From an uncultured Bacteroidales bacterium (GTDB lineage Bacteria > Bacteroidota > Bacteroidia > Bacteroidales > Bacteroidaceae), in the NCBI GenBank assembly GCA_902779165.1, contig CACZAN010000018.1, positions 44,844 through 108,843 of the forward strand: a DNA stretch of 64,000 nucleotides. The letters run 5' to 3'. Positions 1-64,000 of this stretch are shown here, one piece after another. The notes below the pieces were generated by a model, which was given only the letters and a program-made list of their open reading frames with translations, was not told the DNA's origin and did not search any database. Within the stretch, counting starts at the first letter, position 1; every line of letters begins with the position of its first letter. The translations under genes were made by a program, and so were the position numbers.

Positions 1-1
1 T

Positions 2-373
2 CATGGCTCGTGCCAGTTCGCCGGCTTTCTGTCGGCGTACATCCTGTGCTGTGATGTAAGTGTTGCCGTAGGCCTCTACCTCTGCCCAGCCTGTGGCAAA
101 ACACAAGCCCGCCTGGATCTGCTCACACAGCAAGGTATAAAGCTGCTCCACAGAAACACCGATATGGTAAAGGAGGTTTTGGTTATTAACATTACTCTTC
201 CCGTAGAAGCCGGGGAAGAGGATGCTGCGGCACAAATCCATAGCCTCAGCCAGCGCAGGTTGAGAGGGGAGGGGGTCGCCATCACGATGTTCGTGAAACA
301 GGCCGCACAGCGATTCGGGTTTGGCCAACTCTGTGGCCACCTTCGTCAGTAGAGTTTGTGTAGAACGATTCAT
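2..373 (-). CDS. cysE: Serine O-acetyltransferase, N-terminal part (runs off the window)
   Basis: The frame opens at ATG 373 and continues through the left edge, so about 124 N-terminal residues are visible. They read as the helical N-terminal domain of Bacteroidales serine acetyltransferases, with LFPGFYG near residue 53 and LCEQIQAGLCF near residue 80. The enzyme makes O-acetylserine from serine and acetyl-CoA for cysteine synthesis in the cytoplasm. The left-handed beta-helix that carries the active site lies outside the window, so the call rests on the N-terminal domain alone. A TAnnTTTG-like box lies 50 bases upstream. The next gene upstream starts beyond an accessory, repeat-rich region, so this gene may mark one edge of that insertion. 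Confidence 0.68.
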   Translation of the reverse strand, partial: MNRSTQTLLTKVATELAKPESLCGLFHEHRDGDPLPSQPALAEAMDLCRSILFPGFYGKSNVNNQNLLYHIGVSVEQLYTLLCEQIQAGLCFATGWAEVEAYGNTYITAQDVRRQKAGELARAM

Positions 374-422
374 TTTCTCACCATCTTGGCATCAGTATTT
401 GTCTGGTGCCAAGTTCTGGGCG

Positions 423-430
423 CAAAGGTA
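423..430 (-). promoter_or_regulatory. Bacteroidetes -7 box before cysE
   Basis: On the minus strand this reads TACCTTTG, matching TAnnTTTG, 50 bases before the ATG at 373. No clear TTTG box is seen about 20 bases further upstream, so it is a weak call. The rest of 374-608 holds one 40-base repeat and a small hairpin (580-598, CATCTG/CAGATG); no gene is seen. Confidence 0.4.
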
Positions 431-481
431 CAATAAAATTGTGAGTTCTCTCTCATTTTTAGCGAAAAAACTGCACGAAAG

Positions 482-521
482 GCACACGCAATCGATGATT
501 TGTACCTAAAAACCACCCTAA
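482..521. repeat. 40-base exact repeat, copy 1
   Basis: This 40-base stretch, beginning GCACACGCAATCGATG, is identical to 6026-6065 and in the same orientation. Each copy lies upstream of a minus-strand gene (cysE and the WYL regulator). The two copies enclose the whole accessory segment, so it may be either a shared regulatory sequence or a boundary repeat. Confidence 0.85.
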
Positions 522-608
522 TTGATTATTTCTCCCGTAGCGATTTGTTATAATTTCAAGTTTAGAAGTGATGCCTATACATCTGTCATCGGCAGATGGA
601 CAATGACA

Positions 609-1063
609 GTGACGAAACTGGCAGGTGAGTTTTTGGTGAGTTTTTTGTTAGGTTTTGAAACGTAAATATTGGGCACAACATTCTAATACACAGGGTGTTG
701 TGCCATTTTCCGTTAGGTTTTGCATGTTTTTCTCAAAAAACTTTCTACAGACCCCCTCTCAAAATTTTTTTTTCGGAAAAAAGATACAAAACCTAACATA
801 GAGTGTGTTAATGTGTTAACTTACAGCCGATTACAAGCCTGTTTTTAGCTTCAAAACCTAACGAAAACCTAACGAAAACCTAACAAAAACCTAACAAAAC
901 CTAACACAAACTAACCAGGCTCTTCGGTTCGCAGCCTTCAGATAATTCTCTATTGAAGTATCGGAAGTGATGTTAAAGCACCACGTCCCGTTGTTTCGGC
1001 TTATACGTCCAGTCCCTCAGCTGACGACCCGAGGCTCGTCAAGGCTTACGTCCTGATATCTGA
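609..1063. repeat. 455-base long direct repeat, copy 1
   Basis: Nearly identical to 3921-4377 in the same orientation. Inside it, GTTAGGTTTT-type units at the left end are mirrored by a run of CCTAAC(A/G)AAA units at the right end, so the repeat can fold on itself. It also holds a hairpin GGCACAACA/TGTTGTGCC and a homopolymer-rich centre. It carries no convincing open frame. It may be a non-autonomous element or an RNA-encoding repeat; the function is unknown. Confidence 0.85.
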
Positions 1064-1272
1064 GTCTATCTCACTATATGTAATCTATCTCACGTCTATT
1101 AGATTTCGCCATTCTTCCTATGCGTATGGAGGATTCCAAGTCAGGAAACGTTTTTCGTAGGCGTGGAACCATACATTATCATATGACGACATTTCAGAAA
1201 CGGTCTATAGCCGTTATTTTGCTAACTGGAGAATTATTATCTATTCATGGATGACGTTTGTTTTAGGAAACT
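1064..1272. other. Intergenic stretch with no recognised gene
   Basis: Between the long repeat and the next gene nothing coding is seen. It contains short TCTATCTCA repeats near 1065-1100 and an imperfect palindrome AACGGTCTATAGCCGTT near 1199, which could act in termination of the gene ending at 1273. Confidence 0.4.
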
Positions 1273-2829
1273 TTACATGGAAACTTTCTTGACAACTTCA
1301 CCAGCTGATATTATATATATTCCTTGAGGTAAAACGAGATGATTTGAGCCATTAGATATTTGTCGTAAAACAACCGTTCCATTCATATCATATACAGTAA
1401 TAGGAGTACCAGCAACGACTCCACTGATTTCTATTCCTTCGTTGGCTCTTTCTATTATGAATGCATCTGCTCTACTTTCCTCCTTAATACTATTTGATAC
1501 ATCGCTATATACTATTAACAGATGCTTGTTTTCTTGAATGTCCTCAAGTACTAATGTATTTCCCTTTATAAGGCTTGTCACATCTTCTTGGTTCACATAA
1601 ATTGTTTCTATTTGCCATCCAATAGATGGTATTAATTTGATACGGGCAGAACCACCTTCCTCAACACAATAAGCAATCGAACCTTGTTCATTAGTGGTAT
1701 AAATACCATATTCGGGAATGAGACTTTTTAATCTTGGCCATTTACCGTTAGAGAAATCCCAAAGTTGAGAATCATAACCAGCTAAAGGTATTCCAGATTT
1801 TAAATCCTCAGAAAGAATACCTGTACCATTTTCCTGAATACGACTACTAATACCGATTATGTAATAACAATTTGTAGCATTGCTACACATCATATTAAAT
1901 ACTCCATTAGGATTATTGGACATGGTAGAAGGTGCAGATATGACATTATTAGCTATTAAATCACTGCTTATGCTGATGGCATTCACTATACAGGTATTAT
2001 CCGCAGTTTCAATGTTGATGCTACCTGTAAATATTGCATCATGAAGTGTACCACTAGCACATATCCCAGAAATATACGTCCTATTACCTCCATTAATGAT
2101 GATATCAACGTCTGAAAAGATTTCAAATAAATCAGCAACTCCATAAGATATAATACCTGCAATATGGCAACCTTGTCTCATTGTATAATATGTCTTCCGC
2201 AATTGAATATTCCCTTCTGCCTTGACTTGATGTATTTCAACCTCTCCATTTGAGCGTCCCACGACTAATGAAAGAGCATCAAATGGTGCATTTACAACAT
2301 CTGCATCAATATTGTAGTTCACATTAATATTATTGATTTGGGTTGAATAACAATAACCAACCAATACGCCAAAAGAAGCAACATTATTCATATCGCCAAA
2401 ATCTGTGCTACCAGTTATTTGAAGGTTCTGAATAGTCGCTCCATATACATAGCCAAATAAACCTACTGCATCTGATTCCAGATTGCTATTGATATCTTGG
2501 CTAGGTTTAAAATTTGTAATACAATGTCCTTGACCATCAAAAGTGCCCTGAAAAAAATGTCCTCTCCAACCAATAACACCTAATGGATGATTGTTCAAAT
2601 TAATATCATCATCTAAAAAGAAAGTACAACCTTGGAATTCCTTCTCAATAGACAAGGATTGTAATCCTTTTAATTGTGCACCTGTATTAATATGGAAAAC
2701 CGTTTCTCCTTCTGTATACCAACTTGTATCTATACTATTTCCATCCCATGTATTAGCATGAGATTCTAGATCTATAAATGCTAATAATGCTACCAAGAAA
2801 AAATGCAAAAAATGATGATAATTATTCAT
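1273..2829 (-). CDS. Secreted GLUG-motif protein with T9SS-like C-terminal domain
   Basis: A 518-residue protein with an N-terminal signal peptide (hydrophobic core about residues 8-18, probable cleavage after SHA). The middle carries GLUG-like repeats, the clearest at residues 122-140 (VGLFGYV...IQNLQITG), typical of surface adhesin-like beta-solenoids. The last 65 residues resemble a Por/type IX sorting domain, with a YDMNG turn and a closing KKVSM. It is therefore inferred to be exported and surface-attached; the ligand is unknown. Its A+T content is clearly higher than that of neighbouring housekeeping genes, which fits an acquired gene. It lies between the two copies of the long direct repeat. 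Confidence 0.65.
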   Translation of the reverse strand: MNNYHHFLHFFLVALLAFIDLESHANTWDGNSIDTSWYTEGETVFHINTGAQLKGLQSLSIEKEFQGCTFFLDDDINLNNHPLGVIGWRGHFFQGTFDGQGHCITNFKPSQDINSNLESDAVGLFGYVYGATIQNLQITGSTDFGDMNNVASFGVLVGYCYSTQINNINVNYNIDADVVNAPFDALSLVVGRSNGEVEIHQVKAEGNIQLRKTYYTMRQGCHIAGIISYGVADLFEIFSDVDIIINGGNRTYISGICASGTLHDAIFTGSINIETADNTCIVNAISISSDLIANNVISAPSTMSNNPNGVFNMMCSNATNCYYIIGISSRIQENGTGILSEDLKSGIPLAGYDSQLWDFSNGKWPRLKSLIPEYGIYTTNEQGSIAYCVEEGGSARIKLIPSIGWQIETIYVNQEDVTSLIKGNTLVLEDIQENKHLLIVYSDVSNSIKEESRADAFIIERANEGIEISGVVAGTPITVYDMNGTVVLRQISNGSNHLVLPQGIYIISAGEVVKKVSM

Positions 2830-2865
2830 GACAATATAAAAGGCGGAACTCTTCTTTGCTTATCT

Positions 2866-2983
2866 GAAGCTTGGTTACCGCCAAGTGACCATATACAAAA
2901 CAAGCACGAATAGTTCACGCCTTACGACGTGACCCTTCATCTGCTTGTTCTTTTGTATTGAATGTTTGGCGGTATTCAGCTTC
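2866..2983. repeat. Long imperfect hairpin (inverted repeat with about 41-base arms)
   Basis: The left arm from 2866 (GAAGCTTGGTTACCGCCAA...AAGCA) pairs imperfectly with the right arm ending at 2983 (TGCTTG...TTGGCGGTATTCAGCTTC). An inner stem TTCACG/CGTGA closes the apex. It stands just upstream of the secreted-protein gene on the minus strand, so it could be a structured leader or a small palindromic element. Confidence 0.65.
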
Positions 2984-3114
2984 AAAGAACAAGAGCGAAA
3001 GCTCTATATCATTTAGAAAGAAATCATTCCATGGGTTAAATAATTGAATGATTATAATTAGTTTTGTTTAATGCTGTGACCGAGCAGGCTCTGAGCCGCT
3101 GAGTGGTCTGGAGA

Positions 3115-3151
3115 GAAAGGGGCCTTAGTTCATGGGCAAATCACTTTTCAA
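3115..3151. repeat. 37-base exact repeat, copy 1
   Basis: Identical to 6171-6207 in the same orientation (contains CCTTAGTTCATGGGCAAATC). This copy lies downstream of the broken HEPN gene and the other downstream of the WYL/nuclease region. No function is visible. Confidence 0.8.
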
Positions 3152-3187
3152 AGAGATAATAATTAAGCTAATTCAGCGTCTCTGCCA

Positions 3188-3373
3188 TCAAGTCCTTACG
3201 ACCAATAAGGCTAAAGATGGACACTTTGTTGTCTTCATTGAGGATGGTCGGCGATAGCGTCTTTGACCTTGTAGGCCTTTCCCATTCAAACCATCCACTT
3301 GGGTCAGCATTTTGTTTACGCGCTCCAATTCCAGTTGGATGACGATTCGTCTGTTTTCTTCGTTAAGACTCAT
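3188..3373 (-). pseudogene. Remnant of a HEPN-domain partner of the nucleotidyltransferase
   Basis: The first 30 or so residues (MSLNEENRRIVIQLELERV...) resemble the start of the small HEPN proteins that follow minimal nucleotidyltransferase genes in Bacteroides. The rest of the HEPN fold, including its RxxxxH motif, is missing, and the frame ends after an arginine- and serine-rich tail that does not look like a protein domain. A different frame over 3180-3260 reads NEDNKVSIFSLIGRKDLMAE, so two unrelated remnants seem to have been joined. The start overlaps the upstream gene by 11 bases. Most likely a broken toxin gene; it is also possible that it is an intact short ORF of other function. Confidence 0.45.
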
Positions 3374-3686
3374 ATAATACTTTCTTATCTTCTTCTACAT
3401 TGAAATAGAACATTGGATGCGGGCCGTCATTCCATTCTGCCTTTGTGTAGGCATGAACGCGAATGTCTTCGCCGAAATCCCACCCCATAGTCATTAGGGG
3501 ATAAGAGTATTTTCCGAAATCCTCGGATTCCAGCTTTGGCTTGTCGAGCAGCAACAGCAGATCCCAGTCTGACCCCTCGTGCGCATCACCTCTTGCCCGC
3601 GAGCCATAGAGGTAAAGCGAACTTCCCAGCGGAAGAACGTCCTTAGCCCTCTGTCGGATATGATCTAAGACCTGTTTTGTCTCCAT
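3363..3686 (-). CDS. Minimal nucleotidyltransferase (MNT/MntA type)
   Basis: A 107-residue protein with the pol-beta nucleotidyltransferase signature: GSSLYLYGSRARGD near residue 21, then SDWDLLLLLD, giving the G-S and D-x-D metal-binding residues. Stand-alone proteins of this size are usually the antitoxin half of MntA-HepT toxin-antitoxin pairs, in which the transferase AMPylates the HEPN toxin. Here the gene is followed, with an 11-base overlap, by a truncated HEPN-like frame, so the pair appears to be broken and the transferase orphaned. A good promoter lies 32 bases upstream. Toxin-antitoxin membership is inferred from family and gene order. Confidence 0.75.
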   Translation of the reverse strand: METKQVLDHIRQRAKDVLPLGSSLYLYGSRARGDAHEGSDWDLLLLLDKPKLESEDFGKYSYPLMTMGWDFGEDIRVHAYTKAEWNDGPHPMFYFNVEEDKKVLYES

Positions 3687-3717
3687 TATGAATAACTATT
3701 TGGCTGTCTTTCGGCTG

Positions 3718-3750
3718 CAAAGGTAGCACTTATTATTGGAAATCTACAAA
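3718..3750 (-). promoter_or_regulatory. Promoter of the nucleotidyltransferase gene
   Basis: On the minus strand TTTG (3747-3750) is followed after 21 bases by TACCTTTG (3718-3725), a good match to the Bacteroidetes housekeeping promoter. Confidence 0.65.
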
Positions 3751-3920
3751 CTTTATTCAATTTATTTGTCCTAACCCCTGCTTTCTCAGGATTTTTAGCC
3801 GCTAAACAGACATTGAGGCCCAAGGAATGCTTTCTGTTCAGCTAAAAAAGACGGAAAATGAGGGGTGAGGCGAAGAAAACGCGGAGATAAGTGCTTTCCG
3901 TAGATACTCAATTATTCAAC

Positions 3921-4377
3921 GTGACGAAACTGGCAGGTGAGTTTTTGGTTAGTTTTTCGTTAGGTTTTGAAACGTAAATATTGGGCACAACATTCTAATA
4001 CACAGGGTGTTGCGCCATTTTCCGTTAGGTTTTGCATGTTTTTTCTCAAAAAACTTTCTATAGACCCCCTCTCAAAATTTTTTTTTTCGGAAAAAAGATG
4101 CAAAACCTAACATAGAGTGTGTTAATGTGTTAACTTACAGCCGATTACAAGCCTGTTTTTAGCTTCAAAACCTAACGAAAACCTAACAAAAACCTAACAA
4201 AACCTAACAAAACCTAACACAAACTAACCAGGCTCTTCGGTTCGCAGCCTTCAGATTATTCTCTATTGAAGTATCGGAAGTGATGTTAAAGCACCACGTC
4301 CCGTTGTCTCGGCTTATACGTCCAGTCCCTCAGCTTGACGACCCAAGACTCATCAAGGCTCACGTCCTAATATCTGA
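3921..4377. repeat. Long direct repeat, copy 2
   Basis: Second copy of the element at 609-1063, with only scattered substitutions and one extra CCTAACAAAA unit. Its right end stops 11 bases before the stop codon of the next gene, so it occupies most of the 702-base gap between the nucleotidyltransferase and the putative nuclease; 3751-3920 shows no gene. Confidence 0.85.
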
Positions 4378-4388
4378 CAGGGGATTTC

Positions 4389-5090
4389 TTATGTGATGGA
4401 GTATTCTGCACCTATTTCAACTGTTACTTTCTTTATCCAACATTTAATTCTTTTGCCTAAAATATTTCGATTGATATAACCATCTTGGACATTTATGAAT
4501 TCGCAGAAACGTTTATAATCTTCGTTATTCTCCGTGCATTTTTCCTCATAGTTGGATTCCTTACAAACATTGCCTTTAAAAACAATGAATAGCGCAATAC
4601 AAACATCTTTTCCTGCATCTACAGCAGCTTTCATTGTTCCATAAGTAGCTGTGAACAGCTGATATCCAATATCCTTGTAGTTTGCTTTATTATCACTTAA
4701 AGCATTTGCTAACTTTTCCGAACGTACAATTTTCCCTTGTTTCTTTATCTTTTCTATTTTTTCATCAAAGGATTCAGAAACTTTAGCTTCAACACCTATC
4801 ACCATTTTCTCTCCAATCATCAACATATCATGAACTCGTTGTCCCCCTTGACCCATACCTTCACCCAAAGAAGTTTTATACTCAGGATAGCAATCAAAGT
4901 CCATAGGTTCAAATCCACAATCGCAAAGGACAGAATTTATCAATAAAGAGAAATCGGCTCTATTGAGTACAAATTTTGCTAACTCCATAGCACTTCGACC
5001 CGATTTCCATTGTTTGGATGATTTCGGCGCAGGCCAATTATCAAAACCATAAATTTTACACTTATTGCTATCTATGATTGTAAATTCCAT
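4389..5090 (-). CDS. Putative PD-(D/E)XK-fold nuclease, unknown family
   Basis: About 233 residues from ATG 5090; a GTG at 5117 that overlaps the stop of the upstream gene is an alternative start. No family is recognised with certainty. The segment QGGQRVHDMLMIG followed by IGVEAKVSESFDE has the spacing of a restriction-endonuclease-like core (D ... ExK on a beta strand), followed by a lysine-rich helix. It lies directly after a WYL regulator and appears to be in one transcription unit with it; WYL proteins often control phage-defence genes. A defence nuclease is therefore a reasonable guess but is unproven. Confidence 0.45.
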   Translation of the reverse strand: MEFTIIDSNKCKIYGFDNWPAPKSSKQWKSGRSAMELAKFVLNRADFSLLINSVLCDCGFEPMDFDCYPEYKTSLGEGMGQGGQRVHDMLMIGEKMVIGVEAKVSESFDEKIEKIKKQGKIVRSEKLANALSDNKANYKDIGYQLFTATYGTMKAAVDAGKDVCIALFIVFKGNVCKESNYEEKCTENNEDYKRFCEFINVQDGYINRNILGKRIKCWIKKVTVEIGAEYSIT

Positions 5091-5113
5091 ATCAAATAAA
5101 GTTATTAAGTGAT

Positions 5114-6019
5114 TCACTCATATCTCTCCCTCATCTTCCTTACCTCATCCTTCATCCTCTCCCTCAGTGTCTCAGGTTCCAACACCTCTATCTTATCCCC
5201 CATTGCCAAGAGCTGGCTGACGAGTTCTGGAGTCTCGCAGAGGCGATAGGTGAATTCGGCAAACTCGCCGTGTTTGTAATAAACGAGAGATTGACTTTTG
5301 TGCAGCGGCGTGGAGTTGAGATACTCTGCCTGCACACCGAAAGCTCGAATTTTCACGTTCACGACGGGGAGATTTTGGCTCGTATATATACCTACGACAT
5401 TGCCGAAGTACTGGCGGGGGGTGAAGTCCTCGGGCAACGTGAAGCTCTTTGCGAGCAACTTCAAGTGAAGAATGCGGTCTAAGGCTATTGTGCGCAGGCC
5501 GTTCTGTTCGGAGAGGAATCCCAGCAAATACCAGCGACGATTATAAACTTTCAGCGCGTAGGGCTGAATATGAAATGTCTGTAGGTGTTCCTCGTGTTCG
5601 TATTCGTAACGCTGATAGTCAACCTGCAGTTCCACGTTGGACTTCATCGCCTCGATGATGTCATTCAGAAACGCCTGTCCCAGTGGTATCTCTTCCAGCA
5701 GAATGCGGTCTTTCATACTATGGAAGGTCGCGAAGTCCTGCGGGATACTATACTTGCGTAGCAGCCACTTCGCCATACGGTTGTCCAATATCTCCGGGTT
5801 CTTTATAAAATAGGTATTGTTCTTGCGGTCGCAATCTATATCCACGCCGAACATTTCCTTTATACCCTTGCGATGTTCGTGGAAAGTGCGAAGGGCCAAT
5901 GGACCATCAGACATGGGATTCGCCTCCCACATCATGCAGATATCTTCATAGGGGAGTGGATCGCTGGTGAGCAACAAATCCAGCAACCATATATAGCGAT
6001 AATACGTTTTCCCTTTCAT
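5114..6019 (-). CDS. WYL-domain transcriptional regulator
   Basis: A 301-residue protein. The N-terminal 130 residues look like a winged-helix region, the central part (about residues 150-215) is a WYL domain with the sequence YALKVYNRRWYLLGF, and the tail from about 220 resembles the WYL C-terminal extension (WCX). WYL domains bind ligands, in some cases nucleic acid, and repress or activate nearby genes. It is the first gene of an apparent two-gene unit with the putative nuclease, and an exact 40-base repeat ends 7 bases before its start codon. Its targets are not visible, but autoregulation of this unit is likely by analogy with CapW/BrxR-type regulators. Confidence 0.8.
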   Translation of the reverse strand: MKGKTYYRYIWLLDLLLTSDPLPYEDICMMWEANPMSDGPLALRTFHEHRKGIKEMFGVDIDCDRKNNTYFIKNPEILDNRMAKWLLRKYSIPQDFATFHSMKDRILLEEIPLGQAFLNDIIEAMKSNVELQVDYQRYEYEHEEHLQTFHIQPYALKVYNRRWYLLGFLSEQNGLRTIALDRILHLKLLAKSFTLPEDFTPRQYFGNVVGIYTSQNLPVVNVKIRAFGVQAEYLNSTPLHKSQSLVYYKHGEFAEFTYRLCETPELVSQLLAMGDKIEVLEPETLRERMKDEVRKMRERYE

Positions 6020-6025
6020 TTCTCA

Positions 6026-6065
6026 GCACACGCAATCGATGATTTGTACCTAAAAACCACCCTAA
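6026..6065. repeat. 40-base exact repeat, copy 2
   Basis: Identical to 482-521. It stands 7 bases upstream of the WYL gene start, so it would be in the leader or promoter region of that gene. Confidence 0.85.
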
Positions 6066-6170
6066 AGCTGGTTTTGCCAGTCAAGAAATGCTTGTTCCCA
6101 TTTTCGGCATTCTGCACTTCCTTTTTTGTCTGACGCTCCGAAACCATGTCCTCCCGTTGAGTTACTAAAG

Positions 6171-6207
6171 GAAAGGGGCCTTAGTTCATGGGCAAATCAC
6201 TTTTCAA
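6171..6207. repeat. 37-base exact repeat, copy 2
   Basis: Identical to 3115-3151. It lies between the WYL gene and the hairpin that follows the lipoprotein gene. Confidence 0.8.
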
Positions 6208-6212
6208 CATAT

Positions 6213-6287
6213 AGCCTCTGTCACGAGGGGGCCAGGAGAATCTGTGACAGTCACAATGTGTCCTGACCTCCACGTGACAGGCGAGGC
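6213..6287 (-). terminator. Large hairpin downstream of the lipoprotein gene
   Basis: GCCTCTGTCACG at the left pairs with CGTGACAGGCGAGGC at the right, and inner CAGGA/TCCTG and TGAC/GTCA stems extend it. It begins 25 bases past the stop codon at 6312, consistent with transcription termination, though without a T-tract on the minus strand. Confidence 0.5.
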
Positions 6288-6311
6288 TTTTATAATGTCC
6301 GGTTGGCACAG

Positions 6312-7742
6312 TTAGTTCTCGTCCTGCGAGACACCAATCTCTGCGAGTTTTTGGTTGAAGAGCAGTGCAAACTCTATCAACTGACGCACGACGATGACGC
6401 TCTGCTGCATGTGGTCGGCAGAGTGATCCATGATATTGAGGACGTAGGCGAAGGTCTTCCTGTCGAGCATTGCGAGCAGGCTGACATAGTCCTCTTCGCT
6501 GAATTTGACTTGGTACACAGCCCAGTAGTCGATGCCCACCGGTGTGGTGGCAAGACGCATGGGGAGAGTCTGGTTAGTGCCCTTGCAGGAGATTTCAGCC
6601 TTCACCAGTTCATTCAGCTTCTTGGTGTATTCGTCGATGGTCTCCTTGGAAGCATAGTTGCGGCCGACGGTTCTGTACTCACTGTCAACCTCTAAGAGCT
6701 CCAGCAGATTGCTTACGCTGAAAGTGACGGTCAGATCATCGAGCAAGGTCACTTTGGCCTCATCAATGCTGCGTGTGCCCAGGATGGAGCCTATCACCTC
6801 GAAGATGGAGGACGATGATGTGAACTGGCTCATGTCGAGATTGCTTATACCGCCCATGTTTTCGCCACTCTCCTTGAGGGAAAGTTCCAGCATCTTGCGG
6901 TCGTTCTGCGTCCAACTGCCAAAAGCAGTGGCGTGGCCGTTCACACGGTCGCTGGAAATGGAGAGGTCCAGCTGTGTCTTGTCGCCTTTCTTTCCAGCTT
7001 CTGGGAGAATATGCGAATTTATCTTGGCTTCTGCAGTAAATCCCTTGCTGTCATCCGTGGCTCCCTCTGGCAGCTGATAGCGAATAACGCCAGAGAAATC
7101 GTCGTGCCATGCGCCGGAAACCTTGGAGGACAGAGCGAACTGTAAGTCAGAATGAAGCGTTACCACAATAGCTACACCATCTAAATTCTTGACCGATACC
7201 ACTTTCTTCCGGTTTGAGCCATCCATCTTCATAGTCACTTTGTATATCCCATTTTCTAACTGCTTGGTCTCGGGGTTATATCCGTTAAGAATGATTTCAA
7301 ACGCATCGGCCTCCTCAATGTCAAAGTCCGTTTGTCCGTTTTTCATCGTGAAGCGGTATTTGAAATCAGACAAGTCGAGGTCGATGTATTGCTTGAAACC
7401 CATTGCGGCCAATTCGCTACCTTCCTCCACCTGCCGTACATTATCGGCAACCATGAGTAAGATGGACGATACTAATGAATTCTCGAACTCCTTATTGGCC
7501 AATACGTACTGATTGAAGTACAAGTTATAATTATTAGCAGCCTCCCACGACTCGAAATTCAGGTTCTCGGCCAGGTCCTTCACCACGGCGCGGGTGTGCT
7601 CGATGAACTTATCGCGATTCTTCTCTGCCTCCGTCTGCTCCACGGCAGGGGTGTTGTCATCGTCATCCGACCCGCACGATGTGAATACACTTGCGCCGCA
7701 AATGAGGATGGCGGCGAGCATCCATGCATACATTCTTTTCAT
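6312..7742 (-). CDS. Lipoprotein of unknown function
   Basis: A 476-residue protein with a lipoprotein signal peptide: lipobox FTSC with the modified cysteine at about residue 23, followed by GSDDDD. The acidic residues right after the cysteine match the Bacteroidetes lipoprotein export signal, so surface exposure on the outer membrane is likely. No catalytic motif is recognised; the body is rich in beta-strand-like patterns after a helical N-terminal 120 residues. It seems to be a monocistronic gene, flanked by a terminator-like hairpin and, upstream, by a highly structured noncoding element. It looks like a lineage-restricted Prevotellaceae family. Confidence 0.7.
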   Translation of the reverse strand: MKRMYAWMLAAILICGASVFTSCGSDDDDNTPAVEQTEAEKNRDKFIEHTRAVVKDLAENLNFESWEAANNYNLYFNQYVLANKEFENSLVSSILLMVADNVRQVEEGSELAAMGFKQYIDLDLSDFKYRFTMKNGQTDFDIEEADAFEIILNGYNPETKQLENGIYKVTMKMDGSNRKKVVSVKNLDGVAIVVTLHSDLQFALSSKVSGAWHDDFSGVIRYQLPEGATDDSKGFTAEAKINSHILPEAGKKGDKTQLDLSISSDRVNGHATAFGSWTQNDRKMLELSLKESGENMGGISNLDMSQFTSSSSIFEVIGSILGTRSIDEAKVTLLDDLTVTFSVSNLLELLEVDSEYRTVGRNYASKETIDEYTKKLNELVKAEISCKGTNQTLPMRLATTPVGIDYWAVYQVKFSEEDYVSLLAMLDRKTFAYVLNIMDHSADHMQQSVIVVRQLIEFALLFNQKLAEIGVSQDEN

Positions 7743-7761
7743 AATTGTTTTAAGTTATTCA

Positions 7762-7947
7762 AGTTTCGCAAGTGATGCCGTAGGCATCTGACAATGGTTC
7801 TTCAGGTATGAAGCGACCAGAGGTCGAGCGGCCAGCCATTTCAATGGCTGGTAATACCATTGTCACGCCCCGCTGGGGCTTTGTATTACAGCTGGTTCTT
7901 CGAAGAGTCGAAGCGAACAAAGTTCGAGCGAGCATACTTGCGAAACT
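7762..7947. ncRNA. Structured noncoding element with covarying hairpins
   Basis: A perfect 12-base outer inverted repeat (AGTTTCGCAAGT at 7762, its complement ending 7947) encloses at least seven small hairpins: GATGCC/GGCATC, CTTCA/TGAAG, GACC/GGTC, CCAGCCATT/ATGGCTGG, GCCCC/GGGGC, CTTCG/CGAAG, GAAC/GTTC. A 10-base stem (TGACAATGGT at 7789, complement ending 7865) groups the first half. Two halves repeat the plan GGTTCTTC...GAAGCGA...TCGAGCG with paired changes in the stems, GACC/GGTC in one and GAAC/GTTC in the other. That points to a folded RNA or single-stranded DNA. It lies upstream of the lipoprotein gene. The class is not recognised. Confidence 0.6.
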
Positions 7948-7975
7948 AGAGTAAATGATATAAAGAGGTGTTGTG

Positions 7976-8035
7976 GTTATAAGGTCGTGAGGTGCTGAGG
8001 TGCTGCTTCACCTCATTACCTCACGACCTTATAAC
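7976..8035 (-). terminator. Terminator-like hairpin after frdB
   Basis: GTTATAAGGTCGTGAGGT pairs with its complement across 60 bases with a GAGGTG/CACCTC extension, ending 18 bases after the frdB stop codon. No T-run follows. Confidence 0.65.
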
Positions 8036-8052
8036 CTCACAGCCTTACAGAG

Positions 8053-8811
8053 TTAGTCGGCCAGCTTTGCCTTGATGAACTCGCGGTTCAGGCGGGCAAT
8101 ATTGGCGATGGTCTCGTTCTTCGGGCACACAGCCTCGCAGGCGCGGGTATTGGTGCAGTTGCCGAATCCGAGTTCGTCCATCTTGGCGACCATGGCCTTG
8201 GCGCGCTTGGCAGCCTCTACGCGGCCTTGTGGCAGCAGGGCGAGCTGAGAGACCTTGGAGCTGACGAAGAGCATGGCGGAGCCGTTCTTACAAGCGGCGA
8301 CGCAGGCGCCACAGCCGATGCAGCTGGCGCAGTCCATGGCCTCGTCGGCATCCTGCTTGGGAATGAGGATGGCGTTGGCGTCCTGAGCCTGACCGGTGCG
8401 GATGCTGGTGTAGCCACCGGCCTGAATGATCTTGTCGAAGGCAGAGCGATCGACCATGCAGTCCTTGATGACGGGGAAGCCGGCAGAGCGCCAGGGCTCT
8501 ACGGTGATGGTCTCGCCGTCCTTGAACTTACGCATGTAGAGTTGGCAGGTGGTGGCGCCACGCTCGGTCTTGCCGTGAGGCGTACCGTTGATGTAGAGCG
8601 AGCACATGCCGCAGATACCCTCGCGGCAGTCGTGGTCGAAGACAAAAGGTTCCTTTCCGGCCTCAATGAGTTCCTCGTTCATGATGTCGAGGGCTTCGAG
8701 GAAGGAGGTGTCGTCGGGAATGTTCTTCAACAGGTGGGTGTCGAAGTGGCCCTTCTCCTTCGGGCCGTTCTGTTTCCAGAATTTTATTGTTACAGAAATA
8801 TTCTTTGCCAT
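8053..8811 (-). CDS. frdB: Fumarate reductase/succinate dehydrogenase iron-sulfur subunit
   Basis: 252 residues from ATG 8811 ([12 protein letters not shown]); an in-frame ATG nine codons upstream lies in repeat sequence and is unlikely. It carries the three cluster sites of the family: [2Fe-2S] with CREGICGMC near residue 68 and a later cysteine in GATTC, and the two C-terminal clusters with [14 protein letters not shown] and RACEAVCPK. It passes electrons between the flavin subunit and the membrane cytochrome in anaerobic fumarate respiration, the usual route to succinate in Bacteroidales. It is last in the frdCAB operon but is separated from frdA by a 530-base insertion carrying another gene. 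Confidence 0.95.
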
Positions 8812-8821
8812 GATTTTTTTT

Positions 8822-8860
8822 AGTTGACAAGTAAACAAGTTGACGAGTTGACAAGTTGTT
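8822..8860. repeat. Left arm of TTGACRAG repeats around the IVS-type gene
   Basis: Direct units of GTTGACAAG/GTTGACGAG with an inserted AGTAAACAAG. It is complementary to the right arm at 9259-9343, and the stop codon of the enclosed gene (8859-8861) sits on its edge. Confidence 0.85.
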
Positions 8861-9209
8861 ACTCTAAAGTTTTAATGAGAGCGGAAAGCATCCTGATTAT
8901 TTCTGAAATCTGGTCTTGCAAGATATTTAGCTTATCCTCAGAAGCGAAACCAAGATTCCGTGAAATCATAATCTGTGTTTCTAATTCTGATGCTGATCCC
9001 AGAGCATTACTGAGGAACTTGACCGTTTCTTTTCCATAGAGTCTGCCATAGCCTTCAGAGATATTGGATGGAATGGAAACCGCTGCACGACGCATTTGTG
9101 ATACAATCCCAAAAAGTTCATCTTGGGGGTAATCACGCGTAACCTTATAGATATCGGTTACAAGCTCCATGCTTTTTTTCCAAACAACCAAATCCTTGTG
9201 GTTTTGCAT
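8859..9209 (-). CDS. Four-helix-bundle protein of the 23S rRNA IVS (S23) family
   Basis: A 116-residue all-helical protein beginning with [16 protein letters not shown] and containing [17 protein letters not shown] and the tail [15 protein letters not shown], all hallmarks of the bIVP/S23 four-helix-bundle family. Relatives are encoded in intervening sequences of bacterial 23S rRNA and are related in fold to Avd of diversity-generating retroelements; they are basic and thought to bind nucleic acid. Here it sits inside the fumarate reductase operon between frdA and frdB, on the same strand, bounded on both sides by mutually complementary TTGACRAG repeats. Those arms would form a long stem in the operon transcript. 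It appears to be cargo of a small mobile element; its molecular role is unknown. Confidence 0.9.
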
Positions 9210-9258
9210 GTCTACTAACGTCTCTTGTTTACTTGAATTGGTTATTATTGTTTGTTTT

Positions 9259-9343
9259 AACTTGTCAACTCGTTAACTTGTCAACTTGTCAACTCATAAA
9301 ATGAACCAACTTGTCAACTCGTCAACTCGTCAACTTGTCAACT
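9259..9343. repeat. Right arm of TTGACRAG repeats, abutting the frdA stop codon
   Basis: About nine units of CAACTTGT/CAACTCGT, complementary to the left arm at 8822-8860. The arm ends inside the frdA stop codon (9342-9344), as if the element had been inserted exactly at the end of frdA. Confidence 0.85.
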
Positions 9344-11330
9344 AATTCTTATAATTTCTCGTTTGTACCTTGATTGCTTCGTACTCCAGAGGCTCCTTGA
9401 TGAGTTCAGGATCCTTGTCGGCACCCTGATACTCCCAGCAGCCGACGTAGAAGTAGTTCTCGTCATCGCGCTTGGCTTCGCCTTCCTCCGTCTGGTATTC
9501 CTCGCGGAAGTGGCCGCCGCAGCTTTCGTTACGGCTGAGTGCGTCGTGAGCCACAAGCTCGCCCATCGTGAAGAAGTCGCGTAGGTGGATAGCCTTATCA
9601 AGTTCTACGTTGAGGCCTTCCTTGCTGCCGGGCACGAAGAGGTTGGTGTCGAATTCCTTCTGCAGTTCCTTCATCTTCTGGATACCGGTCTTCAGACCCT
9701 CGGCGGTGCGACCCATGCCGACATATTCCCACATGATGTGGCCGAGTTCCTTGTGGATGCTGTCTACAGAGCGCTTGCCCTTGATGCCCATCAGGCGGTC
9801 GATCTCAGCCTGTACGCCCTTCTCTGCCTCTGCGAACTCGGGCAGGTCGGTGCTGATGCGCGGCCAGATAGCTTGATCGGCGAGGTAGTTCTGAATGGTG
9901 TAGGGGAGAACGAAGTAACCATCGGCGAGACCCTGCATTAGAGCACTGGCACCCAGACGGTTTGCACCGTGGTCGGAGAAGTTGCACTCGCCGATAGCGA
10001 ACAGTCCGGGAATGGAGGTTTGCAGCTCATAATCGACCCATACGCCGCCCATGGTGTAGTGGATGGCGGGGTAGATCATCATGGGCTTGTAGTACTTCAC
10101 GCCATTAATCTCGTTGGCGAGGTCGCCGGGATAGACATCGGTGATCTCCTCGTACATGTCGAAGAGGTTGCCGTAGCGCTGCTTCATGGCGTCGAGGCCA
10201 AGGCGGTTGATGGACTCGGAGAAGTCGAGGAACACGGCCAGACCGGTGTTGTTCACGCCGAAGCCCTTGTCGCAACGCTCCTTGGCAGCACGGCTGGCGA
10301 CGTCGCGGGGCACGAGGTTACCGAAGGCGGGATAGCGGCGCTCCAGATAGTAGTCGCGGTCCTCTTCAGGAATCTCCCAGCCCTGCAGCGTACCTTCCTG
10401 CAGCTTCTTGGCATCTTCCAGCTTCTTGGGCACCCAGATGCGGCCGTCGTTACGCAGGGACTCGGACATCAGCGTCAGCTTGGACTGCTTGTCGCCATGT
10501 ACGGGGATGCAGGTGGGGTGAATCTGTACGTAGGAGGGGTTGGCCATGTAAGCGCCCTTGCGGTAGCACTGAACGGCAGCCGTGCAGTTGCAACCCATAG
10601 CGTTGGTGGAGAGGAAGTAAGCGTTGCCATATCCGCCGGTAGCGATGACGACAGCGTTGGCGCTGAAGCGCTCCAGTTTGCCGGTCACCAGATTCTTGGC
10701 GATGATACCGCGGGCGCGGCCATCAACGATGACGACATCTTCCATCTCGTAGCGGGTGAAAAGTTTCACCTTGCCGGCCTGCACCTGTGCGCTGAGGGAG
10801 CTGTAGGCGCCGAGCAGCAGCTGCTGACCGGTCTGACCCTTGGCATAGAAAGTACGGCTCACCTGTGCGCCGCCAAAGGATCGGTTGGCCAACATGCCAC
10901 CATATTCGCGAGCAAAGGGAACGCCTTGTGCCACACACTGATCAATGATATTGTTGCTGACCTCGGCCAGACGATAGACGTTGGCTTCGCGAGCGCGGTA
11001 GTCACCGCCCTTCACGGTGTCGTAGAACAGACGATAGACAGAGTCGCCGTCGTTCTGGTAGTTCTTGGCTGCATTGATACCGCCCTGTGCAGCAATGGAG
11101 TGTGCGCGACGGGGGCTATCCTGAATGCAGAAATTATAGACGTTGAAGCCCATCTCGCCGAGTGAGGCAGCGGCGCTGGCACCAGCCAGGCCCGTACCCA
11201 CAACGATGACGTCGAGCTTCAGTTTGTTCTTCGGGTTCACCAGGCGCTGATGTGCCTTGTAGTTGGTCCATTTCTCAGCAACGGGTCCCTCGGGTATTTT
11301 GCTATTGATTTTCTTAACTTTATCTGACAT
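9342..11330 (-). CDS. frdA: Fumarate reductase/succinate dehydrogenase flavoprotein subunit
   Basis: 662 residues, the usual length for the Bacteroidetes type. It has the N-terminal FAD-binding [15 protein letters not shown], the [14 protein letters not shown] segment whose histidine binds FAD covalently in the family, and the substrate region HPTCIP near residue 270. It reduces fumarate to succinate on the cytoplasmic face of the membrane. It is the second gene of the frdCAB operon, 35 bases after frdC. Its last codon abuts the repeat arm of an inserted IVS-type gene, so its 3' end may have been slightly altered. Confidence 0.96.
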
Positions 11331-11365
11331 AGTTGTATAGTTTTTGAGGTTGTTAGGTTATGAAA

Positions 11366-12052
11366 TTAACCACAAATGGGTGCACCGCCCCAAACGGCGA
11401 ATTTGATGAGTACGGCGAAGAACATCAGAATGACGATCGTGGACCACCAGAAACCGATGCACTGCCAGCGATTCAGCCAGATCTTGCCGCTCCAACCAAT
11501 GGTTTGGATAGCGCTCCAGAAACCGTGGTTGATGTGGAACCAGATGGCACAGAGCCAGATGACGTACAGCACCACGAAGACGGGCTGAGCGAAGGTCTGC
11601 TCGATCCAGGCGTAACCGTCGCTGGGCGAGGGCAGCTGGACATAAGCATTACCCATCAGCTCACTCCACATCATGTTGTACCAGAAGTTGTAGAGGTGAA
11701 GGCAGAGTCCCAAGCAAACGATGATACCCAGCACCAGCATGTTCTGACTGGCCCACTCCACCTTTTCGGGCTTGTTGGTAACATTGTAAGAATCGGCACC
11801 GCGAGCCTTCTTGTTCTGCAATGTCAGCCAGATGGCATAAATGAAGTGCAGTGCCATCAGGGCCGCCAAGCCAACGGTTGCGACCACGGCATACCAGTTG
11901 GCGCCGAGGAATTCGCAGATCATGTTGTAGCCTTCTGCGCTGAACAGGGCCACTACGTTCATGCACGCATGAAACGTCAGGAAGAGAATTAAGGCCAAGC
12001 CTGTCACGGACATGACCACTTTTCTTCCAATGGATGAATCAATTAACCACAT
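11366..12052 (-). CDS. frdC: Fumarate reductase/succinate dehydrogenase cytochrome b558 subunit
   Basis: 228 residues with five hydrophobic segments. The N-terminal SSIGRKVVMSVTGLALILF and the FHACMNVVALF stretch with its histidine match the b558 family of succinate:quinone oxidoreductases found in Bacteroidetes and epsilon-proteobacteria. It anchors FrdAB in the inner membrane and carries haem that links menaquinol oxidation to fumarate reduction. It is the first gene of the operon and has a good promoter about 85 bases upstream. Confidence 0.93.
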   Translation of the reverse strand: MWLIDSSIGRKVVMSVTGLALILFLTFHACMNVVALFSAEGYNMICEFLGANWYAVVATVGLAALMALHFIYAIWLTLQNKKARGADSYNVTNKPEKVEWASQNMLVLGIIVCLGLCLHLYNFWYNMMWSELMGNAYVQLPSPSDGYAWIEQTFAQPVFVVLYVIWLCAIWFHINHGFWSAIQTIGWSGKIWLNRWQCIGFWWSTIVILMFFAVLIKFAVWGGAPICG

Positions 12053-12138
12053 AAATGATAGAATTTGAAATTTAAATAATGATTGATTTTGGTTTCCTTT
12101 TTATTCTATTGTACCCCCGCACTACGCGTAAGATGCCG

Positions 12139-12169
12139 CAAATGTAAGTCTTTTTAACGATTCAACAAA
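12139..12169 (-). promoter_or_regulatory. Promoter of frdCAB
   Basis: TTTG (12166-12169, minus strand) and TACATTTG (12139-12146) are separated by 19 bases, a strong match to the Bacteroidetes promoter. The leader to frdC would be about 80 bases. Confidence 0.7.
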
Positions 12170-12194
12170 AGAAAACTGCAAAAAAATGTAACGC

Positions 12195-12228
12195 TTTACA
12201 CCAAACTCTAAACTTTTTTGTAACTTTG
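12195..12228 (+). promoter_or_regulatory. Promoter of the phosphoesterase gene
   Basis: TAACTTTG at 12221-12228 is preceded at 12195 by TTTA with 22 bases between, 26 bases before the ATG at 12254. It faces away from the frdCAB promoter. Confidence 0.6.
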
Positions 12229-12253
12229 CCCCCGAAATTAGCAAACGAGACTT

Positions 12254-13660
12254 ATGAACAGAAGAGATTTCTTCAAGAAAACCGCCATTCTTTCCGTGGC
12301 TGCAGGTGCTGCGGAAATTACGCGCGCCACAGAGCTCCTTCAGCCTACCTCCGAGCCTGCTGAAGAAGGGCTTCCTATTACCGCTTCGGAAGACGCTCAC
12401 GAGGGTGCACTCATCATCTCTGCCCCCATGCTTCAGAACTACGCCGAGACCTCCATCGGTATCGCCTTTGCCGTCAGCGACCTGGCGAATGCCTACGTCG
12501 TCATTGGCCGTCAGCCTGACCTCACAGATGGTCGCAAGGTGCTCTGCGGAGGCTATCGAATGTCCGATCTCGATGACCGCGTGGTGCAGGTGCGCATCAC
12601 CGGTCTGCAGCCCGCCACCACCTATTATTACCGTATCGGTGCCGACCGTATCGAATACAAAAGCGGTTACAGGATGAAAGTCGTTGGCACGGAGGACGAC
12701 CCCCGCACCTACCGTTTTACTACGGCAGGTGCTGCTGCCAAAGGACACTTCTGTGTCATCAACGATACCCACGCTTCGTGGGAACCCTTTGGGCGGGCTA
12801 TTGATATGATTGCTCAGTTGGCTCCTGCCTGCGTCGTCTGGAACGGCGATGCCTGCAACTCCGAGGAAACCATCGAGGCACAGATGCGTATTTTCCTCAA
12901 CCCGGAGATCAATCGCAAGGACTATGCCGCCGAGATACCCTACCTCTTCAGCCCAGGCAATCATGACTTCCGAGGCATGGCCAACCGTCATCTGGAGCGC
13001 GTGTGGATGTATCGTCAACCTGAAGAACGTCTGGCTCGCGACTGGAATCTCGGTCGCAACTACGCTGTGCGCACAGGTGATATAGCAATGATAGGACTCG
13101 ACACGGGCGAAGACAAGTTAGATACCAACCCCAAGTTTGCCGGACTTTTCCAGATGAAATCCTACCGCGAGGCACAGACACAATGGCTGCGCGACGCGCT
13201 GCAGCAACCTGAGATTGCCAGCGCACCTTATCTCGTAGCGTTCTGTCATATTCCCCTCTTCGACAGCAATCCCAAGCACAATCCAGGCGACGTAGCACCT
13301 GCCGACCAGGACCCGAAGTATAGTACTGACTTCGCTATGTGGCAGCGCACCTGTGCCAACCTGTGGTCTCCGTTGCTTGCGGAAGCTGGTTGCCAGCTTG
13401 TCATCACCGCCCACCAGCATCAATATCACTATTTTGAACCTACAGCCGAACGCCCGTGGGCAGAACTCATAGGAGGCGGACCGGAAATGGGCGAAGAAGG
13501 AGGGCGGAAGTATGCTCACCTCTTCCCCACCGTCATCGAAGGCGAGGTGCGCCAGACCCAGCTCCACATCACCGTCCACAACCTCCTCAGCGGTCATGTC
13601 CAGCAGGCATTTGCCATCAATCCGCGCAAAATCAGCAAGAAAGGCAAGCGTCGTAAGTAG
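12254..13660 (+). CDS. Tat-type metallophosphoesterase with purple acid phosphatase-like N-domain
   Basis: 468 residues. The start MNRRDFFKKTAIL is a twin-arginine signal, so export in folded form is likely. Residues about 55-155 form a fibronectin-like domain as in purple acid phosphatases (GLQPATTYYYRIG). The calcineurin-like metal site follows: NDTH, WNGDA, GNHDF, CHIPLF and AHQHQYHY supply the Asp, Asn and His ligands. The first block is NDTH rather than the usual DxH with a leading Gly. The substrate is unknown, probably a phosphomonoester or nucleotide in the periplasm. The gene is 18 bases from the transporter gene downstream and probably cotranscribed with it. Confidence 0.85.
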   Translation: MNRRDFFKKTAILSVAAGAAEITRATELLQPTSEPAEEGLPITASEDAHEGALIISAPMLQNYAETSIGIAFAVSDLANAYVVIGRQPDLTDGRKVLCGGYRMSDLDDRVVQVRITGLQPATTYYYRIGADRIEYKSGYRMKVVGTEDDPRTYRFTTAGAAAKGHFCVINDTHASWEPFGRAIDMIAQLAPACVVWNGDACNSEETIEAQMRIFLNPEINRKDYAAEIPYLFSPGNHDFRGMANRHLERVWMYRQPEERLARDWNLGRNYAVRTGDIAMIGLDTGEDKLDTNPKFAGLFQMKSYREAQTQWLRDALQQPEIASAPYLVAFCHIPLFDSNPKHNPGDVAPADQDPKYSTDFAMWQRTCANLWSPLLAEAGCQLVITAHQHQYHYFEPTAERPWAELIGGGPEMGEEGGRKYAHLFPTVIEGEVRQTQLHITVHNLLSGHVQQAFAINPRKISKKGKRRK

Positions 13661-13678
13661 TAGTCTGCAAACCAACCA

Positions 13679-14581
13679 ATGAATAAGTACACGACACTCC
13701 TTTCTCACATAGTGGCCCTTGTGGTGGTAATCATCTGGGGTTCCACGTTTGTTTTCACAAAGTTGCTCCTATTGGCAGGACTGACGGCGGCTGAGATCTT
13801 CGTCCTCCGCTTCATCATTGCCTACCTGATGCTCTTGGGATTCGCCCTGACCAAGAAATCTTTCCGGTTGCTTTCTGCCTCGCTGAAGGACGAAGTGCTG
13901 ATGCTGGCTCTGGGCATTGTGGGCGGCTCGCTGTATTTCCTTACCGAGAACAGTGCTATGAACTATACCACAACCACCAACACATCGCTCATTGTCTGCA
14001 TGTGCCCTCTGTTTGCTACAGCCCTTATCTCCCTCTTCTATAAGTCCCAGCGTCTCCACGGCATCCAGATTTTGGGAACATTGATGGCAGCTGTGGGAGT
14101 TGTCGTCGTGGTACTTAACGGGCGCTTCGTGCTCCACCTCTCACCCTTGGGCGACACATTGGCCTTTGTCGCCTGTCTCTGTTGGGCGGTCTACTCCCTG
14201 CTGATGATTCCTGCCACCCGCCACTATAGTACCCTCTTCATCACCCGCAAGGTCTTCTTCTATGGTCTCCTGTCGATGGTTCCCTATTTTCTCATCTTGC
14301 CCTCGCATCCCTCGCTGCAACTACTTCTTCGACCCGACATTCTCGGCAATCTGCTCTTTCTGGGCTGCGTGGCCTCCATGCTTTGTTTTCTTGCCTGGAA
14401 CTGGGTCATCCGCCAGCTGGGAGCCGTCGTTGCCACCAACTATGTGTACCTTAACCCTGTTGTCACTGCCCTCTTCGCCTGGCTCATTCTATCTGAGCGC
14501 ATCACCGTCTTCTTCGTCCTCGGTAGTGTCCTCATCCTGGTCGGCATGTATCTGATAAGCAAGAAACGCCCGTATGTTTAA
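13679..14581 (+). CDS. EamA-family (drug/metabolite) transporter
   Basis: 300 residues with about ten hydrophobic segments in two EamA repeats; WGSTFVFTKLLL at residue 20 and the second repeat's WAVYSLLMIPATRHY are typical. Proteins of this family export or exchange small metabolites such as amino acids; the substrate cannot be told from sequence. It follows the phosphoesterase after 18 bases and is the last gene of that short plus-strand unit. Confidence 0.85.
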   Translation: MNKYTTLLSHIVALVVVIIWGSTFVFTKLLLLAGLTAAEIFVLRFIIAYLMLLGFALTKKSFRLLSASLKDEVLMLALGIVGGSLYFLTENSAMNYTTTTNTSLIVCMCPLFATALISLFYKSQRLHGIQILGTLMAAVGVVVVVLNGRFVLHLSPLGDTLAFVACLCWAVYSLLMIPATRHYSTLFITRKVFFYGLLSMVPYFLILPSHPSLQLLLRPDILGNLLFLGCVASMLCFLAWNWVIRQLGAVVATNYVYLNPVVTALFAWLILSERITVFFVLGSVLILVGMYLISKKRPYV

Positions 14582-14607
14582 GTTGTATTATATTGCTCTT
14601 ATGCCGT

Positions 14608-14655
14608 TCTCATATAGATCTCATATTGCTCTCATATTGCTCTCCTATTGTTCTC
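14608..14655. repeat. Short tandem repeats between convergent genes
   Basis: Four to five units of TCTCATATTGC occupy most of the 100-base gap between the transporter and the adenine deaminase gene. No hairpin terminator is obvious. Confidence 0.6.
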
Positions 14656-14681
14656 ACGTTGTGATACCTTTCTTTTCATAT

Positions 14682-16349
14682 TTAGTCTTCTATTACCTTC
14701 ATGTTCTTACTGTCCCAGAGGTGCTTGTCGGTAATCTTCAGTTCTGGGATGACGGGCAGACACATGAAGGCCATCGTGATGAAGGGTGCCTTCATCGTGC
14801 AACCGGTCAGGGCAGCCATGTCGCAGAGCAACCGGCAGCGGTAAGCCACCTCATGGCCGTCGAGCGGTGACATCAGCCCTGCAATGGGCAGTGCCATCTC
14901 GATGATCTCCTCATCGGTTATTACCACCTGTCCCCCCTGCATCTCTATGACGCGGTTGACGGCATGGACAATAAACTCGTCGGAGGAGCCGATGGCCACG
15001 ATATTGTGACTGTCATGAGCCACTGACGAGGCAATGGCTCCATGACGAATGCCAAAGCCGCGCACCAGCCCGACGACAGGACGGGCCGACTGGATATAGC
15101 GGTTATAGACCACCACCTTCTGCACCTCATGCCACGGGTATTGAGAGTCCTTCATAGGGTCACCTGTCACCTCCACCACGTCGTGTCCGGTATACAGGCT
15201 CCTGTCTGCGGCAAGGATGATGTGCTTGGTGTCGCCGCAGTGGATGTCAAATTTGATGTCGTCAGCTGTGATGGGAGTGGCGCAGAAGCGGTTGGGATAA
15301 CTTTTGAGGTCGGCGATCGGCTGCCGTCGCGCGCTGATGCTTCCAAACGACAGGTTGTAACTGTAGACCTCAACACCACGGATGATGGTGTTCTGCACTC
15401 CCAGGAAAGGACCTGTATTGTTGACGATGAGGAATGTGGCTGGGTCGCCCTTTTGCAGTAGTCCCCAATTCACACCGTAGTGGCGCTGTGGGTTGATGCA
15501 AGACGCCTGAAGGACGTTCCAGAAATCGTGGTCATCGTAAAGTGCCCGCTTCACGATGGAGAGGATGTGACCACGCACGAGGTCGTCGGCGTGGCAGTCA
15601 TCGGTACACAGCATCACCTGGTCGGGATATTCGTCGATGAGCGGGTGCAGGTGGGCATAGTCCTTGGCGGCACTGCCCTCACGGATGATGACCTTCATGC
15701 CGGCACGGATACACTCGCGCCCCTCGTCGAGCGTTGTACATTCGTGGTCGGTAGAGATGCCTGCCCGGGCATAGTTCTGGCGCTGCTCTGGGGTAAGTCC
15801 GGGGGCATGGCCGTCGACGGGTTTGCCTGCCGCACGGGCAGCGGCTATCTTCGCCATCACCTCGCTATCGCCCTGTAGCACACCTGTGAAGTTCATCATC
15901 TCGGCCAAGAAGCCAATGTCATCGCGCTGCATTAGGGCTGCTATCTCCTGACTGCCGATGGTTGCACCGCTGGTCTCCACATCACCGCCCAACGCCGGTA
16001 CGCAACTGGGAGCTCCGAACAGGAAGTTGAACTGCGCCTGACTGGCCGAGTGGATCATCACGTCCACCCCTTCAACGCCCATCACATTAGCTATCTCATG
16101 CGGATCGGCGATGACCCCGATGGTGCCGTGCTCCGCCACTACACGGGCGAACTCCAAAGGCGTCATCATACTGCTCTCGATATGTACATGGCTGTCGATA
16201 AAGCCGGGCATCAGATAGGGCCATTGCTTTTCATCCCCTGGCAACTCGCAACGATTCACCTGTACAATGCGTCCATCGTCCACCACCAGTTCGCCATCGT
16301 AAATCTCGCGGCTAACCGCATCAACGATATGTCCTTGATATGTTTTCAT
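14682..16349 (-). CDS. ade: Adenine deaminase
   Basis: 555 residues, the normal length for the Ade family of amidohydrolases. It has the metal-binding start of the barrel GFIDSHVHIESSMMTP, the DPHEIANVMG segment, DGHAPGLTPEQ and CTDDCHADDL, all diagnostic for adenine deaminase rather than other amidohydrolases. It converts adenine to hypoxanthine and ammonia in the cytoplasm for purine salvage. It sits upstream of no clear operon partner; a GH3 gene ends 76 bases away on the upstream side on the same strand. Confidence 0.95.
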   Translation of the reverse strand: MKTYQGHIVDAVSREIYDGELVVDDGRIVQVNRCELPGDEKQWPYLMPGFIDSHVHIESSMMTPLEFARVVAEHGTIGVIADPHEIANVMGVEGVDVMIHSASQAQFNFLFGAPSCVPALGGDVETSGATIGSQEIAALMQRDDIGFLAEMMNFTGVLQGDSEVMAKIAAARAAGKPVDGHAPGLTPEQRQNYARAGISTDHECTTLDEGRECIRAGMKVIIREGSAAKDYAHLHPLIDEYPDQVMLCTDDCHADDLVRGHILSIVKRALYDDHDFWNVLQASCINPQRHYGVNWGLLQKGDPATFLIVNNTGPFLGVQNTIIRGVEVYSYNLSFGSISARRQPIADLKSYPNRFCATPITADDIKFDIHCGDTKHIILAADRSLYTGHDVVEVTGDPMKDSQYPWHEVQKVVVYNRYIQSARPVVGLVRGFGIRHGAIASSVAHDSHNIVAIGSSDEFIVHAVNRVIEMQGGQVVITDEEIIEMALPIAGLMSPLDGHEVAYRCRLLCDMAALTGCTMKAPFITMAFMCLPVIPELKITDKHLWDSKNMKVIED

Positions 16350-16424
16350 TGTCTGTTTGTTTTAATGAGTTCACTCGGAACTGTCCCTTCTGGGCGTTCG
16401 AGGTATAGACCACACAAGAAGTTG

Positions 16425-19397
16425 CTATCTCACCACGAAGTCGAGGGACTGGAGGTCGTTGTCGCGCGAGGAGCTGCCGTAGAGGATCTGGTAGCGGCCT
16501 GAACGCGTGGAGAGTTCATCGATGGAGGGATCGTAGTACTCGAACGCCTCGCCATCGAGGGTGATGGAGGCCTGAGCCGTCTGTCCTGCGGCCAGCGTCA
16601 GCTTCTGGAAACCTCGGAGCGACTTGATGGGGGCCTCAGGATAGTCGAGCGCCTTGACGTAAATCTGCACCGTTTCAGCACCTTCGCGACTGCCCGTATT
16701 CGTGACGGGCACAGTGATCGTCACCTTTCCGTCGGCTTTCATACTGTTGCGCGAAAGTTTCCCTTTCCCATAAGCGAAGGTGGTGTAGCTAAGGCCGTAG
16801 CCGAAAGCATATTGCGGCTGGCCGCGGAAATAGCGGTAGGTGCGGTTCTCCATCGAGTAGTCAAGGAAGTCGGGCAGGTCGTCGTTCGTGCGGTAGAAGG
16901 TGACGGGGAGCTTGCCGCTGGGATTGTAGTCGCCGAAGAGCACATCGGCCAACGCCTTGGAGCCGCCCTGACCAGGGTACCAGGCTTGCACGAGGGCATC
17001 GTACTGACCCTCGACACTGCCGAAGGCGATGGCTGAGCCGGAACAGTTGACAAAGACCACGGGACGACCTGTGGCGTGCATGGCGCGCACCAGTTTTTGC
17101 TGCACGGCAGGCAACTCGATGTCCGCCTTGTCGCCACCTTCACCCTCCATGCGTGCAGAGATGCCGCCAATGATGATGATGACGTCCATGTCCTTCACCT
17201 CCTCGGCAAGGTCGTCGAACTCCACAGGCTTGCGCTCGCAGATGTCGCCGCGCAACATGGCGAACTGTCCGTTGCCGTGGCGGTATTCTATCACGACGTC
17301 GTAGGTCTGACCCTCCTGTACTGGGAAGGACTTGTATTCGACCCTCCTACGGAAGCCGCCGCGACGCCCTCCACCCTGAGCCTCTTCTACCACCTGTCCG
17401 TTCACCTTCAGGAGGTAGCCGTTGTCAGTGGCGAGTGTGTATTTCATGTCGCCGGTGAAGGTGGCCTTGTACTGTCCGCTGACGCGCACCGAGAGGGTAT
17501 CCTTGCTGACGCCCTGGGCGAAGCCCCAAGCGCCGAAGGTGGAGAAGTTCAGTTCGTTGTAGTATCCTGTCGCAGCCGGCTCGCCGCTCAGTTCCTTATT
17601 ATTGTAGAACTCCACGAACACGCCTTTGCCGTCGTTGAATTCCTGCAGGTGGTGGATGGTGGTCTCGCCGTCAGCCAGCTCGCAGGCTTTCCGATAGAAG
17701 ACATTGGCACCAGGCACGGCAGCCTGGATTCCTTCAAGCAACGAGTGCTGATGTTCCTTGGTGGGGGTGCCGCCGTAGTTACCGTTCAGCAGCTCGATGT
17801 CGTCGGCATTTGGTCCCACGACGGCGATGTTCTTCAGGTTTTTTGAAAGCGGCAGAACCGCTTTCCACTCTCCTTGTCCGTCTTGCAACTTCTTGTTTTC
17901 CAGCAGCACCATCGATTCGCGGGCAGCCTGAATGGCGAGGTTGTTGTTTGCTTCGCTGCTGATGACGTCTGGCGTCAGGTTCGCCCATGGCAGCATCTCA
18001 GCAGGGTCAAACATTCCCAGCTCGAAGCGGCCATAGAGGGTGCGGCGCAGGTGGAAGTCGAGGGTGCTCTCCTGAATGAGTCCTTTTTCCAGCGCCTCGG
18101 TCAGTACCATAAACACTTTTCCGCATTCGAGGTCTGTGCCGTTGAGGACAGCATCCACAGAGGCGGAGAGCGGGTCGGGATGCGTCTCGTGCTGTCCGCG
18201 GTTATAGAAGTTGTTGATGGCATCGCAGTCGGTGAGGACGATGGCCTCGTAGTTCCACTTGCGGCGCAGGATATCGACGAGCAGGCGGTCGCTGGTGCAG
18301 CAGGGTACGCCTTCGTAGCGGTTGTAGGCGCACATCACCTCGCGGACGTTGCCCTTTGTGACCAGCGACTTGAAGGCAGGCAGGTAGGTCTCCCACAGGT
18401 CGCGCATCGATACGGAGGCATTGTATGAATGGCGCAGCGGCTCCGGTCCGCTGTGAACAGCGTAGTGTTTGGCGCAGGCGTGGGTCTTGAAGTATCTGTC
18501 GTCGTTGCCCTGCATGCCGAGTACGGTCTGTACCCCCAGAACGGCGTTCAGATAGGGATCTTCGCCGCAGGTCTCCTGTCCGCGTCCCCAGCGTGGGTCG
18601 CGGAAGATGTTGACGTTGGGACACCAGAAGGTCAGTTCCGGGTTGCCGGGATAATAGGTCACGCCCATGGGCACATTGTACAGCTTCGGGTCGCTGTGGT
18701 CGGTTCGGTTCCAGTTGGCGCGCGCCTCGTCGCTCACCGTCGAGAACACGTCATAGACCTGCTGCGGATTGAAGGCGGCTGCCATGCCAATCGGTTGCGG
18801 ATAAACGGTGTAGCCTCCCTGCCGCACACCATGACAAGCCTCGCTCCACCAGTTATAGGAGGGAATGCCCAGTCGGTCGATGGAAACGGACTTGTTCATC
18901 ATCAGTCCCACCTTCTCCTCCGGCGTCAGCAGCGAGAGCAGGTTCTCTACGCGTTCGGCGTAGGAGAGTTTGGGATTTTGGTAGGGATATTGCATCACCG
19001 TTCCGCCCTCGTTCACCACCGCCTTGATAGACAGGGCGCCAAGGGTCTGACCGTTGGCATCGAGGAGTTCCACGCTGCGGAAACTCTTGCCCAACGACTT
19101 GGCAGGCTGGAAGACCACCATCACCTCGCCTGTTGCTCCGGGAGCAACGACCCCTTCGGGCACCACGGCGGCGATGCACTCGCAGCTGGGTTTCACGGTG
19201 GCTATTTTCACGTCAGCCTTCGAGCGGTTCTTGAACGTAAATGTGTGGCACACAGCACCCGCTGCCGACTGGATGGTACCAAAGTCCCATTCATAGGCAT
19301 CGAACGTGAGTGCGCTTTTCTTCTGTGCCGAAGTCGGAATAGTTGCCATCAGGGCGCATAGGGCAATAGCGAAAAACTTTTTCATCATCTTTTTCAT
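16425..19397 (-). CDS. GH3 beta-glycosidase with N-terminal DUF1573 and internal PA14 domain
   Basis: 990 residues. After a signal peptide (cleavage near TSAQ, residue 25) comes an Ig-like DUF1573 domain (about 28-127, WDFGTI...SCECIAA). The GH3 barrel spans about 145-430, with the nucleophile Asp at 390 in VLTDCDA. The GH3 C-domain is interrupted by a PA14 module (about 575-690) and a fibronectin-like domain ends the protein (about 890-975). The closest known group is beta-xylosidase/beta-glucosidase acting on oligosaccharides in the periplasm or at the surface. It is followed after 24 bases, in transcription order preceded, by a two-module GH43 gene, suggesting joint action on arabinoxylan. 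The DUF1573 fusion is unusual. Confidence 0.88.
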   Translation of the reverse strand: MKKMMKKFFAIALCALMATIPTSAQKKSALTFDAYEWDFGTIQSAAGAVCHTFTFKNRSKADVKIATVKPSCECIAAVVPEGVVAPGATGEVMVVFQPAKSLGKSFRSVELLDANGQTLGALSIKAVVNEGGTVMQYPYQNPKLSYAERVENLLSLLTPEEKVGLMMNKSVSIDRLGIPSYNWWSEACHGVRQGGYTVYPQPIGMAAAFNPQQVYDVFSTVSDEARANWNRTDHSDPKLYNVPMGVTYYPGNPELTFWCPNVNIFRDPRWGRGQETCGEDPYLNAVLGVQTVLGMQGNDDRYFKTHACAKHYAVHSGPEPLRHSYNASVSMRDLWETYLPAFKSLVTKGNVREVMCAYNRYEGVPCCTSDRLLVDILRRKWNYEAIVLTDCDAINNFYNRGQHETHPDPLSASVDAVLNGTDLECGKVFMVLTEALEKGLIQESTLDFHLRRTLYGRFELGMFDPAEMLPWANLTPDVISSEANNNLAIQAARESMVLLENKKLQDGQGEWKAVLPLSKNLKNIAVVGPNADDIELLNGNYGGTPTKEHQHSLLEGIQAAVPGANVFYRKACELADGETTIHHLQEFNDGKGVFVEFYNNKELSGEPAATGYYNELNFSTFGAWGFAQGVSKDTLSVRVSGQYKATFTGDMKYTLATDNGYLLKVNGQVVEEAQGGGRRGGFRRRVEYKSFPVQEGQTYDVVIEYRHGNGQFAMLRGDICERKPVEFDDLAEEVKDMDVIIIIGGISARMEGEGGDKADIELPAVQQKLVRAMHATGRPVVFVNCSGSAIAFGSVEGQYDALVQAWYPGQGGSKALADVLFGDYNPSGKLPVTFYRTNDDLPDFLDYSMENRTYRYFRGQPQYAFGYGLSYTTFAYGKGKLSRNSMKADGKVTITVPVTNTGSREGAETVQIYVKALDYPEAPIKSLRGFQKLTLAAGQTAQASITLDGEAFEYYDPSIDELSTRSGRYQILYGSSSRDNDLQSLDFVVR

Positions 19398-19421
19398 GTT
19401 TTCTGATTTTATGTTTGGTTC

Positions 19422-21434
19422 TTAATATTCTTTCGCTCCTGGCTCCAGCATTGGGACTCCTGCCGCCGTGGGCGGGATGTTGAGGATTCTGCCGTTGGGG
19501 TCATAGTGCAGCGGTTCGGCAATGATGCTGCGGCTGTAGCTGGTGCCGTCGGGGAGTCCGCCGTTATGGCTGAAGAAGATCCACAGGTCTCGGAACTGGA
19601 CGATAGCGGGGTGGGTGGTGTTGGAGTTGCCGGCAATCTCGCTGATGATGCCCATGGGGGTATACGGTCCTCCGATGTGGTCGCTGATGGCGTAGGCAAT
19701 CTTCTCTGGCCACCCGCTGGCGTAGGTCAGGTAGTATTTCCCATTGTACTTGTGCACCCAGGGAGCCTCGGTGAATGGGTGGTAACCGGTGGGATCTGTG
19801 GGCTGGATATTCACGTCGGGGAGTGCTATCTGGTGGACTTCCCCGTCGATTTCCGTCATATTGTCCTTGAGGCGGGCATAGTAGCATTGCTGATTGCCCC
19901 AGAAGATATAAGGTGTGCCGTCGTCGTCGAAGAAGATGGCGGGGTCGATGCAAGCCCAGCTGTGCTTCGAGGCGAAGCAGTCCTGATTTGTCAGCAGGGG
20001 CTTGCCCAGCGCGTCGTGGTAGGGACCGGTGATCTTGTCGGCGACGGCGACTCCGATGCCGCACCAGTTCGTAGACACATACCAGTAGTACTTCCCGTCC
20101 TTTCCTCTCGCTACATGACCGGCATAAGCCTGTTTGCTGGTAGCCCAGGCGAAGTCATCGATTCGCAGGGGTGAGGGGTATTCTGTCCAGTGACGCATAT
20201 CGGTGGTGGAGTAGAGCAGCCAGTCTTTCATGACATAGCCCGACTGTCCGCCCTCGGCGTCGTGTCCGGCAAATAGCCATAGCGTGTCGCCTTCCACCAG
20301 CACGGCGGGGTCAGCGGTGTGCTTGTCGAGGATAATGGGATTGCCGGCGCTCTCGAAGGTGTGCGTCAGCACGTAGCCCCATTTCTGCTGCAGGCGCTCC
20401 AGCTCGTCGTGGGTGACAGCACATACCGTGCCGTGGCGGGGGAAGAAATCCTTGCGGAAGGACTGCGGCTTGTCGGAGAAATGGAAGAGGTCGCCGGACG
20501 TCTGGTATTCATAGCGTCCGGAGGTGTAGAGGTCGTACATCAGAATATAAACAGTTGACGAGTTGCTACCATTGCCATCACCCAACTTGTCAACTTGTTT
20601 ACTCGTCAACTTGTCAACTGAATTCAGTTTGAACACGCCCGATCCTTCGACATGAGTGCGTGTGCCGGCGTATGCATCCAAGTAAATGAAGTCTTCCTTC
20701 CAAGGGCCTTTCAGGCTCGGCGAGGTTGCCTGCTGTATGCCGTTCTTGATCTCCTTGCCGTGGTCGTCCTTCGTGTTTCCTTTATAGAAGAGGTGATAGA
20801 GGCCGTCCTTGTAGATGATGTCGTTGTCGATGCTGCCGTACTTCGCCTCGAAGAGCACCTTGGGTTCGCTCTCGAAACCTGTGAAATCGCGGTTGGCATA
20901 GGCGTAGTAGGTGATGAGGGACTTGCGGTCGCTGCGCTGCAGGGTAAAATAAATCATGTATTTGCGCGCCGCTCGGTCGTAGATGGTCTGTGGTGCCCAC
21001 ACCCAGTAGGCATCGCCGAAGTTCTTGGGATAATCCTTCGCCAGCACCACCTTCGAGTGCGTCCAGTTCACCAGGTCCTTGGATTTCAGCATCACAATGC
21101 CCGGATTGGCGCCCCAACCCTGCTGCGGGTCGTAGGTGTGCATGTCTGTGGCCACGATGTAATAGTCGTTGTCCTCTCCGCGCAGGATATGTGGATCCCG
21201 TATGCCGCCGCTGGTGCTGATGCTGTCGCTGGCAATGACGGGCTTATTCCCGTTCAGTGCAAACCAGTTCTGTGCGTCCTCGCTCACCGCAAATCGTAGC
21301 TGCTCCATCTGTTTCGAGTCTCCTCCACCCTCGAAATAGACGAAGAGGTAGCCACTGGATGCCGGTGTAGTCTGCGCCCCGACGAGCTGCATCGCCAGTA
21401 GGGCACATAGTAGTAAAACGATTCTTTCGCGCAT
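19422..21434 (-). CDS. Two-module GH43 enzyme (arabinosidase/xylosidase type)
   Basis: 670 residues from ATG 21434, chosen because it starts a proper signal peptide (MRERIVLLLCALLAMQLVGA) 50 bases after a promoter box. Two five-bladed GH43 modules follow: the first from about residue 22 with GGIRDPHIL, the second from about 345 with TADPAVL, CIDPAIFFDDDG and EAPWVHK, which supply the Asp/Asp/Glu catalytic triad of the family. Probable action is release of arabinose or xylose from plant hemicellulose, together with the neighbouring GH3 enzyme. About 24 residues (KQVDKL...NSST) near the end of the first module come from an in-frame repeat at 20553-20619. The substrate is inferred only. Confidence 0.87.
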   Translation of the reverse strand: MRERIVLLLCALLAMQLVGAQTTPASSGYLFVYFEGGGDSKQMEQLRFAVSEDAQNWFALNGNKPVIASDSISTSGGIRDPHILRGEDNDYYIVATDMHTYDPQQGWGANPGIVMLKSKDLVNWTHSKVVLAKDYPKNFGDAYWVWAPQTIYDRAARKYMIYFTLQRSDRKSLITYYAYANRDFTGFESEPKVLFEAKYGSIDNDIIYKDGLYHLFYKGNTKDDHGKEIKNGIQQATSPSLKGPWKEDFIYLDAYAGTRTHVEGSGVFKLNSVDKLTSKQVDKLGDGNGSNSSTVYILMYDLYTSGRYEYQTSGDLFHFSDKPQSFRKDFFPRHGTVCAVTHDELERLQQKWGYVLTHTFESAGNPIILDKHTADPAVLVEGDTLWLFAGHDAEGGQSGYVMKDWLLYSTTDMRHWTEYPSPLRIDDFAWATSKQAYAGHVARGKDGKYYWYVSTNWCGIGVAVADKITGPYHDALGKPLLTNQDCFASKHSWACIDPAIFFDDDGTPYIFWGNQQCYYARLKDNMTEIDGEVHQIALPDVNIQPTDPTGYHPFTEAPWVHKYNGKYYLTYASGWPEKIAYAISDHIGGPYTPMGIISEIAGNSNTTHPAIVQFRDLWIFFSHNGGLPDGTSYSRSIIAEPLHYDPNGRILNIPPTAAGVPMLEPGAKEY
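20553..20619. repeat. In-frame TTGACRAG element inside the GH43 gene
   Basis: AGTTGACGAGTTG at the left and CAACTTGTCAAC-type units at the right face each other around a 16-base spacer. The same layout lies in carAB (43454-43567) and, with a gene in the middle, in the frd operon. It adds about 24 residues between FKLN and VYILMYDLY without breaking the frame. Confidence 0.8.
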
Positions 21435-21485
21435 ATACCTTAAGTTTAATGATCTGTTCCTGGTCTTAGGGGCTCTATCACGCCG

Positions 21486-21515
21486 CAAAGGTACAACTTT
21501 TCTTCCAAACACAAG
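21486..21515 (-). promoter_or_regulatory. Promoter of the GH43-GH3 unit
   Basis: TACCTTTG (21486-21493, minus strand) with CTTG 18 bases upstream, 52 bases before the GH43 start codon. Confidence 0.55.
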
Positions 21516-21868
21516 CAGAAAAGGGAAAGAAAATGCAGAAAGAGGCAAAAATACTGAAGAAACCGAAAAAGACCTCACACCTCACGAAGTAGCATCACTC
21601 GCCTCATAACAAGCGACTTACCTCGTGAGATGTCGTCTCAAGACCTCACGCAGACCTCACACAGACCTCATGGTCCAGCTTGAAGGATACAATAAGTTTC
21701 GCGCAGATTCTCAAAACCTTATCCTCTATGCAGTAACCTTTGCGCGATCCATGATGTCGAAAAAGGGAAATTTTTTCAAAAACGCGACACACTATATAAA
21801 ATATCGCTTATATTAATAAGCTAAAAACATATATAATCGCTTATTGTGCTAACCTTTTTTGCAAAAAA
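21516..21868. other. Intergenic region between divergent units, CTCAC-rich repeats
   Basis: No gene is seen. Around 21570-21670 there are several copies of GACCTCAC and CCTCAC, some inverted (CTCGTGAG), and 21790-21850 is very A+T-rich, ahead of the promoter of the AAA ATPase gene. Confidence 0.4.
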
Positions 21869-21900
21869 TTTGGTTATTACACTAAGTTCATGTATCTTTG
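21869..21900 (+). promoter_or_regulatory. Promoter of the AAA ATPase gene
   Basis: TTTG (21869-21872), 20 bases, then TATCTTTG (21893-21900): a near-perfect Bacteroidetes promoter. It also shows that a possible start codon at 21898 is wrong, because that would overlap the promoter; ATG 21928 is used. Confidence 0.8.
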
Positions 21901-21927
21901 CGGCCTGAAGCTATAAATAACGCAATA

Positions 21928-23124
21928 ATGGAGACTCTTTTTAAGAAACATCGCATTTTGATATCGCAGACGAGCTCTGCAATCGTCCGCGATATCATGA
22001 AGTCTGTGAACTGGGAGAAGCAGCTTGTATCCATACGTGGTTCGCGAGGCGTGGGCAAGACAACGCTGATGCGACAGTATATCAAACAGATGTACGGGGT
22101 GAATGCCAGCGAGGCGCTCTATTGCCTGTTGGACAGCATGTACTTTGCCAGTCACACACTGATGGAAGTCGCTGAGCGGTTCCACCTGATGGGCGGCAAG
22201 CACCTGTTTCTCGACGAAGTGCATAAATATCCCACATGGAGCAAAGAGTTGAAAGAAATCATCGACCTGTGGCCCGATATGAAGATTACTTTTACGGGCT
22301 CGTCGCTCCTGCAGATTCTGAATGCCGATGCCGACCTGTCGCGCAGGGTGCTGAGCTACGATATGGCAGGGCTCTCATTTCGAGAGTACCTCCGTTTCTA
22401 CAAGAACATCGAACTACCTGTATACACGCTGCAGGAAGTGCTGGAGGAAGCTGATGCCGTTTGTGAAGAGGTGTGCAAGGTGTGTCATCCCCAGCCCCTT
22501 TTCGAGGAATATATGCGTGTGGGCTACTACCCCTTCTACGATGGCGATGAGCAGGAATACTACAGCCGCATAGAGAATGTGGTGAGTTTTATCATCGATC
22601 AGGAGATGACACAGTTCTGCGGCGTTGATCCTGCCTACACACGCAAGCTCAAGGCGATGATGCTGTTTCTGGCCAATAATGTGCCTTATGACGTGAATAT
22701 CGCCAAACTGGCATCCTATCTGGAACTGAATAAGAACACGGTGCTGAGCTATCTGTCGAGTATGCAAAGGGCAGAATTGCTGCACCTGCTGTATGCCGAC
22801 AATAAGTCGGTGACAAAGATGCAGAAACCCGATAAGATTTATGTGCACAACCCCAATATGCTCTGTGCACTGAGCTCGAATCTGAATGTAGGCACCCAGC
22901 GAGAGTGCTTTGTAGTCAACCAACTGGCGGTAGGTCATACCATAGAATATGGCAAGACGTATGGCGACTTCTTGATTGACGGCAAGGTTACGATAGAAGT
23001 GGGCGGGCAGGATAAATCGTTCGACCAGATAGCCGACATTCCCAACTCATACATCCTTGCAGATTCGATGGAATTCCCCGTTGGCAAGAAACTGCCCCTC
23101 TGGGTGGTTGGCCTGCTGTATTAA
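21928..23124 (+). CDS. AAA ATPase of the DUF4143 type
   Basis: 398 residues. Walker A is GSRGVGKTTL near residue 35 and Walker B is HLFLDEVHKYP near 93; a C-terminal helical region and a closing FLIDGKVTIEVGGQDKS match the DUF4143 part, whose E...K pattern looks like a degenerate nuclease fold. Such ATPases are common in Bacteroidetes in many paralogues; their role is unknown, with suggestions of DNA or stress-related function. The gene appears to be monocistronic, with its own strong promoter, and converges on the next gene. Confidence 0.85.
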   Translation: METLFKKHRILISQTSSAIVRDIMKSVNWEKQLVSIRGSRGVGKTTLMRQYIKQMYGVNASEALYCLLDSMYFASHTLMEVAERFHLMGGKHLFLDEVHKYPTWSKELKEIIDLWPDMKITFTGSSLLQILNADADLSRRVLSYDMAGLSFREYLRFYKNIELPVYTLQEVLEEADAVCEEVCKVCHPQPLFEEYMRVGYYPFYDGDEQEYYSRIENVVSFIIDQEMTQFCGVDPAYTRKLKAMMLFLANNVPYDVNIAKLASYLELNKNTVLSYLSSMQRAELLHLLYADNKSVTKMQKPDKIYVHNPNMLCALSSNLNVGTQRECFVVNQLAVGHTIEYGKTYGDFLIDGKVTIEVGGQDKSFDQIADIPNSYILADSMEFPVGKKLPLWVVGLLY

Positions 23125-23237
23125 ATCACTTCATTCCTGAACAGAAGCCGTAGCAGCCACCGCTGCCGCCATCATCACAATGGGGAAATGGGAGTTTGAC
23201 CGTGCCTTTCTCATTTCTTCCATATATCCTGTAACGG

Positions 23238-24362
23238 CTATTTCAACAATTCTTCCAGTAATGGACCGATATGCCCAGGTATGACGATGTGGTGATTCCC
23301 AATCGGGTTCGTCAGGAAATAGGTTGCTTGGCTGGGATCTGAGAGTTGGACGACCTGTTGCGTGCGACAGAGGTCGGGCTCCGCCGTGTTTCTCACCAGC
23401 ATTCCTTCGGCCACGAAACTCCGTTTGAGGTCGCCCGAAACCTTGAACAGCGTGACGGGTCCCTCCTTCATGAATCCACGAACACCCACACCGATGCCCG
23501 ACTCGAAATGGGTGTCCAGTTCGTAGCGTTCCACCATATCCAGCGGAATGGTGCAATGGGCAAAGAGCATCTCGCCCGTATCGGGGTTGATGCGTGCGGG
23601 ATTAGCCTGGAAGCCAGAGACGCCTGTCAGCGAGCGGGCTATCATCATCGACAGCATGGCTGGCACATCACCCTCGCAGCCTGCCACATAGCCCTCGCTG
23701 TTCAGCTTCGCCAAGGGTAGGCAACCTGTGCTTTTCACTGCTGTCAACAGGTCAAAGCAGCGCAAGGTGAAACCGTTCAGTTGGTGCGTGCAGATTATCT
23801 TTTTCAGTCCTTCGTAAATGGTGCACTCATCAATAGCATCAAGCAATTCCTGCATGGATATATCCACGAGCTCTATGCCAAGGCGCTCTCTTACGACGTC
23901 ATAGTTCGCGCCACTGGAAATGAGCCAATCCGAGGGCTTGCCGATGACACCAAGCCTGCAATGGCTCAGTTGCCGACGGGCCTCTTCCACGCGTTCCAGC
24001 GTCAGAATACGTTGGTTGATATATTCTCTGCTGCCGTGCAGTATTTCTCCCGGAATCCCCTTTTGACGCAGATACGACAGGATTTCCATCGAAGCCGCCA
24101 GCGAATTGCTTTTGCCGGAAGTGAGGAGGTAGAACGGCTGACGCGATTTCTCCAGCAGCATAGGCAACAGGCGCAGGAAGATTCCCTCTGTTCCACCTGT
24201 CCGCACATAGATGAGCGAGAGTGGATGGCTGCCATAGTCAGCATAGTCGCGTCCTCGGAAAAGATATTCAATGCCAAGACCTCCCAGGAATTCGTGTGTC
24301 ACAGACTCCACAGCCTTTTCGTCGTGGAGTTCTGAGGTTAAGGTGTATATTGCAATCTTCAT
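23238..24362 (-). CDS. Fucose/arabinose isomerase-like protein
   Basis: 374 residues from ATG 24362 (MKIAIYTLTSEL). It has the overall pattern of the L-fucose isomerase C-terminal superfamily: a Rossmann-like first half, then GKPSDWLI, an acidic EGDVPAML segment near residue 240 and NPIGNHHIVIPGH near the end. True isomerases need two conserved acidic metal ligands and a histidine; the Glu in EGDV and the His in FAHCTIP are candidates. Length is shorter than fucose isomerase (about 590). A sugar isomerase-like or sugar-binding role is inferred; no sugar operon surrounds it. Confidence 0.6.
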   Translation of the reverse strand: MKIAIYTLTSELHDEKAVESVTHEFLGGLGIEYLFRGRDYADYGSHPLSLIYVRTGGTEGIFLRLLPMLLEKSRQPFYLLTSGKSNSLAASMEILSYLRQKGIPGEILHGSREYINQRILTLERVEEARRQLSHCRLGVIGKPSDWLISSGANYDVVRERLGIELVDISMQELLDAIDECTIYEGLKKIICTHQLNGFTLRCFDLLTAVKSTGCLPLAKLNSEGYVAGCEGDVPAMLSMMIARSLTGVSGFQANPARINPDTGEMLFAHCTIPLDMVERYELDTHFESGIGVGVRGFMKEGPVTLFKVSGDLKRSFVAEGMLVRNTAEPDLCRTQQVVQLSDPSQATYFLTNPIGNHHIVIPGHIGPLLEELLK

Positions 24363-24389
24363 AATCACATTTTTCGCACATTCCGGCTG

Positions 24390-24397
24390 CAAATATA
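24390..24397 (-). promoter_or_regulatory. -7 box before the isomerase-like gene
   Basis: TATATTTG on the minus strand, 28 bases before the start codon, matches TAnnTTTG; no clear -33 box is seen. Confidence 0.45.
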
Positions 24398-24584
24398 GCG
24401 ATTATTCGCGAATCGAGCATAAAAAAGGAGGAGAAAAGTGTGTTTAATGGATCATGGATCATATACAATGTATTATTTCGGCGGGAAGAAACGGGGAAAA
24501 CGCCCGCCCTGACGAAGGATTTTTCGCAAAAACTGTTGCGAGAGTCTTCACTCTTCACTTCTGAAACTTGGACCAACTGATTAG

Positions 24585-24607
24585 CCTCAACAATGTTGAG
24601 GTTTTTT
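24585..24607 (+). terminator. Intrinsic terminator on the plus strand, no gene upstream
   Basis: CCTCAAC/GTTGAGG stem followed by six T. No plus-strand gene precedes it for 1.4 kb, so it may be left over from a lost gene. Confidence 0.5.
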
Positions 24608-24658
24608 CTCCAGCACGAAGGAAACAACTCGTAAGGTAAGAAAGAGGGGGGCGATTGC

Positions 24659-24700
24659 AAAAAAGGAGCTGCATCACTCAAGATGATACAGCTCCTTTAT
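24659..24700 (-). terminator. Intrinsic terminator after the DUF3874-like fragment
   Basis: On the minus strand GGAGCTG-ATCA...TGAT-CAGCTCC is followed by TTTTTT, 25 bases past the fragment's stop codon; a complete rho-independent terminator. Confidence 0.8.
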
Positions 24701-24723
24701 CAGATGGACTTGCAGAAGGGCGG

Positions 24724-24885
24724 TCATGCTACTCTCTTGGGAACCAGGATGTAATGAACTCCGCTGTTGTGCTGACGGGGTTCGAATCCGTGCTGCTTCA
24801 GGGCGGAGCCGATGCGTATCTTCATGCCGTGGGTGACCTGCAGGAGGGGGTACTCCCGGGTGATGACGGACATGATTTCCTTCAT
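24724..24885 (-). pseudogene. C-terminal fragment of a VirE/DUF3874-like mobile-element protein
   Basis: A 53-codon frame from ATG 24885 reads MKEIMSVITREYPLL...HGFEPRQHNSGVHYILVPK. It resembles the winged-helix-like tail of DUF3874/VirE-type ATPases found on Bacteroidales mobile elements; in-frame stops lie just upstream, so the rest of that protein is absent. A full terminator still follows it. The family assignment is from memory of the sequence pattern and is uncertain. Confidence 0.4.
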
Positions 24886-24934
24886 GGTTTCCGCTGGGGC
24901 ATTCTATTCCCACTTATTAGACTCATGGCAAACT

Positions 24935-25021
24935 CAAACTATACTTCCACGTGCAACAAACTATACTTTGTCATGCAACAAACTATACTTCCACGTGCAA
25001 CAGACTACTACTTCCACGACA
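24935..25021. repeat. 22-base tandem repeats, array 1
   Basis: Four units starting CAAACTATACTTCCACGTGC, each 22 bases long; units one and three are identical, the second and fourth diverged. The same 22-base period continues in the two arrays that follow. Confidence 0.8.
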
Positions 25022-25058
25022 GATACGAACACGGGCGCGTGGACGTAAGGACGTAGAG

Positions 25059-25205
25059 GCCGAGACGTATATACATAAGGAACGGGACGTATATACATAA
25101 AGACCGAGACGTATATACGTGTAGCCCGTTACGTCCTTTTGCGGAGGCCGTTACGTCTTATCGCGGAGGCCGCTACGTCTTACCGCGGAAGCCGTTACGT
25201 CCTTT
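25059..25205. repeat. 22-base tandem repeats, arrays 2 and 3
   Basis: Array 2 (25062-25127) has three 22-base units with GACGTATATACATAA; array 3 (25128-25205) has four units of GTTACGTCTTATCGCGGAGG type. The last unit overlaps the stop codon and C-terminus of the S41 peptidase gene, which may owe its arginine-rich tail to it. Confidence 0.8.
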
Positions 25206-27375
25206 CGCCTCGGGATTCGGTTCTGTTTGTCTGTCTGCAGCGACGACGGAGGAATAGGGATAGGAGGATGAGGGCGAGGGCGGCGAGGATTGCGATGGCG
25301 TAGGGGAGATATTTACAAACTTCTGTCGCGGCGGCGGGCGGGTCGAGGTAGATGCCATTGGCAATGAGCTGGAGGGTGCGGTTGAGGATGTAGTCGCCCT
25401 CGTAGTGGAACTCGGCCTCACTCATGGGGATGTCGCAGTCGGGGATGACGCCGCGCAGGGCAGGCAGACGGTCGCTGACGGTCTCGTCGATGACCACGCG
25501 CACCATGGGGATGGTGGCAGAAAACTGGCTATTGGGGAGGTAGATATTAGCGAACTTGACGCAGGTCTCGGTGTGGTAGGCGCTCATGGTCTCACGGCCT
25601 ACGATATAACCGCGGTCGTTGCGCTTGATGGCTCCGGCCAGGAAGGCGGAAGCGGAGGCAGATCGGCTGTCGATGAGGACGTAGAGACGGCCGTTGTAAC
25701 CCAGCGAGTCGATGGTGGAAAGGATGGCGTTATCCTCTTCCTCCTCCATCCGATACAGCCCTTTCCGCCCTTCTAAGGGCTTGAAATCGCCGAAGATGGT
25801 GTCACCTTCCGGCCAGTTCATCGTGAGGCTCTTGAAGAGCGGAGCATTGACCTTCAGATAGCTGGTATGCGGACGATCGGGGATGCGTCCTAAGAGGGCA
25901 CGGGTCAAGCGATCCTGCACCTCGGAAGCGCCGCCGTAGTTGTTGCGGACGTCGAAGATGAGGTAGGGGATGCTATCGCGCTCGGCCTGATGAATGGCAT
26001 CGACGACGCTGTCGCAGTCCATATCGTTGAGGCCGAAGGTGCTGATGCCGATGTAGAGGACGCTGTCGTTGAGCTGACGGATGCCGAACGAACTGTTCTT
26101 ATACCGATTGGTCTGCCGGGCGTTCCACCACTTGTTACGGTCCTTGCTGTTCCCCATGAATCCTTCGGCCATGGGCAGCTCCAGCCGTTCGCCGTCCTCG
26201 AACTCATAGACGATGGTTCTGCCTTTGGGTTGAGGCCCGAGTTCGAGGCCGTAGTCGATGGAATTCCAGAAGCAGGCGTTGTAGTCGCCTACGGAGGTGA
26301 CGCCGGCGTCGTAGATGGTGGAATTGCGGCGGGTGATGGATATCAGGTCTGCGGCTGGCTTCCCGTCGATGCGTGCGATGCGCCGTCCTACGTAGGCGGC
26401 GTGGGTACTATCGGCTATCAGCACCACACAGGCATGGTCGGTCAGGGAGTCGCTGACGGCCACCTGCCCGAAGAATAGGGGAGGGTAGTAGTAGCCTAAG
26501 CCCTGTGTCTTCTCCTGCGGATTCGTGGGCACTTGGCAACTGATGCTGAGGTGCGAGTCGTGGATGACGGCGTTGTAGTCCTTGATGAGTCTGGCGAAGT
26601 CCTTCAGCGCAATGCCGTCGGCAGGGATGCGCGCCAGTTGTTCGCTGACGAAGGCATCGTACTCCGCCTCGGTCATCAGGTCATCTAAGGAGGGGTAAAT
26701 CTCCTTCACGCTACTGGCGAGTTGCTGGTAGTCAGCCATCGCCTCCTCGCGCGTCAGGTGGAACTTAGTCGGGACAGGCTCGGGTTTGTGGAAGGTGGTG
26801 CGCAGGCCGAAGGGCGTCATGGGGTCATCGGCTTTCGAATGACTCGAAACGCTCAGGCTGATGTGTGGTTCGTAGATGGCACGATAACTATAGCCCACGG
26901 TTCCGAGCACGTCGCCTCGCTTCAGATGCGTGCCGGTGGGAAGGGAGTTGTCGCGCCGTAAGCCCGTAATCCATAGCGTCTTGTCGCCAATCTGCAGCCC
27001 CATGAAGATGGAGACGGAACGGACGTCCATACCCCTTGCACGCCACTCTTCCTTCCCTTCGGCTACGACTTCATCAAAGGGCTTGTCGGGCGCACCAAAG
27101 CTGGAAGAGCTGGTGAGCGTGAAGTGGTAGTTGAGGCAGTAGAACCCCACCACGGCGTCGGCGGGACAGAGCACCCGCGTGCCCTCGGGGGCGGCGATGA
27201 AGAGGTTGTCGAAGTTGAATTCCTCGCCAATCCTATCCTGCGGACGATAGAGGATGCCCTCGCCCGCCTTCCGACCCTCAATGGGCCAGAGCCAAATGTC
27301 CTCCGCAGCAAGCGACAGGCTAAAAGTTAAGAACAGGGCCGCAGACAGCATACGGCAAAGGTTTCTTGTTTTCAT
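25195..27375 (-). CDS. S41-family peptidase with N-terminal LytM-like domain and C-terminal membrane anchor
   Basis: 726 residues with a signal peptide (cleaved near SLAAE). Residues about 25-190 look like a degenerate M23/LytM fold (GTRVLCPADAVVG, GTHLKRGDVLGTVGY, EPHISLSV). Residues about 215-650 form a tail-specific (S41) protease domain, with RNNYGGASEVQDRL and the catalytic serine in DSRSASASAFLAG. A transmembrane segment (about 690-710) followed by a basic tail anchors the C-terminus in the inner membrane, with the body in the periplasm. An ECF-type promoter shared with neighbouring envelope genes lies 27 bases upstream. A role in envelope signalling or cell-wall turnover is inferred. 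Confidence 0.8.
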   Translation of the reverse strand: MKTRNLCRMLSAALFLTFSLSLAAEDIWLWPIEGRKAGEGILYRPQDRIGEEFNFDNLFIAAPEGTRVLCPADAVVGFYCLNYHFTLTSSSSFGAPDKPFDEVVAEGKEEWRARGMDVRSVSIFMGLQIGDKTLWITGLRRDNSLPTGTHLKRGDVLGTVGYSYRAIYEPHISLSVSSHSKADDPMTPFGLRTTFHKPEPVPTKFHLTREEAMADYQQLASSVKEIYPSLDDLMTEAEYDAFVSEQLARIPADGIALKDFARLIKDYNAVIHDSHLSISCQVPTNPQEKTQGLGYYYPPLFFGQVAVSDSLTDHACVVLIADSTHAAYVGRRIARIDGKPAADLISITRRNSTIYDAGVTSVGDYNACFWNSIDYGLELGPQPKGRTIVYEFEDGERLELPMAEGFMGNSKDRNKWWNARQTNRYKNSSFGIRQLNDSVLYIGISTFGLNDMDCDSVVDAIHQAERDSIPYLIFDVRNNYGGASEVQDRLTRALLGRIPDRPHTSYLKVNAPLFKSLTMNWPEGDTIFGDFKPLEGRKGLYRMEEEEDNAILSTIDSLGYNGRLYVLIDSRSASASAFLAGAIKRNDRGYIVGRETMSAYHTETCVKFANIYLPNSQFSATIPMVRVVIDETVSDRLPALRGVIPDCDIPMSEAEFHYEGDYILNRTLQLIANGIYLDPPAAATEVCKYLPYAIAILAALALILLSLFLRRRCRQTNRTESRGERT

Positions 27376-27401
27376 AGTCGGATAGTTTTAGTTCATTCGC
27401 T

Positions 27402-27433
27402 TATAGAACGCATGAGGGCAGGATTTTTTACCC
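27402..27433 (-). promoter_or_regulatory. ECF-type promoter before the S41 peptidase gene
   Basis: Minus strand: GGGTAA (27428-27433), 17 bases, CGTTCTATA (27402-27410), 27 bases before the start codon. The same boxes and spacing recur at 33067, 34176, 37142 and 39589. The rest of the 182-base gap holds no gene. Confidence 0.65.
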
Positions 27434-27557
27434 ATAAAAAAGGTTAAAAGTCGTAGGTGGCTCATAAAATACATTTTAAAGGTACTCTGCGCATTCTTAT
27501 AATATAACGTATTTGTAGAGGAAATAGTTGTGTTGAAGCCGTTAAAACTTCTTAATC

Positions 27558-30320
27558 TTATAGTAATTTGAAACGCACAGTGGCGAGGATGTTCCGTGGA
27601 CGGAGCTGTGAGGTATTGGTGTAGATATCGAGGCCGGAATAGGTGACGCGGGTGTAGTGGCGCTGGTCGAATAGGTTGTTGAGTTGAAGTTCCAGGTCGC
27701 AACGTCTGAGCTTGTACTTGGCCTTGATGTCGCCAAACCAAGCATGGCGGTTTTCTGCGGTGAGATTCGTGTAGTTATCCTCGACGGCTGCGGAGAGGGT
27801 CATTTGCTTGGTGATATAGACATTCATCGAGAGACGCTGGGTGGCGGTACGCACGGTACGCAAGAGGTCACTTCCGCCGCTGTCGGTGTAGCTGCTGTTC
27901 CAAGAGTAGCCACTGCTCAGTACAAAGTTAAGCCATGGCAGGGGTGTTATTGTACCACCAGCTCCAATACTGATAGTGCGTGAATTAAATGGATAGAGCT
28001 GATCAGCTATCAGTTGTTCGCTGTGTGAATGGCCGTAGCCGCCGAAGGCACGGAGCGTGGTCTGTAGCCAGTCGAAGCCTTTGCTGAAATCGAAACTGAG
28101 GTTGTAGGAGTCTGCGGTAGTAGCCTGATCCACGGCCTGTACGACGCTGGTGGCCCCTTGATAGGAGTAGCCATAAATCTGATTGTCGCGGGTGTGGTTG
28201 TAATTAGCATTCAGACGGAAGAAGGTGGCGTTCAAGGCACTGCGATAGCCGATGCTGGCGCTGGTGCCGATACGGTCTGTCTCGGAGAGCTGTTCCACAT
28301 ACGACCTCTGGAACGAGCGGTAGTTGTTCATAATGTATCCGCTGTAGATGCCGCCCGGGTCGCCAACGTTTCTGTAGTACGAGGCTCCGATGTTGCCGCT
28401 CCAGTCGCGCCACTCATAGCTGGTGGAAAACGTAGGCGAGACAAGCAAGTGGACGTAGCTGTGCTTATCATCGCGGACGCGGTCATCAAGGGTCTGCGTG
28501 TAGAGGTTCAGCGGACAGCCGAGGCTGATGCGCCAGCCGCCGCGCTCCCACTTGTAATGCTGGCCAAGGGTAAGCTCGTAGGTGTTGTACCAAAGGTCGT
28601 TGCGTAGAGAGGGGGTGTCGCTGGGAGAGCTGCCGACCTCACTGCCAGAAGCGGCAGGAGGCGTGAATCCATCCAAGTCGGTGGTAATACCATGCAAGCT
28701 GGCATTGGCTATAATCCCGTATGACAGGGTAAAGTAACCGAAATGGAAATTATAGTTTGTGTGAAAGTTAGCGTTGATATGACGCGAGTCAATGTCTTGC
28801 TGATAGGCATGGGTGTTGAAAACTTCCTGCTGCATATTGAGCGAATCCACTCCTACAGCCAGCGTGTTGGGTCGCTGAGCATAGCCTGCCGAGAAATGCA
28901 GGTCGAGTGTATGCTTGCCGATATTCTTGATGAGATTCGTGGTGTTGCTTACCGCTAAAGATGGACGGTCGAAGTGCTGATGCGTTCTTTCGCTGCCATA
29001 ATTAATAGGCTGTGGGCCATTCAACTGTGATGCCAGTAATCCCTCAACCTTATCGTTGTTCCAACTACCGTCGAACTTGATAACATTTGCCAGAAAGCCG
29101 TCCTTGGCATTCCACATATAGCGCAGATTGCCGCTGAGGTCATTCAAGTGCGTCTGCGATATCAGCGTCTCGCTGGTCAGCAGACGGCTGTCTTCGCTGA
29201 TGAAGCGGTCGCTCTCTGATGTCCCCTCGCGGCGAATGTCGTCGTGGTGATAGGCGATGTTCATCGTTATCTCCGAGTCCTCACCCACTTTCTCCAAATG
29301 GTTCATGGTGGCGATGTGGCTGTGATTGTCGAAGGTGCGCTTCTGCGGCAGGCCGGAGCCGTTGGGCATGACGGCATTCATTGGGCAGAACGGGTACAGC
29401 CCCACGCTGTTGATACTGGAATAATGCTCTGTCAGTTCGCGGCTCACGTCATCGCCCGTGTTATTACCTTTATATAAGGTCATGTTCTGCCGCTTTTTAG
29501 CAAAGTACATGCCTACGATCTCCGCTGTCCAAAGCGGATTTTGGCCGATGACCGTCTGTCCGTCCGTGAGCGGTCGGCTACCGATGCGCCACGGGCTGGA
29601 CTGTTGCCATCCACCGCCCACCATCGTGTTTATTGCCACCGTCCCTTTTGCTGCGTTCTTCAGCTTCAGGTTGATGGCCACATCATCCGTCAGGCTCTTG
29701 TTCTGTAGTGCCTTGATGGGCTGATGGTGTTCCAAAACCTGCACTGTGGCTACGTCCGAGGCATTGATGTTGTTTGTGGCCAAGCCGTAACGTCCTTGCA
29801 GCAGATCCATGTCCTCCACGTAGAATTTCTTGATGGCCTTGCCATTGAATTTGATGGCGCCGCTCTCCGATACCTCGATGCCGGGCATTCGCTTCAGCAC
29901 GTCGCCAATGACGCGGTCGCCCTGCTGCTGGTAGGCACCAACGGTGTAGTTCAACGTGTCACCGTGCTGGCGTATCTTATCCGCTTTCACTGACACTTCT
30001 TTCAATTCTATCGCTTTCTGTCGCGCGCGGATGTCAACCCTCTGCGACTTGTTCGCCACCACCCGCGCCACATTGCCGATGGCCATGCCCGCCGCTGTCA
30101 CCACCACGGAGTCTGCCGCGCTCTTGAACTGCAACTTATAATATCCCTTCGCGTCCGTGTCCGCAAAGCCGATAATGCTCCCCGTCCCTTTCGGCGATAC
30201 CGTGACGTAAGCATCTACCGCCTGCCCGAGCGAGTCCGTCACCGTACCCTCGATAACAGTCTGAGCTTGCATCCTACCACCTATGACGAGGATGACCAAC
30301 ATGAGCAAAATACTTTTCAT
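27558..30320 (-). CDS. TonB-dependent receptor-like outer-membrane barrel
   Basis: 920 residues. Signal peptide to about residue 19 (MQAQ), then a carboxypeptidase-regulatory-like domain (about 21-95), a plug-like region (about 110-220, DVLKRMPGIEVSESG, NASDVATVQVLEHHQPI) and a long beta-barrel ending in an aromatic-rich strand. It lacks a SusC-type TonB box and SusD partner. Such barrels next to GLPGLI genes are a recurring Bacteroidetes pairing; the substrate is unknown. The start codon overlaps the stop codon of the GLPGLI gene by one base (TAATG), so translation is coupled and it is the last gene of the GLPGLI operon. Confidence 0.85.
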   Translation of the reverse strand: MKSILLMLVILVIGGRMQAQTVIEGTVTDSLGQAVDAYVTVSPKGTGSIIGFADTDAKGYYKLQFKSAADSVVVTAAGMAIGNVARVVANKSQRVDIRARQKAIELKEVSVKADKIRQHGDTLNYTVGAYQQQGDRVIGDVLKRMPGIEVSESGAIKFNGKAIKKFYVEDMDLLQGRYGLATNNINASDVATVQVLEHHQPIKALQNKSLTDDVAINLKLKNAAKGTVAINTMVGGGWQQSSPWRIGSRPLTDGQTVIGQNPLWTAEIVGMYFAKKRQNMTLYKGNNTGDDVSRELTEHYSSINSVGLYPFCPMNAVMPNGSGLPQKRTFDNHSHIATMNHLEKVGEDSEITMNIAYHHDDIRREGTSESDRFISEDSRLLTSETLISQTHLNDLSGNLRYMWNAKDGFLANVIKFDGSWNNDKVEGLLASQLNGPQPINYGSERTHQHFDRPSLAVSNTTNLIKNIGKHTLDLHFSAGYAQRPNTLAVGVDSLNMQQEVFNTHAYQQDIDSRHINANFHTNYNFHFGYFTLSYGIIANASLHGITTDLDGFTPPAASGSEVGSSPSDTPSLRNDLWYNTYELTLGQHYKWERGGWRISLGCPLNLYTQTLDDRVRDDKHSYVHLLVSPTFSTSYEWRDWSGNIGASYYRNVGDPGGIYSGYIMNNYRSFQRSYVEQLSETDRIGTSASIGYRSALNATFFRLNANYNHTRDNQIYGYSYQGATSVVQAVDQATTADSYNLSFDFSKGFDWLQTTLRAFGGYGHSHSEQLIADQLYPFNSRTISIGAGGTITPLPWLNFVLSSGYSWNSSYTDSGGSDLLRTVRTATQRLSMNVYITKQMTLSAAVEDNYTNLTAENRHAWFGDIKAKYKLRRCDLELQLNNLFDQRHYTRVTYSGLDIYTNTSQLRPRNILATVRFKLL

Positions 30321-31207
30321 TATTCTAATTCTAAGGGATTATAGGGCGTGAAAATAGATACGGCTTCGCCAATTGTTGTAGTTCCGTCGGGATTAATCGT
30401 GGCTTTATGGAAGTCTGTGGCCTTGAACCAGTTCTCGTGGAACGAGCGCTGCATCTTCCACACCTTCTCGCGCCCATAGCTGGTGTAGTTCTTGAACTCC
30501 TTGAAGCGTGTGATGGGATGCGGGCGAGTCTCGATGCCGATGGCCTCGAAGGTGTAAAGCCCATCCTTGTCCAGTACCTTCAGGATTAGTCCAGGCAAAC
30601 CGCCGAACTTCCATGGTCCGCGCTTCACTGGGATGGCGGGAGCGAACCAAGCGATGAAGTCGCGGCCACGGAAATGGCATGTAGCCTTCTGACATTTATA
30701 ACCGATGATGGTCTGTGTCTCGTTGGTCAACTTCCACTCTTGCTTCGGCACTGCCTCCCTATATTTCGAGTTGTAGCGATGCAGCCACTGTGGCATCTGG
30801 CAGTATTCTGTCAGCTGTCCGTTCTCAATGAAGTAGTCGCTCCACTCGTATTCGCTCCATTGGTCGTGCTCACGGCATTGCACGCCCATCCAACTCGGAA
30901 CGGCTTGTGCACCGGGATGCTCCTTGGCATACTTAGATCGCAGCGAGTCGCTCTGATAGACAAACTGGCTGTAGTACTTCGTGATGCGCCTGCCCACATC
31001 GAGTCTTTGCAAGTCGATGTACGTCAGGTGGTCATCAATCTTCTCGGCGCAGAAGGCGTAACGGACACGCAACCGCGTGGTATCGACCACTTCCATCTTT
31101 GAGAAGTCCCTGGCATAAATTGGTGCCGGGCAATGCCCGCCCTCTTTGGGTTGTGCACTTGCCTTGATGCATGCGGCGAGGACGATGATGATGATTCTCT
31201 TGTTCAT
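30320..31207 (-). CDS. GLPGLI family protein 3
   Basis: 295 residues with a signal peptide (AACIKASAQ). The defining motif FGGLPGLILKV stands near residue 205, preceded by RDFIAWFAPAIPVKRGPW. GLPGLI proteins are exported proteins of unknown function that lie next to TonB-dependent barrels in Bacteroidetes. This is the third of three tandem paralogues and is translationally coupled to the barrel gene. A periplasmic or surface role in binding the barrel's substrate is a guess. Confidence 0.88.
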   Translation of the reverse strand: MNKRIIIIVLAACIKASAQPKEGGHCPAPIYARDFSKMEVVDTTRLRVRYAFCAEKIDDHLTYIDLQRLDVGRRITKYYSQFVYQSDSLRSKYAKEHPGAQAVPSWMGVQCREHDQWSEYEWSDYFIENGQLTEYCQMPQWLHRYNSKYREAVPKQEWKLTNETQTIIGYKCQKATCHFRGRDFIAWFAPAIPVKRGPWKFGGLPGLILKVLDKDGLYTFEAIGIETRPHPITRFKEFKNYTSYGREKVWKMQRSFHENWFKATDFHKATINPDGTTTIGEAVSIFTPYNPLELE

Positions 31208-31219
31208 GTTGATGTCTGT

Positions 31220-32110
31220 TTATTCTAGCTCCATCGGGTCGTACTCATGCGGGGCAGACATCGGTTCACCCATGAAACCCGGCGCGTTGGGGTCATACTT
31301 GCGGCGGCCTGATGTCTTGAGGTAGTTGCGGTTGTAGGCGACTTGCAGCTTCCACGTCCGTTGGCGCGTGGAGGTCTTGAATTCCTCTTTCGGATACTGC
31401 CAGATGGGGAAGTCGCCTTTCTCGATGGCCACAGCCTCGAAGATGTAGAGCTTATCCTTGTCGAAGACTTTCAGAATAAGTCCAGGCAAGCCGCCGAACT
31501 TCCACGGTCCGCGCTTCACTGGGATGTCGGGGGCGAACCACGCTACGTAGTCTCGACCGCGCCAATGACAGGTAGCTTTTTGGCAGCGGTGACCAAGGAG
31601 CGTAGCCAGGCCTTCCTCCAGCTTCCACTCCTGACCAGTCCATTTCTCCTCATACCGTTGCGGCCACTCCTGTCCAGCAGGCATCATTGCCCATTCATTT
31701 AGCGTGTCGCCGTGGATGAAAATGTCGGAGAACTGATATTCACTCCAAATGCCGGGCTTACGGCCACGCATCCACCAAGTGCCGTTGGGAACATTCTGTG
31801 CGTGCGGGTTCTTCTTGCCCCATTCCACCCGCTCGTCGTCGGCCTGTTCCACAAAGAGGCTGCAATACTTTGTCATCCGTTTACCAATCTGCAGCTGACC
31901 GCAGTCCAGATACGTGCTGTCCTGCTTCAAGTCTGTGGCACCCCATGCATAGAGGATGCGCAGGTTCGCTGTGTCGATAGCTTTGCGCGCCAAGACAGTG
32001 TTGTGCTTGTTCATGGGCACCATGGCTCCACTTTGTTTCTGCTGTGCCCAAGCAACGCCGCATACGGCGAAGAAGGCAAGTACCATAATAACATCTTTCT
32101 TCATTTTCAA
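31220..32110 (-). CDS. GLPGLI family protein 2
   Basis: 296 residues, signal peptide ending AWAQ. It has RDYVAWFAPDIPVKRGPW then FGGLPGLILKVF, closely matching the copies on both sides, and the shared end ...YDPMELE. It is separated by 12 bases from the next gene and 16 from the previous one. The tandem triplication suggests divergent binding partners for one transport system. Confidence 0.88.
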   Translation of the reverse strand: MKMKKDVIMVLAFFAVCGVAWAQQKQSGAMVPMNKHNTVLARKAIDTANLRILYAWGATDLKQDSTYLDCGQLQIGKRMTKYCSLFVEQADDERVEWGKKNPHAQNVPNGTWWMRGRKPGIWSEYQFSDIFIHGDTLNEWAMMPAGQEWPQRYEEKWTGQEWKLEEGLATLLGHRCQKATCHWRGRDYVAWFAPDIPVKRGPWKFGGLPGLILKVFDKDKLYIFEAVAIEKGDFPIWQYPKEEFKTSTRQRTWKLQVAYNRNYLKTSGRRKYDPNAPGFMGEPMSAPHEYDPMELE

Positions 32111-32126
32111 TTTTACATATTATACA

Positions 32127-33029
32127 TTATTCAAGTTCAAGCGGTTCATACGGAATCTTAGGGCCGGAAGCTGTTACCCATTCGCCCACGGCATTTTTCA
32201 TCATGCCTCCACGGCGCCCCATGGCGTTCAAGAATCCCTCGTTCATCTCGCGGTTCAGTTTCAGGTAGCGTTCGCGGTTAGCCTTGCGGTAGCCTTCGTA
32301 TTGGTAGCGGGTGATGGGCTGCTTTCCTCGTTTGATACTCACGGCCTCGAAGGTGTAATGACAATCTTCGTCATAAAGCTTCAGGATGAGGCCTGGCAGT
32401 CCTCCGAAGATCCACGGACCGCGACGGATAGGGATATCGGGGGCGAACCAGGCGATGAATGTACGACCGTGCCAGTGGCAGGTAGCTTTCTGGCATGGAT
32501 GGCCTAGTATTGTTAATTTGTCCAAGCCAAGCATATCCAGCGTCCATTCCTGCCCTGGATATCGTTCCACTAAATACCCGTTCTCACCTTGGAAGCCGTG
32601 GGGCATGGTGTGGTATTCCGTTGCGGTGTTGTCCTCAATGTAGATGTCGGTGTACTGAATCTCGTTCCAGTAATCAGCGCGTTTGCCATGAATGGGACAA
32701 GCACGGGGAACGCCGTCGGCATGGGGATGGGCCAACTTCCACGTCTTCAAGAGTTCCTTCTGATGAGCCTCGCCTTCGCGCACAAATTCGCTGCTGCATT
32801 TGGTGATATGCTTGCCAACTTCTAAGACGCGTAAATCCATATACGTGTCCTGATTGCTGATTGTGTCGGCATTCAAAGCGTAATAAATGCGCACGTCGCT
32901 TGTATCGACCACTGCGGCCTTGCCCAGACGCTTACGCCCGAGTGTGATGATGCCAGCTTCCTTCTGCTGTGCCCAAGTCTCACCGCATACAGCAGCGATA
33001 ACAAGGAGTAAAAATGTAATTCTTTTCAT
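32127..33029 (-). CDS. GLPGLI family protein 1
   Basis: 300 residues, signal peptide ending TWAQ. It has RTFIAWFAPDIPIRRGPW and FGGLPGLILKLY and ends in ...YEPLELE like its paralogues. It is the first gene of the four-gene unit GLPGLI-GLPGLI-GLPGLI-barrel. An ECF-type promoter lies 38 bases before its start codon, placing the whole unit under the control suggested for this cluster. Confidence 0.88.
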   Translation of the reverse strand: MKRITFLLLVIAAVCGETWAQQKEAGIITLGRKRLGKAAVVDTSDVRIYYALNADTISNQDTYMDLRVLEVGKHITKCSSEFVREGEAHQKELLKTWKLAHPHADGVPRACPIHGKRADYWNEIQYTDIYIEDNTATEYHTMPHGFQGENGYLVERYPGQEWTLDMLGLDKLTILGHPCQKATCHWHGRTFIAWFAPDIPIRRGPWIFGGLPGLILKLYDEDCHYTFEAVSIKRGKQPITRYQYEGYRKANRERYLKLNREMNEGFLNAMGRRGGMMKNAVGEWVTASGPKIPYEPLELE

Positions 33030-33066
33030 ACGTTACAATAGGTTTTACTTTTTAATCTTTTGCCCT

Positions 33067-33095
33067 TATAACGCATGACCGCATGAATCTTTACC
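33067..33095 (-). promoter_or_regulatory. ECF-type promoter of the GLPGLI operon
   Basis: Minus strand: GGTAA (33091-33095), 17 bases, CGTTATA (33067-33073). The bases just upstream (AACATCTTTTATA) are identical to those before the promoter at 34176. Confidence 0.72.
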
Positions 33096-33109
33096 TATAA
33101 AAGATGTTA

Positions 33110-33164
33110 AAAATAAAAGCCCCACCTCGTCATCACAACGAAGCGGGACCAATGTGCCTATAGG
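33110..33164 (-). terminator. Terminator after the sigma-TonB fusion gene
   Basis: On the minus strand CCTATAGGCAC is followed by a GTCCCGCTTCGT/ACGAGGTGGGGC stem and a T-rich stretch. A sister copy with the same CCTATAGGCAC box follows the oxidoreductase gene (61531-61580). Confidence 0.7.
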
Positions 33165-33199
33165 TCTTTCTGTTTACTAACTATTTTATGGTAATAATC

Positions 33200-34147
33200 T
33201 TATTTTATATGAAATGTGATGGGCATACAAAAACGAGAACGAACATCACGACCATTATTCTTGGCTGGAATCCAAGGCTCTGTCAGGTGAAGGACGCGGA
33301 TGGCTTCGGCAGAGAGGCGTTCATCAGGTGTGCGCAGAACTTCAAAGTTTGTGAGGCGGCCATCTTTCTCCACCACGAAACGTAAAAAGACGCGCCCTTG
33401 CACGCTGTCTGCCTGTGCAGCTTCGGGATAATGCATTTCGAAGGCGATGTGGCGATAGAGAGCATCTATGTCTCCTTGATAGCTGGGCATCACCTCTGGT
33501 ATACCTTCAAAGATGGTTGTGTCCTCCGGAAACTTGAAAACCTTCTGGATAACACCACGTACAGTGCCGCGAGGACTGATGATAGCTGCAACTGCGATAC
33601 CTGTTGCTAATGCGATGAGGGTGAAAATGAGAAGATGACGTAGCCCGATGAAATGACGGCGCAAGTCTTTACGAAGGTTGCTTCGCACTTTGGAGATGGT
33701 CTTACGAACCGTGCTCACGGTAATGCCTCGCGCTTCGGCAATCTCCTCAACTGTCAATCCCTGATCATAAAATAATTGCCATACTTCGCGCTCGGCTTTT
33801 GGCAAACGTTGGAGGCGCGATTGTAACCATTCAGAGTTCTCGCGTTCCTCCATCTCTTCCTCTGGTGTAACCTCAGAGACAACAGAGCCATCTTCGTCTG
33901 TCAATTCTACCTGTGCACGCTGCCCACGCCACATTGAGACACAACAATTGCGGGCGATACGCAAGACGTATGCATCGGTAAGTGTCACACGCTCACGTAC
34001 GTTCCATGCTCTAAGCCATGTTTCCTGTACTACCTCCTCAGCCTCAGTGTCAGAACCGAAGAACTCATGCCCCATCTGCATCAGCCGAGGCCGCATCCTT
34101 TTAACCATTTGCTCGAACTCTTGTTCGGTCATAACGCTTTTATCCAT
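33200..34147 (-). CDS. ECF sigma factor fused to a transmembrane segment and TonB C-terminal domain
   Basis: 315 residues from ATG 34147 (29 bases after the promoter's -10 box). Residues about 10-75 are sigma-70 region 2 (AEEVVQETWLRAW, AYVLRIARNC), about 105-165 region 4 (LPKAEREVWQLFY, GLTVEEIAEARGITVSTVRK). A single hydrophobic helix follows at about 170-191, and residues about 225-315 are a TonB C-terminal domain (YPEAAQADSVQGRVFLRFVV ... PWIPAKNNGRDV). The order predicts a sigma domain in the cytoplasm tethered to the inner membrane with a TonB domain in the periplasm. Release by proteolysis on a signal from an outer-membrane barrel would be a natural mechanism but is inferred. It sits between the GLPGLI operon and another barrel gene. 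No anti-sigma gene adjoins it. Confidence 0.85.
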   Translation of the reverse strand: MDKSVMTEQEFEQMVKRMRPRLMQMGHEFFGSDTEAEEVVQETWLRAWNVRERVTLTDAYVLRIARNCCVSMWRGQRAQVELTDEDGSVVSEVTPEEEMEERENSEWLQSRLQRLPKAEREVWQLFYDQGLTVEEIAEARGITVSTVRKTISKVRSNLRKDLRRHFIGLRHLLIFTLIALATGIAVAAIISPRGTVRGVIQKVFKFPEDTTIFEGIPEVMPSYQGDIDALYRHIAFEMHYPEAAQADSVQGRVFLRFVVEKDGRLTNFEVLRTPDERLSAEAIRVLHLTEPWIPAKNNGRDVRSRFCMPITFHIK

Positions 34148-34175
34148 CGTTTTCGCTTTTTGGTTCGTCTGCCTA

Positions 34176-34204
34176 TATAACGCAGACCTCCCAAAAAGAT
34201 TACC
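34176..34204 (-). promoter_or_regulatory. ECF-type promoter of the sigma-TonB gene
   Basis: Minus strand: GGTAA (34200-34204), 17 bases, CGTTATA (34176-34182). The match to the GLPGLI promoter extends upstream through AACATCTTTTATA. Confidence 0.72.
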
Positions 34205-34282
34205 TATAAAAGATGTTAAAAGTCGAGACATAGATGATTTCTTCTAATTTATTCATGAGACTAGAGGTCAGCAAGAGTATCT

Positions 34283-37117
34283 TCACTCCTTCTTCTTCGC
34301 GTCGAGGTGATAGGTGAAGCTGAGGCCGATGTAGTGGTGGCGAAAGTCGTAGCGGGTGACGGTCTGCTGCGAGGCACTCTGGCTGATACTTTTGTCGTCT
34401 TCGGCGTTGAGGATATCGTCCAGTTCCAGTTTCAGGCGGGCTTTGTTCTTCAGGATTTTCCAGGTGACGGAGGCATCCCAGACGAGGAGGTTGCGGTTCA
34501 TGCTTTCTACGGTGTAGCCGCTGTACATGTGTTCGGTCAGGGAGGTGGTGAAGACGAAGTTGCCCTTCGTCAGTTCGCCGCGAAAGCCGAATTTGTTGGA
34601 CCAGATGGTGGTGTTCTGATCGGGTGATTCGGAGTAGCGCAGACGGTTGGGACTGAGCTCGCCATAGAGGGAGAGCTTCAGCCAGCTCCAGTCGGCAGAG
34701 AGAGTGAGGCGGTCGGTGGTACGGAGCTGGTGCTGGCGGTTGAGGGTGGGAGCTACAGAAGCGGGGACGGAGTTTTCAAGGGTGGAGGGGAAACTCGACG
34801 GGGATACCGCTGGGTGCACTATTTGTGTGAGGAAGGCGTAGTTCTGTTCTGTGGCGAGTCGCAGGTCGTTCTGCAGGCGGAAGATGTCGCCGAAGCCTTG
34901 GTCGTAGTTCAGCCGGAAGTTCAAGTAGCGCGAGCCGCGTACATTTTCCGGGCGGCTGGTGTAGATACCAGTGGAGGGTTGGTAGGTGAGGGCTGTGCGC
35001 GTCTCGCGGTCGCTGAACTTATAGTCAATAGTGGCGCTGAGCGAGAGTTGCTGCTTAGCCAGCACGGTATTGAAGTTCAGTTGGAAATTGTTGGTGTGGG
35101 TGTCCTTCAGGTCGGGGTTGCCCTCGGTGATGAAGAGCGGGTCGGTCTGGTCGCGGTAGGCGAGGGTGCTGATGAGCGAGGGCTGTGAGGTGGAGTAGTT
35201 GTAGTTCAGCTCCAGACCGATGGTACGGGCAATCTTCCACGTGATGCGCAGGGAGGGTTCAAGGAGCAGGCGGCGGCGCGTGGCGGTGGTGTCGAGGAGC
35301 CCACGCTGATAGTCCTGGCGTTCGCGCTGCAACTTTGTAGAGAGACGGGGCATGAGCTTTATGGGCGAGAGGTCGATGGTGGAACTGAGGTTCACAGCGT
35401 GGCGCCAGAGGTCGTTGTGGTCGCTATATGAGTTGGCGGCATCGGCCATGCCATCTGTCTCGAAGTCCTGATGGCTGCGGTTGCGTTTGTAGTCGAAGGT
35501 ATATTCGACTCCCATGAGCCATCGCTTCAAGAGCCATTGCTTGTAGTGACCTTCGGCAGTGGCGGAGAAGTAGGTGGAGGGGGTGAAGGAATATTGACTG
35601 AAAGATTTGGCGAGGGAAGAGGGGAGCGTGGTTCCAGCGGCGGAACCGCTGGACACGGTGCGCAGGTCTTCAACCTGGCGGTCGGTCCATTGGCGGTCTT
35701 TGCTGTTGGTGTAGTTGATTCTAAAGCTGGCGCCGAGTTCTGCGTCGTTGTTCATGAAGTGATACCAGGTGCCTTCGGTGTTGAATTTGAATTCGTGACC
35801 CTTGCCGTGGTGGTTCGTCAGCTGACGCAGCAGCCCTTCCTGTGTCATATCCGTGTATCCGTTGGAACGTTTGTCCGTGAAGTCTGCATTAGCCTCGAAG
35901 AGGAGGGTGTTCAGCGAATCGATGTCCCAGGCGAAATAGGTATTGAGATAAGGGTTGAGCTTATGGTTGCGCTGGTAGTTCTCGGAACTGGTGCGCTTGA
36001 CATCGGCGTCCTCCAGATAGTTCTCCGTGTCGCGGCGGGTGGTGCTCCATTGGTCGAAATGCGATAGTCCGCCGCTGGCGCTATAGTGGCTGCTCATTTC
36101 CTGGGTGCCCTCCTGCCTGCGCCAGTTGTGCTGGTATCCGCCCGCTGCACTCTGTCCCTGACCGTTGCCCTTTCCATAACTACCCCAGCCTCCGTTCATG
36201 GTGCGGTGTTTCTGCTTGTTCACATTATTGGCATCGAGGAAGAGCATGGCGGGATTGTCCTTGGACAGGCGATGCATGTCGAGGTCTGCCTCGTAGTGAT
36301 CGGGACTCTGGTAGCCGGCGGTGGCATCGCCGTACCAGCGGTCGAGGAAGCCCGGCTTGATGGTCAGGTCGAGGACCATATCCTCGCCGCCATCGTCCTT
36401 GCCGGTGCGCTGGCTGAACTTCGAGGACTTGTTGTACGCCTTGATGCTCTCCACCGCCTCGGCAGGCAGCTGGCTGACAAGAGCGTTGCCGCCGAAGAGG
36501 CTCTCGCCGTCCATGGTGATGCGGATGGGTTTTCCGTTCCATGTCATGCTGCCGTCCTCAGCCACCTGTACACCTGGCAGCTGCTTGATGAGTTCGTCCA
36601 GCCGTGCTCCTTCCTGCAGGTGGAAGGCTTCAGGGTTGAAGACGATGGTGTCGCCTCGGACAGTGAAGCGACGGGCACGTCCCTTCACCTCCAGCATTTT
36701 CATCAGCGTCTCGGAGGGCTTCAGTTCGATGTCACCCACATTGATGGTGTCCTTGCGGTCGTCGGAGAAGCCCAGCACCGCCTTCGTCTTGGAATAATAG
36801 CCTATCATGGAAGCCTCCAGCGTGCCGCGTCCGCTCAGGTTCAGGTGGAAACAGCCTAATGTGTCGGTTGTGCTTTGCATGATCCAGGTAGCCGTGTGCC
36901 CATTGTAGTCCTTCGTCTGCATCAACTTGAGTGTGGCTTCGGGCAGCGGCTCCTTGGTTTCTGCATCTACCACGCGCCCCTTCAGGATGTCGGCCTGAAG
37001 CGTCGTTGGAAGGAGGAAAAAGACCCACCCCCAAACCCCTCCCATAAGGGCGGGGAGTAGCTGGCGCATAACGACTGTTTTAATGCGTGCCATTATCACT
37101 ACGACGCTTTGCTTCAT
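34283..37117 (-). CDS. Outer-membrane beta-barrel with carboxypeptidase-like N-domain (TonB-receptor-like)
   Basis: 944 residues. The signal peptide is unusual: its hydrophobic core (LLPALMGGVWGWVFFLLPTT) is encoded by a GC-rich palindromic repeat. Then come a regulatory-like domain (about 44-130, KGRVVDAETKEPLPEA), a plug-like domain (about 140-270, LDELIKQLPGVQVAEDGS, NALVSQLPAEAVESIKAY) and a barrel to the end. It belongs to the group of TonB-receptor-like proteins without a SusD partner. It stands directly upstream, in transcription order, of the sigma-TonB gene and has its own ECF-type promoter. The natural partner for the TonB domain of that protein may be this barrel or the one at 27558. 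Confidence 0.85.
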   Translation of the reverse strand: MKQSVVVIMARIKTVVMRQLLPALMGGVWGWVFFLLPTTLQADILKGRVVDAETKEPLPEATLKLMQTKDYNGHTATWIMQSTTDTLGCFHLNLSGRGTLEASMIGYYSKTKAVLGFSDDRKDTINVGDIELKPSETLMKMLEVKGRARRFTVRGDTIVFNPEAFHLQEGARLDELIKQLPGVQVAEDGSMTWNGKPIRITMDGESLFGGNALVSQLPAEAVESIKAYNKSSKFSQRTGKDDGGEDMVLDLTIKPGFLDRWYGDATAGYQSPDHYEADLDMHRLSKDNPAMLFLDANNVNKQKHRTMNGGWGSYGKGNGQGQSAAGGYQHNWRRQEGTQEMSSHYSASGGLSHFDQWSTTRRDTENYLEDADVKRTSSENYQRNHKLNPYLNTYFAWDIDSLNTLLFEANADFTDKRSNGYTDMTQEGLLRQLTNHHGKGHEFKFNTEGTWYHFMNNDAELGASFRINYTNSKDRQWTDRQVEDLRTVSSGSAAGTTLPSSLAKSFSQYSFTPSTYFSATAEGHYKQWLLKRWLMGVEYTFDYKRNRSHQDFETDGMADAANSYSDHNDLWRHAVNLSSTIDLSPIKLMPRLSTKLQRERQDYQRGLLDTTATRRRLLLEPSLRITWKIARTIGLELNYNYSTSQPSLISTLAYRDQTDPLFITEGNPDLKDTHTNNFQLNFNTVLAKQQLSLSATIDYKFSDRETRTALTYQPSTGIYTSRPENVRGSRYLNFRLNYDQGFGDIFRLQNDLRLATEQNYAFLTQIVHPAVSPSSFPSTLENSVPASVAPTLNRQHQLRTTDRLTLSADWSWLKLSLYGELSPNRLRYSESPDQNTTIWSNKFGFRGELTKGNFVFTTSLTEHMYSGYTVESMNRNLLVWDASVTWKILKNKARLKLELDDILNAEDDKSISQSASQQTVTRYDFRHHYIGLSFTYHLDAKKKE
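37021..37058. repeat. GC-rich REP-like palindrome in a signal-peptide-coding region
   Basis: AGACCCACCCCC then CCCCTCCC-ataa-GGGCGGGGAG. Same family as 43908, 46848, 50858, 52301, 52431, 53526 and 59871. Confidence 0.8.
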
Positions 37118-37141
37118 TGCTTTGTCTCTTTCTTCTTTATT

Positions 37142-37171
37142 TATAACGCGGGTGACATGTTTTTATTATCC
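37142..37171 (-). promoter_or_regulatory. ECF-type promoter of the barrel gene
   Basis: Minus strand: GGATAA (37166-37171), 17 bases, CGTTATA (37142-37148), 25 bases before the start codon. The upstream box differs by one insertion from GGTAA. Confidence 0.5.
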
Positions 37172-37188
37172 TCAAGTTCCCAGAATGA

Positions 37189-38340
37189 TTATGGGACATC
37201 GTTCAACTGCTGAATCTTTTCGAGTTCGTTGAATGCCATCTGGAGGTAATTGGAACAGGTCTTGTCCTCTGTCTGGTTGTACATGGTTATGACCTCATCT
37301 TTGAGCTGGTCCAGCTCGGCCTTGGCAAGCGGATTGGTGAAGAAACCGTACTCACGGGCCCGCTTGCAGAGGGTGTAGATGGAGATGGCGTTGAACTCGC
37401 TTTTCTGTCCTGACAGGTACTGCTGCTTCAGCTGCGAGAAGATGAGGAGGATGTTGTCGTTGCAAAGGAGGTCGTCGGAGGTGATGGGTTGGCCCTGGTG
37501 CAGACGGGAAACGACATCGGTCACAGGGTCTGTTTCATGTCTGAGGCTGTCGTTCCAGACGACGGCTCTGTTGTCGGCTATATACTGCCTTATCTGTTCA
37601 TAGGCTTCTCTCTCTTCCTGCACCTTCATCCTTGCCGACTGAATGAGGCTGTCGATGGATTGAATGGGGTATCCCTTGCCGAGGAAGTATGCTTGTGCCT
37701 TGCTTTCTGCCTGAATAGGTCCGTTTCTGCGAATGCGCGAACGTCCGAGGTCGATATATGGCCACGCAGGCTGGGTGATGGTTGTGGTGGCGGAAGGAAT
37801 CTTGGCGTAGGTGACGATATATCGAAGTTCTATGGTCTTTCCTTTCTCGCGCCATTCCACGGCGTAGGCGTAGCGGTGGCTTTTCGTGGCATCAGCAGTA
37901 TCGATGGCGTTTACATTATAAAAATGATTATAGTCCTTACCCACTTCAATAAAGTTCTCAGGGTTTTCGCCAATCATCAGCCTACGGACGTTGCCCAGGT
38001 TGTCGGCGCTCGATGATTCGTTCATGCTGTTGACGGAGTAGCAGTTTGGATCTTCGCCGCCTTCTGTTTCCATCGCGCGAAGCATCTCATCCAACAATTC
38101 ACGCTGATACGAGCTTTTCTTCTTGAGGGTGAAGTAATAGATTGCGCATTTGGAGGTCAGCGGACGGTCGGGCCTGAAGGGATCGCGCGTCTCGTTGATG
38201 GTCTTGTTGGTACACAGCTCCTCGCTGTATTCCGAAATGAGCGTATTCATTCTCTTCTCCAGCTTCACGCATTGCGCCGAAGCGGACATGGAGGCGAGTA
38301 GCAAGCTCGCTGTCAATAGGCTTTTCAATATTGTCTTCAT
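37189..38340 (-). CDS. Exported protein of unknown function
   Basis: 383 residues with a clear signal peptide (LLTASLLLASMSASAQ, cleavage at about residue 22). No family is recognised. The first half contains a beta-rich region with two cysteines and the second half is strongly helical (SARMKVQEEREAYEQIRQYI). It follows the anti-sigma candidate by 29 bases and probably belongs to the sigma-anti-sigma operon; in that position Bacteroides often encode exported proteins that sense or respond to envelope conditions. No function can be assigned. Confidence 0.65.
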   Translation of the reverse strand: MKTILKSLLTASLLLASMSASAQCVKLEKRMNTLISEYSEELCTNKTINETRDPFRPDRPLTSKCAIYYFTLKKKSSYQRELLDEMLRAMETEGGEDPNCYSVNSMNESSSADNLGNVRRLMIGENPENFIEVGKDYNHFYNVNAIDTADATKSHRYAYAVEWREKGKTIELRYIVTYAKIPSATTTITQPAWPYIDLGRSRIRRNGPIQAESKAQAYFLGKGYPIQSIDSLIQSARMKVQEEREAYEQIRQYIADNRAVVWNDSLRHETDPVTDVVSRLHQGQPITSDDLLCNDNILLIFSQLKQQYLSGQKSEFNAISIYTLCKRAREYGFFTNPLAKAELDQLKDEVITMYNQTEDKTCSNYLQMAFNELEKIQQLNDVP

Positions 38341-38369
38341 AATCGTAGAGGGTGTTTCTTGTTAATCTG

Positions 38370-39092
38370 TCAAAATGCGATGATAGGCTGCACCGGTTCT
38401 TCGCCCGTGATGATGCTGGTCTGGTAGGCGCTCACAGTTTCCTGTACGGCTCGTTGTCTGTAGGCTACCTGCAGGGCAATTTCTGCAAGATAGATGTCTG
38501 CGAGGGCTTGGCGGTCCTGGGGCAATGGGGGCAGAGTATCTTGTGGGGGCAATTCTTCGGAATGCGTTATAGGATCTGCCTGGGCGGTTTGTGGGAGCTC
38601 GCTTGGCTCGTACCCGCAGCTAATAGGTTGCGACGGCTCTGCTGACTGGCAGGTGGGGGTTGGTGCGGGCTGCGAGGAGTCTGGCTGCAGCCTCTCTGTC
38701 CGTGAGGACGGCTTTGGAAGCGCTTCTGCCACAAGAGGTTTTGATGTGGCTTCGGTATTTTCCATAGCCGTTGTTGGCCTGTAATCTGTTGCGTGGGATG
38801 CTTGTGATACGAGTGCAGGTTGTTCAGATGATGACAGAGGTCGCGCGTCTGGCCACAAAAGAATTACTGTTACCACCACAGCCGCCACAGCTGCCGCCGC
38901 CCACGGCCACAGAGGAATGCGGCGAGCCGACGGCTTGCGTTCTGCTATAATCTTGTCGAACTCCGCCTCTGCCGCATCCAGTTCCTCGTCTGACGGCAAG
39001 TTCAGGCGCTCGGCGTGCAAGGGTGCCTGACCCGCAAGATAGTGTTCAAGGTTTATGCTCTCATACTTCACGTTTAATTCTTTACTATTCAT
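38370..39092 (-). CDS. Membrane protein, probable anti-sigma factor
   Basis: 240 residues. An acidic helical N-terminal part (about 1-58, DEELDAAEAEFDKIIAERK) is cytoplasmic, one transmembrane helix spans about 60-80, and a low-complexity Pro/Ser/Gln-rich region and a helical tail are periplasmic. There is no zinc-binding HxxxCxxC motif, so it is not a classical ZAS protein. The call rests on topology and on the four-base overlap with the ECF sigma gene, which is the standard arrangement of sigma/anti-sigma pairs. Confidence 0.65.
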   Translation of the reverse strand: MNSKELNVKYESINLEHYLAGQAPLHAERLNLPSDEELDAAEAEFDKIIAERKPSARRIPLWPWAAAAVAAVVVTVILLWPDARPLSSSEQPALVSQASHATDYRPTTAMENTEATSKPLVAEALPKPSSRTERLQPDSSQPAPTPTCQSAEPSQPISCGYEPSELPQTAQADPITHSEELPPQDTLPPLPQDRQALADIYLAEIALQVAYRQRAVQETVSAYQTSIITGEEPVQPIIAF

Positions 39093-39580
39093 AGTGCTCC
39101 TCCTTTCTTTAATGATTCAACGATATGTCTTCGTGCTGTGCTGAGCATAGCGCTCACGCTGCGTACCGCAATTCCAGTAGCGGCAGCTATCTGGGCGCTG
39201 CTCATCTGTGCTTCAGCAAACAGCGTCCACAACCTGCGCTCGGATGGAGACAGTGCAGCGACGGCTTGTTCCAGGGCTTGCTGCAGTTCGGTTTCATGAA
39301 TAGCATCCTCCGAGGCCACAGCTGTATTGTCCTTCAGCTCCACCGTCTGTTGTTGCTGGTTCTGACGAAAGACATCGATGCAGGCATGTTTCGTGAGCCG
39401 TACCGCTAACCGCTCTGCATCTTTCTCCGTGGCCAGTCTTTCCCACGCCGTCCACAGCCGCATCAACGCCTCTTGTACAGCATCCTCAGCGGCATCGCTG
39501 CCAGCATTAAACTGCAACGCGAGAGCCAGCAACCGAGGACGAAGTCGTGAAACAACGAATGTGAACATTTCTGCTTTCAT
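39089..39580 (-). CDS. ECF-type RNA polymerase sigma factor
   Basis: 163 residues from ATG 39580; a second ATG at 39568 (MFTFVVSRLRP) gives a better distance to the promoter at 39589 and may be the real start. Region 2 is at about 8-70 (DAAEDAVQEALMRLWTAWE) and region 4 at about 100-155 (LSPSERRLWTLFAEAQMSSAQIAAATGIAVRSVS). It is the first gene of a unit with an anti-sigma candidate and an exported protein. It is preceded by the same ECF-type motif as four other units in this cluster, which suggests autoregulation and that it, or the sigma-TonB protein, reads that motif. Confidence 0.88.
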   Translation of the reverse strand: MKAEMFTFVVSRLRPRLLALALQFNAGSDAAEDAVQEALMRLWTAWERLATEKDAERLAVRLTKHACIDVFRQNQQQQTVELKDNTAVASEDAIHETELQQALEQAVAALSPSERRLWTLFAEAQMSSAQIAAATGIAVRSVSAMLSTARRHIVESLKKGGAL

Positions 39581-39588
39581 AACATCTA

Positions 39589-39617
39589 TATAACGCAGAA
39601 AGACTCCCATGTTAACT
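39589..39617 (-). promoter_or_regulatory. ECF-type promoter of the sigma operon
   Basis: Minus strand: GTTAA (39613-39617), 17 bases, CGTTATA (39589-39595). The -10 box agrees fully with the other four sites; the -35 box has one mismatch. Confidence 0.55.
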
Positions 39618-39725
39618 GCGCATTAAGATTATTTAAGAAAAGACATCGCTATACTTCCCTCTTCAGCATGTATTTCAACATCTAAAGACACGAAAGACAC
39701 GAATTATAAACATTTCAAGATGTTA

Positions 39726-39785
39726 GTTTCAGGTCTCAAGAAATGCCCCGCTGGGCCAGCTGGAGCATTTCTTGAGACCTGAAAC
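39726..39785 (-). terminator. 21-base perfect stem after the esterase gene
   Basis: GTTTCAGGTCTCAAGAAATG pairs perfectly with its complement across an 18-base loop, starting 47 bases past the esterase stop codon. A GCCCAGC-type palindrome is in the loop. A strong terminator or REP-like element. Confidence 0.7.
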
Positions 39786-39831
39786 CTGAAACTTGAAGAA
39801 TAATAATTCTTGCCCTGCAGACGAACGCGTG

Positions 39832-41589
39832 CTATTTGATGATGTATTTCAGGAATTCGCCGATGCGGTCGAGCCAGGTGTAGCTGCCGGTGCCTGGCGA
39901 TGCGGTGCGCTGGAAGCAGTGGGGGCGCAGGGCGAGGGTATGCAGTTCGCTCTGGATGCCCATGCTGCGCATCTTCTCCCACGTCTTCACGGAGCCCATG
40001 GAAGCATAGCCGTCGGCGTCGCCATGGATGAAGAGCATGGGGGAGGTCTTCAGGTCGAAGCTGAACTCGGGCACGAGCACGGCGCTGTCGGGGTTGCCGC
40101 CCTCGGTGTTGGGGTCGCTGGCGCCGTCGGTCAGGGCGTAGGCGGGATAGATGCCGATGCCCCACTGTACGTTGCAGGGTTGCTTGTCGATATCGTCGAT
40201 GGGGAGGTAGGACTGGTGCAGCGACGAGGTGACACCCATCAGGGTGAGATGTCCGCCGGCGGAGCTGCCCATGATGCCGATCTGGTTGGGATCCAGCCCC
40301 AGTGACTCTGCCTTGCTGCGAACGATGCGTACGGCGCGCTGCAGGTCCTGCCAGGCGGTGGTGTGCTTGGCCAGCCCCCGGGGTCGCGGTGTGCGGTACT
40401 TCATGGTGACGACGGTCATGCCCTGTTCGTTGAGGTAGCGGCGTGCGGGTGTGACTTCGAAGCCGTCGGGGTTATTCCCCATATAGCTGCCGCCGGAGTA
40501 GATGATTTGTATGGCTTTTGTCTTCAGCTCCTTGGGAAAGTGCCACTCGAGGTAAGGCTTGCACTGCTCTGCCTGAGCGTCGGGCATCTTGCCTTCGGGC
40601 CACAGGTCTTCGGTGGTCTTCTCGCGGCGCGCCTCGTCGCTGGCGTAGCGCTGCATGATGTCCTCCTCCGGAGCTACGGGTCCCATGTAGCCCATCTGGG
40701 TCATGAACTCGATGCCGCGCTCGAGTCCGAAGGCTCCATGTCCCTTGCCGGGATAGAGGTGAAGCTCGGCGGGAACGTGGTGCCGGCGGAACTCGCGGTA
40801 GATGAGTGTGGAGCCGTTGGGGGAATACGGGTCGTTGCCACCGTGGTGGAGGCTGACGGGACAGGTCTTGGCGTCGAACTTGAAGACGTCGGAGAGTTGC
40901 ACATCGAGGCCATACCCCTGGCGGATGGCGGGAGTGCCGGTTGCGCCGTCGGTGGTCACGTAGGCGGGGGCATTCACCAGTGCCCAGTTGATGTGGCAGG
41001 GCACGGTATCGAGCTTATCGACGGGGGCATAGGCAGGTGTCTGGGAACTGGTGGCGAGGAGCAGTGCCAGGTGGGAGCCGGCGGACATGGAGATGACTCC
41101 AATCTTCTCGGGGTCGAAACCTCGTTTGCGGGCTTCGCTGCGCACCATACGCACGGCGCGCTGTCCGTCCTCCCACGCCGTCTGATAGATGGGCAGTCCC
41201 TGGGGTCGCGGGGTGCGATAGACGAAGTTCACGCACTGGAAGCCGAGTTTGGTGAACGTCTCGCGCCACATTCGGATGAGGTTCACGTCGCAGCAGCACT
41301 CGTAGCTGCCGCCGGAGATGAGGATCATGCAGCCGTCCTTCCTGACGTCTGCGGCAGGTGCGTCGAACCATTCGAGGTAGGCGGTGCGATGCTTGTCGGG
41401 GCGGAAATCCTTCTGTCCGGCCTCGTCGGTCATGGCGGCAATCTGATGGGGCTGGGCATCGGGCATCTTGCCTTTGGGCCAGATGGCTTCGCGTTCCCAA
41501 GCCTGTACTGTCAGTACGCAGTACAGACAGGCGATGAGGAGGATGATGCGATTTCTCAACGGGTGATGGATAGGTGAAAGTGTGCTCAT
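39832..41589 (-). CDS. Exported protein with two alpha/beta-hydrolase (carbohydrate esterase-like) modules
   Basis: 585 residues from ATG 41589. After a signal peptide (LLIACLYCVLTVQA) two homologous modules of about 270 residues follow. Module 1 has the nucleophile elbow GVISMSAGSHLAL and a histidine in GKGHGAFG; module 2 has GIMGSSAGGHLTL. Both contain YRTPRP, GGSY and the phrase WPEGKMPDAQ or WPKGKMPDAQ at the start, so it is an internal duplication. The family is that of acetyl-xylan esterase-like and prolyl-peptidase-like hydrolases; deacetylation of plant polysaccharide is a reasonable inference. The catalytic histidine of module 2 is less certain (LRPHCFQRTA). Confidence 0.8.
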   Translation of the reverse strand: MSTLSPIHHPLRNRIILLIACLYCVLTVQAWEREAIWPKGKMPDAQPHQIAAMTDEAGQKDFRPDKHRTAYLEWFDAPAADVRKDGCMILISGGSYECCCDVNLIRMWRETFTKLGFQCVNFVYRTPRPQGLPIYQTAWEDGQRAVRMVRSEARKRGFDPEKIGVISMSAGSHLALLLATSSQTPAYAPVDKLDTVPCHINWALVNAPAYVTTDGATGTPAIRQGYGLDVQLSDVFKFDAKTCPVSLHHGGNDPYSPNGSTLIYREFRRHHVPAELHLYPGKGHGAFGLERGIEFMTQMGYMGPVAPEEDIMQRYASDEARREKTTEDLWPEGKMPDAQAEQCKPYLEWHFPKELKTKAIQIIYSGGSYMGNNPDGFEVTPARRYLNEQGMTVVTMKYRTPRPRGLAKHTTAWQDLQRAVRIVRSKAESLGLDPNQIGIMGSSAGGHLTLMGVTSSLHQSYLPIDDIDKQPCNVQWGIGIYPAYALTDGASDPNTEGGNPDSAVLVPEFSFDLKTSPMLFIHGDADGYASMGSVKTWEKMRSMGIQSELHTLALRPHCFQRTASPGTGSYTWLDRIGEFLKYIIK

Positions 41590-41774
41590 AAGCTTCGTTT
41601 TATGGTTTTTGCCCTGCAAAGTTCGGCATTTAATATCAAACTGACGGCATTTCGCTAACCTTTTTTATGTTATGAGCGGCTATTCCCTGCATTTTTCTTG
41701 TTCTGATACTACAAAACAAGTCATGTGGCCCCCTTTGAGGTCACCATTCGCGGCGTTATCCAGCAAGATAAAGG

Positions 41775-44714
41775 TTAGTATGACAGATAGAGGTAGTTGG
41801 TCTGTGCAGGATACTCTGCGGCAAGGGTGTCGATCTGGTTGACGGTGGGCTGGATGCCGAGTTCCTTCCGCCAACGACGCACGGTCAGTCCAGCCGCTTC
41901 CATCGAACGTGTAGCGCCGAGACCGAGAGCCCGTGCAATTTGGAAGTCGGAGAATCCATAGACCTTGGCTTCGCGAAGGAGGTGGACGAACTCCGGCGCT
42001 TCGAGGTATTCGATGAGTTCCAGCGGATCCATGACCTCTGCCATGTATGCTACCTGTGAGAACTCTCTAAGTCGGTCGTTGATGTCGACGATGTGCTTCA
42101 GTTTCTGCAGGAACCAACGGTCGATCTTCGTCAGCGAATGGATCTGCTCCACGGTGTAGCCCGTCAGCATGGCCTGTGCAATGACGAAGATACGGGTGTC
42201 GGTGGCGTGCTTCAGTGCCTCGGAGATGCCTGTGACGTGCTGCGCCTTATTATCCACGAAACCATGCATACCCTGTCCGACCATGCGCAGTCCCTTCTGC
42301 ATCGCTTCCTCGAAGGTGCGTCCAATGGCCATAACCTCGCCGACACTCTTCATCGAGGAGCCCAGTTCGTGGTTCACGCCATGGAACTTGGAGAGGTCCC
42401 AGCGTGGAATCTTACAAACGACGTAGTCGAGGGCTGGCTCGAAGAAGGCGCTGGTGGTCCTCGTGACAGAGTTCTTCAGGTCGAAGAGGGCGTAGCCGAG
42501 GCCGAGTTTGGCGGCGACGAAGGCGAGGGGATAGCCTGTTGCCTTTGAGGCGAGAGCTGAGGAGCGTGAGAGGCGTGCATTCACCTCGATGACCCGGTAA
42601 TCCTCAGAGTTGGGGTCGAGGGCATATTGCACGTTGCACTCGCCGACGATGCCTATATGGCAGATGATCTTGATGGCGAGGGCACGGAGCTTGTGGTATT
42701 CACTGTTGGTGAGGGTCTGGGAGGGAGCCACGACGATGGATTCGCCCGTATGGATTCCGAGGGGGTCGAAATTCTCCATGTTGCAGACCGTGATGCAGTT
42801 GTCGAAGCGGTCGCGCACGACCTCATATTCGATTTCTTTCCAGCCTTTTAGGGATTTCTCCACCAGCACCTGCGGGGAGAAAGAGAAGGCTTCCTCGGCT
42901 TGTGCGAGCAGTTCCTCTTCGTTGTCGCAGAAGCCGGAGCCGAGGCCTCCGAGGGCGTAGGCAGCTCTGAGGATGACAGGGAAACCCAGCTCATGGGCGG
43001 CCTGTTGCACCTCTGCGATGGTGGAGCAGGCTTCGCTCTTGATGGTTTTCACGTCGATTTCATCGAGACGCTTCACGAAGAGTTCGCGGTCTTCGGTGTC
43101 GATGATGGCTTGTACGGGGGTGCCCAAGACCCTCACGCCGTATTTCTCCAGGATGCCGCGCTTGTAGAGTTCTACGCCGCAGTTCAGTGCCGTCTGTCCG
43201 CCAAAGGAGAGCAAGATGCCGTCTGGCCGTTCCTTCTCAATGACTCGTTCTACGAATTCGGGCGTCACGGGCTGGAAATACACGACATCGGCTATATCCT
43301 TGGATGTTTGGACGGTAGCGATATTCGGGTTGATGAGTATGCTTCGCACTCCCTCTTCCTTCAGCGCCTTCAGCGCCTGAGCTCCAGAGTAGTCGAACTC
43401 GCCCGCCTGCCCGATTTTCAGGGCGCCTGAGCCGAGGAGGAGAACTTTCTTTATAGTTGACGAATTGTTTCCTTCTTTTATAGTTGACGAGTTGTTTCCT
43501 TCTTCATCCAACTTGTCAACTTGTTTACTTTTGAACTTTTGAACTTTTGAACTTTTGAACTTTTCGACTAAAGAAACGAACTCATCAAACATCCATTCCG
43601 TATCTGTAGGTCCGCTGCAGGCTTCAGGGTGGAACTGGGCACTGAACCAGGGGTAGGTCTTGTGACGGATACCTTCGTTGGAATCGTCGTTCATATTCAC
43701 AAAGAGAGGTTCCCAATCGGAAGGTAGGGTGCTGGCATCGACGGCATAACCGTGATTCTGCGAGGTGATAAAGCACTTTGTCGTACCCACCTGCTGCACG
43801 GGCTGATTGTGCGAGCGGTGGCCGTATTTCAGCTTGTAGGTCTTCGCTCCTGCGGCGCGGGCCAAAAGCTGGTTGCCGAGGCAGATGCCCATGAGAGGTC
43901 TTACAACAGACCCACCCCCGACCCCTCCCATTAGGGAGGGGAGCTTTGCAGTCTCGTTCTTAAGGAAAGTCCTTATGTGCTCCACCGTTGCTTCACAGCG
44001 TTCCGGGTCGCCAGGACCATTGGCCAGGAAGAGACCATCAAAGTCCAACTGGTTGAAGTCATAATCCCAAGGAACACGGATGACTTCTACGCCACGCTTG
44101 AGGAGACAGCGGATGATGTTGGCTTTCACGCCGCAATCGACGAGGACAACGCGCTTTAATTTACGATTTACGATTTGTTCCGTTGGCTTGTAGGTAATCA
44201 CTTCCTTGCAACTTACCTGCTCCACCCAGTTTATGGAGCCGTAGGCTAGATTCTCTAGAGAGCCTGGTTTTTCTAAATGGCCTAGACCTTCTATAATAAT
44301 CCGTCCCATCATCACTCCGTGCTCGCGAAGAACCTTTGTCAGACGGCGGGTGTCAATTCCAGTGATAGCAGGAATGCCTTCGCGCTTCAGCCAATCACCG
44401 AGCGATTCCTTGGCATTCCAGTGCGAGAACTCGTCGCTATAATCTGCTACGATGATGGCCTTAGGGTGAATTCGGTCGCTCTCCATGAAATGCGGAAGGG
44501 GTGTTCCTTCCGTTTCGGGTACACCATAATTTCCTATGAGCGGATAGGTGAAGGTCAGAATCTGTCCGGCATAGCTGGGGTCGGTCAAACTCTCGGGATA
44601 ACCCGTCATGGCCGTATTGAACACCACTTCACCCGCCGTGTTCTGCTCTGCTCCGAACGACCAGCCGCAAAACACCGTGCCATCTTCCAATATCAGTCTC
44701 GCTTGCTGCTTCAT
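41775..44714 (-). CDS. carAB: CarA fused to the N-terminal half of CarB (carbamoyl-phosphate synthase)
   Basis: 979 residues in one frame. Residues 1-385 are a full CarA glutamine amidotransferase (catalytic Cys in MGICLGNQL, His-Glu in FHPEACSG). After a repeat-derived linker (about 386-425) comes CarB from VLLLGSGALKIGQAGEFDYSG to TNYLYLSY, that is the carboxyphosphate ATP-grasp domain and the oligomerisation domain. Translation stops where the second ATP-grasp half should begin, and the following DNA is not CarB-like. Half-size synthases are known to work as dimers, so it may still be active; otherwise a complete enzyme is encoded elsewhere. Three different repeats are inserted in frame. 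It is in the glutamine-enzyme operon after asnB. Confidence 0.88.
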   Translation of the reverse strand: MKQQARLILEDGTVFCGWSFGAEQNTAGEVVFNTAMTGYPESLTDPSYAGQILTFTYPLIGNYGVPETEGTPLPHFMESDRIHPKAIIVADYSDEFSHWNAKESLGDWLKREGIPAITGIDTRRLTKVLREHGVMMGRIIIEGLGHLEKPGSLENLAYGSINWVEQVSCKEVITYKPTEQIVNRKLKRVVLVDCGVKANIIRCLLKRGVEVIRVPWDYDFNQLDFDGLFLANGPGDPERCEATVEHIRTFLKNETAKLPSLMGGVGGGSVVRPLMGICLGNQLLARAAGAKTYKLKYGHRSHNQPVQQVGTTKCFITSQNHGYAVDASTLPSDWEPLFVNMNDDSNEGIRHKTYPWFSAQFHPEACSGPTDTEWMFDEFVSLVEKFKSSKVQKFKSKQVDKLDEEGNNSSTIKEGNNSSTIKKVLLLGSGALKIGQAGEFDYSGAQALKALKEEGVRSILINPNIATVQTSKDIADVVYFQPVTPEFVERVIEKERPDGILLSFGGQTALNCGVELYKRGILEKYGVRVLGTPVQAIIDTEDRELFVKRLDEIDVKTIKSEACSTIAEVQQAAHELGFPVILRAAYALGGLGSGFCDNEEELLAQAEEAFSFSPQVLVEKSLKGWKEIEYEVVRDRFDNCITVCNMENFDPLGIHTGESIVVAPSQTLTNSEYHKLRALAIKIICHIGIVGECNVQYALDPNSEDYRVIEVNARLSRSSALASKATGYPLAFVAAKLGLGYALFDLKNSVTRTTSAFFEPALDYVVCKIPRWDLSKFHGVNHELGSSMKSVGEVMAIGRTFEEAMQKGLRMVGQGMHGFVDNKAQHVTGISEALKHATDTRIFVIAQAMLTGYTVEQIHSLTKIDRWFLQKLKHIVDINDRLREFSQVAYMAEVMDPLELIEYLEAPEFVHLLREAKVYGFSDFQIARALGLGATRSMEAAGLTVRRWRKELGIQPTVNQIDTLAAEYPAQTNYLYLSY
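43454..43567. repeat. In-frame TTGACRAG element and tandem repeats at the CarA-CarB junction
   Basis: Contains a 27-base tandem duplication (giving EGNNSSTIK twice), a GTTGACGAGTTG ... CAACTTGTCAAC inverted pair (giving KQVDKL) and four GAACTTTT units. Layout equals the insert in the GH43 gene. Confidence 0.85.
43908..43943. repeat. GC-rich REP-like palindrome inside carA
   Basis: AGACCCACCCCCG then CCCCTCCC-atta-GGGAGGGG. It adds about 15 residues (LPSLMGGVGGGSV) just before the catalytic MGICLG motif. Confidence 0.85.
44245..44305. repeat. In-frame CTAGGCCAT repeat inside carA
   Basis: Coding strand GTCTAGGCCATTTAGAA and CTCTAGAGAATCTAG, giving GLGHLEKPGSLENL. A related sequence is inserted in gltD at 60541. 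Confidence 0.55.
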
Positions 44715-44715
44715 T

Positions 44716-44751
44716 TAATTGTCGAATTGTAAATTGTCCAATTGTCAAATC
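44716..44751. repeat. AATTGTC-type short repeats between asnB and carAB
   Basis: Four units near AATTGTCAAATT fill the whole 37-base gap; related units fill the gaps at 46474 and 55200. Confidence 0.55.
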
Positions 44752-46473
44752 TTAATATGCCTTTTCATGAACTCCCTTCACGGCACGTCCGCTGGGGTCA
44801 TTCATGTTCTTGAATGCTGCATCCCATTCCAAAGCGATTGCGGTGGAGCAAGCCACACTGGCCTCTTGGTTCACGCTGCGGGCCGCACTGTCGCTGGGGA
44901 AATGTTCTGCGAAGATAGAACGGTAGTAGTATTCCTCCTTGTTGAGCGGCGGATTGATGGGGAATCGCTCGGCAGCGTGCGCCATCTGTTCATCGCTGAC
45001 GGCCTCGGACGTTATCTTCTTCAGCGTATCGATCCAGCTGTAGCCTACGCCGTCGCTGAACTGCTCTTTCTGTCGCCATGCGATTTCTTCGGGTAGCATA
45101 TCGGCAAATGCCTTGCGCACAATGCGCTTCTCGATCTCAAAGCCCGGTTCGCCGTTCTTCTTCGGTCCACACATCTTCACCTCCGGATTGGTTCGCATGG
45201 CCACATCTAGGAATTCCTTGTCGAGGAAAGGCACGCGACCTTCGACACCCCAGGCGCAGAGACTCTTGTTGGCGCGCAGGCAGTCGTAGAGGTAAAGTTT
45301 TCCCAGTTTGCGCACCGTCTCCTCATGGAATGCCTGGGCATTGGGGGCTTTGTGGAAGTAGAGATAGCCGCCGAAGATCTCATCGGCACCCTCGCCGGAG
45401 AGCACCATCTTAATGCCCATAGACTTGATGACGCGGGCAAGCAGATACATGGGTGTGGAGGCGCGGACGGTGGTGACATCGTAGGTCTCGATGAAATAGA
45501 TGACATCGCGGATGGCATCCAAACCCTCCTGAATCGTATAGTTGATTTCATGATGTACGGTGCCAATGTGCTGTGCCACGAGGCGTGCTTTCTCCAGATC
45601 GGGAGCACCCTTCAGACCCACTGCAAAGCTATGCAGTCGGGGCCAGTAGGCACGTGTCTGGGAATCGTCCTCGATGCGGTGTTCACTGAACTTTTCGGCA
45701 ATGGCGGAAACGACACTGGAATCCAGACCGCCGCTGAGCAGCACTCCATACGGGACGTCGCTCATCAGCTGCCGCTTGACGGCTGCGGTGAGGGCATCGT
45801 GGATATCTTCTACGCTGGCAGGATTGTCTTTCACGGCGGCATAGTCAAACCAGTCGCGCTTGTAATAACGCCTCATGCCAGGTTCCTTGCTCCAGTAGTA
45901 ATGCCCAGGCAGGAACGGCTCGTAGCGCTCGCATTGTCCCTCCAGTGCTTTCAGCTCGCTGGCAACATAGACTTTTCCGTCGCTGTCGTATCCTATATAA
46001 AGAGGTATGACGCCGATGGGATCGCGGGCAATCAGGAACTCGTCCCGCTCCTCGTCATAGAGGGCGAAGGCGAAGATGCCCGAAAGCTGTTCCAGAAAAT
46101 GTTCCACCGTGCAGCTATCGAGCGAGTCGTGGCTCTGCTGCTTCCATTCCTTGTATAATGCTAAGATCACTTCGCAGTCGCTGCCCGTCTGGAATTCATA
46201 TTCTCCAGCGAAGCGGCGGCGGATTTCCTGATGGTTATAGATTTCGCCATTCACGGCCAGCACCTGTTTCTTGTTCGGGGAGAACAAGGGTTGGCCTCCA
46301 CTCTCCGGATCCACGATACTCAGTCGTTCGTGAGCCAGAATGGCTGAACCTCCACAGTATATTCCGCTCCAGTCTGGTCCGCGATGACGAAGTTTCTGAC
46401 TCATACGCAGCGCCTTCTGTCGCAGCTCAGGCGTCTGCTGCTTGATATTGAAGATAGATACGATTCCACACAT
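44752..46473 (-). CDS. asnB: Asparagine synthetase B (glutamine-hydrolysing)
   Basis: 573 residues. MCGIVSIF places the nucleophilic cysteine at position 2 after methionine removal; the glutaminase part ends near 200. The synthetase domain has the ATP P-loop LLSGGLDSSVVSAIA near residue 240 and LSGEGADEIFGGY near 360. It forms asparagine from aspartate, ATP and glutamine in the cytoplasm. The C-terminus has a long extension compared with E. coli AsnB but is normal for Bacteroides. It lies in the row pyrG-asnB-carAB of glutamine-using enzymes. Confidence 0.95.
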   Translation of the reverse strand: MCGIVSIFNIKQQTPELRQKALRMSQKLRHRGPDWSGIYCGGSAILAHERLSIVDPESGGQPLFSPNKKQVLAVNGEIYNHQEIRRRFAGEYEFQTGSDCEVILALYKEWKQQSHDSLDSCTVEHFLEQLSGIFAFALYDEERDEFLIARDPIGVIPLYIGYDSDGKVYVASELKALEGQCERYEPFLPGHYYWSKEPGMRRYYKRDWFDYAAVKDNPASVEDIHDALTAAVKRQLMSDVPYGVLLSGGLDSSVVSAIAEKFSEHRIEDDSQTRAYWPRLHSFAVGLKGAPDLEKARLVAQHIGTVHHEINYTIQEGLDAIRDVIYFIETYDVTTVRASTPMYLLARVIKSMGIKMVLSGEGADEIFGGYLYFHKAPNAQAFHEETVRKLGKLYLYDCLRANKSLCAWGVEGRVPFLDKEFLDVAMRTNPEVKMCGPKKNGEPGFEIEKRIVRKAFADMLPEEIAWRQKEQFSDGVGYSWIDTLKKITSEAVSDEQMAHAAERFPINPPLNKEEYYYRSIFAEHFPSDSAARSVNQEASVACSTAIALEWDAAFKNMNDPSGRAVKGVHEKAY

Positions 46474-46550
46474 GGGTTGATTTGACGATTTTATGGATTT
46501 GACAATTTCACGATTTGACGGATTTCACCATTATACGATGATATGGGGAT
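46474..46550. repeat. ATTTGACGATTT-type tandem repeats between pyrG and asnB
   Basis: About six diverged units of GATTTGACGATTT/GGATTTGACAATTT fill the 77-base gap. No promoter is seen. Confidence 0.6.
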
Positions 46551-48284
<1,734 letters not shown>

Positions 48285-48392
48285 GGAATACGTTATTATT
48301 GAAAGCAAACAGTTTTATTTATTGATATTTGTCAAATGAAAGCAGATGTTTGAAAGAATATAGACAGTTGGATTGTGTCGTCATGTTCTTGT

Positions 48393-50216
48393 TCAGCTTT
48401 TAATCAGCTCTGGTTTGTTGTTCCTGATATAATCGACAAACGCCTCGTTGACCCGACGTATGCCGCCAGGGGTGGGGTAGTGGCCTGTGAAGTACCAGTC
48501 GCCGTGGTGGTTGGGGCAGGCGGTGTGCAAGCCTTCGATGCTTTGGAAGACGAGTTCGATGGGCGCCTCTATGCCTTGCGGACGCAACATCTCCACCATC
48601 TTCGCATTGATTTCCTCGGCGGTGAAAGGGGCGTAGATTAAGCGAACAAAATTCTCCAATTCATAATTCGCTTTTGATAATTCATTATTATCTTCTCTGC
48701 TTTCAGATGCGGTCTTTAATTGTACATTGTACATTGTGCATTGTGCATTCAGACAGGCCTCGTATGTGTCCTCTATCACTTGTTGCATTCCTCTTTCCTC
48801 CAAAAGAGCTATAGCAGCACGGAAGGCGCAGAGTTCTTCGAGACGTGCCATGTCGATGCCGTAAAAGTCGGGATAGCGGACTTGTGGTGAGCTGCTGACC
48901 ATCACAATCTTTTTGGGATGCAGGCGGTCGAGGATTTTGAAGATGCTTTCCTTGAGGGTGGTGCCGCGGACGATGGAGTCGTCGATGATGACCAGATTGT
49001 CAACGTAAGGTTGCAGACAGCCGTAGGTGATGTCGTAGACGTGTGCGGCGAGGTCGTTGCGGGCTCCTGCCTCGGTGATGAATGTCCGCAGTTTGATGTC
49101 CTTCCACGCCACCTTCTCCGTCCTAACATCCAGCCCCAGGCGGCGGAATCCTTCTACCATTCCGTAGAAAGCCACTTCGGCGGTGTTGGGGATGAAGGAG
49201 AACACGGTGTGCTCCGTGTCGAGGTCAATGGCGTGGAGGATGGGCTTCGTGAGCTGTTCGCCCAGCCGTTTGCGTTCCCGATAGATGTCGCTGTCGGAGC
49301 CACGGCTGAAATAGATGCGCTCGAAGCTGCAACGGCTGTCGCCGCGCTGCGGGAGTATGGTTTCTGTCTTTGTCTGCCCTTGGCGGTTGACAATCAATGC
49401 CTCGCCTGGAAGAAGCTCTTGGATCTGGTCGGTCGTGAGGTCGAAAGTAGTCTGCAGAACAGGGCGTTCGCTGGCTACGGCCACCACCTCGTCATCCTGA
49501 TAGAAGAAGGCTGGACGTATGCCCCAGGGGTCACGTACGGTGAACATCTCGCCTGAGCCGGTGAGGCCGCAGAGCACGTAACCCCCGTCGTAGTCGGGCA
49601 GCGAGGTACGCAGCACGCGGGCCACGTCCACATGGTCGTCAATGTAGCGGGTGATGTCGAGTTCCTGTAGCCCGAGTCGTTTGGCCTCATCGAAGTTGCG
49701 TTCTACCTCGCGGTCCAGTCGGTGCCCCATCCATTCAAGGGTGATATAGCTGTCGCCGAACATGCGTGGTGACTGCCCCTGCCGAACGATCTTCGCGAAG
49801 ATCTCGTCGATGTTCGTCATGTTGAAGTTGCCGCATAGGCATAGGTTCTTTGCCCGCCAGTTGTTGCGGCGCAGGAAAGGGTGTACATACTGCAGTCCGC
49901 TCTTGCCCGTGGTGGAATAGCGGAGGTGGCCCATGTAGAGAGAGGCTCCCTCCCAGCCTTGTACACGATTGAATATCTCCGTGATGGCGTCTTTTCCGTC
50001 TGCCTTCTCACGAAACATGTATTCCTCTCCAACGGGAGCATCCAGGTCGACGCAGGCGATGCCTGCGCCTTCCTGGCCGCGATTGTGCTGTTTTTCCATC
50101 ATGAGGTACAGCTTGTTCAGACCATAGTGCGCTGTGCCATACTTCTCTTGATAGTAGTTTTGTGGTTTCAGCAGGCGAATCATCGCCACACCACATTCAT
50201 GTTTAAGCTCTTCCAT
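48393..50216 (-). CDS. purF: Amidophosphoribosyltransferase-like protein (PurF family)
   Basis: 607 residues. The first residues MEELKHECGVAM show the nucleophilic cysteine after a short propeptide; RYSTTGKS and GNFNMTN belong to the glutaminase domain. The phosphoribosyltransferase motif is NLVIIDDSIVRGTT near residue 420. It is longer than E. coli PurF by about 100 residues, as in Bacteroides. It transfers the amide nitrogen of glutamine to PRPP, the first step of purine synthesis. About 28 residues near 505-530 (CTMYNVQLKTASESRED) derive from an in-frame repeat at 48655-48751. It follows the barrel gene by 9 bases. Confidence 0.88.
   Translation of the reverse strand: MEELKHECGVAMIRLLKPQNYYQEKYGTAHYGLNKLYLMMEKQHNRGQEGAGIACVDLDAPVGEEYMFREKADGKDAITEIFNRVQGWEGASLYMGHLRYSTTGKSGLQYVHPFLRRNNWRAKNLCLCGNFNMTNIDEIFAKIVRQGQSPRMFGDSYITLEWMGHRLDREVERNFDEAKRLGLQELDITRYIDDHVDVARVLRTSLPDYDGGYVLCGLTGSGEMFTVRDPWGIRPAFFYQDDEVVAVASERPVLQTTFDLTTDQIQELLPGEALIVNRQGQTKTETILPQRGDSRCSFERIYFSRGSDSDIYRERKRLGEQLTKPILHAIDLDTEHTVFSFIPNTAEVAFYGMVEGFRRLGLDVRTEKVAWKDIKLRTFITEAGARNDLAAHVYDITYGCLQPYVDNLVIIDDSIVRGTTLKESIFKILDRLHPKKIVMVSSSPQVRYPDFYGIDMARLEELCAFRAAIALLEERGMQQVIEDTYEACLNAQCTMYNVQLKTASESREDNNELSKANYELENFVRLIYAPFTAEEINAKMVEMLRPQGIEAPIELVFQSIEGLHTACPNHHGDWYFTGHYPTPGGIRRVNEAFVDYIRNNKPELIKS
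48655..48751. repeat. In-frame TGTACATTG repeats inside purF
   Basis: Tandem TGTACATTG/TGTGCATTG units (48720-48750) next to AATTCATAATTC/AATTCATTATTA units (48655-48692). The frame is kept through both. Confidence 0.7.
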
Positions 50217-50225
50217 ATAATTTGG

Positions 50226-50960
50226 TTACATACTGAACGCTACGCCAAAGAGGAGATATACCTTCTCGTTGCGGGGATTGGCGATGAGGCCTGCATAGAC
50301 CGGGAGATGGTATTTCTCCTTGATGACAAAGTCCTTGGTGGCACGCAGGCTGACGTTGGTCACGCAGAAGCCGTTGGAGTTGTAACTGGTGGTGGCCCAA
50401 GGAACAATACCCAGCGAGGCTGACCAGTCGAGACCGCCCAGACGGAACGGTGCTGCCAGTTCGAAATAGCTGCTGAAGGCGCGTTTGCTGTCTTTATTGG
50501 TGCCATCGTTGCCAGCGAAATTGGTGTACCACTGCAGGCTGAGAAAGCCGAAGTCGTAACCGACGTTAGCTTCCCAGATGTGGGTGGTCTTTCCGGATTT
50601 GTACTGGAAATAGCTGCCTTGGGAGAACCAGTAGTCGGTGATGCCCACGTTGAAGCCTTTGATGCTGTAGGCCAACGTGAGATCTAGTTCCTTGTCGTCG
50701 GAGAAGTCGCTGATACCCACGCTGCCCCAGGCAGAGAGGCTCAGCCCTTTCCAGCTGATACCGAGGGTGGGCTGCAGGCTCACATCGCCTAAGTCCTGAC
50801 CACGCCAGATGTATTGGTTCACGAGATCTACACCAAGGGAGGCTTCAACGCATCTTCCTCCCTTCTCCTCCTCAGTGGGGAGGGGAGTAGGGTCCTGTGC
50901 GGATGTCGGAATAAGAGATATAGATAATAAAGAGATGAGAATAAAATATTTCGCTTTCAT
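50226..50960 (-). CDS. Outer-membrane beta-barrel protein next to amtB
   Basis: 244 residues with a signal peptide (ISLLSISLIPTSAQ). The mature part is a series of amphipathic strands (YIWRGQDLGDVSLQPTLGISWKG) ending in an aromatic-rich strand and M, the look of a small outer-membrane barrel of the TorF/Gcw-chp kind. It lies between amtB and purF in the nitrogen operon, as in Bacteroides, so a role in uptake of a nitrogen compound is inferred. Residues just after the signal peptide (PTPLPTEEEKGGRC) are encoded by a REP-like palindrome at 50858-50895. Confidence 0.7.
   Translation of the reverse strand: MKAKYFILISLLSISLIPTSAQDPTPLPTEEEKGGRCVEASLGVDLVNQYIWRGQDLGDVSLQPTLGISWKGLSLSAWGSVGISDFSDDKELDLTLAYSIKGFNVGITDYWFSQGSYFQYKSGKTTHIWEANVGYDFGFLSLQWYTNFAGNDGTNKDSKRAFSSYFELAAPFRLGGLDWSASLGIVPWATTSYNSNGFCVTNVSLRATKDFVIKEKYHLPVYAGLIANPRNEKVYLLFGVAFSM
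50858..50895. repeat. REP-like palindrome at the mature N-terminus of the barrel gene
   Basis: CTCCCTTCTCC then TCAGTGGGGAGGGGAG; same family as 43908. Confidence 0.7.
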
Positions 50961-51032
50961 AATGGCTCGTATTTTTGATGTTTGTTATTGAATGGTAATT
51001 ATGCTATCTTTCCATTTCGGGAGTGGCGGGTC

Positions 51033-52289
51033 TTAGTTATAGCATGTCTCTCCATGCTCATAGATATCCAATCCTTCATCCTCTATGCGGGCAGGCACGC
51101 GTAGTCCGTGCAGTTTCTTGATGCCGAAGAAGAGGAGGAAACCGCAGGCGGCTGCCCAGAGGTCTATGATGAAGATTCCGAAGCACTCTGCTCCGAAGAA
51201 GCCCCAACCGTGACCGTAGAAGGCACCGTTCGAAGTAGAGAGCAGACCTGTCATGATGGTGCCGAGGATGCCACAGACGCCATGGACAGAACTGGCGCCC
51301 ACAGGGTCATCAATGTGCAGTACATGGTCGACAAACTCAATGGAGAAGACAAGCACAGTACCGCAGACGAGACCGATGATGACTGCACCCACGGGTGATA
51401 CGAGATCGCAACCTGCCGTAATGCCCACGAGGCCTGCGAGTACGCCGTTCAATGTCAGTGAGAACGACGGCTTCTTGTACTTCAACCAGGTGAGGAACAT
51501 AGTGGCAACACCACCTGCAGCTGCAGCGAGGTTGGTGGTCAGGAATACATGGCTGATGGCGATGCGGTTCACTTCACCGGAAGCGGCGAGCTGAGAGCCG
51601 GGGTTGAAACCAAACCAGCCCATCCAGAGAATGAAAACACCCAGGGCTGCCAGCGTCAGGGAGTGACCAGGGATGGCGCGGCTCTTGCCGTCAGTGCCGT
51701 ATTTTCCTCTACGAGCACCCAATGCCATCGCTCCTATCAACGCCAGCACACCACCCACGCTATGCACGATAGCAGAACCGGCAAAGTCGTGGAACACATC
51801 ACCAAAGGTGGTCATCATAAAACTGTCGGCGGCATCGTTGCACAGCCAGCCACCACCCCATGTCCAGTGACCCTCGATGGGATAGATGAGCAGTGAGATG
51901 AAAGCGCTGTAGATGACATACATAGAGAACTTCGTGCGTTCAGCCATGGCACCGCTGACGATGGTGGCGGAGGTGGCACAGAACACAGTCTCGAAAATCA
52001 GAAATCCCTCCACGGGCAGTTCGCCTGAATAGAAACTGAGGTTGCCCCAGTTGGGCATACCGATGAAGCCGCCCAGCGTGTCGCTACCGAACATGAGACC
52101 GAAGCCTATGAACCAGAATAGCAGGGAGCCGAACATGAAATCTACAAAGTTCTTAAAAAGGATGTTGACGGTGTTCTTGCTGCGCGTGAAACCTGCTTCG
52201 CACAGCGCAAAACCGGGCTGCATAAAAAACACAAGCATAGCGGCCAATAACATCCAAACAGTATCCAATGATAAAGCAATGTCGTTCAT
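51033..52289 (-). CDS. amtB: Ammonium transporter
   Basis: 418 residues with eleven hydrophobic segments and the family start DTVWMLLAAMLVFFMQPGFALCEAG. The two pore histidines lie in AIVHSVGGVLAL and SSVHGVCGILGT. It conducts ammonium across the inner membrane and is gated by PII proteins; the glnB gene stands immediately upstream in the same direction. The C-terminal cytoplasmic tail is short (about 40 residues). Confidence 0.96.
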   Translation of the reverse strand: MNDIALSLDTVWMLLAAMLVFFMQPGFALCEAGFTRSKNTVNILFKNFVDFMFGSLLFWFIGFGLMFGSDTLGGFIGMPNWGNLSFYSGELPVEGFLIFETVFCATSATIVSGAMAERTKFSMYVIYSAFISLLIYPIEGHWTWGGGWLCNDAADSFMMTTFGDVFHDFAGSAIVHSVGGVLALIGAMALGARRGKYGTDGKSRAIPGHSLTLAALGVFILWMGWFGFNPGSQLAASGEVNRIAISHVFLTTNLAAAAGGVATMFLTWLKYKKPSFSLTLNGVLAGLVGITAGCDLVSPVGAVIIGLVCGTVLVFSIEFVDHVLHIDDPVGASSVHGVCGILGTIMTGLLSTSNGAFYGHGWGFFGAECFGIFIIDLWAAACGFLLFFGIKKLHGLRVPARIEDEGLDIYEHGETCYN

Positions 52290-52300
52290 AATATATTAAT

Positions 52301-52341
52301 GGGACCCACCCCCTGCCCCCTCCCGTCAAGGAGGGGAGTGG
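52301..52341. repeat. REP-like palindrome before amtB
   Basis: GGGACCCACCCCC then CCCCTCCC-gtcaa-GGAGGGGAG. It is in opposite orientation to the next copy at 52431; the pair flanks 90 bases. Confidence 0.75.
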
Positions 52342-52430
52342 CTAACGCGTAGTCGATGTTATCAATGTGAGGGCTTTTAGGGTCAATATTTTAAAGTTTA
52401 ACAAATAATTTTCATTTCCACCCCGCAGGC

Positions 52431-52467
52431 TCTCCCCTCTTTGACTGGAGGGGTCAGGGGGCAGGCC
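52431..52467. repeat. REP-like palindrome between glnB and amtB
   Basis: CTCCCCTC-tttgact-GGAGGGG then TCAGGGGGCAGG, ending right after the glnB stop codon region; inverted relative to 52301. Confidence 0.75.
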
Positions 52468-52472
52468 TTTTT

Positions 52473-52820
52473 TTACTTCTTATCTCTCAGTACGGTGTCG
52501 CCGTGTTCGCCAGTGCGGATGCTCCATGTATCTATCATGTCGCTGACGAAGATGCGGCCGTCGCCGACCTCTCCCGTGTGGGCTGTATCGATAATCACCT
52601 TCACGGTAGGCTGGACAAACTGATCGCGGCAAACAATGGTGACAGCTACGCGCTCAATGACATCCGTTGAATACTGTACACCGCGATAAATGCGTTCCTG
52701 CCGGCTCTGGCCGATGCCGTGTACATCATGGTACTCAAACCAGTCGATGTCTGAACTGAGCAATGCTTCCTTGACATCTTCGAATTTTGTCTTCCTGATA
52801 ATTGCTTCAATCTTTTTCAT
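52473..52820 (-). CDS. glnB: Nitrogen regulatory protein PII
   Basis: 115 residues, the normal PII length. MKKIEAIIRKTKFEDVKEAL is the first strand and helix; the T-loop runs about 37-55 with IYRGVQYSTD, retaining a tyrosine at the place of the uridylylated Tyr51; VSDMIDTWSIRTGEHGD is the C-loop. It binds ATP/ADP and 2-oxoglutarate and in this context should control AmtB. It heads the minus-strand nitrogen operon and has a strong promoter. Confidence 0.93.
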   Translation of the reverse strand: MKKIEAIIRKTKFEDVKEALLSSDIDWFEYHDVHGIGQSRQERIYRGVQYSTDVIERVAVTIVCRDQFVQPTVKVIIDTAHTGEVGDGRIFVSDMIDTWSIRTGEHGDTVLRDKK

Positions 52821-52880
52821 ACCTTAATAAACGTGTTAATTGTGAGCGTCCTATTATTACACATTGCAATGTTTTCGCTG

Positions 52881-52912
52881 CAAAGGTACGACATTTTGTA
52901 AGTTTGAACAAA
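52881..52912 (-). promoter_or_regulatory. Promoter of the glnB-amtB operon
   Basis: TTTG (52909-52912, minus strand), 20 bases, TACCTTTG (52881-52888): consensus quality. Confidence 0.8.
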
Positions 52913-52998
52913 ATATTACTCGCATTTTGATACATTGTTGGCGGTTTCTATGACATATATCAATAAAAACAAAAAGAGGAGAAGCTTTTTGCCATGAT

Positions 52999-53033
52999 TT
53001 TGCATGTTTTTAGTGGCAAAATGACTACCTTTG
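52999..53033 (+). promoter_or_regulatory. Promoter of the dapF-gltD operon
   Basis: TTTG (52999-53002), 23 bases, TACCTTTG (53026-53033), 51 bases before the dapF start. Together with the glnB promoter it fills the divergent 263-base gap. Confidence 0.65.
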
Positions 53034-53083
53034 CACCAGATTTCAAAAACAAATGACGCCAATAGTTAGAAATTGAGCCCAAA

Positions 53084-54007
53084 ATGACAGAAAAGATACA
53101 TTTCACCAAGATGCACGGAGCTGGCAACGATTACATCTACGTTGACACCTCTTTATATATTATAGGGGACCCGGCTGCAGCGGCTCGTTCATGGAGCGAC
53201 CATCATAAGGGTATCGGCTCTGATGGTCTTGTTCTGATAGGACGTAGCTCAATCCCAGAGGCTGATTTTACGATGCGCATCTTCAATGCTGATGGCTCAG
53301 AGGCGATGATGTGTGGCAACGCCAGCCGCTGTATTGGCAAGTATCTTTTCGAGAAGGGTCTCACAGAAAAAACACAAATTCGCCTTTTGACGCTGTCGGG
53401 AGTCAAGATACTGAATCTTCATGTGCAGAACAGTTTAGTAGAATCTGTAACCGTGGATATGGGAGAACCGTATTTTGAGAATGCCAGGCTATTTAACCCT
53501 GTTGCGATGTATAACACCGCGCAGCCTCTCCCCTCCATTACGGGTCGCGAAGGAATCAACGGGTTGACTGAATGTCAAACTGTCCTGAGCGACCGAAGCA
53601 GCACTCCTTTGCTGAGGACGGGCCAAGTGGGAGGTGGGTCTTTTGTCAGCATGGGCAACCCCCACTACGTTATCTTCACGGAAAACGTGGATGCTGTGGA
53701 AACAGAAGGCAAAGAACTAGAACACCATCCCGCGTTTCCTGAACGTTGCAACATAGAATTTGCCGAAATGCGTCCTGACGGCATTCGAGTGCGCGTTTGG
53801 GAACGCGGCAGTGGTATCACGATGGCTTGTGGAACGGGCGCCTGCGCAACGGCGGTGGCTGCCTGCAGGACGGGTCGTGCTGGCCGCCAAAGCCGCATCA
53901 TCATGGATGGTGGAACGTTAGAGATTGAGTGGAGCGAGGCCGACAATCATGTTTATATGACTGGCCCGGCAGCCTTCGTCTTCGAAGGAGAAATTGAAAT
54001 ATCGTAA
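53084..54007 (+). CDS. dapF: Diaminopimelate epimerase
   Basis: 307 residues. Start [11 protein letters not shown] is the family signature; the two catalytic cysteines are in [10 protein letters not shown] and [11 protein letters not shown]. It interconverts LL- and meso-diaminopimelate for lysine and peptidoglycan synthesis. About 40 residues more than usual lie between [12 protein letters not shown] and VSMGNPH; they are encoded by a palindromic insertion at 53526-53645. The usual GNGxRC is GNASRC here. It is the first gene of the plus-strand operon and is 23 bases from dapL. Confidence 0.94.
53526..53645. repeat. Composite REP-like insertion inside dapF
   Basis: CTCTCCCCTCC at the left and GGGAGGTGGGTC at the right match the two ends of the REP-like family, but about 90 bases with an inner GTCCTGAGC/GCTGAGGAC stem separate them. 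The reading frame is kept. Confidence 0.7.
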
Positions 54008-54029
54008 TACGAAAACTCGAAAAAGAACA

Positions 54030-55199
54030 ATGAAGATAAATGATCATTATACAGAGCTGTCGAGCAACTATTTGTTCGCGGATATTGCCAAGAGGGTCAA
54101 GGCGTTTAAGGCGCAAAGCCCCAAGGCAGATGTGATATCATTAGGTATCGGTGACGTCACCCAGCCGCTCTGCCCTGCGGTCGTGGTGGCCTTGCACAAG
54201 GCTGCCGACGAGATGGGGCAGGCTGCCACCTTTCATGGCTACGGTCCAGAGCAGGGCTACGATTTCCTGCGCAATGCCATTGTGGAACATGATTTCCGTG
54301 TCCGAGGAATCAGCATCGATGTCGACGAGATCTTCGTGAGCGACGGAGCCAAGAGCGATACGGGCAACTTTCAGGAACTGCTGTCTGCTGATAGCGTGGT
54401 GGCTGTCACGGATCCCGTCTATCCCGTTTATGTGGATTCCAACCTTATGGCGGGTCGCAGTATCGTGAAGTTGCCCTGTACGGCAGAAAATGGCTTTGTG
54501 CCCGCATTGCCCGCGCAACACGTGGATGTCATCTACTTGTGCTACCCCAACAATCCGACGGGAACGACCCTCACCAAGCAACAGCTGAAGTTGTGGGTGG
54601 ACTACGCCCTCTCCAACGATGCCCTCATCTTCTATGATGCCGCCTATGAGGCTTTCATCCAGAACGATGATATCCCTCATAGCATCTATGAGATCTCTGG
54701 TGCCAGACAGTGTGCCGTGGAGTTCCACAGCTACTCCAAGACGGCTGGCTTCACAGGTGTTCGCTGCGGTTATACAGTAGTTCCTAAAGATCTGCGGATC
54801 TCTCTGAATCCACTGTGGAACCGCCGACAGACAACCAAGTTCAACGGCACCAGCTATCTTTCTCAGCGAGCTGCTGAGGCTATCTATACCCCAGAGGGAA
54901 AGAAACAGGTACGCGCCACCATAAATTACTATATGAAGAATGCCTGCATCATGCGTGAGGAACTGACCGACATGAACTTCAAGGTTTATGGCGGATCAGA
55001 TGCCCCTTATCTGTGGGTTCGCACCCCCTACGGCATGTCTTCCTGGGAATTCTTCGACTGGATGCTCAACTCGGCTCATGTGGTCTGTACGCCAGGCGCA
55101 GGCTTCGGTCCCTCTGGAGAAGGTTTTGTGAGGCTGACAGCATTTGGAACACACGAGAACACGGAGGAAGCCCTCCACCGTATCGAAAAGAAACTATGA
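54030..55199 (+). CDS. dapL: LL-diaminopimelate aminotransferase
   Basis: 389 residues from ATG 54030 ([19 protein letters not shown]), the family start. YPNNPTGT and the PLP lysine in [14 protein letters not shown] mark a class I aminotransferase; [11 protein letters not shown] is typical of DapL. It makes LL-diaminopimelate directly from tetrahydrodipicolinate and glutamate, and DapF then converts the product, so the pair forms the short DapL route of lysine synthesis. Cotranscribed with gltBD, which supplies its glutamate donor. Confidence 0.95.
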
Positions 55200-55230
55200 A
55201 GTCGTAAAATTGTAAAATCGTAAAAAATAA
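55200..55230. repeat. TCGTAAAAT tandem repeats between dapL and gltB
   Basis: Three units of (T)CGTAAAATTGTAAAAT fill the 33-base gap, leaving no visible Shine-Dalgarno sequence. Confidence 0.6.
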
Positions 55231-55232
55231 CT

Positions 55233-58200
55233 ATGGTTAGTCAACAGGGATTATATCAGAGTGCCTACGAGCACGATGCGTGTGGCGTGGGAATGATAGT
55301 GAACATCCACGGAGGCAAGAGCCACGAGTTGGTGGACAATGCGCTGAAGGTGCTGGAGAATATGGAGCACCGCGGTGCCGAAACGCGCGACAAGACCGGC
55401 GACGGCGCGGGTATCATGATTCAGATACCCCATGAGTTTATACTGCTTCAAGGCATCCCCGTTCCCGAAAAAGGAAAGTATGGAACGGGTCTGGTCTTCT
55501 TGCCCAAGGAGGAGAAGGCGCAGCAGGAAATCCTCTCCGTGATGATCGAGGAGATTGAACGCGAGGGGCTGCAGCTGATGCACCTGCGCTCGGTGCCCAC
55601 GAATCCAGAGGTGCTGGGTGCAGCTGCTCGCGAAGTGGAGCCCGACATCAAGCAGATTTTCGTCACAGGTGCGACAGAAGCTACGGCACCTGTCCTCGAC
55701 CGTATCTTATACAAGATCCGGAAGCGCATAGAGAACAGGATTTCTGATAAGGACTTCTACATTTGTTCTTTAAGCAGCAAGAACCTCATCTATAAAGGCA
55801 TGCTCACCAGCGGACAGCTGCGCCGCTATTTCTCCGACCTCTCAAACGACTACCTGACGAGTGGTTTGGCGTTGGTGCATTCGCGTTTCTCTACTAACAC
55901 CTTCCCCACCTGGTCGCTGGCCCAGCCTTTCCGCTTGCTGGCTCACAACGGTGAGATTAACACGATTCGCGGAAATCGCGGTTGGATGAAAGCACGTGAG
56001 AGCGTGCTGAACAGCGAGGCTTTGGGCGATATCAAAGACTTGCGCCCCATCATCCAGGAGGGCATGAGCGACTCTGCCAGCCTCGACAACGTGTTCGAGT
56101 TCCTGATGATGAGCGGACTTTCGCTGCCGCAGGCGATGGCCATCTTAGTGCCAGAGTCGTTCAATGACAAGAACCCCATCAGCGAGGATCTGAAGGCCTT
56201 CTATGAGTACCACTCTATCCTGATGGAGCCGTGGGACGGTCCTGCTGCCCTGCTCTTCAGCGATGGTCGCTACGCAGGCGGGATGCTCGATCGCAACGGC
56301 CTTCGTCCCAGCCGCTACACGATTACCAAAGGCGGCATGATGGTGGTGGCTTCAGAGGTTGGTGTGATGGACTTCGAACCGGGCGACGTGGTTAGCAAGG
56401 GGCGTCTGCAACCGGGTAAGATTCTGCTCATCGATACCCAGGAGGGTAAGATTTACTACGACGGCGAGATCAAGGAACAGTTGGCCAAGGCACATCCTTA
56501 TCGCGAATGGTTGAACGAGAATCGCGTGCAGCTCGAGAAGCTGAAGAGCGGACGCCACGTGGAGAACGGCGTGAGCGACTATGAGCAGAAGCTCATCACT
56601 TTCGGCTTCGGACAGGAGGATATCGACAAGACCATCATCCCTATGGCCACGGCAGGTCAGGAACCTGTTGCCGCAATGGGCAACGATACCCCGCTGGCTG
56701 TCATCAGCGACCGCCCGCAGGTACTCTTCAATTATTTCCGCCAGCAGTTCGCTCAAGTGACGAACCCCGCCATCGATCCCATCCGCGAGGAACTGGTGAT
56801 GTCGTTGACGGAGTATATTGGCGCTGTGGGAACCAATATCCTGACACCCGATGCGTCGAACTGTAAGATGGTGCGTCTGCCACAGCCGGTTCTGACCAAC
56901 ACACAGCTCGACATACTCTGTAACATCCGTTATAAAGGGTTCAAGACCCAGAAACTCGCCATGCTGTTTGAGATTGCACGTGGTGAGGAAGGCTTGCGCC
57001 AGGCACTCGACGACCTTTGCCATAGGGCTGAGACGAGCGTCGATGAGGGTGTAAACTACATCATCCTCACAGATCGTGACCTCGATGAGGAGCACGCCGC
57101 CATCCCCTCCCTTCTGGCCGTATCTGCTGTTCACCACTACCTGATTTCTGTGGGCAAGCGCGTGCAGACGGCGCTGATTGTGGAGAGTGGCGAGATTCGC
57201 GAGGTGATGCATGCCGCCTTGCTGCTGGGCTACGGCGCCAGTGCCATCTGCCCATACATGACCTTCGCCGTTCTCGATGATCTGGTGAAGACCCAGAAGA
57301 TTCAGGAGGAGTATGCTACAGCCGAGAAAAACTATATAAAGGCTGTGGATAAAGGCCTGAAGAAGATTATGTCAAAGATGGGTATTTCCACCATCCGCTC
57401 GTATCGCGGAGCAAAGATCTTCGAATCTGTAGGCCTGAGCGAGGAGCTGCTGAAGAGGTATTTCGGCACGGAGGTGAGCACCATCGGTGGCATTGGGCTG
57501 AAAGAAATTGCCCGCGATGCCATCCGTTTGAGGGAGCAGGCCTTCCAGCAGTCGTTCCTGAAGAATCAGGGTCAGTTCTCGTGGCGCAAGGACGGCATCC
57601 TTCACGCCTGGAATCCAGAGACCATTGCCCAGCTGCAGCTGGCCACACGTCTGGGTAACTACGATAAATTCAAGGCTTGGGCCAAGACTGTCGATGAAAA
57701 GGAGAACCCAATCTTCATCCGCGACTTCTTCGGCTTCAGGAAAGCTGCTAAGCCCATTCCTCTCGACGAGGTAGAGCCCGTAGAGAGCATCGTGAAGCAC
57801 TTCGTGACGGGTGCCATGTCATTTGGAGCCCTGAGCATCGAGGCACACGAGGCGCTGGCATTGGCGATGAATAAACTCGGCACACGCAGCAACACCGGTG
57901 AGGGTGGCGAGGACAATGTCCGCTACCATACTGAGGTGGATGGTGTCAGCCTCAGTTCAAAGACCAAACAGATTGCATCCGGTCGTTTTGGCGTGACGGC
58001 AGAATACCTGGTGAATGCCGAAGAGATACAGATCAAGGTGGCGCAGGGCGCCAAGCCTGGTGAGGGCGGCCAGCTGCCTGGCTTCAAGGTCAACAAGATT
58101 ATCGCCAAGACGCGTAATGCCATCCCTGGCATCTCGCTCATCTCGCCTCCACCTCATCATGATATCTATAGCATCGAGGACCTGGCACAGCTCATCTTCG

Positions 58201-59714
58201 ACCTCAAGAATATCAACCCCACGGCAGCCGTCAGTGTGAAGCTTGTGGCAGAGAGTGGCGTGGGAACTGTCGCAGCAGGCGTTGCCAAAGCCAAGGCCGA
58301 CCTCATCGTCATCTCCGGTTCCGAGGGCGGCACAGGTGCTTCGCCCGCCTCTTCTATGCGTTTTGCAGGCATCTCGCCGGAGATCGGACTCGCAGAGACC
58401 CAGCAGACGCTGGTCATCAATGGCCTGCGCAATCAAGTGCGCCTGCAGACCGACGGCCAGCTGAAGACCGCCAAGGATGTCGTAATCATGGCGATGCTCG
58501 GAGCCGACGAGTTCTCGTTCGGAACCCTGCCGCTCATCGTCCTCGGTTGTGTGATGATGCGCAAGTGTAATACCAATACGTGCCCTATGGGTGTTGCCAC
58601 GCAGGACGAACGCCTCCGCCAGCACTTTCAGGGACGCGCCGAATATGTGGTTAACTACTTCACGTTCCTGGCCCGGCAGGTGCGCGAGTACCTCAGCGAG
58701 ATAGGAGTTCGCAGCCTGAAGGAAATCATCGGCCACACGGAGCTCATAGAGGTCGGTGTGCCCGACGGTTCTGCCGTCGATAAATGGAAGACCATCGACT
58801 TCGCCCGCCTGCTCTACAAGCCCGAGACCGACAAGCCCTTGCATTGGGATTGTGGCGACTATTCGAAGGTGAGCGGTGTGAAGGACGAGGAAATCATCAA
58901 AGCTGCCCAGAAGGCCATCGACGCGGGCGAAGAGGTGAACCTCGACTACACCATCAAGAATACCGATCGCGCTGTGACCACGATGCTCAGCGGCGTCATC
59001 GCTAAGAAATATGGCGAGCAGGGGCTCCCCGACGGCACCATCAATATCAAGTTCAAGGGCGCGGCAGGCCAAAGCTTTGGTGCCTTTGCCGTGAAAGGTG
59101 TCAGCCTGAAACTCGAGGGCGAGTGCAACGACTACTTCGGCAAGGGGCTCTCTGGCGGACGCATCAGCATCCTGCCTCCTGCCCGCTCTGGCGACGACTT
59201 CCGTGCCGAGGAGAACATCATAGCCGGCAACACAGGCCTCTATGGCGCCACCTCTGGCGAACTCTACATCAATGGCAAGGTAGGCGAGCGCTTCGGCGTT
59301 CGTAACTCAGGCGCCATCGCCGTCATCGAGGGGGCCGGTGACCACTGCTGCGAGTATATGACGGGCGGTCGCGTGGTCGTACTCGGAAAGACCGGGCGCA
59401 ACTTCGCTGCCGGCATGAGTGGTGGCGTGGCCTACGTCTATGACCCCGACCACACCTTCGACTACTTCTGCAATATGGATATGGTCGAGCTGTCGTTGGT
59501 GGAAGACAGCATCTCGCGCAAGGAATTGCTTGAACTCATCCGCCAGCACTACCTTCACACAGGCAGCGCACTGGCCGGACGCATGCTCGATGACTGGCAC
59601 CATTGTGTTGAGGACTTCATCCAAGTGGTGCCCATCGAGTACAAGCGCGTGCTCGAAGAGGAGAAGATGGCACGCCTGCACGAGAAGATTGCAGACATCC
59701 AGCGCGACTACTAA
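55233..59714 (+). CDS. gltB: Glutamate synthase large subunit
   Basis: 1493 residues, full length. A 16-residue propeptide precedes the nucleophilic cysteine in DACGVGMIVNI. Order: glutaminase (to about 420), central domain, FMN synthase domain (about 800-1200, PPPHHDIYSIEDL, SGSEGGTGASPASS) with the 3Fe-4S cysteines in CNTNTCPMG, and the C-terminal beta-helix (GGRISILPP, GEGADHCCEYMTGG-like). It combines 2-oxoglutarate and glutamine to two glutamates, completing the ammonium assimilation cycle. It contains none of the in-frame repeats of its neighbours. Confidence 0.97.
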   Translation: MVSQQGLYQSAYEHDACGVGMIVNIHGGKSHELVDNALKVLENMEHRGAETRDKTGDGAGIMIQIPHEFILLQGIPVPEKGKYGTGLVFLPKEEKAQQEILSVMIEEIEREGLQLMHLRSVPTNPEVLGAAAREVEPDIKQIFVTGATEATAPVLDRILYKIRKRIENRISDKDFYICSLSSKNLIYKGMLTSGQLRRYFSDLSNDYLTSGLALVHSRFSTNTFPTWSLAQPFRLLAHNGEINTIRGNRGWMKARESVLNSEALGDIKDLRPIIQEGMSDSASLDNVFEFLMMSGLSLPQAMAILVPESFNDKNPISEDLKAFYEYHSILMEPWDGPAALLFSDGRYAGGMLDRNGLRPSRYTITKGGMMVVASEVGVMDFEPGDVVSKGRLQPGKILLIDTQEGKIYYDGEIKEQLAKAHPYREWLNENRVQLEKLKSGRHVENGVSDYEQKLITFGFGQEDIDKTIIPMATAGQEPVAAMGNDTPLAVISDRPQVLFNYFRQQFAQVTNPAIDPIREELVMSLTEYIGAVGTNILTPDASNCKMVRLPQPVLTNTQLDILCNIRYKGFKTQKLAMLFEIARGEEGLRQALDDLCHRAETSVDEGVNYIILTDRDLDEEHAAIPSLLAVSAVHHYLISVGKRVQTALIVESGEIREVMHAALLLGYGASAICPYMTFAVLDDLVKTQKIQEEYATAEKNYIKAVDKGLKKIMSKMGISTIRSYRGAKIFESVGLSEELLKRYFGTEVSTIGGIGLKEIARDAIRLREQAFQQSFLKNQGQFSWRKDGILHAWNPETIAQLQLATRLGNYDKFKAWAKTVDEKENPIFIRDFFGFRKAAKPIPLDEVEPVESIVKHFVTGAMSFGALSIEAHEALALAMNKLGTRSNTGEGGEDNVRYHTEVDGVSLSSKTKQIASGRFGVTAEYLVNAEEIQIKVAQGAKPGEGGQLPGFKVNKIIAKTRNAIPGISLISPPPHHDIYSIEDLAQLIFDLKNINPTAAVSVKLVAESGVGTVAAGVAKAKADLIVISGSEGGTGASPASSMRFAGISPEIGLAETQQTLVINGLRNQVRLQTDGQLKTAKDVVIMAMLGADEFSFGTLPLIVLGCVMMRKCNTNTCPMGVATQDERLRQHFQGRAEYVVNYFTFLARQVREYLSEIGVRSLKEIIGHTELIEVGVPDGSAVDKWKTIDFARLLYKPETDKPLHWDCGDYSKVSGVKDEEIIKAAQKAIDAGEEVNLDYTIKNTDRAVTTMLSGVIAKKYGEQGLPDGTINIKFKGAAGQSFGAFAVKGVSLKLEGECNDYFGKGLSGGRISILPPARSGDDFRAEENIIAGNTGLYGATSGELYINGKVGERFGVRNSGAIAVIEGAGDHCCEYMTGGRVVVLGKTGRNFAAGMSGGVAYVYDPDHTFDYFCNMDMVELSLVEDSISRKELLELIRQHYLHTGSALAGRMLDDWHHCVEDFIQVVPIEYKRVLEEEKMARLHEKIADIQRDY

Positions 59715-59790
59715 GACCCTCTCCCCGAACCAGTCCAGAAAGAACACTCAGTTCTTTCTTCCTGGCACCCAGTGAGTGAGGGAGTGGTCA
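59715..59790. repeat. Nested palindrome between gltB and gltD
   Basis: GACCCTCTCCCC and GGGAGTGGTC at the ends, with AAAGAACACTCAGTTCTTT nested inside. It could weaken transcription into gltD or stabilise the gltB message. Confidence 0.6.
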
Positions 59791-59827
59791 CCTGACAAGT
59801 ATAGAAACACAAAAAATAGCATATTGT

Positions 59828-61273
59828 ATGGAAAAGAATACAAGCACTCAAATACAACCTGCTCCCTCCCTTAAAGGGAGGGCTGGCGGTGCGTCTAATT
59901 CCCCAGCTTTTCTGACAGTGCCTCGCCAGGAGGCGGGCTACCGTCCGATTCATGATCGAATCCACGACTTTGGCGAGGTTGAGCAGACACTCAACACCCG
60001 CGAACGCAAACTGCAAGCCTCGCGCTGCATGGATTGCGGCGTGCCCTTCTGCCACTGGGCCTGTCCGTTGGGCAACAAACCACCAGAGTGGAACAATGCA
60101 CTCTTTAAGGGTGACTGGGAACTGGCCTATCGGTTGCTGAACGCTACCAACCCCTTCCCAGAGTTCACGGGACGCATCTGTCCTGCACTCTGCGAGAAGG
60201 CGTGCGTGCTGAACCGATTTAACCACGAGCCCACCACAAACCGTGAGGATGAGGCTGCCATCACAGAGATGGCCTTCCAGGAAGGATTCATCCAGCCGCA
60301 TACCAATATCCAGCGCAACGGCAAGAAGGTGGCCGTCATCGGCGCCGGTCCTGCTGGCCTCGCTGCTGCCAACGACCTGAACCTCATGGGCTATCAGGTT
60401 ACTGTCTTCGAGAAGAACGAAGCCGCCGGCGGACTGCTCCGCTACGGAATCCCCAACTTCAAACTCAACAAAGCCATCATCGACCGCCGCATCAAGCTGC
60501 TGGAGCAGGAAGGCATAGAATTCAAGTACGGCATAGCCGTTGATATAGACCATATAGATAGTCTAGGCCATATAGAATTTTTAGAAAAACTAGAAAAGCC
60601 AGATGCCATCGTCCTCGCCACCGGCACCCCCACCGCCCGCGATCTGAAGGCTCCTGGTCGCGAACTGGGGGGCGTTCACTTCGCCCTCGAACTCCTCTCC
60701 CAGCAGAACCGCGTACTCGCAGGCATCGAGTTCTCGAAGGAAGAGCGCATCACCGCCAAGGGAAAGGACGTACTTGTCATCGGTGGCGGTGACACAGGCT
60801 CCGACTGCATCGGCACCGCCCACCGTCAGGGCTGCAAGAGCGTCACCCAGATAGAGATTATGCCCAAGCCCGTCGAGGGACCCGTAGATCCGCAGAACCC
60901 CTGGCCTAACTATCCTCGCACCCTCAAGACCACCTCTTCTCACGAAGAAGGCTGCACACGCCGCTGGAACATCAACACCCTCGAATTTCTGGGCAAGGAG
61001 GGCAAGCTGACAGGCGTCAAGGTGCAGGAAATCGATTGGGAACCCAACCCCAACGGCGGACGTCCCATCATGGTCGAGAAAGGGGCGCCCGAAATCATCA
61101 AGGCTGAACTCTGCCTGCTGGCTATGGGCTTCCTGAAGCCAGAGCACCCAGAGTACCCCGCCAACGTCTTCGTCTGTGGCGACTCCGCTAACGGCGCCAG
61201 CCTCGTCGTCCGCGCTATGGCCTCCGGCAAGCAAACGGCCGAGAAGGTTCATGCCTACTTTCAGGGCAAGTAA
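59828..61273 (+). CDS. gltD: Glutamate synthase small subunit
   Basis: 481 residues. N-terminal iron-sulfur motifs CMDCGVPFCHWACPLGN and GRICPALCEKAC, the FAD loop IGAGPAGLAAA near residue 170 and the NADPH loop VIGGGDTGSDC near residue 320. It passes electrons from NADPH to GltB. The first 24 residues include a REP-derived stretch (APSLKGRAGGASNS) before FLTVPRQEAGYRP, where relatives begin, and a second insert at about residues 240-258 (DHIDSLGHIEFLEKLEK). It is the last gene of the plus-strand operon. Confidence 0.96.
   Translation: MEKNTSTQIQPAPSLKGRAGGASNSPAFLTVPRQEAGYRPIHDRIHDFGEVEQTLNTRERKLQASRCMDCGVPFCHWACPLGNKPPEWNNALFKGDWELAYRLLNATNPFPEFTGRICPALCEKACVLNRFNHEPTTNREDEAAITEMAFQEGFIQPHTNIQRNGKKVAVIGAGPAGLAAANDLNLMGYQVTVFEKNEAAGGLLRYGIPNFKLNKAIIDRRIKLLEQEGIEFKYGIAVDIDHIDSLGHIEFLEKLEKPDAIVLATGTPTARDLKAPGRELGGVHFALELLSQQNRVLAGIEFSKEERITAKGKDVLVIGGGDTGSDCIGTAHRQGCKSVTQIEIMPKPVEGPVDPQNPWPNYPRTLKTTSSHEEGCTRRWNINTLEFLGKEGKLTGVKVQEIDWEPNPNGGRPIMVEKGAPEIIKAELCLLAMGFLKPEHPEYPANVFVCGDSANGASLVVRAMASGKQTAEKVHAYFQGK
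59871..59895. repeat. REP-like palindrome at the start of gltD
   Basis: CTCCCTCCC-ttaaa-GGGAGGG then CTGGCGGTGCGTC, in frame after the eleventh codon or so. Confidence 0.8.
60541..60603. repeat. In-frame CTAGGCCAT repeat inside gltD
   Basis: Units of CATATAGA and GTCTAGGCCATATAGAA, then TTAGAAAAACTAGAAAA; related to the insert in carA at 44245. It encodes SLGHIEFLEKLEK. Confidence 0.55.
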
Positions 61274-61299
61274 TATCCACCCCCAAATTTATTTCCTAG

Positions 61300-61337
61300 G
61301 CGGGCGAAAGTGTCAGAAACAATGCACTTTCGCCCGC
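61300..61337 (+). terminator. Hairpin after gltD
   Basis: GCGGGCGAAAGTG pairs exactly with CACTTTCGCCCGC, 27 bases past the gltD stop codon. No T-run. The following 61338-61530 holds no gene or notable element. Confidence 0.7.
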
Positions 61338-61530
61338 GAGCCCTCCTCCCTTTGTATGCTACCTCAGTAGCGGTTCCCTTGTCTGACGTAAAATCCAAAT
61401 GAAGACGCGTAGACGCGTAGACGCGATGTCTTTTCCTGAATATGGTTAACTCCCTTTAGACCTTGTTCTTTAACATTTGCCTACCCGTACGGATTTTGTT
61501 GACTGCCTTGACTCCTGATTTTATCTGTGG

Positions 61531-61580
61531 AAAAGCCCCACTGCATCATCACGACGCGGCGGGGCTTAGGTGCCTATAGG
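61531..61580 (-). terminator. Terminator after the oxidoreductase gene
   Basis: Minus strand: CCTATAGGCAC box, then AAGCCCCGC/GTGGGGCTT stem and TTTT. A sister of the terminator at 33110-33164. Confidence 0.7.
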
Positions 61581-61627
61581 ACTTGGTGATGGAAATTCAC
61601 TTTGTTTACTGATTTGTTACATATTAC

Positions 61628-62704
61628 TTAGGGTTTCCTAAATATTCTCTTTATTCTCATCAAGACTTCGTAGGTCGGTTTAATTGTTGTAATATCAGTG
61701 AGGATGCTTGAATGGCCGTGTTCAATAGATGTTATGAAGGATTGTATCTCGCTGTAGTATCCTTGCGAATAGATTTGGTTGTTAGGAAGTGTGGGAGTAA
61801 AGTTGTTACGGGCATAAAGGTATTCGATGGCTTTGTTATGCTTGTGGACTTTCTCGTATGGGATACCGAGGATGGAGGAGGGCTTTGGATCGAAGGTCAG
61901 CATCTCCATCTGAGAGAGGCGGTAGATTCCTTTTGACGTGCAAACATTCAGGGATTCCTCGGCTGATGTCCAGGTATAGGAGGTAGAAAGCTCGAGAGTA
62001 CCAACGATGTGGGGATGACGGAGCATGAGGATATAGGACGCTGGAGCAACCTGTTGACAGGTTAGGATTTCGGCTTTGCCAAAGAGGAAACAAACAAGGT
62101 CGAGGGGATGGATGTAAAGGTCGAGCAAGGCATTGCCCTCTGGATATGCCCCCGTTAAGTAATGAAGATCATAACTGATAAGATGCTCTTTGCGAAGATG
62201 CTTTTGAAGGATTTGCACGGCAGGGGCATAGCGTTTTTGTAAGCCAACCATAGCGACAGGTGAAGGGCTACGGGTAGGCGAGCTATGCTCGGGAATACCA
62301 TAAAGTCGCTGCTGGTCTATAAGTGCATCAAGTTCCTGTAGTGTTTGACAGGGCGGTTTCTCAATGAACAATGACTTACCGCTTTTCAGAATTTGCGAAG
62401 CGATGGAGAAGTGAGCAGAGGGTGAAGCAGAAACGAAAACACCTTTCACTTCTTCATCGTTCAATATCGTGTCAAGCGAGGTCGTTGCTTTCACATGGGG
62501 AAACTTCCGTTCTATCAGTCGTGCTTTCCTTTCCGATGTGAAGCAGATGTATTTCAACGGCACGCCGAGATAGTGAAGTACAGGGTAAAGATTGGTGAGC
62601 GCGTGCTGACCCATGCCGACGAAGGCGTATGAACATTGGTATGTTTGGGCGAGGAAGTGCTCGGTGCGGAGGCGTTTGTAACGGTCTATCAATTGCTGTA
62701 TCAT
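61628..62704 (-). CDS. Gfo/Idh/MocA-type oxidoreductase
   Basis: 358 residues from ATG 62704, which overlaps the stop of the upstream gene as ATGA; a start 48 bases earlier is possible but would overlap more. The Rossmann part has YAFVGMGQHALTNLYPVL near residue 24, VFVSASPSAHFSIA and LFIEKPPCQTLQEL with the family EKP motif. The usual glycine-rich loop GxGxxG is GMGQHA. It uses NAD(P) to oxidise or reduce a sugar-like substrate that is not known. A short PEHSSPTRSPSPVAM stretch looks inserted. Translationally coupled to the radical SAM gene, so the two probably act on one metabolite or peptide. Confidence 0.78.
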   Translation of the reverse strand: MIQQLIDRYKRLRTEHFLAQTYQCSYAFVGMGQHALTNLYPVLHYLGVPLKYICFTSERKARLIERKFPHVKATTSLDTILNDEEVKGVFVSASPSAHFSIASQILKSGKSLFIEKPPCQTLQELDALIDQQRLYGIPEHSSPTRSPSPVAMVGLQKRYAPAVQILQKHLRKEHLISYDLHYLTGAYPEGNALLDLYIHPLDLVCFLFGKAEILTCQQVAPASYILMLRHPHIVGTLELSTSYTWTSAEESLNVCTSKGIYRLSQMEMLTFDPKPSSILGIPYEKVHKHNKAIEYLYARNNFTPTLPNNQIYSQGYYSEIQSFITSIEHGHSSILTDITTIKPTYEVLMRIKRIFRKP

Positions 62705-63756
62705 ATATTTCTGAAGTATTGGTGATAAGTTGTGCGCGAGTCTTCGGTCCACTGATATGGGCCGTAGAACTTCTCAATGAGTCGTTTGGGCAGAAGTCGC
62801 TCCATGTTTCGCAGGAGGATGATGTCGTACTTGCGGTGGAAATTAATCCAGCAGCCGTTGCAGTTCTTCGAGTAGTGGCACTGTGTCTGGCTGGATGTCG
62901 CGCCGTTGAAGATCTCGTCGAGCGACTGGTGGTGGATGTTGCCAAGAATGACGTCAAGATTCTGGCAGAGTGGCACGTCACCATTGCTATGGATGACAAG
63001 GCTGCTCATGATGCTTTGGCAGCGCAAACGCAAATGCCCATTGTGCCACTGGTCGTAGAGTGCCACAAAGTCGAAGTTCTCTTGTGTCTGGTGGATGCTC
63101 GCAGGAATTTGACTGATGAAGTCCGAAGCCGTCAGCAGTTCGCTCGTTGTGTCGAAGAAGGCCATTGTTCCGTAGATGCCTATGCGCACGTCCACGCCGT
63201 AGTGCTTGGCAATATCGATGACGAAGGCCATATCATCGAAGCTGTTCCAGGGCGAAAGACAGAACATCAGCGACAAAGGTACCTCATCTTTCAGTGCCTC
63301 CACCACATGAATCACATGGTCGTAGCCGTCGCGCCCTCGCATCAGTTGGTAAGTCTCGCGGTCACCGTCGAGAGAGACATACAGGTGCCGGGGCTGATAG
63401 AGTCGGACGACATCAATAACACGACGGGGCGCGAGACAATTAGAAAGCAGTGTGTAGTTCGGGTGATGCTCATGGAACCATGCCATGATTTCTGCCGCCT
63501 GCGGATGAAGGATGAACTCGCCGCCCTCCAGGCCAACGGTTGTCCGTTTGGTGATGCACTTGCTTTGCATGATTCGACGGATGTCATCGAGCGACAGATG
63601 TTCCACCTTCTTCTGCCAGATATTGCAGTGCTTGCAGCGAGACTGGCAAGCCGTGGTGGTGTAAATCATTAGCTGCGACAGCCGCTTGTGGCGCGGACGC
63701 ATGATGTTGTTCAGATAGAGGAGCCCGTTGTAGGCATAATCGTAAATCGTGTACAT
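62701..63756 (-). CDS. Radical SAM protein with SPASM-like C-terminus
   Basis: 351 residues. The 4Fe-4S site is CQSRCKHCNIW near residue 38 (CxxxCxxC), GLEGGEF follows as the GGE-type motif. The C-terminal region has CQNLDVILGNIHHQSLDEIF then CHYSKNCNGCW, an SPASM/twitch-like auxiliary cluster site. Such proteins modify peptides, sugars or polyketides by radical chemistry; LGNIHHQSLDEI is typical of the SPASM group. The partner is a Gfo/Idh/MocA oxidoreductase, which resembles surface-polysaccharide or modified-sugar gene pairs. No precursor peptide gene is visible in the window. A terminator precedes it. Confidence 0.83.
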   Translation of the reverse strand: MYTIYDYAYNGLLYLNNIMRPRHKRLSQLMIYTTTACQSRCKHCNIWQKKVEHLSLDDIRRIMQSKCITKRTTVGLEGGEFILHPQAAEIMAWFHEHHPNYTLLSNCLAPRRVIDVVRLYQPRHLYVSLDGDRETYQLMRGRDGYDHVIHVVEALKDEVPLSLMFCLSPWNSFDDMAFVIDIAKHYGVDVRIGIYGTMAFFDTTSELLTASDFISQIPASIHQTQENFDFVALYDQWHNGHLRLRCQSIMSSLVIHSNGDVPLCQNLDVILGNIHHQSLDEIFNGATSSQTQCHYSKNCNGCWINFHRKYDIILLRNMERLLPKRLIEKFYGPYQWTEDSRTTYHQYFRNI

Positions 63757-63802
63757 AAAAAATCGTTGCAGTTTCTACTTATAAAGTCTGAAACTGCAAC
63801 GA
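63757..63802 (-). terminator. Intrinsic terminator of the partial gene at the right edge
   Basis: Minus strand: CGTTGCAGTTTC/GAAACTGCAACG stem followed by ATTTTTT, just before the radical SAM start codon; it separates the two units. Confidence 0.8.
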
Positions 63803-63823
63803 ATGACTGCACAGAGAGCGTGA

Positions 63824-64000
63824 TTATTTCCTCAATTTACCCTTGCTTTCCAGATAGCTGGTGAACGTTTCCCACTGTGGGGCGCGTTTGTTGATATTTG
63901 CCTTCACCTGCTCGTCGTTGAGGAACTGCGGCGTATTGGGATAGCAGTCATAGAGATAGTAGCGATTGCTATCGATGACTTCGCCGTCCTCAATCTTGCC
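63824..64000 (-). CDS. C-terminal end of an unidentified protein (runs off the window)
   Basis: The last 58 codons of a minus-strand gene are visible, ending TSYLESKGKLRK and stop at 63824-63826. The visible part (RYYLYDCYPNTPQFLNDEQV) is not enough to name a family. It may be upstream of, but is separated by a terminator from, the radical SAM gene. Confidence 0.6.
   Translation of the reverse strand, partial: GKIEDGEVIDSNRYYLYDCYPNTPQFLNDEQVKANINKRAPQWETFTSYLESKGKLRK

Follow-up and report, generated by a model that had tools for sequence, protein, structure and literature searches.

A Sigma Factor and a TonB Domain in One Reading Frame

The window, a stretch of 64,000 nucleotides of DNA from an uncultured Bacteroidales bacterium, carries on its reverse strand a gene (33200–34147) that encodes 315 amino acids plus stop in one uninterrupted frame. 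Its product comprises sigma factor regions 2 and 4 (residues 14–157), a transmembrane helix (residues ~172–190) and a TonB C-terminal domain (residues ~212–315). On the same strand lie three genes of the GLPGLI family (32127–33029, 31220–32110 and 30320–31207), each above the cut-off of TIGR01200, as well as a gene for a receptor-like outer-membrane barrel protein with a CarboxypepD_reg-like N-terminus as recognized by Pfam (27558–30320) and a gene for an S41 peptidase (25195–27375; Peptidase_S41, E = 1e-16). A promoter-like motif of two boxes, conserved in relatives, precedes the fusion gene (34176–34220, reverse strand). A longer reading of the fusion from an ATG at 34231 is unlikely, since it would overlap this motif.

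The first-pass annotation had read ECF regions 2 and 4, a single transmembrane helix and a TonB C-terminal domain in one uninterrupted frame, and profile searches and hydropathy agree with this reading. Pfam places Sigma70_r2 at residues 14–77 (E = 3.1e-10), Sigma70_r4_2 at 106–157 (E = 8.4e-11) and TonB_C (PF03544) at 238–314 (E = 5.7e-15), all three exceeding the curated cut-offs. The general NCBIfam model for ECF factors, TIGR02937, gives the sigma half 81.9 bits against a cut-off of 42.9. Region 3 reaches E = 0.038 at best in Pfam and falls inside region 4, so that the protein, with regions 2 and 4 and without region 3, has the domain plan of an ECF sigma factor. Only about 10 residues separate region 4 from the helix, with no separate anti-sigma domain between them, and the periplasmic portion spans ~120 residues. 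The TonB_C domain is 39% identical to the TonB-like protein from the same genome.

A single strong hydrophobic stretch occupies residues 172–190, with a mean Kyte-Doolittle value of 2.73 against 0.83 for the next best elsewhere in the protein, and one such stretch is present at the equivalent position in all 27 aligned sequences. Net positive charge precedes it, which fits a cytoplasmic N-terminus as far as charge can tell; the rule is not clear-cut here, because most of the 27 rows carry net positive charge in the 15 residues past the helix too. In the ColabFold prediction, residues 211–315 reach pLDDT values of 83–94 by block, within a model of overall pLDDT 76.5 and pTM 0.43 whose helix region scores 47–68. 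Both the sigma and the TonB part are folded in the model, which also contains an unbroken helix (H144–190), in which the last helix of the sigma part runs on into the transmembrane helix. Foldseek pairs the periplasmic part with the FoxA-bound TonB domain (6i97_D, TMt 0.76, rmsd 1.6 Å over 79 columns), indicating that it models as a TonB domain, as had been anticipated; for the sigma part it finds SigW (5wur_A, E = 2.9e-6). Searched by sequence with a profile of 27 sequences, the Protein Data Bank likewise returns sigma factors and TonB domains (34 matches).

Distribution and Conservation of the Fusion

A full-length fusion is present in 10 of the 201 sampled genomes of its own family, its own genome included, across six genera; the nine other proteins are 55–76% identical to the window protein. 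At least 32 loci in Prevotella-type MAGs carry the fusion, at least 27 of them at full length (54–84% identity), and at least nine of the MAG loci are the same contigs as in the family sample. Five of the loci among the matches listed are partial, four of these reaching a contig end. Record titles among the matches listed name Prevotella, Prevotellaceae, Bacteroidaceae or Bacteroidales, and wherever a title names an animal it is a ruminant. Full-length matches were seen neither in the 294 other genomes of an order sample (E up to 1e-20) nor in the 394 other genomes of a phylum sample (E up to 1e-33), two samples that overlap, contain a few genomes of the same family and were scored on the best few candidates per genome, so that very divergent or independently made fusions would escape them. 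As far as the samples tell, the fusion is therefore a lineage-restricted invention of one group of gut bacteria.

Over 26 homologues, the sigma part is best conserved, with a mean identity to the window protein of 82%, compared with 67% for TonB_C and 64% for the helix. Values of dN range from 0.08 to 0.16 for the sigma part and from 0.13 to 0.38 for TonB_C, at a dS of 0.8–2.4 in the 16 of 21 comparisons (helix included) in which it was computable, dS being undefined in the other five. Judged by the computable pairs, in which dN lies well below dS, both halves of the fusion are under purifying selection. The worry raised at the outset, that the gene might be unique and broken by a stop or frameshift between its sigma and TonB parts, is removed by the uninterrupted frame and by the full-length homologues in nine other genomes and at the MAG loci, which show that the fusion is not a sequencing error; conservation across genomes and the dN/dS values together rule out a sequencing or frameshift artefact.

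A tree of 74 TonB_C domains weakly favors a single origin of the TonB_C of the fusions (31/0; 32% of bootstrap trees). Apart from this, the alignment suggests that the fusion genes at L058, L054, L042, L041 and L056 are mosaic alleles: their N-terminal part or promoter resembles one neighbor and the sequence from the helix onwards another, as if parts had been exchanged.

The Neighborhood of the Fusion Gene

Among the matches listed, a homologue of the barrel protein at 27558–30320 is encoded downstream of the fusion at 20 of 32 loci. Nine of the 12 loci without one end soon after the fusion, again among the matches listed, and L039, L041 and L042 continue for 5–10 kb downstream without a barrel homologue. 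In the same set of listed matches, GLPGLI genes occur at 21 of the 32 loci, one of them as a fragment, and an S41 gene lies near the fusion at four of the 32, once at 32% identity, with many contigs ending early. The first-pass annotation had placed barrel genes on both sides of the fusion in one regulated cluster. This stands for the gene at 27558, a conserved neighbor within a motif-led operon, but not for the barrel gene at 34283, whose place beside the fusion is not conserved across the 32 loci among the matches listed and before which no full two-box motif was found.

The barrel protein at 27558 is weakly recognizable as a receptor, since the Pfam Plug domain appears in one of 11 homologues (E = 0.039). 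Pfam detects no STN domain in the barrel protein or its 11 homologues, which carry CarboxypepD_reg instead. The structural model of the barrel reaches a pLDDT of 46.1, and its profile matches no solved structure up to E = 1. Past the barrel gene, each of the nine loci examined encodes a small protein that looks secreted and has hardly anything besides a TonB_C domain (L043:7403–7819, L044:15713–16147, L049:11217–11699 and six further loci); at L054, its frame continues from the barrel.

Barrel and GLPGLI genes are also found together without the fusion in many relatives, indicating that the fusion either joined an existing cassette or was lost from others. We examined 18 cassettes without a linked fusion and found no conserved replacement regulator at these loci, which represent 17 of the 25 genomes that lack the fusion but have a barrel match, plus a second cassette of the fusion genome G072. 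Elsewhere in the window, positions 41775–44714 hold a single frame of 979 amino acids in which the small chain of carbamoyl-phosphate synthase is followed by roughly the first half of the large chain, both named by eye.

A Two-Box Motif and a Candidate Regulon

The motif consists of TTTAACATYTTTTATRGG (box 1), 18 bases and TGYGTTATA (box 2). Before the fusion gene, box 1 lies at 34203–34220 and box 2 at 34176–34184. Two more copies, both on the reverse strand, precede the first GLPGLI gene (33067–33111, 0 mismatches), which heads a second motif-led unit, and the S41 peptidase gene (27404–27448, 2 mismatches). Allowing up to three mismatches, box 1 has three matches in the window against 0.00 expected from shuffling; box 2 alone is not enriched (11 found, 8.8 expected). 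Across the genome (3.59 Mb), box 1 with at most one mismatch matches four times, three times in the cluster and once before another S41 gene; two further matches have two mismatches, and the reversed control gave one match. The second S41 gene, within L153:8586–12205 on another contig of the same genome, encodes a protein 31% identical to the S41 peptidase of the window. Beside it lies a gene for a 454-residue protein that by eye resembles a sensor of the M56/BlaR1 type and ends in TonB_C, and L173 contains a similar pair.

Across the 32 fusion loci among the matches listed (423,892 bases), the two-box pattern with up to five mismatches gives 45 matches and the reversed pattern none. These matches precede the fusion 31 times, a GLPGLI gene nine times, a barrel gene three times, an S41 gene twice and nothing else; because the motif was first derived from the window and from the stretches preceding fusion genes, independence holds only for matches in other loci that precede other genes. 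L065 is the sole locus among the matches listed without the motif before its fusion. At up to two mismatches, the motif occurs in 11 of the 201 family genomes, namely in nine of the ten with the fusion and in two of the 191 without it. The fusion genome missed at this threshold (G086) has a copy with five mismatches. The two genomes without a detected fusion (G176 and G198) have the motif ahead of an S41 gene and of a GLPGLI gene, on contigs of 8.3 and 4.4 kb, and they are exceptions to the association unless their fusion was missed through a gap in the assembly. No match within seven mismatches was found at the 18 barrel cassettes that lack a linked fusion, one of them from G176, which has its motif elsewhere, and another being the additional cassette of the fusion genome G072. 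Fisher values of 4e-13 and 1e-12 were obtained, with related genomes and loci treated as independent in spite of their shared ancestry.

The motif lies 27–46 bp before the start codon of non-fusion genes and 29–31 bp before that of most fusion genes, a spacing that would suit a promoter. Its core, GTAAAC or a variant, 15 bases and CGTTATA, looks like an ECF promoter in sequence. Box 1 falls on the likely −35 region and extends upstream of it, so part of the promoter specificity may come from something else. The same core without box 1 (GTTAAC, 15 bases, CGTTATA) precedes the sigma factor gene at 39089–39610. The motif shared by the fusion gene and the GLPGLI/barrel operon supports the earlier proposal that the fusion belongs to a co-regulated cluster with a barrel gene.

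Comparison with Known Systems

Sigma factors that carry membrane and periplasmic regulatory parts in the same chain are already known from IutY and from ECF48, ECF52 and ECF53. In the literature covered, outside which most subscription journals lie, no title reports a TonB domain in the role of a sigma regulator. IutY of Pseudomonas putida (ECF243) consists of a sigma factor that a single helix connects to an anti-sigma domain in the periplasm, a plan that a review terms unique. It is activated by Prc and then RseP, with Prc required for periplasmic parts longer than ~50 residues. The fusion resembles IutY in uniting, within one chain, regions 2 and 4, a single transmembrane segment and a regulatory domain on the periplasmic side, in the near-equal spacing of its sigma regions (8–84 and 100–164 in IutY, 14–77 and 106–157 in the fusion) and in its linkage to a gene for an outer-membrane receptor-like protein.

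The periplasmic domain of IutY is FecR-like, whereas that of the fusion is TonB_C, and the fusion belongs to a different phylum and has different neighbors (GLPGLI genes and an S41 peptidase gene). No FecR-type family appears among the Pfam matches of the fusion up to E = 1, which, together with the lack of an STN domain in the barrel, places the fusion outside the IutY/FecR family; membership in it can be ruled out. The actinobacterial groups ECF48, ECF52 and ECF53 share the plan of a sigma factor with a C-terminal extension bearing one or two transmembrane helices, and proteolytic release is expected for them. Their extensions carry a zinc-finger anti-sigma domain, in ECF52 also a carbohydrate-binding domain, whereas the fusion bears a TonB domain and leaves no space where an anti-sigma domain could fit.

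With TonB proteins, the fusion has the C-terminal domain in common by sequence and fold, and it differs from them in its short linker and in a sigma domain that replaces the short cytoplasmic N-terminus. Within NCBIfam, the sigma half scores best against the PG0214/GFO_1088 sigma family of Bacteroidota, with 101.6 bits, below the cut-off of 130. In contrast to the one-chain fusion, the member of this type in the window (39089–39610) stands as a gene of its own, with a small membrane-protein gene after it. This second ECF pair (38370–39610), in which the small protein has one hydrophobic stretch, lies upstream of the barrel gene at 34283 and shows the classical two-gene arrangement of sigma factor and membrane partner.

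Proposed Mechanism and Its Alternatives

We hypothesize, with a probability of roughly 0.55, that the fusion is a membrane-tethered and probably autoregulated ECF sigma factor that senses through TonB_C and, in the manner of IutY, is set free by proteolysis. Of its parts, control of the motif-led regulon by the tethered sigma factor is likely; proteolytic release, although the leading mechanism, falls somewhat short of an even chance. The sigma part would read the two-box motif and drive its own gene together with envelope genes, and the intact fusion would be held at the membrane. There, TonB_C may sense something near the inner membrane. The TonB_C fold binds a single beta strand, and candidate ligands are the barrel protein on its way through the periplasm, by way of a strand resembling a TonB box, or else a GLPGLI protein or the soluble TonB_C protein of the same operon. 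A signal would expose the chain to proteolysis in two steps, plausibly by an S41 peptidase and then by a site-2 protease, freeing the sigma part. Prc is an S41-type enzyme, and the S41 gene inside the candidate regulon would provide positive feedback. A site-2 protease (Pfam M50) is present in all nine other fusion genomes; none was found by Pfam M50 in the window's own assembly, which is 86% complete, against 13 of the 13 relatives searched.

The linker between helix and TonB_C bears directly on what the domain may do. Its median length is 21 residues with two prolines in 26 fusion rows, one of them misclassified (L054, the source of the maximum of 957), compared with 92 residues and nine prolines in 17 TonB-like rows. 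Such a short linker likely keeps TonB_C near the inner membrane and favors sensing of a periplasmic partner over outer-membrane reach or energy transfer. The first-pass annotation had also suggested that the protein could join energy coupling directly to transcription, and the short, proline-poor linker makes this unlikely; receptor sensing and release by intramembrane proteolysis, which it had also put forward, are plausible. If the protein were a functional transducer supplying energy to the barrel, with the sigma domain as a reporter of transport, this would account for the close resemblance of TonB_C to genuine TonB domains both by sequence and by fold, for its identity to the TonB-like protein of its own genome and for the conserved barrel neighbor. 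We nevertheless consider it very improbable: besides the linker, no ExbB or ExbD gene was recognized on inspection of the fusion neighbors, and the polar S...H motif conserved in TonB helices is not visible in the fusion alignment. Still less credence is due to a chance fusion or assembly artefact without function, which could appeal to the origin of most fusion sequences in metagenome assemblies; the full-length gene recurs in independent assemblies, both halves are under purifying selection and the promoter motif is conserved.

ToxR- and CadC-type regulators work while anchored in the membrane, and the fusion might do the same, its sigma part acting uncleaved and TonB_C altering its orientation or oligomeric state. 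The continuous helix H144–190 of the model could relay a conformational change, and the site-2 protease missing from the window's own assembly would fit such a scheme, which we regard as unlikely in view of the protease in all the other fusion genomes and of IutY, the only one-chain sigma factor of this shape with reported experiments, which needs proteolysis. Rather less plausible again is a motif read by another regulator, with the fusion gene as one target among others and different promoters for the sigma factor itself. The reach of box 1 upstream of the expected −35 and the presence of box 2 alone, not enriched in the window, before other genes (39589–39597 and 37142–37150) would suit this, but the motif tracks the fusion across genomes at a promoter-like distance from start codons. 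The tethered and proteolytically released sigma factor can be developed further into a one-chain sensor-to-promoter device, in which TonB_C recognizes a TonB-box-like strand, belonging to a receptor in the outer membrane or to one still in the periplasm, and passes the signal to transcription with neither an anti-sigma factor nor a separate TonB, the S41 peptidases of the regulon feeding back on release. We put this extended version forward as a speculative idea that is more likely wrong than right.

Implications

According to one paper (PMC7406223), only 6% of ECF sigma factors in Bacteroidota lie beside a gene for a class I anti-sigma factor, compared with 32% across phyla. With its sharply defined candidate regulon, the fusion makes it possible to test how a sigma factor might be controlled where no anti-sigma gene takes part. 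If the proposed reading is true, a TonB domain would serve as a sensor and not as a motor, and the GLPGLI proteins would gain a regulatory setting. A single molecule would then monitor the cell envelope and turn on the envelope genes under its control.
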